This document shows positions 1 through 46,810 of a stretch of 46,810 nt of DNA, piece by piece. Where the stretch lies: contig JAKIUY010000023.1 of NCBI GenBank assembly GCA_021647315.1, positions 1 through 46,810 on the forward strand. The letters run 5' to 3'. Each line of letters begins with the position of its first letter. Within the stretch, counting starts at the first letter, position 1. The notes under the pieces are model-generated. The model saw only the letters and a list, made by a program, of their open reading frames with translations. It was not told where the DNA came from and made no database searches. The stretch comes from Victivallaceae bacterium (GTDB taxonomy: Bacteria > Verrucomicrobiota > Lentisphaeria > Victivallales > Victivallaceae). The position numbers and the translations under genes were made by a program.

Positions 1-243
1 ACGGTATTTGATCCTATAAAAGGGAAAATGTATGTCACCTCGTCCAGAGTGTCAGAGTTAATGCACACATTTCCATAAGTAAGATGCGTTTAATCTGACA
101 AACGTGCATTTAACTTTTCAATTAACGATTTTTTTATTCAGTGGCATAATGACTCACTCTAATTCCCAAGCATGGGTGGCTGAACAGGAATTCCCGATTC
201 AGTTAATTTTTGCCGCCCAGACATACTTTCGGGCTATGGGCGA

Positions 244-717
244 CTACTGGCGCATTAATAACGATGCCATTGTGGCAATCCCCTCTCCGCGCCCACAAAA
301 GCCCAATCTTTCAGTAGTGGTTGCTTTAACCGAAATCGCATCAACCGGGCAATTGAATACCGCCGCCAAGTTGTGGCGCATCTGCGGAATGAACGAGGTA
401 AGTTTAGGCTCCTGAGCAATAATCGTTATATCCAGATTAACCAGAGAGCTCCCGGAAAAATTTTTATGATGCCTGACCGTTTTCAACATTTCCATGCTGT
501 CAGCATCGCGCCATTTAGGATCGTCATCAGGAAACCACTGACCAATATCGCCAAGTGCCAGAGCACCAAGCAGAGCATCAATTATCGCATGTACCGCGAC
601 ATCAGCATCACTATGTCCATCAAGACCAGATGAATGAGGAATTTCAACTCCACACAGTACCAATGATCGGCCTGCAACCAAACGATGTACATCATAACCA
701 TTACCAATACGGAACAT
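244..717 (-). CDS. ispF: 2-C-methyl-D-erythritol 2,4-cyclodiphosphate synthase
   Basis: IspF converts CDP-methylerythritol 2-phosphate to the cyclic diphosphate in the MEP isoprenoid pathway, in the cytoplasm. The 157-residue length is normal. The N-terminal G-x-DVHR block (metal ligands Asp and His), the GHSDADV block, the LGDIGQWFPD segment and the C-terminal KATTTERLGFCGRGEGI block are all present, so the trimer active site looks intact. The ATG is preceded by GGAGG seven bases upstream, which fixes the start. It is a single gene with its 5' end facing the PilT gene, which is also on the minus strand. Just past the stop codon, around 221-247, the sequence resembles a short repeat also seen inside the repeat at 15153-15190. 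Confidence 0.97.
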   Translation of the reverse strand: MFRIGNGYDVHRLVAGRSLVLCGVEIPHSSGLDGHSDADVAVHAIIDALLGALALGDIGQWFPDDDPKWRDADSMEMLKTVRHHKNFSGSSLVNLDITIIAQEPKLTSFIPQMRHNLAAVFNCPVDAISVKATTTERLGFCGRGEGIATMASLLMRQ

Positions 718-786
718 TTTTCGCCTCCATGCTATTATCAGTTATCAGTTTCAAGGCTTCTCACGGTAGCACCAAGCACCAAACCC

Positions 787-2982
787 CTAAAATGCCATCC
801 GAGACATACTTGCCAAAGTTTTCCGTGAAATCAGATTATGCTGATAAAGTTCACTCAAAGCCTTATCCATAGTAATCATGCCATCCTTATAACTCGTTTC
901 AATAACCGACTGAAGATGACTGGTTTTACCTTCACGGATCAGCGATTTCACCGCATGTGTGCCGAGCATCACTTCAAATGCCGCCACTCGCCCATCACCA
1001 TCTCTGTTTTCAATCAGCCGTTGAGACAGAATACCGAGAATTGTCTCGGCCAACTGTAACCTGATCTGGTTTTGCTGCATAGCAGGAAAAGAGTCAATAA
1101 TCCGGTCAATACTCTGCGGAGCGGTATTGGTATGCAACGTGGCAAAAACCAAATGTCCGGTTTCAGCCGCGGTCAAAGCGGCGGCAATGGTCTCCGGATC
1201 CCGCATTTCACCGATCAGAATAACATCCGGATCCTGCCGGAGCACATATTTAAGCGCATTGGTGAAACTTTTAGTATCAGCGTTAACTTCACGCTGTTCG
1301 ACTACTGCATTATTATTTTCATGAACATATTCAATCGGATCTTCAATCGTAATAATATGACATCTTCGAGTTTTATTAATCAGACTAATCAGCGCCGCGA
1401 GGCTTGTCGATTTACCATGACCGGTCGGCCCGGTAACCAGTACTAAACCACTCTGTTTCTCGGTCAGTTTAACAATCGAACGCGGAATTTTCAACTCTTC
1501 CAGCGATGGAATTTTTACCGGAATAACCCTGATTGCAACGCCAATATTACCACGTTGATAAAAACCGTTCACTCTGAAACGGTATGGGATACCGGAAGAT
1601 TCTTCTTCTTCAGAAGAGCGCCGAATAGTAGTTGTCATCGCAAAATCAATTTCCCACTGTTCCTCAAAATGAGCCCGTTGCCGTGGAGTCAGCACGCTGA
1701 ACAGCAGTCGTTTTGTATCAGCTGAATTTAAGATTGGCAAATCAAGCGGTACTACCGAACCATTGATTCTCAAAGTCGGACAGGCGCCGGTAGTCAACAA
1801 CAGGTCACTCGCCTCATTGGCGATAGCAGATTTCAGCAACCGCTTCATATCCACCAAATCATCGGAACTGTCTCCTGAAAAACTATCTCTGAACGTCTCA
1901 ATACCACTTTCCATCCCGCGCACCAACAGCAAAAATTCATCACTATTGCTGGCAGCCCCGCTACCGGTTTCAAGGGTGATCAACTCTTCACTGTAAAGTC
2001 TGAAAATAGCTCGATTAAAGGTAACCATGCCTTCAGCGCCGCCACGCTTTATCGCTTCATCAAGGTCATTGAAATTACGCTCTGAAATAATGTTACGGAC
2101 CAATGGCGTGGCCTTCAGGAATTCAACAGCCGGCACCATACCGGAACCATCACTGCGTTCAAGCAACCGTTGCGCGACAACTCCCTGCAGAGACATCGCT
2201 AAATCATCAGCCGTCTGCTGACGCAGATGCTCTGGAAAATGATTGATAATACGTTCAATCGCCTGCACTGTATCAGCAGTATGTACAGTTGAAATCACCA
2301 AATGACCAGTCAGAGCGGCAGTGATTGCGGTCTGCATCGTCGCCAGGTCACGCATTTCACCGACAACAATAACATCAGGGCTCTCGCGTACCACATTTTT
2401 CAATGATTCAGCAAAACTTACCGTATCAGCCCCGACTTCACGCTGCGTAATCAAACTTTTATTATCATGATGAATAAATTCAATCGGATCTTCAATCGAA
2501 ACAATATGTTTTTGGAATTTATCATTAATCAGATTGATCATCGCTGCCATAGTAGTAGATTTACCACTGCCGGCCGAACCGGAAATCAGAATCAGCCCCC
2601 GTTGACATTCGGCCAATTCAGCCAGGGATTCGGGAAGCTTAAGCTCTTTGAATGACAGATGATTACCGATTGGCACCGGCCGCGCCACCAAAGCCGGTTT
2701 TGACTGCTGCATCAGAAAATTTATCCTGAAACGCCCACCGTGTGGCAGCGTAATTCCAGCATCAAAACCACCACTGCTCTGAAAACTTTTTTCTGACTCA
2801 GGCAGTAGAATTTCAGTTCTGAACGCATCAACCTCTTCTACCGTGATAACCTCTTTATCAGCTGGAACAACTTTCCCGTATTTACGATAATACGGTACTT
2901 TCCCGGCGGTAACAAACAGGTCAGAAGCACTATTAACAGTTGTTTGATCGAGTAACTCTTTTATTTGCATAACCGACCCCAT
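787..2982 (-). CDS. tandem PilT-PilT fusion, type IV pilus-type retraction ATPase
   Basis: Two complete PilT-like ATPases lie in one 731-residue chain. Domain 1 (about residues 5-345) has Walker A GSAGSGKST (135-143), an Asp box SIEDPIEF, Walker B VVGEMRD (Glu209) and a His box HLVISTVHT. Domain 2 (about 375-731) has Walker A GPTGHGKST (518-526), TIEDPIEY, LIGEMRD (Glu592), HLVFATLHT and an AVKSLIREGK segment matching the PilT AIRNLIRE motif. Each has the short PAS-like N-domain of the family. PilT normally is about 350 residues and assembles as a hexamer that depolymerises pili; a fused pair could assemble as a trimer of dimers (inference). The internal ATG at 2970 (Met5) has a G-rich stretch upstream and is a plausible alternative start. 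No other pilus gene adjoins it; the T2SS operon begins 2.3 kb away. Confidence 0.93.
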   Translation of the reverse strand: MGSVMQIKELLDQTTVNSASDLFVTAGKVPYYRKYGKVVPADKEVITVEEVDAFRTEILLPESEKSFQSSGGFDAGITLPHGGRFRINFLMQQSKPALVARPVPIGNHLSFKELKLPESLAELAECQRGLILISGSAGSGKSTTMAAMINLINDKFQKHIVSIEDPIEFIHHDNKSLITQREVGADTVSFAESLKNVVRESPDVIVVGEMRDLATMQTAITAALTGHLVISTVHTADTVQAIERIINHFPEHLRQQTADDLAMSLQGVVAQRLLERSDGSGMVPAVEFLKATPLVRNIISERNFNDLDEAIKRGGAEGMVTFNRAIFRLYSEELITLETGSGAASNSDEFLLLVRGMESGIETFRDSFSGDSSDDLVDMKRLLKSAIANEASDLLLTTGACPTLRINGSVVPLDLPILNSADTKRLLFSVLTPRQRAHFEEQWEIDFAMTTTIRRSSEEEESSGIPYRFRVNGFYQRGNIGVAIRVIPVKIPSLEELKIPRSIVKLTEKQSGLVLVTGPTGHGKSTSLAALISLINKTRRCHIITIEDPIEYVHENNNAVVEQREVNADTKSFTNALKYVLRQDPDVILIGEMRDPETIAAALTAAETGHLVFATLHTNTAPQSIDRIIDSFPAMQQNQIRLQLAETILGILSQRLIENRDGDGRVAAFEVMLGTHAVKSLIREGKTSHLQSVIETSYKDGMITMDKALSELYQHNLISRKTLASMSRMAF

Positions 2983-3197
2983 AATAATATTATCGACTTA
3001 AATATAACTAAAACCTACCCGTTAATGGGTATATTTAATTTGCATTGTCACTACTGTTCTATTAAAGTAACCCAAGTTATGAAAATGACAAGAACAATTA
3101 ACAAAGGTATCTATAAAAGCCCAATGTGACCCCTGCTATGCTAAAGCTACGAAGGGTAACCATGATTTTACAATTGCCTCAATAAGGAGAAAATTAT

Positions 3198-3644
3198 ATG
3201 TCTGTAGAAGTTACAGTAAAATTTACAATGCTGGAAGATTGTGATGACCTGGAACCACGCCGCGCTCACCACGATGACGCGGCTTTTGATCTGCGTTCAC
3301 GCGAAGATATGATCCTTGAAACCGGACGTAGCCATCTGGTTCCAACCGGCCTGTTCATCGAACTGCCAATCCACTATGAAGCTCAAGTGCGCCCCCGTAG
3401 CGGACTTGCTCTTAAACATGATATTATGCTAACCAACTCCCCCGGCACGATTGATGCCGGCTATCGCGGTGAAGTTGGAATTATTATGTACAATGCCGGG
3501 CGCGAACCGTTCCATATCAAACGCGGCGAACGTATCGCCCAGATGGTTATCGCCAAATTGCCGGAAGTGGTATTCAGCAGAGTGGGACAACTCTCGGGTT
3601 CAAAACGCGGCAGCGGCGGTTTCGGTAGTACCGGAAAAAAATGA
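3198..3644 (+). CDS. dut: dUTP diphosphatase (dUTPase)
   Basis: Hydrolyses dUTP to dUMP and pyrophosphate, keeping uracil out of DNA and supplying the dTMP precursor. The 148-residue trimeric-type sequence shows all five motifs: DAAFDLRS (motif 1), RPRSGLALK (2), the [10 protein letters not shown] core with catalytic Asp and Tyr (3), [10 protein letters not shown] (4) and the C-terminal [12 protein letters not shown] (5). An AAGGAG ribosome-binding site sits eight bases before the ATG. The TGA stop coincides with the first three bases of a dispersed repeat (3642-3740). It looks monocistronic. Confidence 0.97.
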
Positions 3645-3740
3645 ACATAACCAGCTACGCAGGAAGTTTTTAAACAGGATGAACAGGATAGACAAGATGT
3701 TTATTTAATCCCGTATAATCCTGTTGTCTAAAATACAGTT
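3642..3740 (+). repeat. ACAGGAT-type dispersed repeat, copy 1
   Basis: An approximately 100-bp intergenic repeat beginning with TGAACATAACC, then an imperfect GC-rich hairpin, GTTTTTAAACAGGAT and further CAGGAT/ATCCTG units, ending AAAATACAGTT. It matches 11805-11904 in the same orientation and 15099-15230 inverted. Its first three bases serve as the dut stop codon. Confidence 0.8.
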
Positions 3741-3752
3741 TATTAACTTAAT

Positions 3753-3847
3753 ATTAATACCGTTTTGCGATCTTAAAGCTATTAAAGAGCTGCGCGATTG
3801 AGTTTGATAACGCACAGAAAACTAGCTAAAAGAATGCACTTGTGTAT
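3753..3847 (+). repeat. 95-bp dispersed repeat, copy 1
   Basis: This block matches 45351-45445 on the opposite strand over exactly 95 bases with about 10 mismatches, mostly in the middle. Both ends are identical (ATTAATACCGTTTTGCGATCT and AGAATGCACTTGTGTAT). The centre carries an inverted pair CTGCGC / GCRCAG inside an outer AGCTA / TAGCT pair, so it can fold. It ends 16 bases before the glycerate kinase ATG and causes a spurious upstream extension of that reading frame. Confidence 0.85.
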
Positions 3848-3863
3848 TGGCTCTAAAAACATT

Positions 3864-5000
3864 ATGTCTACTATAATTATAGCACCAGATTCATTCAAGG
3901 GCTGCCTCCGCAGTCCACAAGTCTGCACCCATATTGAAGCGGGGATTCTCGCAACCATGCCGGATGCCAAAATAATTTCAGTCCCATTGGCAGACGGCGG
4001 TGAAGGTACCACCGAAGCGGCAGTCAGCGCCACCCGGGGCAAAATGGTTGAAACTGCAACCAGTGATCCATTCGGGCGACCAATAAATGCCAAATATGGA
4101 ATTATGAGCAACGGCACGACCGCAGTAATGGAGATGGCGGCAGCCAGCGGCATTGAACTGCTCAAATCCAGCGAACTGAATCCACTGCAAGCCTCCACCT
4201 ATGGTACCGGAACAATCCTGCGCAGTATCATTGATGCCGGCATTCGGGATATTATTATCGGCATCGGCGGCAGTGCGACCAACGATGGCGGGGCCGGAAT
4301 GGCTCAGGCTCTCGGCTATAAATTCATGGATATTAATGGCAATGCCCTGCCCTGCGGTATCGGTGGCGGTTCGCTGAACGCCATCAATGCAATAGACAGT
4401 TCAGCAGTTATCCCCCAGCTGAAACAGTGCCGCATCAGAGTAGCCTGTGATGTAACCAACCCCCTGCTCGGCAACAATGGCGCATCTGCCATCTACGGTC
4501 CGCAAAAAGGGGCATCATCTGAAATCGTTCAGCAACTTGACAACAATCTGACCAACTACGCAAAAATTATTATCAAGCATAAATTTACCGATAACTGTAC
4601 CATGCCGGGCGATGGCGCGGCCGGTGGCCTCGGCTTCGGACTGCGAACGCTGACCGGGGCTGAAATAGTTTCCGGGGCTGAATTGCTGATTGAAACTGTC
4701 GGACTCCGCGAACATCTCCCCGATGCCGACTGGCTGATAACCGGTGAAGGCTGCACAGACAGTCAGACTGCATCCGGTAAACTCTGTTCAATTGTCGCTG
4801 ATACCGCGGCCGAATATAACGTTCCAACCATTCTGCTTTCCGGCGCAGTACTCTGTACTCTTAACGAACTTGGCGGTAAATTCAAAGCCGCATTCAGCAT
4901 TACCGACCGACCGCTCTCGCTGGACGAAGCAATAGCAAACGCCGGAGTAAACCTAGAAAAACAGGCCGCAAATATTGCGGGGTTATTGGTTAACGGTTAA
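3864..5000 (+). CDS. glycerate kinase (GlxK/GarK family)
   Basis: Phosphorylates D-glycerate using ATP, feeding lower glycolysis. The 378-residue protein begins STIIIAPDSFKGCLRS, the family's N-terminal signature, followed by the VPLADGGEGT block, the GIGGSATNDGGAGMAQALG glycine-rich segment and a C-terminal DWLITGEGCTDSQTASGK block. The frame is open back to 3798, but that extension is encoded by the 95-bp repeat and has no homologous character, so the ATG at 3864 was chosen. The stop codon lies inside a GGTTAAC array. Which position of glycerate is phosphorylated cannot be read from the sequence with certainty. Confidence 0.93.
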   Translation: MSTIIIAPDSFKGCLRSPQVCTHIEAGILATMPDAKIISVPLADGGEGTTEAAVSATRGKMVETATSDPFGRPINAKYGIMSNGTTAVMEMAAASGIELLKSSELNPLQASTYGTGTILRSIIDAGIRDIIIGIGGSATNDGGAGMAQALGYKFMDINGNALPCGIGGGSLNAINAIDSSAVIPQLKQCRIRVACDVTNPLLGNNGASAIYGPQKGASSEIVQQLDNNLTNYAKIIIKHKFTDNCTMPGDGAAGGLGFGLRTLTGAEIVSGAELLIETVGLREHLPDADWLITGEGCTDSQTASGKLCSIVADTAAEYNVPTILLSGAVLCTLNELGGKFKAAFSITDRPLSLDEAIANAGVNLEKQAANIAGLLVNG

Positions 5001-5013
5001 CGGTTAACGGTTA
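4988..5013 (+). repeat. GGTTAAC heptad array over the glycerate kinase stop codon
   Basis: Three perfect copies of GGTTAAC plus a partial fourth. The TAA at 4998-5000 inside the array is the stop codon of the glycerate kinase gene. Confidence 0.9.
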
Positions 5014-5030
5014 CTGAGGAGAATCATGCT

Positions 5031-5207
5031 ATGACAAAAAAACTTATTACCACCACTTTATGCCTAATGACAATCGGTATATTATTGTCACAGCAAATCA
5101 AAGCTGGTAAAATTAAGCAGAAAAACAACAAAACTACCATTCATGTGACAAATGTGATATTATTTAGCCTCAATCCCTGCATATTATTTGCAAGCAGGCT
5201 CTTTTAA
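5031..5207 (+). pseudogene. 5' fragment of a sugar-binding-protein/permease gene
   Basis: A 58-codon frame with a GAGGAG site encodes a signal peptide matching the start of the fused transporter gene at 17641. Twenty-six of the first 39 residues are identical (MTKK.....TLCL, KAGKI.QKN.KTTI.V), then homology stops abruptly. The rest of the 900-residue protein is missing. The break occurs at a CATGTGACAAATGTG sequence that recurs in the intergenic region near 23774, so the fragment may have been cut by recombination at a repeat. From 5140 to 5316 I see only a CCTGC/GCAGG hairpin near 5177-5199 and AT-rich sequence leading into the T2SS operon. Confidence 0.8.
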
Positions 5208-5316
5208 GGCTATAATATGCGTTTAGCAGAGCTTATAATGAGTATTATATTGCTTTTAACATGAAAGTTTCATTTTCTGTATTAAATGGACTGGACAGGG
5301 AAAACGGGAGACGATA

Positions 5317-6552
5317 TTGAATAGTTGCTGCATAATCAGTTGGAACAGCAGTAAAGTTATTTACGGTTTATGCCTGAAAAAGCAGGGTAGCAAACGTTTG
5401 GTGGAAGCTATCTACTGTGACAAAGATGACGCAACTGAAGAAAGCTTTGTCGAACGGCTTAAGACAGCCTATGATAAATTAAACTGCCGTGACAGTGATT
5501 TCATTGCCGTTTCCGGCGCACTGCAAAATGCTACCTGGTTCGATCTTGATATGCCTGATCTACCGTTGCCTGACACTGTTGAAGCGTTACAATATGAACT
5601 GCCCCAGCTATTTCCATTACCACAAGATGAAATGGTCTGGCAGTGCCGAAAAACCGCGAGCCACGATAATTCACGAGCAACGATCCGCGTTTTTGCGTTA
5701 CCCCGCGTGGAGTGGAACAAACTGCTCGAAAAGCTGGAAAGCTCCGAAATAACCGCAGATGCCTTTATGACCCCGTTCATGGTCATTGACCCGATTTTAT
5801 CCGAACACAATCTCTACCTGCCGAATATTGATGAAAATTTTTATTTTGAACGTGCCACTGCCGACAGTTGCCGACATATGCGGAACATCAATGATAAAGA
5901 AGCGGCAGATATTCTCAGTATCAGCGAACTACGCGATATTTTTATTACCGCAGACAATATCCAGGGCTTGAATGAACATTTTATACCTGCGCTAGTCGTT
6001 GCCGAATATATTTTCAGCGGCACCAGAAGCCGTGATGATGCCAAGGCGGCCTTGCCGCTACCACCAAGACTGAAACCTTCAAGATTAAAATTCCTGAAAA
6101 TAGCGACTCTGTTCACTGGGCTCGCCGCTCTGCTTTGCCTGACCGCACTGTTCACCGTCGACTGGCTGGAGGCCTATGGCCGTTACGAAACGCTTAAAAA
6201 TGAAATATCTGAGTTAAAACATCAGTTGAACAGCACACACAGAGCTAATACGAAAAGTGAAAAGCGGGTTAAGATTATAGAAAACCTGCTTAACTCTATT
6301 CCTAAAAATCCTAAACTACTGGATATATTGTGTGATTTAAGCCAAAAACTACCGCATAACATGTGGATTACCAGCTACCGAACCAGCGGACAGAAAATCT
6401 ACATAACGATCAAATCATCAAGTGAATCAAATAATATCCAGAATAAACTGCGCTCATCCTCGCTGTTTAACCTGGATAACTTCCGCAGCCGACGTAACCT
6501 GGACGGAACCTACTATATCTATTTACAATTGAAAACCAGGGAGCAAAGTTAA
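5317..6552 (+). CDS. gspL: type II secretion GspL-like protein (PilM/PilN-like)
   Basis: First gene of the T2SS operon. The 411-residue protein has an N-terminal cytoplasmic PilM/GspL-like actin-fold region (about 1-260), one transmembrane segment (about 266-286, ATLFTGLAALLCLTALFTV), a coiled stretch (about 290-325) and a C-terminal periplasmic PilN/GspL ferredoxin-like region. In T2SS this subunit links the GspE ATPase to the membrane platform. The start is TTG, with GGGAG seven bases upstream; no better start exists. Sequence similarity is weak, so the assignment rests on topology, length and the gspM/gspC/gspD genes that follow directly. Confidence 0.75.
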   Translation: MNSCCIISWNSSKVIYGLCLKKQGSKRLVEAIYCDKDDATEESFVERLKTAYDKLNCRDSDFIAVSGALQNATWFDLDMPDLPLPDTVEALQYELPQLFPLPQDEMVWQCRKTASHDNSRATIRVFALPRVEWNKLLEKLESSEITADAFMTPFMVIDPILSEHNLYLPNIDENFYFERATADSCRHMRNINDKEAADILSISELRDIFITADNIQGLNEHFIPALVVAEYIFSGTRSRDDAKAALPLPPRLKPSRLKFLKIATLFTGLAALLCLTALFTVDWLEAYGRYETLKNEISELKHQLNSTHRANTKSEKRVKIIENLLNSIPKNPKLLDILCDLSQKLPHNMWITSYRTSGQKIYITIKSSSESNNIQNKLRSSSLFNLDNFRSRRNLDGTYYIYLQLKTREQS

Positions 6553-7164
6553 GTGAAAAGACTGTTTAACATACTGTTTTCAAGCAGACAGCGCATAAAA
6601 ATAACGATTGCAATCGCTACAATAGTGGCATTAAGTGGCATTACGTTGTATATTACCTTAAGTGGGCTTGGTATTCACTGGCCAACAGAAGAACGCATTA
6701 GCGAAAAAAAGTTTGAATTGAAAAAACAACGTCGTGAATTGCGCCTGGCGCTGGAACGTGCTACTTTATTGAGCAACAAAGAGCACACATTAGAACAGGT
6801 AATCAAGAATTTCTGGGAAGTAAAGCCAGACACCCATATTGACAGCAATATGCGTGCTAAGATTGAAACATGTGCAAAAAATGCCGGTTTTGAGCTTCAA
6901 TCCATGGGTAATATCAGAAAAAGTAAATTGGCCAAAGGATTCAACAAGCTGGAAATAACGATTTCGGCCAATTCGACGATGGATAAAGTCGTTTATTTCC
7001 TGAATAATATCAGACAGGCGAAGCCGGAATTTTTCTGGCAACAGTGCAGTATAAGACCGGATAATATAACCAATCCGGATAAAGTATACCTGAACGGCAC
7101 ACTGGCTATTGTCAGTGTTGACCAAGCAGAAGTCGAAAAACTGTTAAAACAAGAGGCAAAATGA
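6553..7164 (+). CDS. gspM: type II secretion GspM/PilO-like inner membrane protein
   Basis: A 203-residue bitopic protein with a GTG start immediately after the gspL stop. A short cytoplasmic N-terminus is followed by a transmembrane segment (about 19-40), a charged coiled coil (about 48-85) and a periplasmic alpha/beta domain, the usual GspM/PilO plan. It is expected to pair with GspL on the inner-membrane platform. Its stop overlaps the next ATG in an ATGA junction, implying translational coupling. Assigned by architecture and position; primary sequence is divergent. Confidence 0.7.
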   Translation: MKRLFNILFSSRQRIKITIAIATIVALSGITLYITLSGLGIHWPTEERISEKKFELKKQRRELRLALERATLLSNKEHTLEQVIKNFWEVKPDTHIDSNMRAKIETCAKNAGFELQSMGNIRKSKLAKGFNKLEITISANSTMDKVVYFLNNIRQAKPEFFWQQCSIRPDNITNPDKVYLNGTLAIVSVDQAEVEKLLKQEAK

Positions 7165-7826
7165 AATTTCTCTACATAGTGCTGAATATACTGTTTATTA
7201 CGGTAATAGTTATTGCCTCACGCAGCTATTTTGTCCCTGCCGACGATAATCTGCTCAATAAAACAAAAAAAGTTAAAGCAACCACCGCGACTCCAGTCAA
7301 AACAAAACAGCAAACTAAACCTCAAACGGCGAAACCGCTCAATGCGAACATCGCGGTCAAATATAATCTTTTCAACCCGAACCGTGGTGGATCAGCAAAC
7401 AATGACGCAGGAATAAAAAAAGCCTCAAACCGTAACAGTTATGCTGGCCAGCAATTCAAATTGGTCGGAGTTTATCGTTTTGGCAAAAAACATGGAGCCA
7501 TCATTATCAGTTCCAATCGAAGTAGCAGGTCCAGGTCTGGCAGACGGGCAAGAAAAATCACCACAGCACCCAAAAAAGCTAAACGTTTTTATCGCTTGGG
7601 CGATATGCTTGACAATGGATTTATTCTTAAAAAAGTTGATACCCGAACAGTCTTGCTCAGCAAAGGCAGTGAATCCATTACTCTGGAAATGGAACGCAAC
7701 AATCCCACCGTCAGAGAAGGTTCAAAACCTAAACGCAACGCAAAACGCGTCAGCATGAATGAACGCCGCTCAAAAGGCCGTTATCCGACAAGAGGCATGC
7801 AGCCTTTACCGACAATAATTAACTAA
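7161..7826 (+). CDS. gspC: type II secretion GspC/PilP-like protein
   Basis: A 221-residue protein with an N-terminal membrane anchor (about 4-24), a Lys/Thr/Pro-rich linker, and a small beta domain (about 92-175) with the pattern FKLVGVYRFGKKHGAII ... YRLGDMLDNGFILKKVDTRTVLLSKG, typical of the HR domain of GspC and of PilP. That domain contacts the N0 domain of the secretin, which fits the secretin gene that follows. The C-terminus is basic and low-complexity, with no PDZ domain visible. The gene overlaps gspM by four bases. Confidence 0.75.
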   Translation: MKFLYIVLNILFITVIVIASRSYFVPADDNLLNKTKKVKATTATPVKTKQQTKPQTAKPLNANIAVKYNLFNPNRGGSANNDAGIKKASNRNSYAGQQFKLVGVYRFGKKHGAIIISSNRSSRSRSGRRARKITTAPKKAKRFYRLGDMLDNGFILKKVDTRTVLLSKGSESITLEMERNNPTVREGSKPKRNAKRVSMNERRSKGRYPTRGMQPLPTIIN

Positions 7827-7940
7827 CTGGTGCTGTTTGATTTTTTCAGTTCAAAACATCGCCTGTAAACTCAAAACTAAAATCCACAAAACTTATAAAT
7901 ATATAATAAACTTTTATAAAAGGTATTTAAGGAGTATAGA

Positions 7941-10139
7941 GTGATAAAAAGAATCTTCAGCCGTCTGCCACTGTTATTACTGGCGGGCACTTTGCTACTT
8001 ACAGTATCCTGTGAAACAGCTAAGCCTGCCCCCCAGAAAAAAGGAAAAAATCCCAAAGAAAAAATTAAATTCCCCGAGTTAGATACACCGGAAATTCTAC
8101 GTGGAACAGCAGTTGAAGAGGTCAAAGCTGATAAGAAAATAACTTCAGAAGAAGATCGGGTAATTGATATATCTTCGGTTGTCGACAAGCAACAACAACA
8201 GAAAAAAACATCACCAAAAAAACAATTCCTCGACCGTTTCCTGCGCGGTAAATCAGCCGAAGAAAAACTGAAAGCAAATATTAATTTCGATGGCACCTCT
8301 ATTATTGATGTCGTTCCAGTCTTCTCATCTATCCTTGAGTTCAACTACCTGCTTGACCCAGAGGTACGAGGCTCAACAACCATGTTCATCGATACCGAAA
8401 TGAGCCGTCGTGAACTGTGGCAACTGTTTATTCAGGTTTTGCGCCTGAGCGGGGCTTACTGTTACATCGATGACAACATGGTTAATATTATCCCTTTCTC
8501 CAAACTGCCACAACAGAAACGACTCGACATCGGCACCTCTCCCAGCGGTGACTCTGAAACCCTCTTTTATGAATTTAAAAATGGTTCGAGCAAAATAGCA
8601 GTAAAAGAAATTAAGCCGTTCTTAAGTACTGGCGCATCAGTTATCGATATTTCACGCCAAAACGCCTTAATGATAATTGATACACCAAGCAATATCCCCA
8701 AGCTGTACCGCCTGTTAAAAATGCTCGACATCAGAGAAAAAAATGGCTGGCGGCGCACTGTCATCCACTGTGGCAATGTTTCTCCATCACAAATCATTGA
8801 TGAACTCAGGGAGATAATGCCCATTCTCGGCTTCCCGGTCTCAGACGGCAAAAAACCGGAGCCCGGTGCTATTATTCTAACCAGCATCGACCGTTTGCAG
8901 GTTATTGTCGCCTCCGCAGCCAACGATGAAGCTCTGAAGGAGCTTGAAAAATGGACTAAACTGCTTGACCGCTCCGATACCGGGGAGCAGGAGCGTATCT
9001 ATGTCTACAAAGTTTTCAATGGCAAAGCATCCGAACTTATTCAGGCAGTCTCTGTTATTTTCAATACCGAAGGTGCCACTATGGCAACTGGCAGCAAAAA
9101 CAGCAGTGCTAAACAATTTAAAGGCTCCACTCCTAAAACCGCATCCAAGAAAAAGAAAACTGAAGTTAAAAACAAAAGTGTCTTTGAAGTACCAATTAAA
9201 ATTTTTGCTGATGCTGTTAATAACCGCTTAGTTATTCGTACCACGCCACGCACTTACGCCATGCTACGAGCCCTGCTCACCAGACTTGATACCGTGCCGG
9301 CGCAAGTATTGCTCCAAGTTATGATTGCGGAGGTAACACTCGAAGATGGCAGTAACTTCGGGGTTGAATTTGGTTATAAAGGCTACAGCTCCAGAACCAT
9401 AAATACCGTCGGCACCAATTACAAAAACATGACGAGCTCCGCTACCGACTTCGGACTCAGCTACCTGCTGGAGAGCAAAAACAACAAAGACACTTTCATC
9501 GACCTCCAGGCACTGGCAGGCAGAACCGAGGTAAAGGTGATCTCCAGTCCGCAACTGCTGGTCAAAAGTCATACCGAGGCGAAAATATCCATTGGTGATA
9601 AAGTGCCGATTATAACATCTTCCATAACTGATACGCAATCATCAGATGCAAATAACACCTCAGTAAAAAATGAAATCCAATATCAGGACACCGGGATCAT
9701 TCTTAATATAACGCCACACGTCACCAAGGGCAATCTCATTGAAATTGAGCTTGAACAAACCGTTTCAGATGCCATCCCGACCACCTCGTCAACCATCAAT
9801 TCACCAACCATCCAGGAACGCATTCTTAAAACATCAATGTCACTGCGTAATGGCAAAACCGTAATTATCGGCGGGCTTATTAGGGAAAAAACAGAAAACA
9901 CTCTGGAATCAATGCCAATGATTATTGATATTCCGTTTCTTCGCCATCTGACGGGTAACACGGTAAAAAAGGTCAAACGCATTGAAATGCTTATTTTTAT
10001 TACCGGCTATATCGTTCAGGAAGACACCGAACTGGATAAACTGCTAGCACGTTATCGTAAATCAGTTGAAGTACTGAAAAAAATTCAACCTCTTCCGAAA
10101 AAACCGGATGAAACAAAGATTGGGTCATGGCTGTGGTAG
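7941..10139 (+). CDS. gspD: type II secretion secretin GspD (lipoprotein)
   Basis: Outer-membrane channel of the T2SS. The 732-residue protein starts with GTG after AAGGAG and has a lipoprotein signal peptide with lipobox LTVSC (Cys24), so it may reach the outer membrane without a pilotin. After a charged linker come the N0/STN-like region (about 110-185), N1-N3 modules with a Lys/Ser-rich insert in N3 (near 385-410), and the secretin barrel (about 460-700) with GRTEVKVISSPQLLV, NGKTVIIGGLI and a VPxxGDIPxLG-like PMIIDIPFLRHLTGN segment. It overlaps the start of gspE by 13 bases. Confidence 0.93.
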   Translation: MIKRIFSRLPLLLLAGTLLLTVSCETAKPAPQKKGKNPKEKIKFPELDTPEILRGTAVEEVKADKKITSEEDRVIDISSVVDKQQQQKKTSPKKQFLDRFLRGKSAEEKLKANINFDGTSIIDVVPVFSSILEFNYLLDPEVRGSTTMFIDTEMSRRELWQLFIQVLRLSGAYCYIDDNMVNIIPFSKLPQQKRLDIGTSPSGDSETLFYEFKNGSSKIAVKEIKPFLSTGASVIDISRQNALMIIDTPSNIPKLYRLLKMLDIREKNGWRRTVIHCGNVSPSQIIDELREIMPILGFPVSDGKKPEPGAIILTSIDRLQVIVASAANDEALKELEKWTKLLDRSDTGEQERIYVYKVFNGKASELIQAVSVIFNTEGATMATGSKNSSAKQFKGSTPKTASKKKKTEVKNKSVFEVPIKIFADAVNNRLVIRTTPRTYAMLRALLTRLDTVPAQVLLQVMIAEVTLEDGSNFGVEFGYKGYSSRTINTVGTNYKNMTSSATDFGLSYLLESKNNKDTFIDLQALAGRTEVKVISSPQLLVKSHTEAKISIGDKVPIITSSITDTQSSDANNTSVKNEIQYQDTGIILNITPHVTKGNLIEIELEQTVSDAIPTTSSTINSPTIQERILKTSMSLRNGKTVIIGGLIREKTENTLESMPMIIDIPFLRHLTGNTVKKVKRIEMLIFITGYIVQEDTELDKLLARYRKSVEVLKKIQPLPKKPDETKIGSWLW

Positions 10140-11794
10140 AAAAATCTACAGACGTTCGTCTGGCTTATACGGCTTCAAACTCCGCGCCTGACGGCAACAG
10201 TTTCAGGTTGAATGGAACAATGCTCGCGACTCTGAAAAAGCGTCTGGAAGCCTACGTGCCTGATTATCAGGAAAAAATAGCCACAAGCTCCCGCCGGACA
10301 GTTGATTGGAACTTGTGTAGCGACGGACGTCTGTCCGAGGCTGACCTGCTGGGTATCTATCTTGATGCCACCGAACTGCCGACCATGGATGAAGAGCTGC
10401 TCTCCGAACCGGAAATTCAGCCGAATATTCCACTTGAATATCTCAACAGTAACTGCTGTTTAATCTCTCAACCGGAAGAGGGTAAAACAGAAATCTTTGT
10501 CTGCGATCCATATTCTATCGAACAACAGGCATATCTGTTCAGTAGAATTCATAACTGCACAACAACATTTTTTCTCGTGCGTCGCAGTACCATCGAACGC
10601 ATTCTGTCCCAGTTATCAACCAGCGGTTTAAATAGCGAAATAAAATCAGACGAAGATGAAGAAACCCTCCGTTCACTGGCTGGCGAAGCAAAAATAGTCC
10701 GGCTGGTCAATGAGATGTTTTCACGTGCCACCGAACAACGCGCCAGTGACATTCATATTGAACCGGAAGAAAAGAATCTCCAAATCAGGTTCCGGATTGA
10801 TGGTATTCTGCATAACTATATCAGCTGTCCGTTATCTCAGGCTCCGGCTATCGCATCCCGGATTAAACTGCTCAGTGGTCTGAATATAGCTGAAAACCGC
10901 CTACCGCAAGACGGACGCACCAATATCCGGCTCGGCGGTCAGGAAATTGACCTGAGAACCAGTACCATACCAACCATCCTCGGCGAAAGTATCGTGCTAC
11001 GCATTCTGCGCAAAGAAGCATTGAGTTTCGACTTGAAGGTTATCGGCATGGATGCGGATACCGAGCAGGATTTTGAACAAATGATCAAAGCCCCGCATGG
11101 GATTATTTTGGTGGTCGGTCCAACCGGTAGCGGCAAAACCACCACCCTCTACAGTGTAATGAATCAACTCAACGACCATCAACGGAAAATCATCACCATC
11201 GAGGATCCGGTTGAATATAAATTCACCGGCATGAGCCAAATGCAGGTCAACCCTAAAATAGGTCTGACATTTGCCGATGGCCTGCGCCATATCGTCCGCC
11301 AGGATCCCGACATCATTCTGGTAGGTGAAATACGTGACAACGAAACAGCCGCCATTGCCATCAATGCCGCCTTGACCGGACATCTGGTCTTCAGCACCCT
11401 TCATACCAATGATGCGGCCGGTGCCATCAGCCGCCTGGTCGATATGGGAGTAGAAAATTTTCTCCTCGCCTCAGCACTTCACGGCGTGCTTTCACAGCGT
11501 CTGGTCAGAACCATCTGCCAAACCTGCAATGGCAGTGGTGTAAATATGAATGTCACCGGCAATAAATGCCGTAAATGCAGTGGTACCGGTTTCTTCGGCC
11601 GAACCGGTATCTTTGAACTGTTGAATGTTAATGAAAATATCCGTCAGGCAATTATGCGTAACGCCTCGAGTACAGAAATAGCCGAACTGGCTGTTACCAA
11701 CGGTATGATTCCCCTAAATGACGCAGGGCAGAGAAAGGTTGATCAGGGTATGACCACCACAACCGAAATAGTCAAATCCACCATTGATATCTGA
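10127..11794 (+). CDS. gspE: type II secretion ATPase GspE
   Basis: Cytoplasmic hexameric ATPase that powers pseudopilus assembly. The 555-residue protein has a divergent N-terminal domain (about 1-180) and a C-terminal motor with Walker A GPTGSGKT (331-338), Asp box TIEDPVEY, Walker B ILVGEIRD and His box HLVFSTLHTND. A tetracysteine zinc site (CQTCNG ... CRKCSG) is present, as expected for GspE and not for PilT. Translation is probably coupled to gspD through the overlap. Confidence 0.95.
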   Translation: MAVVEKSTDVRLAYTASNSAPDGNSFRLNGTMLATLKKRLEAYVPDYQEKIATSSRRTVDWNLCSDGRLSEADLLGIYLDATELPTMDEELLSEPEIQPNIPLEYLNSNCCLISQPEEGKTEIFVCDPYSIEQQAYLFSRIHNCTTTFFLVRRSTIERILSQLSTSGLNSEIKSDEDEETLRSLAGEAKIVRLVNEMFSRATEQRASDIHIEPEEKNLQIRFRIDGILHNYISCPLSQAPAIASRIKLLSGLNIAENRLPQDGRTNIRLGGQEIDLRTSTIPTILGESIVLRILRKEALSFDLKVIGMDADTEQDFEQMIKAPHGIILVVGPTGSGKTTTLYSVMNQLNDHQRKIITIEDPVEYKFTGMSQMQVNPKIGLTFADGLRHIVRQDPDIILVGEIRDNETAAIAINAALTGHLVFSTLHTNDAAGAISRLVDMGVENFLLASALHGVLSQRLVRTICQTCNGSGVNMNVTGNKCRKCSGTGFFGRTGIFELLNVNENIRQAIMRNASSTEIAELAVTNGMIPLNDAGQRKVDQGMTTTTEIVKSTIDI

Positions 11795-11804
11795 TATCCA
11801 ATTT

Positions 11805-11904
11805 TGAACATAACCGGCTCCGCTGGAACTTTTTAGACAGGATTGACAAGATTTTTTTTACTTTATCCTGTTTATCCTGTTTATCCTGTCAAAATACAAT
11901 TTCC
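11805..11904 (+). repeat. ACAGGAT-type dispersed repeat, copy 2
   Basis: A 100-bp element beginning TGAACATAACCGGC, with a short hairpin (CCGGCTCCGCTGG), TTTTTAGACAGGATTGACAAGAT, an A/T tract and three TTTATCCTG units. It starts ten bases after the gspE stop. The intergenic stretch 11795-12135 contains no gene: it holds this element, the hairpin pair at 11917-11962 and AT-rich sequence before gspF. Confidence 0.85.
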
Positions 11905-11916
11905 TTTATTCGCAGA

Positions 11917-11962
11917 CGGGAGGCTGCTCCCGCCTTAAATGTGGGAGCGACGTCCCCGTCGC
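11917..11962. repeat. double-hairpin palindromic element
   Basis: Two adjacent GC-rich stem-loops: CGGGAG-CTG-type loop-CTCCCG (11917-11932) and GCGACG-TCCC-CGTCGC (11947-11962). There is no T-tract, so it looks more like a REP-type element than a terminator. Confidence 0.7.
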
Positions 11963-12135
11963 GAATTGTTTTGGTATCATCTCTATTTCCTACAGATAAA
12001 GATTTCTGAAGTTGCTATACCACCTGTATAGTTTTTCACAAAAAGCCGGACAGTTAGGATATTTCAAGCTTAAGATACTTGACATAAGCTGAGTGAAGTC
12101 TATATTCAGAGAGATAATAATAAGGCAAATATTTG

Positions 12136-13335
12136 ATGGGTATTCATAAGTATAAAATTTCAGACGCGACAGGCGCAATTCGTGAAATCGTAATTGAAGG
12201 AGATTCGGAAGCGGATGCCCTGAATAGATTACGTCGTCGCGGCTTAACCCCATTGCGTTACCTGGGAACAACCTCAGGCGAGTCGCAACAGGCAAGCCGT
12301 TTCAGTTTGCGTAAAAAATTCAATGTTTATGATTTTACCGACCGTCTGGCTCCACTGCTCAAGGCTCATATCCCACTTGAACGGGCTTTGGAGATTATTG
12401 CATCCGGCATAACAGAGTCCAAGGAACGGGAAATAGTTATTTCACTGCGTCGCGGTCTGCATGAAGGAAAAAAGTTTTCCGAATTAATCCGCAACAGTGA
12501 AGGGGGCTTCCCACGCCTCTACGCCAATCTGGTTGAAACTGGCGAAAGTACCGGTTGCCTGCCTGAAATTATTTTAGAGTTGCAGCGTTTCATGAACGAA
12601 AGCCGTGGTATGAAAGAGTTTATCATCAGCAGTTCAATCTATCCACTGATTATTCTTTCAGTTTCATTCGGAGTACTTATTCTTATTTTTACAGTATTCA
12701 TACCGCGATTTTCAAAGGTTTTCATTGATATGGGCAAAGAGCTGCCACTGTCAACAACAATATTAATGGAAATCGGGAATTGGGTAATTGCATTATGGTG
12801 GATATGGCCACTGTTGATTATCAGTGCCGTGATACTGCGACAACGAATTAAACACGATACCGTTATGCGTTACCGCTGGGATGGTTTTGTTTTAAAACTA
12901 CCACTGCTGGGCAGTATGATAGCAGCCACCGATATGAACCGTTTTATCCACACTACCGCAATTCTGCTGAAAAATCATGTCAAGCTGCTCGATACCGTAG
13001 AAATAGGTCAACGGATAATCCAGAATTCATATATTAGAAAAACTTTCAACGGTCTTAATCAGGAACTTAGAAATGGCGTTCCGCTCTCCGACGCACTAAA
13101 GAAAAGTCCCTATATGCCGACTGATGCGGTTCAGATGCTGAAGGTTGGCGAAGAATCTGGGGCAATGGGCGAAATGCTCGGGGAAGCTTCAGAAAACCTC
13201 AATAACCGGATGAAGGTAAAAGTACAACGTCTATTAGCACTGTTTGAGCCAGCAATAATTTTAATGCTGGCCTCCATCATCACAATGGTGGTACTGTCAA
13301 TATTTATGGCTATTATGGAGATGAATGAGTTGTAG
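12136..13335 (+). CDS. gspF: type II secretion platform protein GspF
   Basis: Polytopic inner-membrane platform protein that works with GspE. At 399 residues it has the normal family length. After a short N-terminal region it has two repeated GspF domains (about 68-190 and 270-395), each with the helical signature (LAPLLKAHIPLERALEII and the equivalent TTAILLKNHVKLLDTVEIG), and transmembrane segments near 170-195, 218-238 and 375-398. A TTG sits directly before the ATG; ATG at 12136 is preferred, with an AAGG upstream. Confidence 0.93.
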   Translation: MGIHKYKISDATGAIREIVIEGDSEADALNRLRRRGLTPLRYLGTTSGESQQASRFSLRKKFNVYDFTDRLAPLLKAHIPLERALEIIASGITESKEREIVISLRRGLHEGKKFSELIRNSEGGFPRLYANLVETGESTGCLPEIILELQRFMNESRGMKEFIISSSIYPLIILSVSFGVLILIFTVFIPRFSKVFIDMGKELPLSTTILMEIGNWVIALWWIWPLLIISAVILRQRIKHDTVMRYRWDGFVLKLPLLGSMIAATDMNRFIHTTAILLKNHVKLLDTVEIGQRIIQNSYIRKTFNGLNQELRNGVPLSDALKKSPYMPTDAVQMLKVGEESGAMGEMLGEASENLNNRMKVKVQRLLALFEPAIILMLASIITMVVLSIFMAIMEMNEL

Positions 13336-13349
13336 GGCTTGGGGCTTGG

Positions 13350-13374
13350 ATGCAGCCTGCGGCTTCCAGGCGCA
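13350..13374. repeat. stem-loop after gspF
   Basis: Inverted arms ATGC-A-GCCTG and CAGGC-GCAT around a seven-base loop. No T-tract follows, so this is probably a palindromic repeat. The region up to gspG then contains GTGTTTAGTG / TTTTCGTGGTTAAA-type sequence of the kind found in intergenic repeats. Confidence 0.55.
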
Positions 13375-13510
13375 TCGGCAATCTATTAACCGCTGTTTTC
13401 GTGTGTTTAGTGCTTTTCGTGGTTAAAAATATTTTGGGTTACGACTTTGCAACTCTAAGTCTATAATAGATGTAACGATAAAAATTGTAAAAAATTAAAG
13501 GAATAAAATT

Positions 13511-13948
13511 ATGAAAAAACAACAGACATCAAGATCAAAAAAACAAAGAAGAAGCTATTTCTCATTGATGGAGATTATCGTGGCTTTGGCAATTATTGCC
13601 CTACTGGCTTCAATTGCCACCCCGCTCTATTTCCGTCACCTGCGCAAAGCTAAAATCAGCACCGCAAAATCTCAGATTAGAATGTTCGAACAAGCTCTAG
13701 TCGACTACCGGTTGGATGTCGGGAAACTGCCTGATGAATCAAATGGTTTAAAAGCCCTGGTTGAAAATGTTTCAGGTGATGAAAAATGGGATGGCCCTTA
13801 CCTTAAACGGCTGCCGCTGGATCCATGGAGTAATGATTATATTTATACTATTCCCGGAGAAAACAGTGAATATGAAATCAAAAGTTATGGCAGTGACGGT
13901 CAACCCGGCGGTGAAAAAGATGCCGCCGATATTAGCAGCAATCAGTAA
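13511..13948 (+). CDS. gspG: major pseudopilin GspG
   Basis: Main subunit of the T2SS pseudopilus. The 145-residue precursor has a basic leader (KKQRRSY) and then FSLMEIIVALAIIALLASIATP, with Glu at +5 of the mature protein. The C-terminal part is diagnostic: LPLDPWSNDYIYTIPG and SYGSDGQPGGEKDAADI form the calcium-binding loop. The residue before the predicted cleavage point is Tyr, not the usual Gly. Confidence 0.94.
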   Translation: MKKQQTSRSKKQRRSYFSLMEIIVALAIIALLASIATPLYFRHLRKAKISTAKSQIRMFEQALVDYRLDVGKLPDESNGLKALVENVSGDEKWDGPYLKRLPLDPWSNDYIYTIPGENSEYEIKSYGSDGQPGGEKDAADISSNQ

Positions 13949-14064
13949 TTGCATTATTTAGCTAGGACGCCCAATAAAAAGTCTGTACTCCAACAAAAAA
14001 CAACATCTGCATAATCTTTTTGTGTAACGTCGGACAATAGTCTCTATAATCGCCAAACAGTATT

Positions 14065-14589
14065 ATGATAAAAAGATATAAAAAACGATATTTTTCACTG
14101 CTTGAACTGATTGTCGTGATTGCGATTATCATGCTGGTCGCAGGCATCACAGTCAGTCAGGTCGGACGCTTGCCATCCTTTGCTTCACTGGAGAACAATG
14201 CCTTCCAAGTCAAAGCACTTTTTATTGCCGCCGGACTGCGCGCAACATCAACCGGGACAGCGCAAACTATAACCTATTCAACAACAAGCCATACTTTTAC
14301 TCTGGACGAAATGACGGTTGACGATGAAGCAATGCCAAATAAAATAATAGAATTCAGTTTGACCAACGGTGCGCAAGCTACATTTTATGCTATTAACGAC
14401 TCAACCATACCTGCAGCCGAAACCGGCAATCCAGGTGACGCGACATTCACCTGTTTCCCTGATGGCCTTATTTCCGGCCCGGATATTGAGCTTAAACTAC
14501 GCAAACACAGACTGAAAATGCACATTTCCCCCCTTACAGGTGCAATAAGAATTATCCAACCAGACAGTGACGGGGAGTATAAATTATAA
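14065..14589 (+). CDS. gspH: minor pseudopilin GspH-like
   Basis: A 174-residue class III prepilin. The leader MIKRYKKRY is followed by FSLLELIVVIAIIMLVAGITVSQVG and a beta-rich C-terminal domain of GspH/FimT type. Position between gspG and gspI supports the minor-pseudopilin role. It has Tyr at the -1 cleavage position. The stop codon overlaps the gspI ATG by one base (TAATG). Confidence 0.8.
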   Translation: MIKRYKKRYFSLLELIVVIAIIMLVAGITVSQVGRLPSFASLENNAFQVKALFIAAGLRATSTGTAQTITYSTTSHTFTLDEMTVDDEAMPNKIIEFSLTNGAQATFYAINDSTIPAAETGNPGDATFTCFPDGLISGPDIELKLRKHRLKMHISPLTGAIRIIQPDSDGEYKL

Positions 14590-15020
14590 TGACAAAACGG
14601 ACAAAACGGATATTGCCGGAATATCGAACATCAGACGTACTAAAATTTACGATGATTGAAACCGTCATTGCACTCGGGGTACTGCTACTTGCCATGTCTG
14701 CGGTATTCGGTACCATCGCGGCATCTCAACAACGGGTTATCAGAGCCGAAAAGAGATGGGCGAAACAGCACATGTTAACCCAGGCAGCCGAGTATTTTCT
14801 CCTTGCACCGCCAAGAACGACAATACCACAGACAATTTTTCCTTTCAGCGACTACCAGGCTTTTTGCGAGTACAGTGAGCCTAAAGAGTTACCTGAAACA
14901 GTCGATGCAATCAGCGGCAGTTGGAAACTGGTGGCAATGAAAATAATTCTGAACTCTAATGCGGATGGCAAAACAGTCAATTCCATCACTTTGGACCGGA
15001 TAGTGAAAACTAACGACTAA
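14589..15020 (+). CDS. gspI: minor pseudopilin GspI-like
   Basis: A 143-residue protein with a 20-residue leader ending LK before FTMIETVIALGVLLLAMSAVFGTIAASQQ, then an amphipathic helix (AEKRWAKQHMLTQAAEYFLL) as in GspI. It would form the pseudopilus tip with GspJ and GspK. Lys occupies the -1 cleavage position. Its TAA stop is supplied by the ACTAACG array that begins at 15009. Confidence 0.8.
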   Translation: MTKRTKRILPEYRTSDVLKFTMIETVIALGVLLLAMSAVFGTIAASQQRVIRAEKRWAKQHMLTQAAEYFLLAPPRTTIPQTIFPFSDYQAFCEYSEPKELPETVDAISGSWKLVAMKIILNSNADGKTVNSITLDRIVKTND

Positions 15021-15071
15021 CGACTAACGACTAACGACTAACGACTAACGACTAACGACTAACGACTAACG
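15009..15071 (+). repeat. nine perfect ACTAACG heptads over the gspI stop codon
   Basis: Nine uninterrupted copies of the 7-mer ACTAACG. The first copies encode the last residues of GspI, and the TAA at 15018-15020 ends it. Because seven is not a multiple of three, the array places a stop in every reading frame. The gene-free stretch 15021-15382 consists of this array, the inverted ACAGGAT element and the three-hairpin element. Confidence 0.97.
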
Positions 15072-15098
15072 GTTATAATGAAATATTTTAACTTAATA

Positions 15099-15230
15099 GG
15101 AAATTGTATTTAAACAGGATAAACAGGATAAAGTAAAAAAATCTTGTCAATCTTGCGTGTCTCGCCATAGCTCGAAGAGTGACGGTTGGTTAATCCTGTC
15201 TAAAAAGTTCCGGCAAAGCCGGTTATATTT
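15099..15230 (-). repeat. ACAGGAT-type dispersed repeat, copy 3 (inverted, with insert)
   Basis: Reverse complement of the element at 11805-11904, running from GGAAATTGTATTTAAACAGGAT to TAAAAAGTTCCGGCAAAGCC. It carries an extra ~38 bp at about 15153-15190 (GTGTCTCGCCATAGCTCGAAGAG) absent from the other two copies. That insert resembles the sequence just past the ispF stop (221-247). Confidence 0.85.
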
Positions 15231-15274
15231 AAAACTACTGGAAACAGTTCATGATTTTATGGAACGAAAAACCA

Positions 15275-15367
15275 GCTCTGCAAGAGCGAAATTCAATAGT
15301 CCAGGGCAACCCCCTGGGTATATGGTTTCCAAAAGTAAAACAAGTTCTGAAAGAACAAAATAAAATT
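15275..15367 (+). repeat. three-hairpin repeat, copy 1 (upstream of gspJ)
   Basis: Three stem-loops in a row: GCTCT-GCA-AGAGC (15275-15287), CCAGGG-CAACC-CCCTGG (15301-15317) and GTTCT-GAA-AGAAC (15344-15356), separated by GAAATTCAATAGT and a T/A-rich spacer. It matches 16135-16224 in order, spacing and linker sequence. Confidence 0.9.
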
Positions 15368-15382
15368 AGTCTGTTCAAACAG

Positions 15383-16024
15383 ATGCGACTTAAGCCACAA
15401 AACTTTACTTTACTTGAAGTTGTTCTGGCTCTGGCAATTTTTATGCTGGTTACCTCGATCGCGGTCATGGCTCTAACTTCGACCGGACGTACCTTGCGCA
15501 AAGTAACCGCAGCTGACAAACGCCTGGAAGAACGGCAACTGATCGACCGTCTGGTCAACCGAGCCTTTAAAAATGCCGTAAACTTCACCTGGCAAGACAG
15601 TAATCTGCAACAACAAATGATATTCAGCGGCAAACAAAACGAACTGCTGATCTGTTACCTGCACCGCATCGATCCGGCTAAAAATTCAGCTATCCGTTTT
15701 CTGAAATTATTTATGGATGAAGACAATTTGATGGCAGAATACAGTGCTACACCAATACTGCCATGGCTGAACAGCCCAGAAACCGCAACTCGTGAAGTTA
15801 TCGCGACCGGCATCAGCAATCTCTCATTTTCCTATGCCGACATCGACCAGACCTCTAAACAGATAAACATCGTAGGTAACTGGGATAACGAAACTACGCC
15901 ATATATTCCTCCTGGTATCCAGCTCGAATTGGAATGGCAAGACGGCACTACAGATGTCTGGTTCCGCAGAACGGCCGGTGCTGGCTATGGACAGCAGTTA
16001 GGACGCAGGAGGTATAAACAATGA
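15383..16024 (+). CDS. gspJ: minor pseudopilin GspJ-like
   Basis: Minor pseudopilin of the tip complex. From the ATG at 15383 the product is 213 residues: leader MRLKPQN, then FTLLEVVLALAIFMLVTSIAVMAL and a GspJ-type beta domain with a WQDGTTDVWFRR C-terminal strand. The frame is open upstream to an ATG at 15251, but that segment is encoded by the three-hairpin repeat, giving a 51-residue leader; 15383 has no good ribosome-binding site, so the start is uncertain. Asn is at the -1 cleavage position. The stop overlaps the gspK ATG (ATGA). Confidence 0.82.
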   Translation: MRLKPQNFTLLEVVLALAIFMLVTSIAVMALTSTGRTLRKVTAADKRLEERQLIDRLVNRAFKNAVNFTWQDSNLQQQMIFSGKQNELLICYLHRIDPAKNSAIRFLKLFMDEDNLMAEYSATPILPWLNSPETATREVIATGISNLSFSYADIDQTSKQINIVGNWDNETTPYIPPGIQLELEWQDGTTDVWFRRTAGAGYGQQLGRRRYKQ

Positions 16025-17256
16025 GAAAAAGATCTACCCCACGGACTAAATGGTATTCGAAAAGGTTCTTGAGTTCATCTGGCACGAATAATGAATCTTT
16101 GAATTTCATGGTTTCACCATTTGCATATCAATTAGTGCTGAAAGCACAAAATTCAATAGCCTGGGGTAAAACCCCAGGTAATATTCAGAAGAAAAATATA
16201 GCTCTGAAGGAGCGTAATAAAGTTAGCGTTGAACAGCCCTGCTCTTTCACCCCTTTCAAAAAGGATTCAACTGATAAAAACAACCAGGGGATTGCCTTGA
16301 TTGCGGTACTCGGTATCTTGCTGTTAATTACCCTGCTCACGCTGAGCATTATTACGGTATCCAAGATATGCGCATTAAGAACCGCCGGAAACAATATTAA
16401 TGAACGTTCAATGTTACTGGCTGAAGGTGCGGTAAACCGAATATATTGGATACTGATGAGTGATCGGAAGAACTTTAAAAACCGCCTGATGGGAGAAACA
16501 GATTATACAGCTGAAGAGACTAAACGGCTGATGGCGGACGGGGTTATACATGAACTGGATTATTACAATGGCAAAGCAGAATTCTCTATATATGATATGC
16601 AATCAGGCCTGCAAGTCAACGGCAGATCACCGGGGCGCGAGCTGAACCAACAGCTAAACCAACCGTTAATTACTGAATCCCGAAAAAATGAGCTGGAGAT
16701 ATTCCGTAACCGCCTGCTCGATTATACCGACAGCGATAGTTTAATCCGCCTGGATTCACTGGAAGCAGGTGACTACAGTGAACTTGATATGTCCCCACTG
16801 CCCCGTAACCGGGCAATGGAATTCAGGGAAGAGGTGCTTTATATCCCCGGCAAGAAAGATTTTTTCACAATAGATAAAATCGGCCGATTGAGTTCAGTCG
16901 CGCTGATCGCACCACGGGGATTGCGCCAGCCGAATATCCGAAAACCCAATATTTTTAATTCATCTGAAAAGACTATTACGGCCACAGCAAATTTATCAGC
17001 CGGTGAAAGTGAAACAGTAACTGCCGCGCTCAATGCGTGGTATAAACAAAAAACTCCACTTAGCGAATCACTTGACGCGCTCCTGCTCAGCAAACTGAAA
17101 CAGTATTTTTCATTTGCTGAATCCGGTTATTATACGATTATCGTTCGCGCCTCATCCAACCCGGAGTTTCGCGGTATACCATTAGCAGTTTCAATCAGAA
17201 TCACCGAAACAATTCCGTTATCCGGCCGTAATTTTTACGAATGGACTCTTTATTAA
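16021..17256 (+). CDS. gspK: minor pseudopilin GspK with an enlarged leader
   Basis: Capping minor pseudopilin. The start at 16021 is secure: AGGAGG lies eight bases upstream and the ATG overlaps the gspJ stop. The leader is about 90 residues, ending NNQG before IALIAVLGILLLITLLTLSIITVS; GspK leaders are usually about ten residues. Residues about 39-68 are the translation of a three-hairpin repeat. The mature part has a GspK-type helical (SAM-like) region with LLDYTDSDSLIRLD and a C-terminal beta domain. Unlike the other pseudopilins here it keeps Gly at -1, and it lacks Glu5, as is normal for GspK. Total length is 411 residues. Confidence 0.88.
   Translation: MRKRSTPRTKWYSKRFLSSSGTNNESLNFMVSPFAYQLVLKAQNSIAWGKTPGNIQKKNIALKERNKVSVEQPCSFTPFKKDSTDKNNQGIALIAVLGILLLITLLTLSIITVSKICALRTAGNNINERSMLLAEGAVNRIYWILMSDRKNFKNRLMGETDYTAEETKRLMADGVIHELDYYNGKAEFSIYDMQSGLQVNGRSPGRELNQQLNQPLITESRKNELEIFRNRLLDYTDSDSLIRLDSLEAGDYSELDMSPLPRNRAMEFREEVLYIPGKKDFFTIDKIGRLSSVALIAPRGLRQPNIRKPNIFNSSEKTITATANLSAGESETVTAALNAWYKQKTPLSESLDALLLSKLKQYFSFAESGYYTIIVRASSNPEFRGIPLAVSIRITETIPLSGRNFYEWTLY
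16135..16224 (+). repeat. three-hairpin repeat, copy 2 (inside gspK)
   Basis: GTGCT-GAA-AGCAC (16135-16147), CCTGGGG-TAAAA-CCCCAGG (16160-16178) and GCTCT-GAA-GGAGC (16201-16213). The linkers AAATTCAATAGC and AATAAAGTT match copy 1. It is in frame with gspK and is translated. Confidence 0.9.
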
Positions 17257-17273
17257 TGGTTAATAGTTAATGA
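17253..17273 (+). repeat. degenerate TTAATRR heptads over the gspK stop codon
   Basis: Three 7-mers, TTAATGG, TTAATAG and TTAATGA. The gspK stop TAA (17254-17256) is in the first. The gap 17257-17640 also contains a GTGTCACTTCGCTCG segment (17307-17351) resembling 27312-27365, the doubtful small frame at 17380, and the leader of the transporter gene. Confidence 0.75.
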
Positions 17274-17379
17274 GATGACAGATAAGATATTGCATTTTGT
17301 TTTTCAACAGAGGTGATTGTTTTATGTGTCACTTCGCTCGGCAGGCAAAAGTCTCAACAGTAAAATATTTGTTTAAAAC

Positions 17380-17577
17380 ATGAAAAAATCATTCTATAAA
17401 AAAATCATTCTACCAATATTTTGGTTGCTGCTTTGCATCTTCATAATAATTCAACAACAACTAAATTCAAGTTATCAAACATCGCATATTTTACAATATT
17501 TAACCTCTTTCTATATAGATTTTTCTATATTTAATGCTATATTTAGTGTTTTGATTTTATCTGCCACATGTGGTTGA
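17380..17577 (+). CDS. small hydrophobic open frame, doubtful
   Basis: A 65-codon frame beginning MKKSFYKKIILPIFWLLLCIFIIIQQ, basic then hydrophobic, as in the first membrane segment of an ABC permease, followed by a polar stretch and a second hydrophobic segment. No clear ribosome-binding site is visible and the DNA is very AT-rich, which favours such frames by chance. It could be a small membrane protein or a remnant of a permease gene; I do not recognise a family. Confidence 0.25.
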   Translation: MKKSFYKKIILPIFWLLLCIFIIIQQQLNSSYQTSHILQYLTSFYIDFSIFNAIFSVLILSATCG

Positions 17578-17640
17578 ACGTTATCATAACCAGCCAATTG
17601 CAGTGGAGCTCAATTTATAAAATAAACAGGAGATGTTTGT

Positions 17641-20427
17641 ATGACTAAAAAAATATTTGGCGTCACTTTATGCCTCACCGTACTTGGAATATTCCTCTCA
17701 CCCCAGCTTAAAGCGGGAAAAATAGTTCAAAAAAATGGCAAAACCACCATTTACGTCAAAAGCATGATGCTTCCCGATCCATCAAAAACCGATACCGCCT
17801 CCCGAGCCGATGTCGAAGTAGTCAAAGCATTCGTCAAAAAATTCCCCGCAATTTTTGCTAAAAAATATCGGGCACTATATAAAACTGATCCGAAAAAATA
17901 TGGAAAATACGATTGGAATAATGTTGAAATTCAAATGGAACGTTTTTCCGGTATCAAAGTTGAAGGCGTTGAAAACGACCTGCTGGCGATTGCCGGTGGT
18001 ATGGCACCGGATATACTTTATATTAACTTCCGTAAATCTGATAACTACATCCGTAACGGCTTTATCTATCCCCTGGATCAATACTACAATAAACTTACTC
18101 CCAAACAGCGTGAATGGTTAATTAATCCAAAAATTCTACCAGTAGTTTACCGTAAAGGGCCGGATGGGAAAAAACATTACTGGACCGTTCCTTACGGTGG
18201 TGCACTGGGCAAAGTACTGCTCTACCGTAAAGATTTGTTCGATGCAAACAATATTCCATATCCAACCAAAAACTGGACGTGGGAAGACCTCTATAATGCA
18301 TCAAAAAAACTGACAGATCCAGCTAAAGGGGTTTATGGTATCCGTTTTGGGCAAGGTAAACATGAATCATGGTTCTGGATTACCTTCTTGTGGTCTGCCG
18401 GTGGCGATGTGATGACCTACGATGAACCGACTGATACTTGGACTTGTACCTATGGATCGGATGCCGGAGTCAAAGCGTTAGACTTTTACATCCGGCTTAA
18501 TCAGGAAAAATGGGTAGATGAAAATAATAAAGTCCGTCGTGGTTATTCCTATAAAGATGCCAGTCAGGCCGGCGTAAAATGGGATCGCGGTGAAATCGGC
18601 ATGCAATTTGCCTATATTGAAGAAAATCTAATGTCAAAAATGGATCCAGAAACAGTTGGATTATGTCCAGTACCAAAAGGTCCGGGCGGTAATCGCGGGG
18701 CTGAACTTAACAGTCGTATGCAGGGATTGTTCTCCGAGATCAAAGATGTTGCGGTTCGCGATGCAGCCTGGGAGTTCCTGCTCTACTTCAGTAGTAAAGA
18801 AGCACAAGAAATAAGAACTAAAGTAATGGTTGAAGGTGGCTTCGGTCGTTTCATCAACCCGAAATACCTGAAAATGTTCGGTTATGACGATATCATTAAA
18901 TTAACCCCCAAAGGCTGGGCTGAAGCCTTTAAAATTTCTATTGATACCGGTAAACCTGAACCTTATGGTAAAAACAGTAACTTTGCCTATGAATTAATGA
19001 CCAAACCGCTTCAGGAAGCTCAGGAGCTTGAGCGTAAAGATCAACTGCCACGGGAAAAATTGGCTGACGGGCAACCCAAACCATATAAATTGGGTGAGAT
19101 GAGCAAAGAACGTTACGAAATACTGAAAAATATTCTCTATGCTTCAAACGACCGGGCTAAAGAGATTATGATTGGAACCATCACGCCACAGGAAAAAACC
19201 AAGCGTCGGGTGCTGGCAATTCTTGGTCTGGCAATGATTGGTCTTGGCTTCTTCTTTGTTTTCAGAAAAATATTCCGTATCTTCACGCCACCAGAAGCTG
19301 ATGGCTCAAAAGGGGCAAGCTGGGCATTCAAAAAACATAAATGGGCCTATATCATTTTGATTCCGGCAGCTCTGTCTATTTTCACTTGGCGCTATATCCC
19401 ATTGGCCCGTGGTTCATATATGGCATTTTTCGATTATAAAATCCTAGGCAACTCAATCTTTGTCGGTGTTGATAACTTCGGAAATCTACTGGTTGACAGC
19501 GTTTGGTGGCGTTCGGTCTATGACGCCCTGCGTTACAGCTTCCTCACCATGTGTATGACTTTCCTACCGCCGATTATCCTGGCGATCTTCCTCCAGGAAG
19601 TGCCTAAAGGTAAAATCTTTTTCAGAACAGTCTTTTATCTTCCAGCAGTTATTACTGGCTTGGTAACCATGGTACTATGGAAACAGTTCTACGAGCCTTC
19701 AGAAACTGGCATGCTCAATAAACTTATCCTTAATGTTCCGGCAATTGGTTTTATCGCGATTGGCTTAGCCCTGCTACTAATATGCTTGGCATTTGCCAAC
19801 CGACTGCGTTTCTACGAAATGTGGCTGGCCAGCGCATTCTTTGTCCTAGCAGGACTGATGCTGTTCGTGACCATTGCCAGTTTGGCAAATCCTATCCTGT
19901 TCCAAGCCAACGAAACCTTTATGGAATCAATGAAATTGATGGGCGGGCGGATGTTCGCCTTTACGCCTGAACCATATCGTTGGTTACAGGATAAAAATAC
20001 CGCAATGTTATCATGTATCATGCCGATGGTCTGGGCAGGCATGGGACCGGGTTGTCTGATCTATCTCGCGGCACTGAAAGGTATTCCTGAAGATTACTAC
20101 GAAGCCGCTGACCTTGACGGCGCGACTTTTATTGATAAAATTCTTTTCGTTGTTTTCCCAACCTTGAAAGCACTGGTTATCATCAACTTTGTCGGTGTAT
20201 TTATCGGTTCATGGATCCGTTCAACCGGAATGATCCTGGTGATGACTGGAGGGGGAGCTAATACTGAAACTGCGGGGCTGCATATTTGGTACAAGGCATT
20301 TACCTATCTTCAATTTGGACCGGCAACCGCGATGGCCTGGACACTAGGCTTTATGCTGATCGGGTTTACCGCTTATCAGTTACAGATACTGTCTAAGGTT
20401 GAGTTCAAAACTACGGGTAAAAAATAA
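17641..20427 (+). CDS. sugar ABC importer: binding protein fused to a MalF-type permease
   Basis: Carbohydrate ABC uptake. The 928-residue chain has a signal peptide (1-25, ending LKAGK), a family-1 extracellular solute-binding domain (about 35-500; DILYINF, VPYGGALGKVLLYRKDLFD, WTWEDLYNASKKLT, GEIGMQFAYIEE), one transmembrane segment (about 523-541), a cytoplasmic linker and a MalF-type permease (about 567-920) with EAA loop EDYYEAADLDGATFIDKILFVVFPTLK (817-843). An extra hydrophobic pair at about 702-745 interrupts the permease. Usual systems use two separate polypeptides of 420 and 300 residues. The frame is continuous and an AGGAG site precedes the ATG. No ATP-binding subunit gene is nearby. 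Confidence 0.93.
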   Translation: MTKKIFGVTLCLTVLGIFLSPQLKAGKIVQKNGKTTIYVKSMMLPDPSKTDTASRADVEVVKAFVKKFPAIFAKKYRALYKTDPKKYGKYDWNNVEIQMERFSGIKVEGVENDLLAIAGGMAPDILYINFRKSDNYIRNGFIYPLDQYYNKLTPKQREWLINPKILPVVYRKGPDGKKHYWTVPYGGALGKVLLYRKDLFDANNIPYPTKNWTWEDLYNASKKLTDPAKGVYGIRFGQGKHESWFWITFLWSAGGDVMTYDEPTDTWTCTYGSDAGVKALDFYIRLNQEKWVDENNKVRRGYSYKDASQAGVKWDRGEIGMQFAYIEENLMSKMDPETVGLCPVPKGPGGNRGAELNSRMQGLFSEIKDVAVRDAAWEFLLYFSSKEAQEIRTKVMVEGGFGRFINPKYLKMFGYDDIIKLTPKGWAEAFKISIDTGKPEPYGKNSNFAYELMTKPLQEAQELERKDQLPREKLADGQPKPYKLGEMSKERYEILKNILYASNDRAKEIMIGTITPQEKTKRRVLAILGLAMIGLGFFFVFRKIFRIFTPPEADGSKGASWAFKKHKWAYIILIPAALSIFTWRYIPLARGSYMAFFDYKILGNSIFVGVDNFGNLLVDSVWWRSVYDALRYSFLTMCMTFLPPIILAIFLQEVPKGKIFFRTVFYLPAVITGLVTMVLWKQFYEPSETGMLNKLILNVPAIGFIAIGLALLLICLAFANRLRFYEMWLASAFFVLAGLMLFVTIASLANPILFQANETFMESMKLMGGRMFAFTPEPYRWLQDKNTAMLSCIMPMVWAGMGPGCLIYLAALKGIPEDYYEAADLDGATFIDKILFVVFPTLKALVIINFVGVFIGSWIRSTGMILVMTGGGANTETAGLHIWYKAFTYLQFGPATAMAWTLGFMLIGFTAYQLQILSKVEFKTTGKK

Positions 20428-20488
20428 TATACCCATTATGGGTAGTTTTCAGTTAGTTTTTCTAGCTATTTAACGTTCAAATGTAAAA

Positions 20489-20508
20489 GTTAAGATGTTA
20501 ATCTTAAC
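20489..20508. repeat. perfect hairpin between the two permease genes
   Basis: GTTAAGAT-GTTA-ATCTTAAC, eight-base perfect arms with a four-base loop, 48 bases before the downstream permease ATG. It could lower or tune expression of the second gene relative to the first (inference). Another short palindrome, TACCCATTATGGGTA, sits right after the upstream stop. Confidence 0.6.
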
Positions 20509-20556
20509 AAATATAGCTAACTTAAATATTAAAAATATAATATAAAGGATTTAAAA

Positions 20557-22476
20557 ATGGGTATTATTTCAACAATCGGCAGAAGACATATTAAAGTACA
20601 GGCTTTAATCTGGTCTATAACGATATTACTTATCCTCGGTGGTATCACCATGGTCTATCCGTTTATGCTAATGATCGCCGGTAGCTCAAAAAGTGCAGTG
20701 GATGTTTCGGAGACCAGCATTATTCCAGCATTTCTAACCGAAGACAAAATGCTCTATCAAAAAACAATCCAGGGGCTTTTCAATGAATTAGGTCAAGCAG
20801 TTCAGTCAACCTACGACATCAATAACGGTGACTTTAAACAGTTACAGTTACCTGAAGATGACAATAAAATTCTGACTGGGGAATGGGTTGATTTTATTAA
20901 AAGCAAAGATTATCCGTTCTTTTACTACGGTCTGGGATTCACTGAAACTCCAGTGTCAAAAATGTCACAACCGGTAAACCTACGCAAATTCAAACAGAGT
21001 CTTTATGATAAATATAATAGTGACATCAATACGATGAACGATGCGCTTGGCACTGAATACATAGCCTGGAGTGATTTTTCACAACGTAAAGCATTCTACC
21101 TCACCCGTCGTGATATGCCTAATAACCAAAATGAACAGGATAAGCTCTACTGGAAGTTCAAATCAGAACAGCCATTGCCAATGCGCTTCTACTTTTCACC
21201 TGAAGGTTTTTATAAAACCGTTTTCTTACGGGCTCAATACACTAAATATATAGAAACCTATAACAAAGACCATAAAAGTAACTATAAGAGCTGGGATGAG
21301 ATTACCTTTCCGCGCCGTTATCCAACGGGAAAAGAGTATACTGACCTTGAACGCAGCGACTGGGAAGATTATGTCAGAACTATCCTTAATATGCTCTGGA
21401 TTAGAGTTGACAAAAAAGAGCTCGGCAATTACCAACATTTTCTGAAAGCAAAATACTCTAAAATTGCTGACTTAAATAAACTTTATGGTACAAAATATAA
21501 ATTTCACAACGAAATTCCATTGATTACCCAAATCAAATTTTCCGGTAAAGCCATGGTTGACTGGGCGACATTCATTAGTGGCTGGTATGATCCTATCACC
21601 CAGAAAACCTATAAAGTACCGGTTGAATCACTCTATATCAACAGTGCCGAAAATGATTTCAGAGATTACCTGAAGAAAAAATATGTAACCATCACTGAAC
21701 TGAATAAAAAAATGAACAGTTCATATAAAGGCTGGGACTATATCTTCCCCCCACAGCAACAATACCACTATGAATACATTAAACTTCATAAAGGAGCGTT
21801 GCGCTGGGAATTCGTTAAACGTAACTTCATTGCGGTTTCTGACTATATTCTGCTCCACGGACGTGGGGTATTCAATACTTTCCTCTATTGCGGACTGGCA
21901 ATTTTGGCGGCCTTGATCGTCAACCCGCTGGCAGCTTACGCACTGAGTCGTTTCAAGCCACCATCAACTTATAAAATTCTGATGTTCCTGATGCTGACCA
22001 TGGCATTCCCGCCAATGGTTACCCAGATCCCGAACTTCCTGCTCCTGCGTGAATTTGGTCTGCTGAATACCTATGCCGCCCTGATTCTGCCGGGACTGGC
22101 TAACGGCTATTTAATCTTCCTGTTGAAAGGTTTCTTTGACTCACTGCCACAGGAACTCTATGAAAGTGCTCAGATTGATGGTGCCAGCGAATTCCGCCTG
22201 TTCTTTCAGATTACGATGAGCCTGTCAAAACCGATTCTCGCGGTTATCGCTCTACAGACATTCCAGTTCGCCTACTCTAACTTTATGATGGCGTTACTGC
22301 TCTGTCAGGATCAGAAAATGTGGACCTTGATGCCATGGCTCTACCAGTTGCAGATGCGCAGTAATCCGGGCATTATTTTTGCCTCACTGCTGATTGCGGC
22401 GATGCCGACCTTCTTAGTGTTCGTCTTCTGTCAGAACATTATCATGCGCGGTATCGTAGTACCGGTAGAAAAATAG
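20557..22476 (+). CDS. MalG-type sugar ABC permease with large repeated insert
   Basis: Second permease of the importer. Membrane segment 1 is at about 18-40, and the permease core runs from about 432 to 635 with EAA loop LPQELYESAQIDGASEFRLFFQI (530-552). Between them lies an unusual soluble insert of about 380 residues, predicted outside the membrane, where MalG proteins normally have about 30-60. The insert holds four related units with the pattern L..KY..I..LN...G..Y..W..I..P; the KY (or QY) pairs fall at 152, 227, 299 and 375, a spacing of about 75. A W-x-x-[FY]-[IV] segment recurs between them (W110, W269, W336, W417). Total length is 639 against the usual ~280. An AAGGA site precedes the ATG. 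Confidence 0.9.
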   Translation: MGIISTIGRRHIKVQALIWSITILLILGGITMVYPFMLMIAGSSKSAVDVSETSIIPAFLTEDKMLYQKTIQGLFNELGQAVQSTYDINNGDFKQLQLPEDDNKILTGEWVDFIKSKDYPFFYYGLGFTETPVSKMSQPVNLRKFKQSLYDKYNSDINTMNDALGTEYIAWSDFSQRKAFYLTRRDMPNNQNEQDKLYWKFKSEQPLPMRFYFSPEGFYKTVFLRAQYTKYIETYNKDHKSNYKSWDEITFPRRYPTGKEYTDLERSDWEDYVRTILNMLWIRVDKKELGNYQHFLKAKYSKIADLNKLYGTKYKFHNEIPLITQIKFSGKAMVDWATFISGWYDPITQKTYKVPVESLYINSAENDFRDYLKKKYVTITELNKKMNSSYKGWDYIFPPQQQYHYEYIKLHKGALRWEFVKRNFIAVSDYILLHGRGVFNTFLYCGLAILAALIVNPLAAYALSRFKPPSTYKILMFLMLTMAFPPMVTQIPNFLLLREFGLLNTYAALILPGLANGYLIFLLKGFFDSLPQELYESAQIDGASEFRLFFQITMSLSKPILAVIALQTFQFAYSNFMMALLLCQDQKMWTLMPWLYQLQMRSNPGIIFASLLIAAMPTFLVFVFCQNIIMRGIVVPVEK

Positions 22477-22501
22477 GTGAGAATCACCAATTATTAAATG
22501 C

Positions 22502-22533
22502 AAAAGCCTCCGTTAATCCGGAGGCTTTTTTTT
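22502..22533 (+). terminator. rho-independent terminator after the importer operon
   Basis: GCCTCCG (22506-22512), loop TTAATC, CGGAGGC (22519-22525) and eight T residues, 25 bases after the permease stop. The A-run on the left side gives four T on the other strand, so it may also serve the convergent adaptor gene. Confidence 0.95.
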
Positions 22534-22567
22534 GATACTTGGGGCTTGGGGATTCCTATCAGTCCTA

Positions 22568-23713
22568 TTATTTTATTAAAATCTGCTGGCCGTTGGTGAG
22601 ACCTGAAATGACCTGTCGCATGGCTGGATTATTGCATGGTACGGTACGAATAAAGGAGCGTTGTAACCGATTATTTTTTACTACTTCAACCGTTTCAATC
22701 TGTCCAATCGCGGTTATCGCCTGTTTCGGCACCAACAGTGCCGGTTTTTCTCCCAACGGCAGATAAAGCGTGCCAAACATCCCCGGCACCAGCTGTCCAC
22801 TGTTGCTGATGATAATTTTAACCAGAAAAGTACGGCTGCCCGGGTCGACAGAAGGAATAATTTCTTTAATCTGACCGATAAAATTCTGTTGCAAGGCACC
22901 GACATAAAACGGTACTTTATCGCCGATTTTGATCTTTTTGACCAAACCTTCACGCACCGGCACCTCCAGTTGTAATCTGGTTGGATTAAATATTTTCAGC
23001 AAAATTTTCCCGGGATTAGCTAAATCTCCAGGTTCAACCAGGCGTTCATTCATCACCCCGCCTATTGGACTTTTTATGGTAGCATAAGCGAGAATCGTCT
23101 CAATTTTCCACAGCTCCTGTTTAGCCGCCGCCAATCTAGCACTGGCGGCACTTTGCGCTTGAATTGCCTGGTTCCAGGTCGCAAGTGCCTGATTATAGTT
23201 GGCAGCAGTTAATTCAGCCTGCTTTTTCGCAATAATTTTCTCTTTGAATAACTTCAGATTACGTTCATTTTCAGACTTCGCAAATTCCAATATCGCCTGA
23301 TTGCTTTTGACATTCTCGCCGGCTGCTTGAAGCGATGCCTGGGCAGCCTTAACCTGTTCCTTCGCCTGCGCGGTTGCAGCCAGGTATTCAGTATTATCCA
23401 ACCTGATCAGCACATCACCTTTCTTAACCCGATCCCCTTCCCTGAATTTAACTTCAGTAATTCTCGCAATAATCCTCGCCGCCAAATCGACTGAATCACG
23501 ACTGTGGACTGTTCCAACCGCCTTATAGATAACAGGCATGGCCGTCTCTTTTACCGTAAATAATTTTTCATTATCTTTAAGCAGATCATCTGCACCGACA
23601 ACTCTTCCCGGTACTATTTTATTCCCGGAAAACAGTCCGCTCTGCCAGGCAATCAAAACCAATAAAACAATACCACCAAGCACGCCAATTATAATCTTTT
23701 TTCTGTTTTTCAT
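22568..23713 (-). CDS. RND efflux periplasmic adaptor (membrane fusion protein)
   Basis: Links an RND pump to an outer-membrane channel. The 381-residue protein has an N-terminal anchor (about 7-26), a lipoyl-type half (AARIIARITEVKFREGDRVKKGDVLIRLDNTEY), an alpha-hairpin coiled coil (about 115-200), the second lipoyl half (YATIKSPIGGVMNERLVEPGDLANPG) and beta-barrel and C-terminal domains (SVDPGSRTFLVKI, LVPKQAI). It is second in the operon after the pump gene, 184 bases downstream of it. No TolC-type gene is present. Confidence 0.92.
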   Translation of the reverse strand: MKNRKKIIIGVLGGIVLLVLIAWQSGLFSGNKIVPGRVVGADDLLKDNEKLFTVKETAMPVIYKAVGTVHSRDSVDLAARIIARITEVKFREGDRVKKGDVLIRLDNTEYLAATAQAKEQVKAAQASLQAAGENVKSNQAILEFAKSENERNLKLFKEKIIAKKQAELTAANYNQALATWNQAIQAQSAASARLAAAKQELWKIETILAYATIKSPIGGVMNERLVEPGDLANPGKILLKIFNPTRLQLEVPVREGLVKKIKIGDKVPFYVGALQQNFIGQIKEIIPSVDPGSRTFLVKIIISNSGQLVPGMFGTLYLPLGEKPALLVPKQAITAIGQIETVEVVKNNRLQRSFIRTVPCNNPAMRQVISGLTNGQQILIK

Positions 23714-23888
23714 TTTATATTATCCTGTTTTGTTGTTATTTATTAAAAACCATGGGACTTATGGGCCCCATGTGACAAATGTGGTGGCGTTGCCATCGGG
23801 CGAATAATTATTCGCACCTACGTTATTTAATTCAACGTTGGACGTTCATTTCCACGTTTCCTGGGACCGCAGGCGTCCCGCCTGCCTG

Positions 23889-23912
23889 TTCACCGTTTCA
23901 CCGTTTCACCGT
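23889..23912 (-). repeat. three 8-bp units over the RND pump stop codon
   Basis: Three copies of TTCACCGT (ACGGTGAA on the coding strand); the TGA stop of the pump gene (23898-23900) lies inside. The rest of the 23714-23888 spacer holds a GGGACCGCAGGCGTCCCGCC-type hairpin, a GCGAATAATTATTCGC palindrome and the CATGTGACAAATGTG sequence shared with 5146. Confidence 0.85.
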
Positions 23913-26900
23913 CTCTACGCTTCGTGGACCGAATAACATGTAAACTGCCGGAATCACGATCAGGGTAAAAACGGTACTGGCGAACAGACCAAAAATCAAG
24001 GCCCAGGCCAGACCGGAGAAGACTGGATCAAGAGTTATCGGCCAGGCGCCGATCATCGTTGTCAGAGCAGTCAAAACAATTGGCCGGAAACGCACTGCCC
24101 CACTCTGAAGAATTGCCTCTTTGATATCTTTGCCATCACGCAGTGAATCCTGAATAAATTCAATCAACACAATACTGTTGCGGATGACAATGCCACCGAG
24201 CGCAATCATCCCAATCATGCCGGTTGCGGTAAAAAATACCGGATCAGCATAACCGCTGACATCCTTGCCCCCAACCAAATTCAACAGATAAAATCCCGGC
24301 GCAATACCGATAATGGTCAAAGGAATAGCTAACATGACAATTGACGGCATAAAGAAACTGCGCATCTGCACCGTCATCAACAGATAAATGCCAAGCATGG
24401 CTATCCCAAAAGCAATCCCGAGATCACGAAAGACCCGCAAGGTAATCTCCCACTCCCCCTCACCTGCCCATTCAGCATAGATTCCCCTGGGTAATGGCTC
24501 TTTACGCAGCCGGGAAAATATCATACTGAGAATAATCTCGCCCGGCGCCCGTCCCACACATTCTGCTGTAACAAAAACCACCCGCTTAAGGTTTTTGTGA
24601 TAAATCGGCTGTTCCTCGATTTGGCTGACAAATGAACCGAGCTCCGCGAGTTGGACCATTTTACCATTGGTACTCTTCAGCCAGATCTGCCCCAGACGTT
24701 CAACATCAGAACGATCCTTCAATGCCAACTGACTGTTAATCAATACCGGCTGACGCTCTTTTTCAATATGGGCGATCCCTGATATGGTGCCGTTCACCGC
24801 ATTTTTTAAGGTGTCAGTGATTTCATTCACGGTTAATCCATGCAATGACGCTTTATCGCGATTGACGGTAAAGGTAATCTTATCGTGTGGATATTCAGAC
24901 ATATCATCAATCTGAACAATATGTTTACTATCCTCACTTCGTAAACGCTCTTTAAGCACTCCGGCTCCTTGAATCAACTTATCATAGCCAAGATCTTCAT
25001 CACCAGTAACCTCAACCGTAATCGTCGATAACACCGGCGGCCCCGGCGGCACTTCGACGATACTTAACACCGCATTATATTTTTCAGCAATCTTCGTTAA
25101 ATCTTTACGAATCCGCAAGGCAATAGCATGACTTTTCTGGCTCCGTCGCGCTTTACCAACCAAATTTATGCGGATGTCAGCATTATTTTCATTGCGCCGG
25201 AAACCGTAATGCCTCACTAAACCGTTAAAATCTATCGGTGCGTTTATTCCTGTATAAGTTTCTACATCTGTTACCTCATTTAACTTGGTTAGATAATCCG
25301 CAAGCTCACCAGTCACCGCTTCGGTCTCTTCCAACGTCGTGCCTTCCGGCATATCCAGCACCACCTGTAATTCATCCTTGTTATCAAACGGTAACATTTT
25401 CAGCGGCACTTCAAGCAACATCAACCCACCTGATCCCAACAGCAGCAACAATACCACACCCAACAGTATAAACGCATTACGCCTGACTAAAAACGGACGC
25501 ATGACGCTACTGTAAGCACGCCCTATCCACCCGGCTGTAGGATCAATCGTTTTAAGCTCACCGACATGCTCTTTATCGGCATAACCTTTCAATAATTTAT
25601 AAGAGAGCCAGGGAACAAAGGTCAGAGCACAGAAGGTTGAAAAACTTACAGTCAACGGCACCATAATCGCCATTGGCCCCATATACGGCCCCATCATACC
25701 GCTAATAAAAAACATCGGCGTAAATGAGATAATAATCGCCAGGGTGGACAGAATTACCGGCGGCAGAACCTCTTTAACCGCGATAAGTGTCGCTAAAAAC
25801 GGTGGGAATTTACCCATCTTAATATGACGCTGGATATTATCAACATTGGTTATCGGATCATCAACCACCAGTCCGAGGCTGAGAATCAGGGCAAACAGCG
25901 TCACCCGGTTGATGGTGTAACCGGCAATATAATTAACAAACAGTGCCAGGGCGAAACTGACAGGCACCGCCAGACCGACCACCGCCCCTTCACGCCACCC
26001 CATAGTAAAAGTAATCAAAGCAACTACGCTCAAAATCGCAAAAACCATACTGTTAATCAAGTCATTTACTTTGGCATCAGCAGTCTTACCATAGTTGCGG
26101 GTAACCGTCATGATAACTCCGGCAGGTAATAGTTTCTGCCGGAGACTTTCAGCCTTTGCAATGATATTCTGTGCCACTGCAACGGCATTAGTACCACGTT
26201 TTTTACTGAAGGTCATCGTCACCGCATTCAACCGTTTACCAGCTGAAACTTCCGCGTTATCAGCCGCCGGCCCAAAGCTCATCGTAACATAATTTTTCGG
26301 TTCCGCCGGACCGTCAATCACTTCAGCAATATCTTCAACTCGAACATATCGTCCATCTTTACTACCAACCACCGTGCGTCTGATATCTTCAGCACTAGTC
26401 AGCAACGGCCCGGTAATAAGTAGTTTAGTCTGATCGCCACCACTGATTTTACCCGCTGTGATTGAACTGTTATTGCGCTGTAAGGCCGCATTCAGATCAG
26501 CCAGCGTGATATTACGTCCCGCCATACTTTCAATATTCGGTTCAATCCTTATCTGACGCTTATAACCACCGAGAATCTCCGTTTTTGAAATATCGCGGAC
26601 ACTTTCCAGGCGTGTTTTCATCTCCTCGGCCAACCGGTGCAGTTCATAACTGCTGCTGTCAGCGGAAGCAAGAGTTAAAGTAACAATTGGCACATCATCA
26701 ATCTCAACCGATTTAACGACCCAGCCACGCACCCCAGGCGGAACTTGATCAATATGGGCAGATATTTTATCCCGCAGTTTTATCAGTGACTGTTCACGCT
26801 GCTCACCAACATAAAACCTTACCGTGACAATTGAACGGTCACGCCGACTGATTGAATAGACATGCTCAACCCCGTCAATCTGCCATAAAAGCTTTTCCAG

Positions 26901-27122
26901 CGGCACGGTAACCAGCTGTTCAACTTCAGTCGGAGAGTGTCCGGGAAATTCAACATAGACATCAGCCATCGGCACCACAATCTGCGGTTCCTCTTCGCGA
27001 GGTGTCGCAAAAACTGCCAATAAGCCCAGGATTATCGCCGCAATCACCACAATAATAGATAACGGTCCGGTGAGAAAGGTCTCGACTATACCAACAATAA
27101 ATCCACTTGGTTTTTCCTGCAT
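23898..27122 (-). CDS. RND-family efflux transporter, permease subunit
   Basis: Proton-driven inner-membrane pump of the AcrB/CusA superfamily. The 1074-residue chain contains two repeats of transmembrane bundle plus porter domain. The N-terminus (about 13-36 membrane) continues with EEEPQIVVPMADVYVEFPG; the TM4 proton-relay motif LGLVVDDPITNVDNIQRH with its Asp pair is intact, and the second-half MIGMIALGGIVIRNSIVLIEF matches TM10. The substrate cannot be read; the sequence is not of the classic AcrB or CzcA subclass. It is transcribed before its adaptor, the reverse of the common order. AGAGGA precedes the ATG. Confidence 0.93.
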   Translation of the reverse strand: MQEKPSGFIVGIVETFLTGPLSIIVVIAAIILGLLAVFATPREEEPQIVVPMADVYVEFPGHSPTEVEQLVTVPLEKLLWQIDGVEHVYSISRRDRSIVTVRFYVGEQREQSLIKLRDKISAHIDQVPPGVRGWVVKSVEIDDVPIVTLTLASADSSSYELHRLAEEMKTRLESVRDISKTEILGGYKRQIRIEPNIESMAGRNITLADLNAALQRNNSSITAGKISGGDQTKLLITGPLLTSAEDIRRTVVGSKDGRYVRVEDIAEVIDGPAEPKNYVTMSFGPAADNAEVSAGKRLNAVTMTFSKKRGTNAVAVAQNIIAKAESLRQKLLPAGVIMTVTRNYGKTADAKVNDLINSMVFAILSVVALITFTMGWREGAVVGLAVPVSFALALFVNYIAGYTINRVTLFALILSLGLVVDDPITNVDNIQRHIKMGKFPPFLATLIAVKEVLPPVILSTLAIIISFTPMFFISGMMGPYMGPMAIMVPLTVSFSTFCALTFVPWLSYKLLKGYADKEHVGELKTIDPTAGWIGRAYSSVMRPFLVRRNAFILLGVVLLLLLGSGGLMLLEVPLKMLPFDNKDELQVVLDMPEGTTLEETEAVTGELADYLTKLNEVTDVETYTGINAPIDFNGLVRHYGFRRNENNADIRINLVGKARRSQKSHAIALRIRKDLTKIAEKYNAVLSIVEVPPGPPVLSTITVEVTGDEDLGYDKLIQGAGVLKERLRSEDSKHIVQIDDMSEYPHDKITFTVNRDKASLHGLTVNEITDTLKNAVNGTISGIAHIEKERQPVLINSQLALKDRSDVERLGQIWLKSTNGKMVQLAELGSFVSQIEEQPIYHKNLKRVVFVTAECVGRAPGEIILSMIFSRLRKEPLPRGIYAEWAGEGEWEITLRVFRDLGIAFGIAMLGIYLLMTVQMRSFFMPSIVMLAIPLTIIGIAPGFYLLNLVGGKDVSGYADPVFFTATGMIGMIALGGIVIRNSIVLIEFIQDSLRDGKDIKEAILQSGAVRFRPIVLTALTTMIGAWPITLDPVFSGLAWALIFGLFASTVFTLIVIPAVYMLFGPRSVETVKR

Positions 27123-27414
27123 AAATATCCTCTGCGATAGTCAGCTGAACTTTTATCCAGCCGGCTGTCCTGATTAATATGTTCTATAAAATTATAATGT
27201 CAAAACAGTGTTTAGCAAACTGATTACTATAAATATAACCAACCATATAAATAAGTCAAACGTTATATAATAAAAATATTATATTGATAAATTCTAACAA
27301 AAGATAATTAGTAGAGGTGATTATTGCATTTTGTCGCTACGCTCGTGTAATCAAAAGTCCAATGCGAGTACTCCTAGTCTAAAGCAACGACGTGTAGACA
27401 TGATCTTTAATTCA

Positions 27415-28950
27415 TCACCATTCTTTGCGGTCGAAGTTGCGATAATTTACCGCTTCGAGCAGACTGTCATAATCAATTTGCGCTAAACCTTTTAAGTCAG
27501 CAATTGTCCGGGAAACTTTCAATATTCGGTCGTAAGCTCGTGGACTGAGATTGAATTTATTTATCGCATGCCGAAGCATGGTCTGTTCACTACGTCCCAA
27601 TACACAGAATTGGTACAGATGACGACTTGTCATGGCCGCATTACTGAAGATACCGGTACCTTTGAAACGTTCCGACTGAACATTACGGGCTCTAATTACT
27701 TTAGCCCGCATCGAAACACTGCTCTCGCCACTGGGCGCGTTCATCAATTGCTCATCACTCAAATGCAGTACTTCAACATGCAGGTCAATCCGATCAAGCA
27801 GCGGACCCGATATTTTACCGCGATAACGTTTTACTTCATTAGGTTTGCAGGTACAGCCATGGCGTGCATCCATCATGCCGCAAGGGCATGGATTCATCGC
27901 GGCAATCAACATAAAACGAGCCGCAAAAGAGAAACTGCCGGCAGCGCGTGATACATGAACAATACCATCTTCCATTGGCTGTCGCATTACCTCCAGAACA
28001 TTACGTTTAAATTCCGGCAATTCATCGAGGAATAGAACACCATTATGAGCCAGACTGATTTCACCCGGTGTAGGATTTTTACCACCACCGACCAGACCGA
28101 CATCACTGATCGTATGATGCGGCGAACGAAATGGGCGTTCATTCATCAACGGCATCCCCGAAGAGAGCATTCCCAGCACACTGTGAATTTTACTGGTCTC
28201 CAAGGTCTCTTCCAGATTCATCGGGGGCAGAATACCCGGCAAGCGCCTGGCGATCATACTTTTCCCGGTTCCTGGGGGGCCGGTCATCAATGCATTGTGC
28301 GAACCGGCCGCGGCAATCATCATCGCCCGTCGCGCCATCGTCTGTCCTTTTACTTCAGAAAAGTCAGGTTCATAACCGGTTTTATGTTTCAGGTATGATT
28401 TAAGGTCGGCGACATAAGGCGCAACATCTCCGTTAGTAAAAAAACTGACAGCTTCATAGAGATTACGAATCGGATAAACGGGAAAGTTTCCAGCTGCCAA
28501 AGCCGCCTCTTCAGCGTTTTGCCATGGCACCAACAACGCCTCAAGGTGCGATTCACGGGCGAGATGAACTGCGATCGGCAGAGCACCTTTGACCGGACGC
28601 ACTGAACCGTCGAGTGCCAATTCGCCCAATATCGCTGTCCTGGCAAGCTTATCCCGGTCAATATGCCGGGTGGCAGCCAACATGCCCAGTGCAATCGGCA
28701 GATCAAACGACGCCCCCTCTTTTTTTATATCAGCCGGAGCCAAATTAACAATTGTAGCACCTTCAGGGGGAAAGAATGCAGAGCTACCCAGTGCTGAACG
28801 CACCCGTTCCTTACTTTCCCGAACAGCAGCATCCGGCAGTCCGACAATCGAAACAAAATCAACTTCGCCGACACCGGTAGCATTCACTTCAACTTCAACC
28901 GTATAAGCATCAACTCCAATCACTGCGGCAGAAAAGGTTTTTGCCAGCAT
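27415..28950 (-). CDS. YifB/ComM-family Mg-chelatase-like AAA+ ATPase
   Basis: ComM-type helicase that in competent bacteria extends heteroduplex during natural transformation; widely conserved. The 511-residue protein has a Lon-protease-like N-domain (about 1-165), an AAA+ module with Walker A GPPGTGKS and the RPFRSPHHTISDVGLVGGG block, Walker B GVLFLDELPEF, and a cysteine-containing MNPCPCGMMDARHGCTC insert, plus a C-terminal helical lid. The frame opens at 28983, but the ATG at 28950 (MLAKTFSAAVIG) matches the family and has AGGGGA upstream. Confidence 0.93.
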   Translation of the reverse strand: MLAKTFSAAVIGVDAYTVEVEVNATGVGEVDFVSIVGLPDAAVRESKERVRSALGSSAFFPPEGATIVNLAPADIKKEGASFDLPIALGMLAATRHIDRDKLARTAILGELALDGSVRPVKGALPIAVHLARESHLEALLVPWQNAEEAALAAGNFPVYPIRNLYEAVSFFTNGDVAPYVADLKSYLKHKTGYEPDFSEVKGQTMARRAMMIAAAGSHNALMTGPPGTGKSMIARRLPGILPPMNLEETLETSKIHSVLGMLSSGMPLMNERPFRSPHHTISDVGLVGGGKNPTPGEISLAHNGVLFLDELPEFKRNVLEVMRQPMEDGIVHVSRAAGSFSFAARFMLIAAMNPCPCGMMDARHGCTCKPNEVKRYRGKISGPLLDRIDLHVEVLHLSDEQLMNAPSGESSVSMRAKVIRARNVQSERFKGTGIFSNAAMTSRHLYQFCVLGRSEQTMLRHAINKFNLSPRAYDRILKVSRTIADLKGLAQIDYDSLLEAVNYRNFDRKEW

Positions 28951-28981
28951 AAATATCCCCTTTATTTTATCAAATGGTATC

Positions 28982-29021
28982 AAATCTTATTAAATCTTAT
29001 TAAATCTTATTAAATCTTATT
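28982..29021. repeat. four tandem copies of AAATCTTATT
   Basis: Perfect 10-bp tandem array upstream of the ComM-type gene, with a degenerate unit before it. Its distance of about 30 bases from the chosen start means copy number could change promoter spacing. The rest of the spacer to 29187 shows nothing I can name. Confidence 0.9.
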
Positions 29022-29187
29022 AAATAATATAAACATACGGCAAAATATTACAAATCTAAACGGACATTCGTCTGAACTAACCCGCTTTGCGGCCTGCAAA
29101 TAAGATTCTACTGTGTCGCCACGGTGTTCGATTATCCCGGAAATATCAAGATTTTACAAGTAATATTTAGTAAACGCGTAATTACGA

Positions 29188-31503
29188 TTACTGATTATTC
29201 TTAAAAAAAAATGTCATCGTAGCCGAGGGGAAAACGGTGGCTGAGACAATTGCAATTTTCTTACCGGGAAATGCGGCTGTTATCTTCACTGGATAATTCC
29301 ATTTTGTCTCCAGCTGGCCGAAAATAGCGGTTGCGGTGATATCTATATTCTTAATTTCTACTCCGCCACCGGAAAAATGCAGATCAGTACCTAGAATCAC
29401 TGGTGATGAATTATCCCAGGGAGCCAGTCTGATAAGTTCCATGCCATGAGGTTGAATAGCTAATTCAAACTGTTCATCACGTTTTTTGATACCAAGAAAT
29501 TGCTGAGTTTTAAAATCAAAAACGGCAAATTCTTTTACATAATCCGGGAAATCAAATTTAGCTAAATCAATTAGCTTTTGCGTCTGCTGTTCATGCCAGT
29601 TGCCAACGGCCAGTGTCCACCATTTGTCAAAATCATCAGCCACCGGAGTAATTTCAGTCAGGAAATAGTTGGGGCAGATATCGCAACTGTAATCAAATAT
29701 TTTTGCGAATGTATCAATGGACGGTATCATGTGACGATACAAAGCTCTTCGGTCTTCATCAAAATCAGCAAACCGTTCACAGACACAGATATTTCCGCCA
29801 TTCAGATACTGGTTGAGAATTACCGTAAAAGCCTCTTCATCAGTAAATAACCCCAGGCTTAAATCATCACGCACAACCCCCGGTCTGAATAGCTCTGTTC
29901 TGCGCCTTATAGTCGCGGCATCCGGATCAGTTTTCCAGAATAGATTGGTATAATTTCTGATAGTAGTCTGTTTGATTTTTATTAAAGTTCCTTTCCACCT
30001 TTCGCCATCTGGCGGCACCCAAAAACCGAACATATCATTACCCGTCCTGAAGGCATCAGCCAGACCGGCACTGGCACCATCATTGATGCCTCCACAGGCC
30101 AGAAAATAACAGTCGTCGCCAATCGCTTCGTGGATGATTTCGCAGGCAAGTCTGAATGCCTGAGCTCTGTTAATTTTAGGATCATGAAACCGGATATTTT
30201 CATCTAAGACAATGGAACGCAGAAAGTCTAGTTTGTGATAGGTAAATCCCCAACTTTTAAGTTTTCGGTAAAGCTCTATAATGTATTCCCGAAAAACCGG
30301 TACAGTAGGATCAACGGTATAGGTTCCGCCCTCAGAGTAGTTAAACTTCATTCTATTACCCTCCTTATCGCGTGCGATAAGTTCCGGGTGCTGCTGTGCC
30401 ATCTTTGAGCTTTCCATAATCATTGTCGGACAAGTCCAGATACCTGGAGTATATCCAGCAGCTTTTATTTTTGCGGCGATTAGCTCCATTCCTTCGGGAA
30501 AACGCTGATTAGCATTCCAGTCACCAAGTTTGTCTATCCAGCCGTTATCAAGTTGAATAACATCAATCGGGATTGGCTTGGCTTTGAGAGCCTCAAGATT
30601 TTCATCTAAGTCCGCCGGACAAAAATCAAACCCGTAGAACTGCCAAGTACAAAATACCGTAAGCGGGTGCTTTGTTGGTTTCGCAATCGCAAACTCTTTA
30701 CTGAAAATTGCCGAGAACTCCTCTCGGATCATCGTCTCGTTATCTACAGCAGTAATCATAACCCAATGAGTCGCTCGGCTTTCTCCTTTACTTACAGTTA
30801 CACCATCAAATTCACATTCACAGATGATGGAGTCATGTTCCATGGCACTATCCGGGGTTATCAAAAAACTTGTCAGATGCTCTACCTGCCCCAGGATCCC
30901 GAAGAAAATACCGGGTTTGCCGGCATAATTTATATTTTTAATATAAAAAAATGGTTCTGCTTTTATGGTTTCCAGATTGAGAAAATCTTCATTATTACCG
31001 GTAACCCCGCCACCGGCTTTAATTTTATCGCCTTCGATAGCAGCATCCATAAAATTTGCATCTTTTTTCATAAAGCTAAAAGCACCGGGAACATCTGTTT
31101 TCTGTCGGCAGGTTTTGACAAAACGCCAATCTTTCAACCCCTCCTCAGCTACTATCAGCGACGCTTTGCCCAGCAGCGCTAACGGATAAAGCTTATTCAG
31201 AAAAATGTCCTGTTCGCGATGATTGGTCAGTTTTACCCGGCTGAAAATATATCTGTTATCATGACTGACAAATAACTCTTTCCTATATTCTATGCCACCT
31301 GTAGTTGCGCTACTGCCATAAATCTCTCCCGGAATACCGCCGATCTCGGCATTGGCTACTCTATAATGCTTAGTAAAGTGAATGTTTGCAATTTTTTCAT
31401 TATCAATCTCAGGTGGCAGAAATTTTAATTTAGCTGAAAAATATTCTGAGTTGACATGAGTGATTGGTTCATGGCAATCTCTAATATTTAATTTCGTAAA
31501 CAT
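29188..31503 (-). CDS. GH36-type alpha-galactosidase
   Basis: Hydrolyses alpha-galactosyl (or alpha-N-acetylgalactosaminyl) residues. The 771-residue protein has an N-terminal beta-supersandwich (about 1-280), a (beta/alpha)8 barrel with DVIQLDNGWIDKLGDW, GIWTCPTMIM and the nucleophile motif YHKLDF (Asp426), then RTGNDMFGFW with the likely acid/base Asp490, and a C-terminal beta domain. No signal peptide is visible, so it is probably cytoplasmic and acts on imported oligosaccharides. It is transcribed divergently from lacI, and its promoter -35 region overlaps an operator, so LacI control is likely. Exact substrate is unknown. Confidence 0.88.
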   Translation of the reverse strand: MFTKLNIRDCHEPITHVNSEYFSAKLKFLPPEIDNEKIANIHFTKHYRVANAEIGGIPGEIYGSSATTGGIEYRKELFVSHDNRYIFSRVKLTNHREQDIFLNKLYPLALLGKASLIVAEEGLKDWRFVKTCRQKTDVPGAFSFMKKDANFMDAAIEGDKIKAGGGVTGNNEDFLNLETIKAEPFFYIKNINYAGKPGIFFGILGQVEHLTSFLITPDSAMEHDSIICECEFDGVTVSKGESRATHWVMITAVDNETMIREEFSAIFSKEFAIAKPTKHPLTVFCTWQFYGFDFCPADLDENLEALKAKPIPIDVIQLDNGWIDKLGDWNANQRFPEGMELIAAKIKAAGYTPGIWTCPTMIMESSKMAQQHPELIARDKEGNRMKFNYSEGGTYTVDPTVPVFREYIIELYRKLKSWGFTYHKLDFLRSIVLDENIRFHDPKINRAQAFRLACEIIHEAIGDDCYFLACGGINDGASAGLADAFRTGNDMFGFWVPPDGERWKGTLIKIKQTTIRNYTNLFWKTDPDAATIRRRTELFRPGVVRDDLSLGLFTDEEAFTVILNQYLNGGNICVCERFADFDEDRRALYRHMIPSIDTFAKIFDYSCDICPNYFLTEITPVADDFDKWWTLAVGNWHEQQTQKLIDLAKFDFPDYVKEFAVFDFKTQQFLGIKKRDEQFELAIQPHGMELIRLAPWDNSSPVILGTDLHFSGGGVEIKNIDITATAIFGQLETKWNYPVKITAAFPGKKIAIVSATVFPSATMTFFFKNNQ

Positions 31504-31551
31504 ATAATAATCCTATTTTTCAGTTTTTTGCAAATAATTTACTTTTATCTA

Positions 31552-31580
31552 TTGACTTTATATCAAATATACTGTATACT
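31552..31580 (+). promoter_or_regulatory. sigma70-type promoter for lacI
   Basis: TTGACT (31552-31557), a 17-bp spacer and TATACT (31575-31580). Transcription would begin at about 31587, which is the first base of operator 1. Confidence 0.75.
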
Positions 31581-31594
31581 CTAAATAAATGCAA
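31566..31594 (-). promoter_or_regulatory. divergent promoter for the GH36 gene
   Basis: On the minus strand, TTGCAT (31594-31589), a 17-bp spacer and TATATT (31571-31566). The -35 box lies inside operator 1 and the two promoters overlap face to face, so one bound repressor would block both. Confidence 0.6.
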
Positions 31595-31604
31595 CGTTAC
31601 ATTT
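31587..31604. promoter_or_regulatory. LacI-type operator 1
   Basis: AAATGCAACGTTACATTT, an 18-bp near-palindrome with one mismatched pair and the central CG step typical of LacI-family sites. An identical copy lies 35 bp downstream; identity extends to 22 bp. Confidence 0.9.
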
Positions 31605-31621
31605 AATATTTTTTATAAAAT

Positions 31622-31639
31622 AAATGCAACGTTACATTT
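31622..31639. promoter_or_regulatory. LacI-type operator 2
   Basis: Second exact copy of AAATGCAACGTTACATTT. Centre-to-centre spacing with operator 1 is 35 bp, about 3.3 helical turns, and this site falls in the lacI leader. Confidence 0.9.
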
Positions 31640-31679
31640 AAACATAAATTCTATTTAAAGATTTAAGGATGAACAAGAG

Positions 31680-32657
31680 ATGGCAGTTACTTTATCAGAT
31701 ATTGCACGATATACCGGAAATTCTATTTCGTCGGTATCTGCTGCCCTGAAAAATAACAATAGCACGGCAAAAGTATCACCGAACAAACGGGAACATATAT
31801 TAGCGGTAGCCAAGCGCATGGGGTATCGTCCTTCACATGCGGCTCAGGTTTTAAAAAACGGGCACACGCATGTCCTAGGAATGGTAATAGGCGAAATTCA
31901 TACGCCATTTTATGGAGAAATGACCAGTTTATTGATGGAAGAGGCTGAGCAGCATGGTTATAATATTCAGATTTATGTAACAAACTGGGAACACAAACGG
32001 GCAAATGAAGCGATTGACCTGCTACTTGGTGGGCGGTGTGATGGTATTCTTTATTTTGAAGGTAATTTAAACAAAGCTCCATTCATTATAAAAAATAACA
32101 TACCGACCATTGCGCTGTCAAATCAAATTATGGGTTTAGCCTATATTGGCGAAGATTATAAAAGCGGCTTCCTTGAAACCGCAGAATACCTTGTTGCAAA
32201 AGGGATTAAGAACAGTGTTTTTATTGGCGATCAAGTGACAAATTTCAGTCGTCCAAAACTTAAAGCAGTAAAAGAAGCTTTTGCTGAATATGGACTGGAT
32301 TTAGAATTTACTGAATGCCATAACAGTCAGGAATTGGTCTATAATTTCGGACTTAAATTCAAGAGTCTGGATAATAACCCGGAAGTTATTTTAACTGAAA
32401 ATGACACGTTAGCTACAGCGTTGCTTAAAGGGCTATTCGATGCAGGCGTTAAAGTACCAAATGAGGTTAGTGTAATTGGCTACAATGATACTGACTATAG
32501 CAAATATTGCAGTCCGTCACTGACAACAATTGGTTTTGATAAACAAGCTTATGTAAAAACTGCCATTGACTTAATGATAAAAATGATAAATAAAGGAGAA
32601 TTGCTTATGGATGAAATCATGTTTCCAACATTTTTTAAAAAACGGGACAGTGCCTGA
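31680..32657 (+). CDS. LacI-family transcriptional regulator
   Basis: A 325-residue sugar-responsive regulator. The N-terminal helix-turn-helix (VTLSDIARYTGNSISSVSAALKN) and hinge (GYRPSHAAQVLKNG) are followed by a periplasmic-binding-protein-like effector domain (LGMVIGEIHTPFYGEM, GRCDGILYFEG, SVIGYNDTDYSKYCSPSLTTI). The recognition helix differs from the usual V-S-x-x-T-V-S-R pattern, reading ISSVSAAL. Two identical operators precede it, implying autoregulation together with control of the GH36 gene. The effector is unknown. Confidence 0.95.
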   Translation: MAVTLSDIARYTGNSISSVSAALKNNNSTAKVSPNKREHILAVAKRMGYRPSHAAQVLKNGHTHVLGMVIGEIHTPFYGEMTSLLMEEAEQHGYNIQIYVTNWEHKRANEAIDLLLGGRCDGILYFEGNLNKAPFIIKNNIPTIALSNQIMGLAYIGEDYKSGFLETAEYLVAKGIKNSVFIGDQVTNFSRPKLKAVKEAFAEYGLDLEFTECHNSQELVYNFGLKFKSLDNNPEVILTENDTLATALLKGLFDAGVKVPNEVSVIGYNDTDYSKYCSPSLTTIGFDKQAYVKTAIDLMIKMINKGELLMDEIMFPTFFKKRDSA

Positions 32658-32697
32658 ATGAACAAAGCCGGCTCAGTGCTAATAAAAACAAAAAACG

Positions 32698-32756
32698 TTA
32701 GCCGCAAATGCGCTAATGGATAAAAAATAGTTTTAGATTAGCGCATTCGCAGCTAA
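32698..32756. terminator. long imperfect hairpin after lacI
   Basis: Twenty-base arms (32698-32717 and 32737-32756) match at 18 positions, with a 19-base loop; the core is ATGCGCTAAT / ATTAGCGCAT. It separates lacI from the pseudopilin gene. There is no strong T-tract, so it could be a repeat or an RNA-stabilising hairpin rather than a terminator. Confidence 0.6.
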
Positions 32757-32833
32757 ATACAATTTACTAAAGGAAAGCTAAAAAACATCAATATCGTTGC
32801 ACTACTAAATCATGAACAAAGGAGCATGAAAAA

Positions 32834-33682
32834 ATGAAAGTTTTAACATTATCAACAACCAAAACAACAACCCCAAACATAGGAGATTTCAACATGAAAT
32901 CAAGCAAAACAACAACCCCAAACATAGGAGATTTCAACATGAAATCAACTAAAACAACAACTGCCCGTATGAGGGAATTCACACTCATAGAGCTATTGGT
33001 AGTAATAGCTATTATTGCCATCCTTGCAGCAATGTTATTACCGGCACTGAACCAGGCTCGGGAGAAGGCAAATCAAATATCATGTCTGAATAACGAAAAA
33101 CAGATTAGTTTAGGGTTGAATATGTACACATCAGATAATGATGGCTATTATCCTTCCCCTGGAGAAGCATGGTCCCCAACCCGAAGTTGGACAATACTAT
33201 TGATTACGAACGGCTATATGAAAGGGTGTAAGAATCCCGACGGCAGCATAGCGCCATCGGTTTTTGCCAATAAATGTCCTAAGAATGTAAATTACACGGC
33301 TGCCAATCGGCAGAGATATGCAAACCCTTACCAAATAAATGGAGAAACAACATGGGGTGCAGGAGGGGCGAACCCCCACACTGGACTTGCAGGCATGAAG
33401 CGTAGCAGGATTAAACAGGCTTCAGCGACAGTAGAATTTCTCTGTGGTGGTTATGCCCCTAGCACTAATGGAATAGTTTTTGCGATTAAAGACCAACGCT
33501 ATATGGCTGGAACTTATAACCCAAATACCAACAGGATATTTGGTGAATGGCATAATGATTTTATTCCGACATCTTTTTCCGATGGTCACGCCAAATTGAT
33601 CAATATCAGGGAATATACGGTTAATAGTGGCCCAGAAGGCGAGGCTATCTGGAAAAAATATTTTGAAACGTTAAATAGATAA
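32834..33682 (+). CDS. type II pseudopilin-like protein with H-X9-DG motif
   Basis: Member of the large PVC-type prepilin family. The core is [31 protein letters not shown] followed by a C-terminal domain ending in [17 protein letters not shown], which contains the H-x9-DG signature. The coordinates give the longest form (282 residues). Two further in-frame ATGs at 32894 and 32939 each have AGGAG at the correct distance because a 45-bp unit is duplicated; the ATG at 32939 gives a conventional 13-residue leader and is probably the ancestral start. Glu is at the -1 cleavage position. It lies in the glycan cluster, away from the T2SS operon; function unknown. Confidence 0.88.
32862..32951 (+). 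repeat. 45-bp direct duplication carrying a ribosome-binding site and ATG
   Basis: Two head-to-tail copies, each containing AACAACCCCAAACATAGGAG and then ATTTCAACATGAAATCA, nearly identical, with a partial third (AAAACAACAACT). Because 45 is divisible by three, the frame is preserved. Confidence 0.95.
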
Positions 33683-33709
33683 ACCACGAATTCCAGGTGT
33701 ATAGATAAA

Positions 33710-33727
33710 TAATCCCCATGGGGATTA
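33710..33727. repeat. perfect 18-bp palindrome
   Basis: TAATCCCCATGGGGATTA between the pseudopilin and beta-helix genes. A second imperfect pair, CTAGGAAAT and ATTTCCTA, lies at 33776-33810. Role unknown; could be a protein site or a repeat end. Confidence 0.6.
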
Positions 33728-33850
33728 AGATTTTCACCTTGCCCTTTACGAGTGTCGCCATGATGCAGCAAAGGACTAGGAAATACCTACACGTAGCGCG
33801 ATAATTTCCTATTAGATTAAAATAAAGCTGTAAATCCAGGAGGGTTTCAA

Positions 33851-35332
33851 ATGAAAAAATTATTAATGATGATAGTTATTCTAATTCTTACGTTGCAAGT
33901 GGTTATTGCGCTTCCAATAAAGCCAACTATCCCACAGTCACCGACGGTTAACCATACAGCAACAAAAACATATTATTATGTCAACAACGAAATTGGCAAT
34001 GACTCCAATGCAGGAAGCAGCAGTAATCCATGGGAAACGCTGCAGCATGCTGTTGATAGCTTATCGCCCGGCTCTATTCTTTCTGTTGTAAAAACAGCAA
34101 CACCTTATAAACAGGTTACTATTAGCTGCTCTGGAACCGCAGACAACTGGATTGAGATAAAAGGTTTGAACGGAGAAAAACCATTGCTTAAATCATGGGG
34201 CGGATTTTATTTTTCAGGCACAGCTTCATATATTTGTTTACAAAGTTTCAGAATTGAACTTACTCATGACAATGAGGGAATAAAAATTTATAACGGTGCT
34301 AATAATTTACTTGTCAGGTGGCTGGAAATCGATGGAATGAATGGCATTGGAGACAAAGGAATACTATTAAATGAATCATATGATATTAGTCCAGGTGTAA
34401 CTGATTGCTATTTTAATAGTATTTCCATTACCGGATTTAAACATCAAGGTTTCTTTTTCTTTAATCCAGTTAAAAATATAACGCTAAATTCTGTAAATGC
34501 CTCCGGTAACGGACTGATAGGCAGCGGCACCTGGGTTGATGGTTTTGGCGGCAGAACAGAGCGTGACAGTACGTATGATTCAGAAAATATCTATTTCTAT
34601 AACTGTATTGCTAAAGACAATACCGGTGATGGGTTTGACATAGGCACAAGTAAAGGTGTAACTGTTTTTGAAAATTGTTCATCACATCATAATGGAGATG
34701 TTCAGGGACAGGGATATAAAACATGGAGCACGGAAACATGGTTTATTAATTGTACTGCACAGGAAAACTACTATTCTGCCGTTTCAGTCAAGCCACTATA
34801 TCTGCCATTGACACAAGTGCATAAAACATATTTATTAAATAATTCCTTTGCGTCAAAAGATGAAAACGGAGTAATAACAGTTAAAAATGAAAGTGGTGGT
34901 CTTACATTATGCGATGGTGAATTATACTTGTATAATAATATATTATCACTAAATCCGAATGAAGTAACTGGCTCTTGGGCCGCAATCGTTCAAATTTGGG
35001 GATATAATGGATCAATCGCTGAATCAGACTTCAACTATTATCATGCAAATTCTCCTGATATGCACGCATTCAGGTATCGAGATGGTAATTTAAATGTAAT
35101 AGATTTTGATAAAATTTCAACTGTTACAACTATAGAACCTAACTCTATATGGAGAACAGTGTTGAATCACAATTTGATTGATCCTTTTGTCAATATGAGA
35201 TGGGATCTGCATATTAAATCAGATTCCCCTGCTATCAATAATGGAACTGATTTAAATGATATTGGGCTTGTTCTTGATATGGATCAAGTAACTAGAACAG
35301 GTATATACGATATCGGAGCCGATCAATATTGA
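33851..35332 (+). CDS. secreted right-handed parallel beta-helix protein
   Basis: A 493-residue protein with a signal peptide (about 1-21) and then YYYVNNEIGNDSNAGSSSNPWETLQHAVDSLSPGSIL, the usual opening of pectate-lyase-like beta-helix proteins. Repeated strands of the N-x-[IVF]-x-x-x-[SN]-x-x-x-N type follow (ITLNSVNASGNG, IYFYNCIAKDNTGDGFDI, VTVFENCSSHHNG). It ends with a DLNDIGLVLDMDQVTRTGIYDIGADQY segment typical of such proteins. It probably binds or cleaves polysaccharide, but no catalytic residues can be assigned with confidence. AGGAGG precedes the ATG. Confidence 0.85.
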   Translation: MKKLLMMIVILILTLQVVIALPIKPTIPQSPTVNHTATKTYYYVNNEIGNDSNAGSSSNPWETLQHAVDSLSPGSILSVVKTATPYKQVTISCSGTADNWIEIKGLNGEKPLLKSWGGFYFSGTASYICLQSFRIELTHDNEGIKIYNGANNLLVRWLEIDGMNGIGDKGILLNESYDISPGVTDCYFNSISITGFKHQGFFFFNPVKNITLNSVNASGNGLIGSGTWVDGFGGRTERDSTYDSENIYFYNCIAKDNTGDGFDIGTSKGVTVFENCSSHHNGDVQGQGYKTWSTETWFINCTAQENYYSAVSVKPLYLPLTQVHKTYLLNNSFASKDENGVITVKNESGGLTLCDGELYLYNNILSLNPNEVTGSWAAIVQIWGYNGSIAESDFNYYHANSPDMHAFRYRDGNLNVIDFDKISTVTTIEPNSIWRTVLNHNLIDPFVNMRWDLHIKSDSPAINNGTDLNDIGLVLDMDQVTRTGIYDIGADQY

Positions 35333-35529
35333 AAACAAAAATGAATATTATCATAACAAAAATTCATAATAAAAACTAGACAAGTATATTAACTTATACG
35401 AAATACGATTTTGAATGCTCCTTTGCTGGGACACAGGGGCTTAGCCTGCATATTTATATAAAAATCCAACGGTGGACACATTTATCACGCGTCAAAGTTG
35501 GGTATACAAAACAAGGAAACATAGAAAAA

Positions 35530-37422
35530 ATGAAAAACATTATAAAAGTACCAATTTTAGTAATTTTAACTCTTTCGCCGCTATTTTTAATCGGCAGTCA
35601 AAGAGCTACAGCTGATAGCATTATAAAAAGAGTAGATTTTAAAAAGGATTTATTAGGTTTAAAGAATAATGCTCGAATCGAAAATGATACGGTGATTCTT
35701 AAGGGGGCACCGGATAAATATTCCAAAGCAACCTTTAAATTAAACCGCAGTCTAGTTGGCAGTGATACCTTTTACCTTATCGGGGATGTAAAGCTCAAAG
35801 ATGCTGAACCGGGCGCACTTAGCTGGTATACCGCTAAACTACAGGTGATTTATAATAATGGCAAAAAAAACATCTATCGGGGGAAAAAATTATATGAAGG
35901 TACTATTGATAAATGGATGCCGTTAAATTTGAAAGTAAAAATACCGGCCAATGTCAAGGCAAAAACGTTTACTGTTGAGGTAGGTATGCAGAATAATATT
36001 GGCACTTTTTACGTTAAAAATATTAGACTCAGTAAAAAGCCATTTAACCAAAATCCGGTATTTACTTTCCCGCTGCCCAAGCAGCTCAATGCTGGAATCT
36101 CGATCAACACTAAACAAAAGAAAAAGTTTAATAATTCATTATTGGGGCTTGGGGCTAATTTTATGGGGGTACGGCCTAATAAATACCAATGGAACAGTCC
36201 TGAAATAATAAAATTAGTAAAAAAGATAAAAGTCCCACTGCTCCGGTTTCCTGGCGGAACAGTGGCAAATTATTATGATTTTCAAAGCGATATGTTTGCT
36301 ATTCCAAGCGATATTAAACAACGGAAATCATACGTTAAAGCTTGGCGTAAAATGCAAAAATCAGGGCGGAAATTTGAATTTGACGCCTACGCTAAACTGG
36401 TGAAAGCGCTTAGTATTAAATCTATTCTTGTTTTTAATGTACGCGACGACAGTATAAAAAGACATCTTGCAAGACTGAACAACAGATTAGCCAGCGGCAT
36501 TGATATTGCGCTTATTGAATTAGGCAATGAAATGTATCTTAAACAAAACCTTGGCGGGTTTACTAAAAATGTGACTGAATATATTAACCGTTGCAATCTA
36601 ATATATAAAGCATTAAAGAAGCAAGCACCACATATCTCTTATGCACCAAATATGGTGAAGGTAACAAATGATAAAGCATGGAATAAGCCGGTTTTGGAAA
36701 AGACCCAAAGAGATGCTATGGTCATGCATCCTTATGTCAGTATCTCTTATAAAAACGAACCAATGGATTGGGTACTGATGCGCTCGCTTCTATTCAGTTA
36801 CAGCAGACTAGGGAAAATGTTAAAAGCATATGATAAAAGCTCTATTAAAGATCCGCTTTATTTAACTGAATGGGGCAATCTGTGTTCACCTATAATAGGA
36901 CGTAGTCACCTTGCAGCCTTAACAACAGGAGATGCCTTTTTAAATATCATAAATTATAGCGAAAAAGGTACCGTTAAAGTCGCTAACTTATGGGTGCTTT
37001 TCGGTGGTTATATGGGGCTATATGATATGGATCAAAGCAATGGTGATATTATAAAAACCGGCGGTATGGCAACCGTTTATGATTTGTTAATCGAAACTTT
37101 TTTAAATTCAGATATATATGCCAGCAAAACAACATCTTATATGCTTGGGCAAGAGCTGCCGGCAATAAATGCACGTGCGACAGTCAATGCGGCAGGTGAA
37201 ATTAAAATATTTGCGATAAATAAAACTCCGATGATTGGCAATTTTTCAATAACCATTGATGGCAATAAATATTCAGAAACCGCCAAGATAAAAACCTATA
37301 CCCGTAAAGATGTTATCAAGCCGGCAACCTTTCCGCTTAACAAAAAATTAGTAACTGAAAAATCTGTCAGTGGTAGGATTGAATTACCACCATATTCGGT
37401 TAATGTTATTACTATTAGATAA
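35530..37422 (+). CDS. secreted glycoside hydrolase, clan GH-A (GH39/51/79-like)
   Basis: A 630-residue protein with a signal peptide (about 1-28), a beta-sandwich domain (about 30-170) resembling a carbohydrate-binding module, and a (beta/alpha)8 barrel (about 185-500). LLRFPGGTVANYYDFQ (238-252) is the hallmark beta-strand of GH51/GH79-type enzymes. The likely acid/base is Glu334 in ELGNEM and the likely nucleophile is Glu447 in LYLTEWGN, a spacing usual for the clan. A C-terminal beta domain follows. The exact family and substrate are unresolved; arabinofuranosidase or glucuronidase activities are possible. The next gene starts 16 bases on. Confidence 0.8.
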   Translation: MKNIIKVPILVILTLSPLFLIGSQRATADSIIKRVDFKKDLLGLKNNARIENDTVILKGAPDKYSKATFKLNRSLVGSDTFYLIGDVKLKDAEPGALSWYTAKLQVIYNNGKKNIYRGKKLYEGTIDKWMPLNLKVKIPANVKAKTFTVEVGMQNNIGTFYVKNIRLSKKPFNQNPVFTFPLPKQLNAGISINTKQKKKFNNSLLGLGANFMGVRPNKYQWNSPEIIKLVKKIKVPLLRFPGGTVANYYDFQSDMFAIPSDIKQRKSYVKAWRKMQKSGRKFEFDAYAKLVKALSIKSILVFNVRDDSIKRHLARLNNRLASGIDIALIELGNEMYLKQNLGGFTKNVTEYINRCNLIYKALKKQAPHISYAPNMVKVTNDKAWNKPVLEKTQRDAMVMHPYVSISYKNEPMDWVLMRSLLFSYSRLGKMLKAYDKSSIKDPLYLTEWGNLCSPIIGRSHLAALTTGDAFLNIINYSEKGTVKVANLWVLFGGYMGLYDMDQSNGDIIKTGGMATVYDLLIETFLNSDIYASKTTSYMLGQELPAINARATVNAAGEIKIFAINKTPMIGNFSITIDGNKYSETAKIKTYTRKDVIKPATFPLNKKLVTEKSVSGRIELPPYSVNVITIR

Positions 37423-37438
37423 ATCAGGATAAAGAATA

Positions 37439-39241
37439 ATGAAGACAGATGAAAAAATATTTAAATCAGCTGAAATAGCTCCAGAGATAATCCAAGCAGG
37501 TGATTCCGATGAATTCATTATCAGGCTTGTAATCGGCAAAGCTTACACCGAACATGATTCCAGAATTATCTTTGACTTCAGTTCAACGCTTGGAACCTCC
37601 TGCCCAACACGACAGGTTAATGAGTCTTCTGGTTATATTGAAACCTATGTGAATAATCCCAGGGTGGAATATAACACCCGAGTTTGGGATCTTGACCATA
37701 AACACTTTGTTGGCAAAGAACACCGGCAGTCCCGAGAAGCCGCACGTATGGTCGTGCTTGATTTATCGTCCGGTCTGAAAGCTGGCGATACCGTTGAGTT
37801 GCACTGGGGTGAAACCACGGGCGGTTTCGGCCCGGGCGCAAAAGTAAGCAGCATTGTTCCACGTCCGGGCTACAGGGCCAGAATTGATGTACGGTATTTT
37901 GCTTCGCAGGACAAAGGCATGCCTGACAATGGCAGAGATTATGAGGGCTATACGCGCCCTGTACCTGACCATATAATCAGGCTTGAATACAAAATTGAGC
38001 CCCGTGAACTGAAGCGATTAAGGCTAATCAGGAAACCAGACCAAGCAATGCTTATTCCATACGACCGATTTTGGAATATTGCCAAAGTTTCCGGAACCGA
38101 TTTTGAAGCGGATGCGCAATGCGAAATAAACAGGCATGGAACGCTCAAGTTCGCAAACAAAAATGTCAACGTAATCTCAAACAAAACACCCCTGACAGCG
38201 AATGCATGCATGAATGAGGTTTATGAGGGGAATAATATCTATTGGGGTGATGTCCATACCCATTCGAGCTATTCTAATGATTGTTTTCAGCGTTCCGCAA
38301 TGGACATGACGCCCGGCGATCTTATGGACTTTGCGCGATTTCGCTCCGGGCTTGATTTTTTTGCGGTAACCGACCATCATCAGCCTTGGGACAAACCGGC
38401 AAATCATATTGGGGAACTGCATTGGGAACAGACGCTTGAAGATATAAAAGCCAAAAGTATCAATAACGAGTTTATTGTTTTCCCCGGTCTTGAATTCCGC
38501 TGTCCACGTGGCGATACCGCAGTTATTTTTAATGGCTTCCCGTCATACGAAGCGATAACTAATGTTAAAATTTCGGACATCCGCAAAGTATGGGAATTAA
38601 TTAAAGACTGTGACCTGATTACCATTCCACATTTTCATAATGGTGGTAGTCTCTCTGATGATGAATGGTATTATCCAACTGACAGTCGCTTTGAACCGGT
38701 TATAGAAATATATTCTGATCATGGCAGTTACGAAAGAGAGCAAGTCTTGGAAAACGGCAGAGCATGGTGCAAGCAATTCAGAAAAGACCGATGTGCAGAG
38801 CATTTTTTAAACGCAGGCTATAAATACGGTTTTGGAGCCAATTCAGACGATCATAAAGGACATGTCGGAGTTAATGGCATTACCGCTATCTATGCCAAAG
38901 AGCTCACCAGAGATGCTATTTTTGCAGCATATCGTCAACGCAATGTTTATGGTACGACTAATGCCAGAATACGCCTGCTCTTTACAGCAAACGACCAACT
39001 GATGGGCAGCTGCATTAAAAATACAGATGCAAAAGAATTCCTTATTGATGTCATCGGCGAAAATTTCCTTAAAAAAGTGGAAATATTCAAAGACGGCAAT
39101 CTTTTCAAAATGTTCGAACCGGAAGGTAAAGCATTCAAAACTGAATTAAAGTTTAATGACTCCGCCATAAGCAACTGGTATGTGAGAGTAACCCAACAAG
39201 ACAATCATATTGCCTGGTCAAGCCCGATTTGGTTTGAATAA
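37439..39241 (+). CDS. PHP-domain (DUF3604-like) protein in glycan cluster
   Basis: A 600-residue protein without signal peptide. Residues 1-240 form a predicted beta-rich region. From about 268 there is a PHP-type metal site: GDVHTHSSYSND (His273, His275), TDHH (312-314), PHFH (398-400), EIYSDHGSYE and ANSDDHKGH (Asp470, Asp471, His472). PHP domains are metal-dependent phosphoesterases or other hydrolases, but DUF3604-type proteins have no established reaction that I can cite. It appears co-transcribed with the clan GH-A gene (16-bp gap, AGGA site) and lies among carbohydrate genes, suggesting a role on a modified sugar (inference). Confidence 0.75.
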   Translation: MKTDEKIFKSAEIAPEIIQAGDSDEFIIRLVIGKAYTEHDSRIIFDFSSTLGTSCPTRQVNESSGYIETYVNNPRVEYNTRVWDLDHKHFVGKEHRQSREAARMVVLDLSSGLKAGDTVELHWGETTGGFGPGAKVSSIVPRPGYRARIDVRYFASQDKGMPDNGRDYEGYTRPVPDHIIRLEYKIEPRELKRLRLIRKPDQAMLIPYDRFWNIAKVSGTDFEADAQCEINRHGTLKFANKNVNVISNKTPLTANACMNEVYEGNNIYWGDVHTHSSYSNDCFQRSAMDMTPGDLMDFARFRSGLDFFAVTDHHQPWDKPANHIGELHWEQTLEDIKAKSINNEFIVFPGLEFRCPRGDTAVIFNGFPSYEAITNVKISDIRKVWELIKDCDLITIPHFHNGGSLSDDEWYYPTDSRFEPVIEIYSDHGSYEREQVLENGRAWCKQFRKDRCAEHFLNAGYKYGFGANSDDHKGHVGVNGITAIYAKELTRDAIFAAYRQRNVYGTTNARIRLLFTANDQLMGSCIKNTDAKEFLIDVIGENFLKKVEIFKDGNLFKMFEPEGKAFKTELKFNDSAISNWYVRVTQQDNHIAWSSPIWFE

Positions 39242-39282
39242 CCAAACCAGACAAACATCTGTTATACCATTACTCATAATAT

Positions 39283-39323
39283 TTCGCCTTTTTTTGAACG
39301 TTTGAGCGAGGCAAAAAGGCGAA
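39283..39323. terminator. stem-loop between the PHP and GH95 genes
   Basis: Perfect 11-base arms TTCGCCTTTTT and AAAAAGGCGAA with a 19-base loop, extended by AT-rich flanks. The intervening 158-bp gap suggests the GH95 gene may have its own promoter. The following ATATTATTTGCAA sequence recurs near 5180. Confidence 0.6.
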
Positions 39324-39399
39324 GTAAAAATATTATTTGCAAACCCGCGTCCGTAGCGACATTATCTGCTTTCAGATGCCACCTGATAAGGATTTATTA

Positions 39400-41568
39400 A
39401 TGAAAGAATTTATAATGGAATTTCCGTTACCACGCCCCCATTGCGGCATGCCATTAGGAAATGGACAATTAGGGATACTGATTTGGGGGCAGAATAAAAT
39501 CTGTCTTACCGTAAACCGTGCCGACTATTGGGATCATCGTTGCAGCGAATCCTACCTCGGACCGCATTACAAAAAATTGGTTGAAGCCTATGACCCTTTT
39601 GACGTTAACCCCATCCGCAGTCAATTTATCCGCAACAAGCTACCGTTCAGCAGTGATTCATTCTGGTGGCTCTCAACCCGCCTGCCTTGCGGCAGATTTG
39701 AATTAAGTTTATGTGACGGCATAAAACCACAAAAAATAGCCCTTGATTATAATTCTGGCACCGTTATAGTTGATTGTGATAATAACAAATCATTAAGCTG
39801 CTGTTTAGATTTTCAACAAGATATATTAATGATTGAAGATGAGCAAAAAATCATTGATAATGTCGAGTTTATTTCCGCCTGGAATTATGTTGGCGATTTA
39901 CTGACAAAAGTTGCTTTTACTGAACCGGAAAAAATCGCGTTGCCTGGTTTATGCGGCGAGGTTCAGAATGTTCCCGAAGATCCTGCATTGGCAGCCGTAT
40001 GCGCACCAAACGATTATGGTTATGCAATAACCTTACAGCGTGGTGAAGACAATGTCCAGGCACTCGCAAATGCTCAAAATATACTAAAAACAGCGGTTTT
40101 CAATTCAATCAATAAACAAAGTTCATACTGGTGGAATAACTACTGGCAGCAGATACCTGAAATATCGGTTCCCGATGAATTTCTGAACAGATTTTATAAA
40201 TTTGCGCTATATAAATTTGCCGGTGCGACTCATCCGCACGGGATAGCCTGCGGGTTACAGGGACCGTGGGTGGAAGAATATCAACAGACACCGTGGAGCG
40301 GAGACTACCATTTCAATGTTAATATTCAACAGATCTATACGCTGGCATTTGCCACAGGAAATTTTGGCCATCTGCTACCATTGTTTGATATGCTCGAATC
40401 CAAACCGTTTCAGAAAACCATGCGAGATAACGCTAAAAATATGTTTGGCATCGATGACGGCTTGTTGCTGACTCACGCAGTTAACGACCGCGGGATGCAA
40501 TGCGGCGGTATTGAGGTTGGCGCAGTACTGGATTTTGCCTGCGGAGGCTGGACCGCTCAACTATACTGGCTCTACTACAAATATACCCAGGACGAAGATT
40601 TTCTAAAAAAACGTGCTTTACCATTTATGAAAGGTGTTATGCGCATATTTGAAGAAACCCTCGAAGAACGTAACGGCAATTTGTCAATTCCACTCAGCAT
40701 TTCAGCTGAATACGGTTGTTCATTCAAAGTAAAAAAAGAGGGACGCTACGTCAAACAAAGCTCCGGTCGTGACCCGTCAAATCAATTAGCCTGCATGCAC
40801 ATGTTAGCTGATTACCTGCTTGAAGCGTCGGATATTATAAAAGAAACCCCTAAGACCATCTGGATGGAAGTAAAAAAACGTCTACCTCATTATAGTTTAA
40901 GTGAAGACCGAGAAAATCCTCATATCGCAATTTGGGCCGGACAGGATCTGGATGTATGTCACCGTCACCATTCTCACCTGGCATCTATCTATCCTTTTGA
41001 TACTTTACCTGATCCGTCGCCTAAACTGCAGAAAATAGTTGATAATTCTATCGATCATTGGATTCTTCGCGGCATGGGGCAATGGAGCGAATGGTGTTAT
41101 CCATGGGCGGCAATCATCCAGGCTCGCATAGGCTTCAAAGAGGCACCGGCAATTCTGTTGAATCTATGGAAAGATATCTTTGTCAACGAGGGACTAGCAA
41201 CCGTTTATCTACCAAGGTTTCAAGGACTCACCGCTCACCGTCGCGCTGATATGTTGAAGCCTCGGGAAACAAATGAAATCATGCAGCTTGACGGCACTAT
41301 GGGGGGCGCTACCGCGATTATTGAAATGTTGGTTCATCAGCAGGGCGATACCATTTATCTATTCAAGGGTATTCCTGACAGTTGGCAAAATGTATCATTC
41401 AAAAACATCTACCTGCCGGGTGCATTTACTATCTCCGCCCAGCGCAAAAATGGTAAACTCGAGTCAGTCAAAATAAAAAGTCTTAAAGGCGGCAGTTTGC
41501 GGCTTAAATTAGACAACCTGGAAACAAAACTTATAAAACTAACCCCACAACAGGAATGGAAACTTTGA
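39400..41568 (+). CDS. GH95-family glycoside hydrolase (alpha-L-fucosidase/galactosidase type)
   Basis: A 722-residue inverting enzyme with an N-terminal beta domain and an (alpha/alpha)6 barrel. PLGNGQLGILIWG matches the family's opening motif. SGDYHFNVNIQQIY carries the Asn-x-Asn pair (Asn306, Asn308) equivalent to the catalytic asparagines of GH95, ISAEYG offers the catalytic Glu (Glu437), and HRHHSHLASIYP (from 521) matches the C-terminal HRHVSHL block. Family activities are alpha-1,2-L-fucosidase and alpha-L-galactosidase. No signal peptide. The frame opens at 39337 (TTG), but the ATG at 39400 has AAGGA and starts the conserved region. It overlaps the next gene by 13 bases. Confidence 0.83.
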   Translation: MKEFIMEFPLPRPHCGMPLGNGQLGILIWGQNKICLTVNRADYWDHRCSESYLGPHYKKLVEAYDPFDVNPIRSQFIRNKLPFSSDSFWWLSTRLPCGRFELSLCDGIKPQKIALDYNSGTVIVDCDNNKSLSCCLDFQQDILMIEDEQKIIDNVEFISAWNYVGDLLTKVAFTEPEKIALPGLCGEVQNVPEDPALAAVCAPNDYGYAITLQRGEDNVQALANAQNILKTAVFNSINKQSSYWWNNYWQQIPEISVPDEFLNRFYKFALYKFAGATHPHGIACGLQGPWVEEYQQTPWSGDYHFNVNIQQIYTLAFATGNFGHLLPLFDMLESKPFQKTMRDNAKNMFGIDDGLLLTHAVNDRGMQCGGIEVGAVLDFACGGWTAQLYWLYYKYTQDEDFLKKRALPFMKGVMRIFEETLEERNGNLSIPLSISAEYGCSFKVKKEGRYVKQSSGRDPSNQLACMHMLADYLLEASDIIKETPKTIWMEVKKRLPHYSLSEDRENPHIAIWAGQDLDVCHRHHSHLASIYPFDTLPDPSPKLQKIVDNSIDHWILRGMGQWSEWCYPWAAIIQARIGFKEAPAILLNLWKDIFVNEGLATVYLPRFQGLTAHRRADMLKPRETNEIMQLDGTMGGATAIIEMLVHQQGDTIYLFKGIPDSWQNVSFKNIYLPGAFTISAQRKNGKLESVKIKSLKGGSLRLKLDNLETKLIKLTPQQEWKL

Positions 41569-43019
41569 ATACAGATTATCGTGAAAAAATAATGGGCTGC
41601 TGGCTGGGAAAAGCTGTCGGCGGCACGCTCGGCCAACCTTATGAAGGAGTGCTTGGACCGCTTAACCTCAATTTTTATAATCCGATACCGGACGATATGA
41701 TTCCAAATGACGACCTTGACCTGCAGGTATTATGGGCCTGCATTCTCGATAAAATGGCCAAGCCGGTGATTGATCGTCAAATTATCGCCAAGGCCTGGCT
41801 GGAACATGTTGATTTCCCGTGGGATGAATATGGTGTAGCTATCAGAAATATGCGTAATGGCATTATGCCGCCGTTTTCCGGTAGCCATGATAACTATTTC
41901 ATTGATGGGCTTGGCGCTGCGATACGCAGTGAACTATGGGCCAATCTTGCACCCGGCAATCCTGAACTGGCAGCAAAATATGCCTATGAAGATGCTTGCA
42001 CCGATCATGCCGGTGACGGTATTTATGCCGAAATGTTCCTCGCGGCAATGGAAAGTCAGGCTTTTATCTCCAATTCGATTGAAGAGTGTATCCAAGTCGG
42101 TTTAAAAGTTATTCCGCCAACTTCCCGTCTACGCAAGGCGCTTGAAGCTACCCTAATCTGGAGTACAGCATCATCTAACTGGCTGGACGTCCGCAATCAA
42201 ATTCTGGCTAGTTACGCCAGTGATAATTTTACTGATGTGATGATGAATCTACCTTTTATTCTGGTCGCATTGATTTTCGGTCAAGGTGATTTTAGTAAAT
42301 CAATCTGTATTGCGGTAAACTGTGGTCGTGACGCGGATTGTACGACCGCCACGGTCGGAGCATTTATGGGCATCATAAATCCTGAATCCATCGAAGAAAA
42401 ATGGTTGAAACCTATCGGCAGAAAATTGGTCACCAACCCGGAAATTACCGGCATTACCCATCCCGACACGCTTGACGGATTTACTGATATGGTAATTTCT
42501 TTAAAAAACCGTCTCAATGAAACCCCACCGCCGGAATCAACAGTAAAATCGTTTAATAATCCGATTAAGTTTCACGCAAAAATAGCATATGCCTACAGCA
42601 AGTACCTTGACAACAACATGCAGTTCTCTACTCCGCCTGAAGCAAAATATAATGATACTATTTCTTTTACAAATTACATGGCGGAACTGCCGACTAGCCT
42701 GATAAAAAATGATCAGGTACTACTGTTGCGTTTTGATTTCAAGCTGGAAGCAGCAAGCGAAATTATGATCATGTTTAATACCCCTGAAAGCTGTTGGATA
42801 TGGGTTGATGATCAATTTATGTTCGCCCGTGAATGCGGCCGTATGGCTCCCTCTTTCCATCGCGCCCCGGTAAACCAGCGCCAGCAAGTCAAGCTGGAAG
42901 CTGGAAGCCACACGATGACTGTCGCTCTGATGGCAACTTCCGGCAATGCAATGTTGCAATGGGTAATGGGTCTAGGTCAAGCCAACAGCAATCAATGGCT
43001 CCTCAACCCGTTTATTTAG
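41556..43019 (+). CDS. ADP-ribosylglycohydrolase-family protein with C-terminal extension
   Basis: A 487-residue protein. The N-terminal part (about 8-310) is the all-helical ADP-ribosylglycohydrolase fold: IMGCWLGKAVGGTLGQPYEG, the metal-site NDDLD (Asp52, Asp53, Asp55) and CGRDADCTTATVGAFMG (Asp259, Asp261). The second motif usually reads GGDTDT; the Arg and Ala changes are noteworthy but both Asp ligands remain. About 150 residues of a beta-rich, carbohydrate-module-like domain follow. Its ATG lies within the GH95 gene end, implying coupled translation. In this setting it may act on a glycosidic substrate rather than on ADP-ribosylated protein (inference). Confidence 0.82.
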   Translation: METLNTDYREKIMGCWLGKAVGGTLGQPYEGVLGPLNLNFYNPIPDDMIPNDDLDLQVLWACILDKMAKPVIDRQIIAKAWLEHVDFPWDEYGVAIRNMRNGIMPPFSGSHDNYFIDGLGAAIRSELWANLAPGNPELAAKYAYEDACTDHAGDGIYAEMFLAAMESQAFISNSIEECIQVGLKVIPPTSRLRKALEATLIWSTASSNWLDVRNQILASYASDNFTDVMMNLPFILVALIFGQGDFSKSICIAVNCGRDADCTTATVGAFMGIINPESIEEKWLKPIGRKLVTNPEITGITHPDTLDGFTDMVISLKNRLNETPPPESTVKSFNNPIKFHAKIAYAYSKYLDNNMQFSTPPEAKYNDTISFTNYMAELPTSLIKNDQVLLLRFDFKLEAASEIMIMFNTPESCWIWVDDQFMFARECGRMAPSFHRAPVNQRQQVKLEAGSHTMTVALMATSGNAMLQWVMGLGQANSNQWLLNPFI

Positions 43020-43162
43020 CACAAAACAAGCGCATATATTGACGCATAGTATATTCTTTATCGCATTTTAAACATTTTCTTTTCATTAGTATTTTCCCAT
43101 TCAAATCCCCTTCTCCTCGCCATTGTACATTGAATATTGAACATTGAATTCCCCGTCTCTCC

Positions 43163-44005
43163 TCACCCCCCTGCCCGCTTTTCCAGTTCATTCAGCAATT
43201 CATCTGGGACATTTAATTCACCATAACCAGTACCAAGTTCAATCTCTGGAATATTTGCGCCATGAAAGTCTGAACCGCCGGAAAGAGCCAAATTGAATTC
43301 GTCAGCCAAATCCTTTACTATACTTTCCTGAGCCGGTGAAAAACTTGAATAATAGGCTTCAACGGCGTCAAGTCCGACTGGAACAAGCACCTTCAATACT
43401 CGACGCATAAAAGAGCGTTCGCCTTTATCACGATATATCGGATGCCCCCAGACGACGCAACCACCGGCCGCATGTACCGCCTCAATCACCTGTTGTGGCT
43501 GGGGTAATTTCCTTGGCACATAACCTCTAGTGCCGCGTTTAAGGCAGGCATCGAATACTGCCTGGCGCGAAGAAAAATCATATTTACGCATCAAGACTCC
43601 GGCAAAATGTGGACGCCCGACAACATCGCCACCAGCTTCAGCCATCACCTCATCATAAGATATTTCATAACCCATGTCACAAACTCGTTGAACGATTATC
43701 AAATTGCGATATTCACGATCACGTCTTATCTGAGCAAGTAAATCAAGCAGCTGGCGGTTTTCTGTATCAACAAACAGCCCCACCATGTGCAGTTCCCGTT
43801 TATTGAATATAGCTGAAATTTCAACACCGGGAATCAGTCTGATATTGTTTCCCGTGGCTCCAGCCATAAATTCTGTAATACCATCCACCGTATCATGATC
43901 GGTCAAAGCAACCGCCTTCAACCCATGTTCAACTGCCAGACCAGCTACTTGGCGCGGGGTAAAGGTTCCATCAGAAGCGGTACTATGAGTGTGCAAATCT
44001 ATCAT
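43163..44005 (-). CDS. PHP-domain phosphoesterase (RNase AM/YciV-TrpH-like)
   Basis: A 280-residue stand-alone PHP protein. Metal-site motifs are in the expected order: DLHTHSTASDG (His5, His7, Asp12), TDHD (35-38), PGVEIS, GRPHFA, GHPIY and GGSDFHG. Characterised relatives degrade 3',5'-bisphosphate nucleosides or the 5' ends of short RNAs; which applies here cannot be read. AAGGA precedes the ATG. The 143-bp space to the ADP-ribosylglycohydrolase gene holds a repetitive ATTGAATATTGAACATTGAA segment and no gene. Confidence 0.9.
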   Translation of the reverse strand: MIDLHTHSTASDGTFTPRQVAGLAVEHGLKAVALTDHDTVDGITEFMAGATGNNIRLIPGVEISAIFNKRELHMVGLFVDTENRQLLDLLAQIRRDREYRNLIIVQRVCDMGYEISYDEVMAEAGGDVVGRPHFAGVLMRKYDFSSRQAVFDACLKRGTRGYVPRKLPQPQQVIEAVHAAGGCVVWGHPIYRDKGERSFMRRVLKVLVPVGLDAVEAYYSSFSPAQESIVKDLADEFNLALSGGSDFHGANIPEIELGTGYGELNVPDELLNELEKRAGG

Positions 44006-44211
44006 CTATCTTTTCCTTTTACTTAGACCGTCAGTCACAAAGTCTTGTCATTTTTGCTACTTTGGTACTAAAACTCTTTTATTAGCTCACTAGCTTTAAG
44101 ATATTCTAGGAATTATAGCTGTTAATTTTGAATTTAAATTTATTTGATGTACTGTATATGTATAAAGTTTCATATACAAGTCAATCATATCAAAGAAATC
44201 AAGGGAAAAAA

Positions 44212-44577
44212 ATGAATTTTAAATCATTAACTGTTATTGCACTCCTCTTCTCAATCACCCTAACCGGCTGTGTCAGTAAACTTGACAGCCTGGAAGGCAA
44301 ACCATTCGACAGCAAAAACCAGGCAAAAGTAACTAAGGCATTTGATGCAGTAAAAGAAAAGATGTCTGAAAAACAGGTACTTGCCCTGCTGGGAAAACCT
44401 AAACGGATCAATATTTATAAGCCTGCGCCAACCATGAAGATTCCCGCCAGACTTGATGCCGAAACCGGGCGCCAGGTCTGGTACTACCCCGGCAGCGGAT
44501 CAATAACTTTTGTCATCGACCATCATACCCGCCGGCGCAAAGTAGTAACCATCTTCAAACTTTCAATGATGAAATAA
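44212..44577 (+). CDS. small lipoprotein with BamE/SmpA-like fold
   Basis: A 121-residue lipoprotein: signal peptide with lipobox LTGC (Cys20), then a domain with KEKMSEKQVLALLGKPKRI, RQVWYYPG and SITFVIDHHTRRRKVV, the helix-helix-strand pattern of BamE/SmpA proteins. BamE assists outer-membrane protein assembly, but such folds are also used by unrelated lipoproteins. The frame extends to 44128; AGGGA before the ATG at 44212 and the signal peptide fix the start. A second lipoprotein gene follows 38 bases on. Confidence 0.75.
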   Translation: MNFKSLTVIALLFSITLTGCVSKLDSLEGKPFDSKNQAKVTKAFDAVKEKMSEKQVLALLGKPKRINIYKPAPTMKIPARLDAETGRQVWYYPGSGSITFVIDHHTRRRKVVTIFKLSMMK

Positions 44578-44615
44578 AACTGCCAGCCACTGTAGGTAAC
44601 TTTAAAGGTTAAAAA

Positions 44616-45179
44616 ATGAAAAAGATTAAAATCACACTCTCGATCATTCTGCTGGCAGTTTTCAGTTTAATGTTCACCTCATGCCACAGAGCACGTCCAC
44701 TGCCCAAAGAGTTGAATGGTAAATTATACCTGTCGCAAAATCTCTGGTATCAACATCCAGAGAAAATTTACAGTGTCAGCTACAAGACCGGGGCAAGACT
44801 ACCAGCCGGAACAGAAGTTCACGACGTTAAAGTGAGCAGAAAGGCGATATATTTTAAACTGGCTGACTCAAACCAGCAGTACAGAATAATTTATCAGCAG
44901 AAATTTTCACTGATACCGGTCATGCAGTTTGCCGACCGTCTGTTCACACAGAAGAATCTGGCAGAACTGACCAAAGATTTTACTCCGGCAGAAAAAAATT
45001 GCATCAAAACCGGCACCTTAACCAAGGGGTTGTCAAAAGCAGCCGTGCTTGTGGGATATGGTTATCCCCCCCCACACCGGACCTCCTCAACCCAAAACAA
45101 TGTCTGGCGTTACTGGATAAACCGCTTTATGACCCAGCAGCTGATCTTTAATGACAAAGGCAAATTAACCTCATTTTAA
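44616..45179 (+). CDS. lipoprotein with C-terminal BamE/SmpA-like segment
   Basis: A 187-residue protein with lipobox FTSC (Cys23). The middle part (about 30-105) is beta-rich and unfamiliar. The C-terminal part shows the BamE/SmpA pattern: TKGLSKAAVLVGYGYPPPHRTSS, VWRYWINRF and QLIFNDKGKLTSF. Together with the preceding gene it may be a pair of outer-membrane lipoproteins; no function is established. Confidence 0.7.
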   Translation: MKKIKITLSIILLAVFSLMFTSCHRARPLPKELNGKLYLSQNLWYQHPEKIYSVSYKTGARLPAGTEVHDVKVSRKAIYFKLADSNQQYRIIYQQKFSLIPVMQFADRLFTQKNLAELTKDFTPAEKNCIKTGTLTKGLSKAAVLVGYGYPPPHRTSSTQNNVWRYWINRFMTQQLIFNDKGKLTSF

Positions 45180-45350
45180 TTAATTGTTGAATTTTCTTAT
45201 TGAGGCAATTTCATACAATTATCTGCGTGTTGCTTTTTTCTTTCAGAACGCTATGGTCACCTACGGCGAATGAGCACCAGCGGTTTCGCCGTTAGATGAA
45301 GCGACACTATGCGTATAATTTATATTTACATATCCCATCACTCTCTGATT

Positions 45351-45445
45351 ATACACAAGTGCATTCTTTTAGCTAGTTTACTGCGCCTATTTAAGCTCAA
45401 CTGCGCAGCTCTTTAATAGCTTTTAGATCGCAAAACGGTATTAAT
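45351..45445 (-). repeat. 95-bp dispersed repeat, copy 2 (inverted)
   Basis: Opposite-strand match to 3753-3847, both 95 bp with no gaps. In this copy the central stem is fully paired: CTGCGC and GCGCAG. It lies 29 bases from the ABC ATPase stop. The gap 45180-45474 also holds a sequence (45195-45215) that shares AATTGCCTCAATAAG with the region just before dut. Confidence 0.85.
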
Positions 45446-45474
45446 CATATTATAGTTTTTTGATAATAAGTTAA

Positions 45475-46182
45475 TTAAAGTTCATTTTTTGGCTTTATTG
45501 CACCATCTTCCATTTCATAGGTAGAGTCAAATACATCCAGTGCCCTGTGGTCATGAGTAACGACCATAACAGCGGTGCCATGTCTATGGGCAATATCTCT
45601 GAATAATTCCATTACTTGCCGTCCTAAATGGCTGTCGAGAGCGGCAGTAGGTTCATCTGCAAGAATTAAAGATGGTTTATTTGCCAATGCACGACAAACT
45701 GCCACCCGTTGTTGCTGCCCTCCAGACAGCATTGCCGGAAAATTATCATAACGATTTGCCATTCCCAACTCTTCTAATAATTCCATAGCCCTCTTAGTTG
45801 CCTTTTTCCTTGAATAGCCATTTATCTCCATAGCTATCTGAACATTTTCAATGGCAGTCAAAAAAGGAATAAGATTTGATTTCTGAAAGACAAATCCAAT
45901 ATGTTTTCTTCTGAACTTTTTTAGATTTGTCATTTGATTTTGACCATTTAATATCAGCTGACCACCTATGTAAATGCTACCAGATGTTGGTGGATTGATT
46001 AGTCCAACAGCCGTAAGAAAAGTTGATTTACCAGCACCACTGGGACCTAATAGAGCAACAACCTCACCATAGTGAACTGTCATTGTCGCATCATGCATTG
46101 CAACAACTTCTGTATTGCCATTGCCGTATATCTTTTTTAATCCAACTGTTTGAATTGCAATCTTATCTAATTTTTTCATCAT
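45475..46182 (-). CDS. ABC transporter ATPase (LolD/MacB-like)
   Basis: A 235-residue ATP-binding subunit: Walker [10 protein letters not shown]-loop FVFQKSN, signature LSGGQQQRV, Walker [13 protein letters not shown] and H-loop VVVTHDH. The sequence belongs to the LolD/MacB/DevA group, which work with FtsX-like permeases; such a permease lies directly upstream with a six-base gap. The substrate (lipoprotein, peptide or drug) is unknown, and because the permease is incomplete the system may be inactive. Confidence 0.93.
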
Positions 46183-46188
46183 AGTGTA

Positions 46189-46734
46189 CTAATTTAATGC
46201 TTCATTTGGTTCTACTTTAAGAGCTTTCCATATGCCCAGAAAACTTGAGATAACAGAAATAAAACAGACTATAACTGCTAAATTTATAAGGTCATTATCA
46301 GAAAGAATCACTCTTCTTGGAAATTTAGGAAATATCTTTGTTCCCAGTAAGTATGCAATACAATAGCCCGATATTCCGAGAATAAATGCTTCCTGCAAAA
46401 TTAATTTAAGAATAATCCAGTTTGAAGCACCTATGAGTTTTAATAATGCAATACTGTGAATCTTATCTAAAGTCAGAGTGTAAAGAATTAATGCCATAAT
46501 AATTGCAGAAATGATTGTCAGTAGAATGCGAAACAAACCTATTTGGCGTTTTACTTTTTCAACAGAGCCTTTCAATAAAAGTTCTTTTTCATCATTACTA
46601 GTGTATGCTGTAATATCATTCCAACCGTTAAGTGTGCTCATAATCTTATTGACATCAGCCCCTTGTTTGATTTTCAGCACAACGGGTGAGTCCATAATTT
46701 TGTGTAAATGATTTTTTCCTATGATATGATAAAT
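46189..46734 (-). pseudogene. FtsX-like ABC permease, 5'-truncated
   Basis: C-terminal half of a DevC/MacB/FtsX-type permease. From the ATG at 46695 there are 168 residues with three membrane segments and the conserved DKIHSIALLKLIGASNWII and KALKVEPNEALN ends. Codons upstream of that ATG still read as protein (IIGKNHLHKI) until an in-frame TAA at 46735-46737, so homology starts mid-domain. Full-length relatives have about 370-400 residues. Sequence beyond 46737 is hairpin-rich and non-coding in appearance, which suggests truncation by rearrangement. Continuation outside the window cannot be excluded. Confidence 0.75.
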
Positions 46735-46753
46735 TTAATTTAGCATTGTATTT

Positions 46754-46808
46754 TTGAAGCGCCAGCTTCAACTCTTAAAAAAAGCGCATAAAAATCTCCG
46801 TAGGAGAT
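46754..46808. repeat. paired hairpins at the broken permease end
   Basis: TTGAAGC-GCCA-GCTTCAA (46754-46771) and ATCTCC-GTA-GGAGAT (46794-46808). Two small perfect stem-loops joined by an A-rich linker, similar in style to the three-hairpin elements near gspJ and gspK. The element may run past the window end. Confidence 0.65.
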
Positions 46809-46810
46809 GC

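Follow-up and report, generated by a model that had tools for sequence, protein, structure and literature searches.

In the E. coli CUT1 importer MalFGK2-MalE, one of the two permeases carries a large periplasmic loop, MalF-P2. According to PMC3150292 it comprises residues 91-271, and part of it is in direct contact with MalE; studies of how MalE binds MalF P2 and MalG P1 are cited there. The insert between MalF TMS3 and TMS4 corresponds to the MalG TMS1-2 loop (PMC3654945). A different arrangement, a binding domain covalently tied to the permease, is found in GlnPQ and OpuA, which belong to other importer families. These two have a homodimeric permease, and we know of no repeat array in either. 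Here we describe a CUT1-type system from a Victivallaceae bacterium that shares its permease folds, its coupling region, a CUT1-type binding domain and probably a MalK-type ATPase with MalFGK2-MalE. In both systems, one of the two permeases has a large periplasmic loop in the equivalent topological position. In contrast to the E. coli importer, however, the large loop lies in the MalG-type subunit and is made of repeats, none is present at the MalF-P2 place, and the MalF-type subunit carries the binding protein as a fusion, a covalent tie of binding domain to permease as in GlnPQ and OpuA. Neither a CUT1 binding-protein-permease fusion nor a repeat insert in a MalG-type permease was described in the literature our search could reach, most subscription journals lying beyond it.

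The window, by which we mean the whole stretch of 46,810 nucleotides analysed (contig JAKIUY010000023.1), contains the following features, all on the forward strand.

17641..20427, +, partner protein of 928 aa, a fusion of a solute-binding protein with a MalF-type permease (SBP_bac_1 at 114-390, E 2.6e-22; BPD_transp_1 at 726-909, E 4.5e-5, below cut-off; UgpA model E 9e-17, below equivalog cut-off)
17719..19176, +, CUT1-type binding domain of the partner, residues 27-512
19186..19281, +, membrane anchor joining the binding domain to the MalF part, residues 516-547 (helix 516-547 in the model, hydrophobic sequence)
19339..20415, +, MalF-type permease domain of the partner, residues 567-925 (model; alignments to SugA and AlgM1)
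19729..19962, +, hydrophobic two-helix insertion of about 77 residues following core TM3 in the MalF part, residues about 697-774 (gap in the SugA/AlgM1 alignments; helices 701-724 and 728-753)
20557..22476, +, MalG-type permease of 639 aa that carries the five-unit periplasmic insert, ATG start
20590..20682, +, TM1, residues 12-42 (helix 12-42 in the AlphaFold model; MalG alignment)
20683..21858, +, periplasmic insert, the TM1-TM2 loop, residues 43-434 (model and MalG alignment; sidedness from MalG topology)
20743..20934, +, degenerate unit U0, residues 63-126 (helices 63-74, 79-86 and 104-116, strand 124-126; HHalign with U3 78%, other pairs weak)
20974..21192, +, unit U1, residues 140-212 (repeat alignment, HHalign, model)
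21199..21408, +, unit U2, residues 215-284 (repeat alignment, HHalign, model)
21412..21639, +, unit U3, residues 286-361 (repeat alignment, HHalign, model)
21646..21786, +, unit U4, residues 364-410 (PF02449 match 352-403, repeat alignment, HHalign, model)
21859..22473, +, permease core TM2-TM6 with coupling (EAA) region, residues 435-639 (Pfam, family models, PDB relatives, AlphaFold model)

Residues 461-631 of the permease match BPD_transp_1 (PF00528) at E 4.2e-13, above the Pfam cut-off, and the protein scores E 2e-21 against the UgpE model and E 2e-17 against the MalG model, both below the equivalog cut-offs. SugB, MalG and AlgM2 are its nearest PDB sequence relatives, with matches that start at residue 438; the permease core dominated the result lists of PDB searches with the whole protein. 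When the AlphaFold model was aligned to MalG, an alignment that begins at model residue 12 and chain residue 7, TM1 and TM2-6 were paired and the insert was left unpaired. The permease has the six-helix MalG fold of the CUT1 MalG type and departs from the norm of a short TM1-TM2 loop by an insert of 392 residues; we therefore class it as a variant of that type. A sequence-only reading of this DNA had placed extra residues between TM1 and the permease core, as the model and the MalG alignment do, and its suggestion that they face outwards is supported by the periplasmic position predicted from the MalG fold.

The same reading had counted four repeats in the insert. We aligned the permease (P0001) with 90 of 120 listed homologues (alignment A1, 91 sequences; long, partial and some near-duplicate homologues were omitted) and compared slices of the resulting profile by HHalign, with 60 shuffled controls per pair. 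An internal repeat signal, on which that reading had staked its claim, is present: U1-U4 are mutually alike at 90-98% HHalign probability, and each pair beats all 60 shuffled controls. A comparison in a different HHalign mode, with the unit borders shifted slightly, gave a weak U1-U2 match of 10.4% (42.3% for the core part). The four units thus stand, but the count is five, with U0 degenerate. We recognised U0 because slice 45-114, meant as a control, matched U3 at 78%; the U0-U3 score was 29.2 against a shuffled maximum of 17.8, U0 was weak against the other units, and in the genome's permease paralogue it was reached by the unit profile only at E 0.17. In the confident AlphaFold model, a single helical element recurs five times across the insert, as judged from secondary structure, and helix 412-433 after U4 leads into TM2. 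The insert is accordingly predicted to be a well-folded helical array, not the disordered segment that the sequence-only reading had named as its refutation. Several unit residues (N161, N236, N307, N383, W110, W269 and D335) are invariant or nearly so in the 91 sequences, and conserved aromatics recur along the insert (W110, W171, W269, W281, W343, Y228 and Y300). An N76-E77 pair (window 20782-20787), in the degenerate U0, is also near-invariant, at 89 and 90 of 91.

Pfam finds Glyco_hydro_42 (PF02449) at permease residues 352-403 (E 2.4e-6; 27.6 bits, cut-off 21), a match that spans only profile positions 138-194 of 376. A profile, A3, was built from 61 units, 4 belonging to the window and 57 taken out of the 63 at 16 loci, and searched against PDB sequences. 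Its best matches were the beta-1,2-glucosyltransferase/beta-galactosidase 7vkx (E 5.5e-6) and the beta-agarase 4bq4 (E 1.2e-5); it also matched residues 158-198 of the beta-galactosidase 1kwg (E 3.3e-5), 3voc, the GH167 entry 9whd and several other beta-galactosidases including 8ibs at 173-215 (E 0.006), among others. Up to E 0.24, 24 of the 25 rows were named glycosidases or the 7vkx glycosyltransferase, the exception being 6ptm, an 'Uncharacterized protein', and nine weaker rows up to E 10 mixed beta-amylases, a glucosaminidase and unrelated proteins. In the genome to which the window belongs, A3 recovered both permeases. Four other proteins matched at E 0.0025 or better and a fifth at E 0.016. 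All four non-permease proteins carry a GH42 Pfam match, two of them also GH35, and each has one unit. The resemblance to GH42 enzymes claimed from the sequence is therefore borne out, as a profile made solely of permease units picks out glycosidases of solved structure and four GH42/GH35-type proteins of the genome.

In two of these four enzymes (L094 and L096), an Asn-Glu pair lies about 19-27 residues before the unit; in L094, a GH35/42 protein, both unit halves align, 27 residues after Asn-Glu. Across the 91 permease sequences, we found no conserved Asn-Glu pair before U1-U4, the only such pair being the one inside U0. Nor was a Glu conserved in more than half of the sequences found within the 22 residues before U1 and U4, and the only ones in that span before U2 and U3, E216 (71%) and E270 (67%), do not belong to an Asn-Glu pair. 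In GH42 beta-galactosidases and their kin (1KWG, BiBga42A, beta-agarases 4BQ4, and 7VKX), moreover, the unit is single-copy, with about 33 to 58 profile positions matched, and has a catalytic context, whereas the permease units are tandem and sit in a transporter, without barrel or catalytic pair. Judged by its PDB and genome profile matches, the unit is a helical arm of a glycosidase, related to GH42 and kin. The earlier notion of a carbohydrate-enzyme-like module thus survives as an arm and not as an enzyme module, since no barrel is predicted and U1-U4 lack the preceding pair. According to PMC10688820, Trp-200 and Phe-221 of BiBga42A, at the tips of long domain A helices, complete the substrate site of the neighbouring subunit. 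To judge by these residues, the region of the glycosidase arm seems to work in trans in a GH42 enzyme; the 8ibs match at 173-215 would include Trp-200, if the chain index equals the residue number.

Proteins related to the permease are numerous: at least 4046 match at E 0.001 among 7999 scored, a figure that may include ordinary permeases, and our homologue set is 120 among the matches listed. Fifty of 194 genomes of the same phylum have a permease match at E 1e-60 or better, a single one in 43 of the 50 (at most 6 candidates were scored per genome). By record titles, 80 loci selected by likeness to this permease family come from Lentisphaerota, Kiritimatiellota, other Verrucomicrobiota, Planctomycetota, Armatimonadota, Sumerlaeota and Latescibacterota, with one titled Gemmatimonadetes; taxon labels throughout are the depositors'. 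We counted units with a profile seeded from 16 members, taking matches at independent E < 0.05, some of which are fragments or U0. Among 121 proteins, 110 had four recognised units, 4 had five, 2 had six and 5 had seven, and among the 80 loci, three units were recognised in 5, four in 62 and five in 13. Every locus thus has at least three. The insert is conserved in PVC homologues, a point that the sequence-only reading had set as support for its proposal. Eighteen hand-picked odd-length relatives have 1 to 6 recognised units, each at least one. In P0094 (699 aa), one additional unit adjoins its neighbour and is identical to it at 31 of 63 residues. The extra units of P0007, P0009, P0010 and P0015 (911-929 aa) are separated by alanine-/lysine-rich stretches within the insert that look coiled-coil-like by eye. 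Frame lengths of 1182 and 908 aa in some relatives are overstated, because the open frame continues upstream past the likely start in DNA of high G+C content.

The fused partner that the sequence-only reading had proposed is indeed a binding-protein-permease fusion by Pfam and model, and its MalF part is without a large P2-type loop. The fusion is present as one open reading frame within about 1 kb upstream of the permease in 67 of the 80 named loci. Among the other 13, 10 contigs start too close, in L050 and L070 the two parts lie in separate frames, and L064 gave no match. No partner match was adjacent in 7 of the 18 odd-length relatives. Eight further genomes, seven without an adjacent partner match and one with the partner cut off in the retrieved sequence, all have a partner homologue elsewhere (8 of 8), and the match covered the MalF part only in five of them. 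Two MalK-type ATPase genes lie on other contigs of the genome than the permease, and a MalK-type gene, 65-67% identical to these two, follows the cassette within 16 bp in 2 of the 80 loci (L032 and L039); a MalK-type ATPase probably serves this importer.

The permease and partner genes are conserved as a pair. Of 105 neighbouring ORFs with lengths of 150-1200 aa and no more than 2.6 kb away from the cassette, the 99 belonging to 25 loci were scanned with Pfam, and the remaining 6, all at a 26th locus (L070), were omitted. The count for any one family did not exceed 4, and clustering of 536 neighbours from the 80 loci gave a largest family in 9 loci and no constant third gene. As no neighbour family is shared, the substrate cannot be read from gene context. 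We rejected a glycan-locus reading, which would expect co-located glycosidases, since the neighbours share no carbohydrate locus. Elsewhere in the window, a type II secretion/pilus-like cluster occupies 12133-17256 (+), with T2SSF and T2SSG (Pfam) followed by ORFs whose N termini look prepilin-like by eye, and an Acido-Lenti-1 small RNA (Rfam RF01687; 44.3 bits, gathering 37) lies antisense at 16134-16178 (-) inside ORF 16021-17256. Downstream, a LacI-type regulator (31680-32657, +) is followed at 32834-33682 by a pseudopilin-like DUF1559/SBP_bac_10 protein with an N_methyl match just below cut-off.

We then compared divergence among the parts of 66 cassettes, the window's and those of 65 of the 67 fused loci, two short ones being dropped. 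Mean pairwise identity was 76.1% for the core, 61.4% for MalF, 56.2% for the binding domain, 38.6% for the insert and 34.3% for the two-helix insertion. In partial Mantel tests on pairwise distances, without phylogenetic correction, the insert and the binding domain were correlated with core and MalF held constant (partial r 0.39, 1 in 1000). Quadratic controls gave 0.45 for this pair, ranks gave 0.40 and rate-matched columns gave 0.34-0.39 (1 in 1000 each). Between the insert and its own core, the partial r was 0.02 (p 0.42), with -0.01 and 0.04 under quadratic controls and ranks, but 0.17-0.19 in rate-matched columns. The remaining values were 0.32 for insert and MalF (0.16-0.32 across variants), 0.33 for binding domain and MalF (0.24-0.39), 0.07 for binding domain and core, and 0.57 for core and MalF. 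Against the partner's fast two-helix insertion, the insert gave -0.04 and -0.07; the binding domain tracks that fast-diverging insertion, at 0.32 and 0.36. Divergence of the insert tracks that of the fused binding domain more closely than that of the permease core. Because the insert also co-varies with the MalF part, and with its own core in rate-matched columns, specificity for the binding domain is partial. The binding domain is correlated about as strongly with MalF. The pattern fits an interface between insert and binding domain, as far as sequence divergence can indicate one.

The insert sits between core TM1 and TM2, the topological equivalent of MalF-P2 by the MalG alignment and PMC3654945. 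This position, together with the co-divergence, leads us to favour the array as a docking platform for the binding domain tethered to the partner MalF-type subunit, with a probability of roughly one half. As the MalF part has no large P2-type loop, we infer that the platform has moved from the MalF-type to the MalG-type subunit. The anchored binding domain, unable to diffuse away, would catch the sugar, lean on the periplasmic array and hand the sugar to the channel, and a MalK-type ATPase, here encoded on other contigs, would power transport. Because the enzyme arm already appears to work in trans in a GH42 enzyme, it would lend itself to being copied as a grip on a partner protein or that protein's sugar; the array is not expected to be catalytic. 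Counting against docking, the recognised unit number ranges from 1 to 7, which makes one fixed interface over the entire array unlikely.

Alternatively, the array may be a second surface for binding or guiding glycans, whose arms hold a sugar chain at the channel mouth and pass it to the tethered binding domain. The glycosidase names that fill all but one of the first 25 PDB profile matches point this way, as do the recurrent conserved aromatics and the BiBga42A residues, which serve a neighbour's substrate site from long helices (PMC10688820). These aromatics may, however, be structural, and the neighbouring genes hold no common carbohydrate locus; we regard such a surface as possible but unlikely. 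A relocated docking platform is the simplest reading and a glycan rail the bolder one: a glycosidase arm would have been tandemly copied into a non-catalytic rail that feeds the tethered catching domain, its length tuned by unit duplication, a proposal we find doubtful. Long helices of a GH42 trimer also bear residues that reach the next subunit (PMC10688820), and this, with the varying array length and the coiled-coil-like inserts of the 911-929 aa forms, would suit a scaffolding role, either in oligomer formation or towards another envelope protein, as in transporter pairing or outer-wall anchoring. Such a role is distinctly unlikely, given that no conserved third gene stands beside the cassette (largest neighbour cluster, 9 of 80 loci) and that insert divergence tracks the binding domain.

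The fast divergence of the insert relative to the core would be expected of a passive, tolerated expansion with no role in transport. Near-invariant unit residues in the 91 sequences and the retention of units, at least three in each of the 80 likeness-chosen loci and at least one in each of the 18 odd-length relatives, argue against this, and we consider it improbable. A catalytic, membrane-bound glycosidase is suggested by the GH42 Pfam match above cut-off and by the near-invariant N76-E77, but the match is limited to a short span of the profile, the model is a helical array with no barrel, and N76-E77 lies inside U0, whereas in L094 and L096 the Asn-Glu pair precedes the unit. With the TIM barrel absent from both Pfam span and model, and no catalytic pair before U1-U4, we rejected this reading as highly improbable.

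Collectively, these loci represent a widespread sugar-importer family without a description in the literature that could be searched, and the kinship of its units with an enzyme arm accounts for the GH42 Pfam label on many of these permeases. The system is suited to asking how tethered binding domains find their permease. If the docking-platform reading is true, docking loops of type I importers can shift from one subunit to the other and be rebuilt from enzyme-arm repeats.
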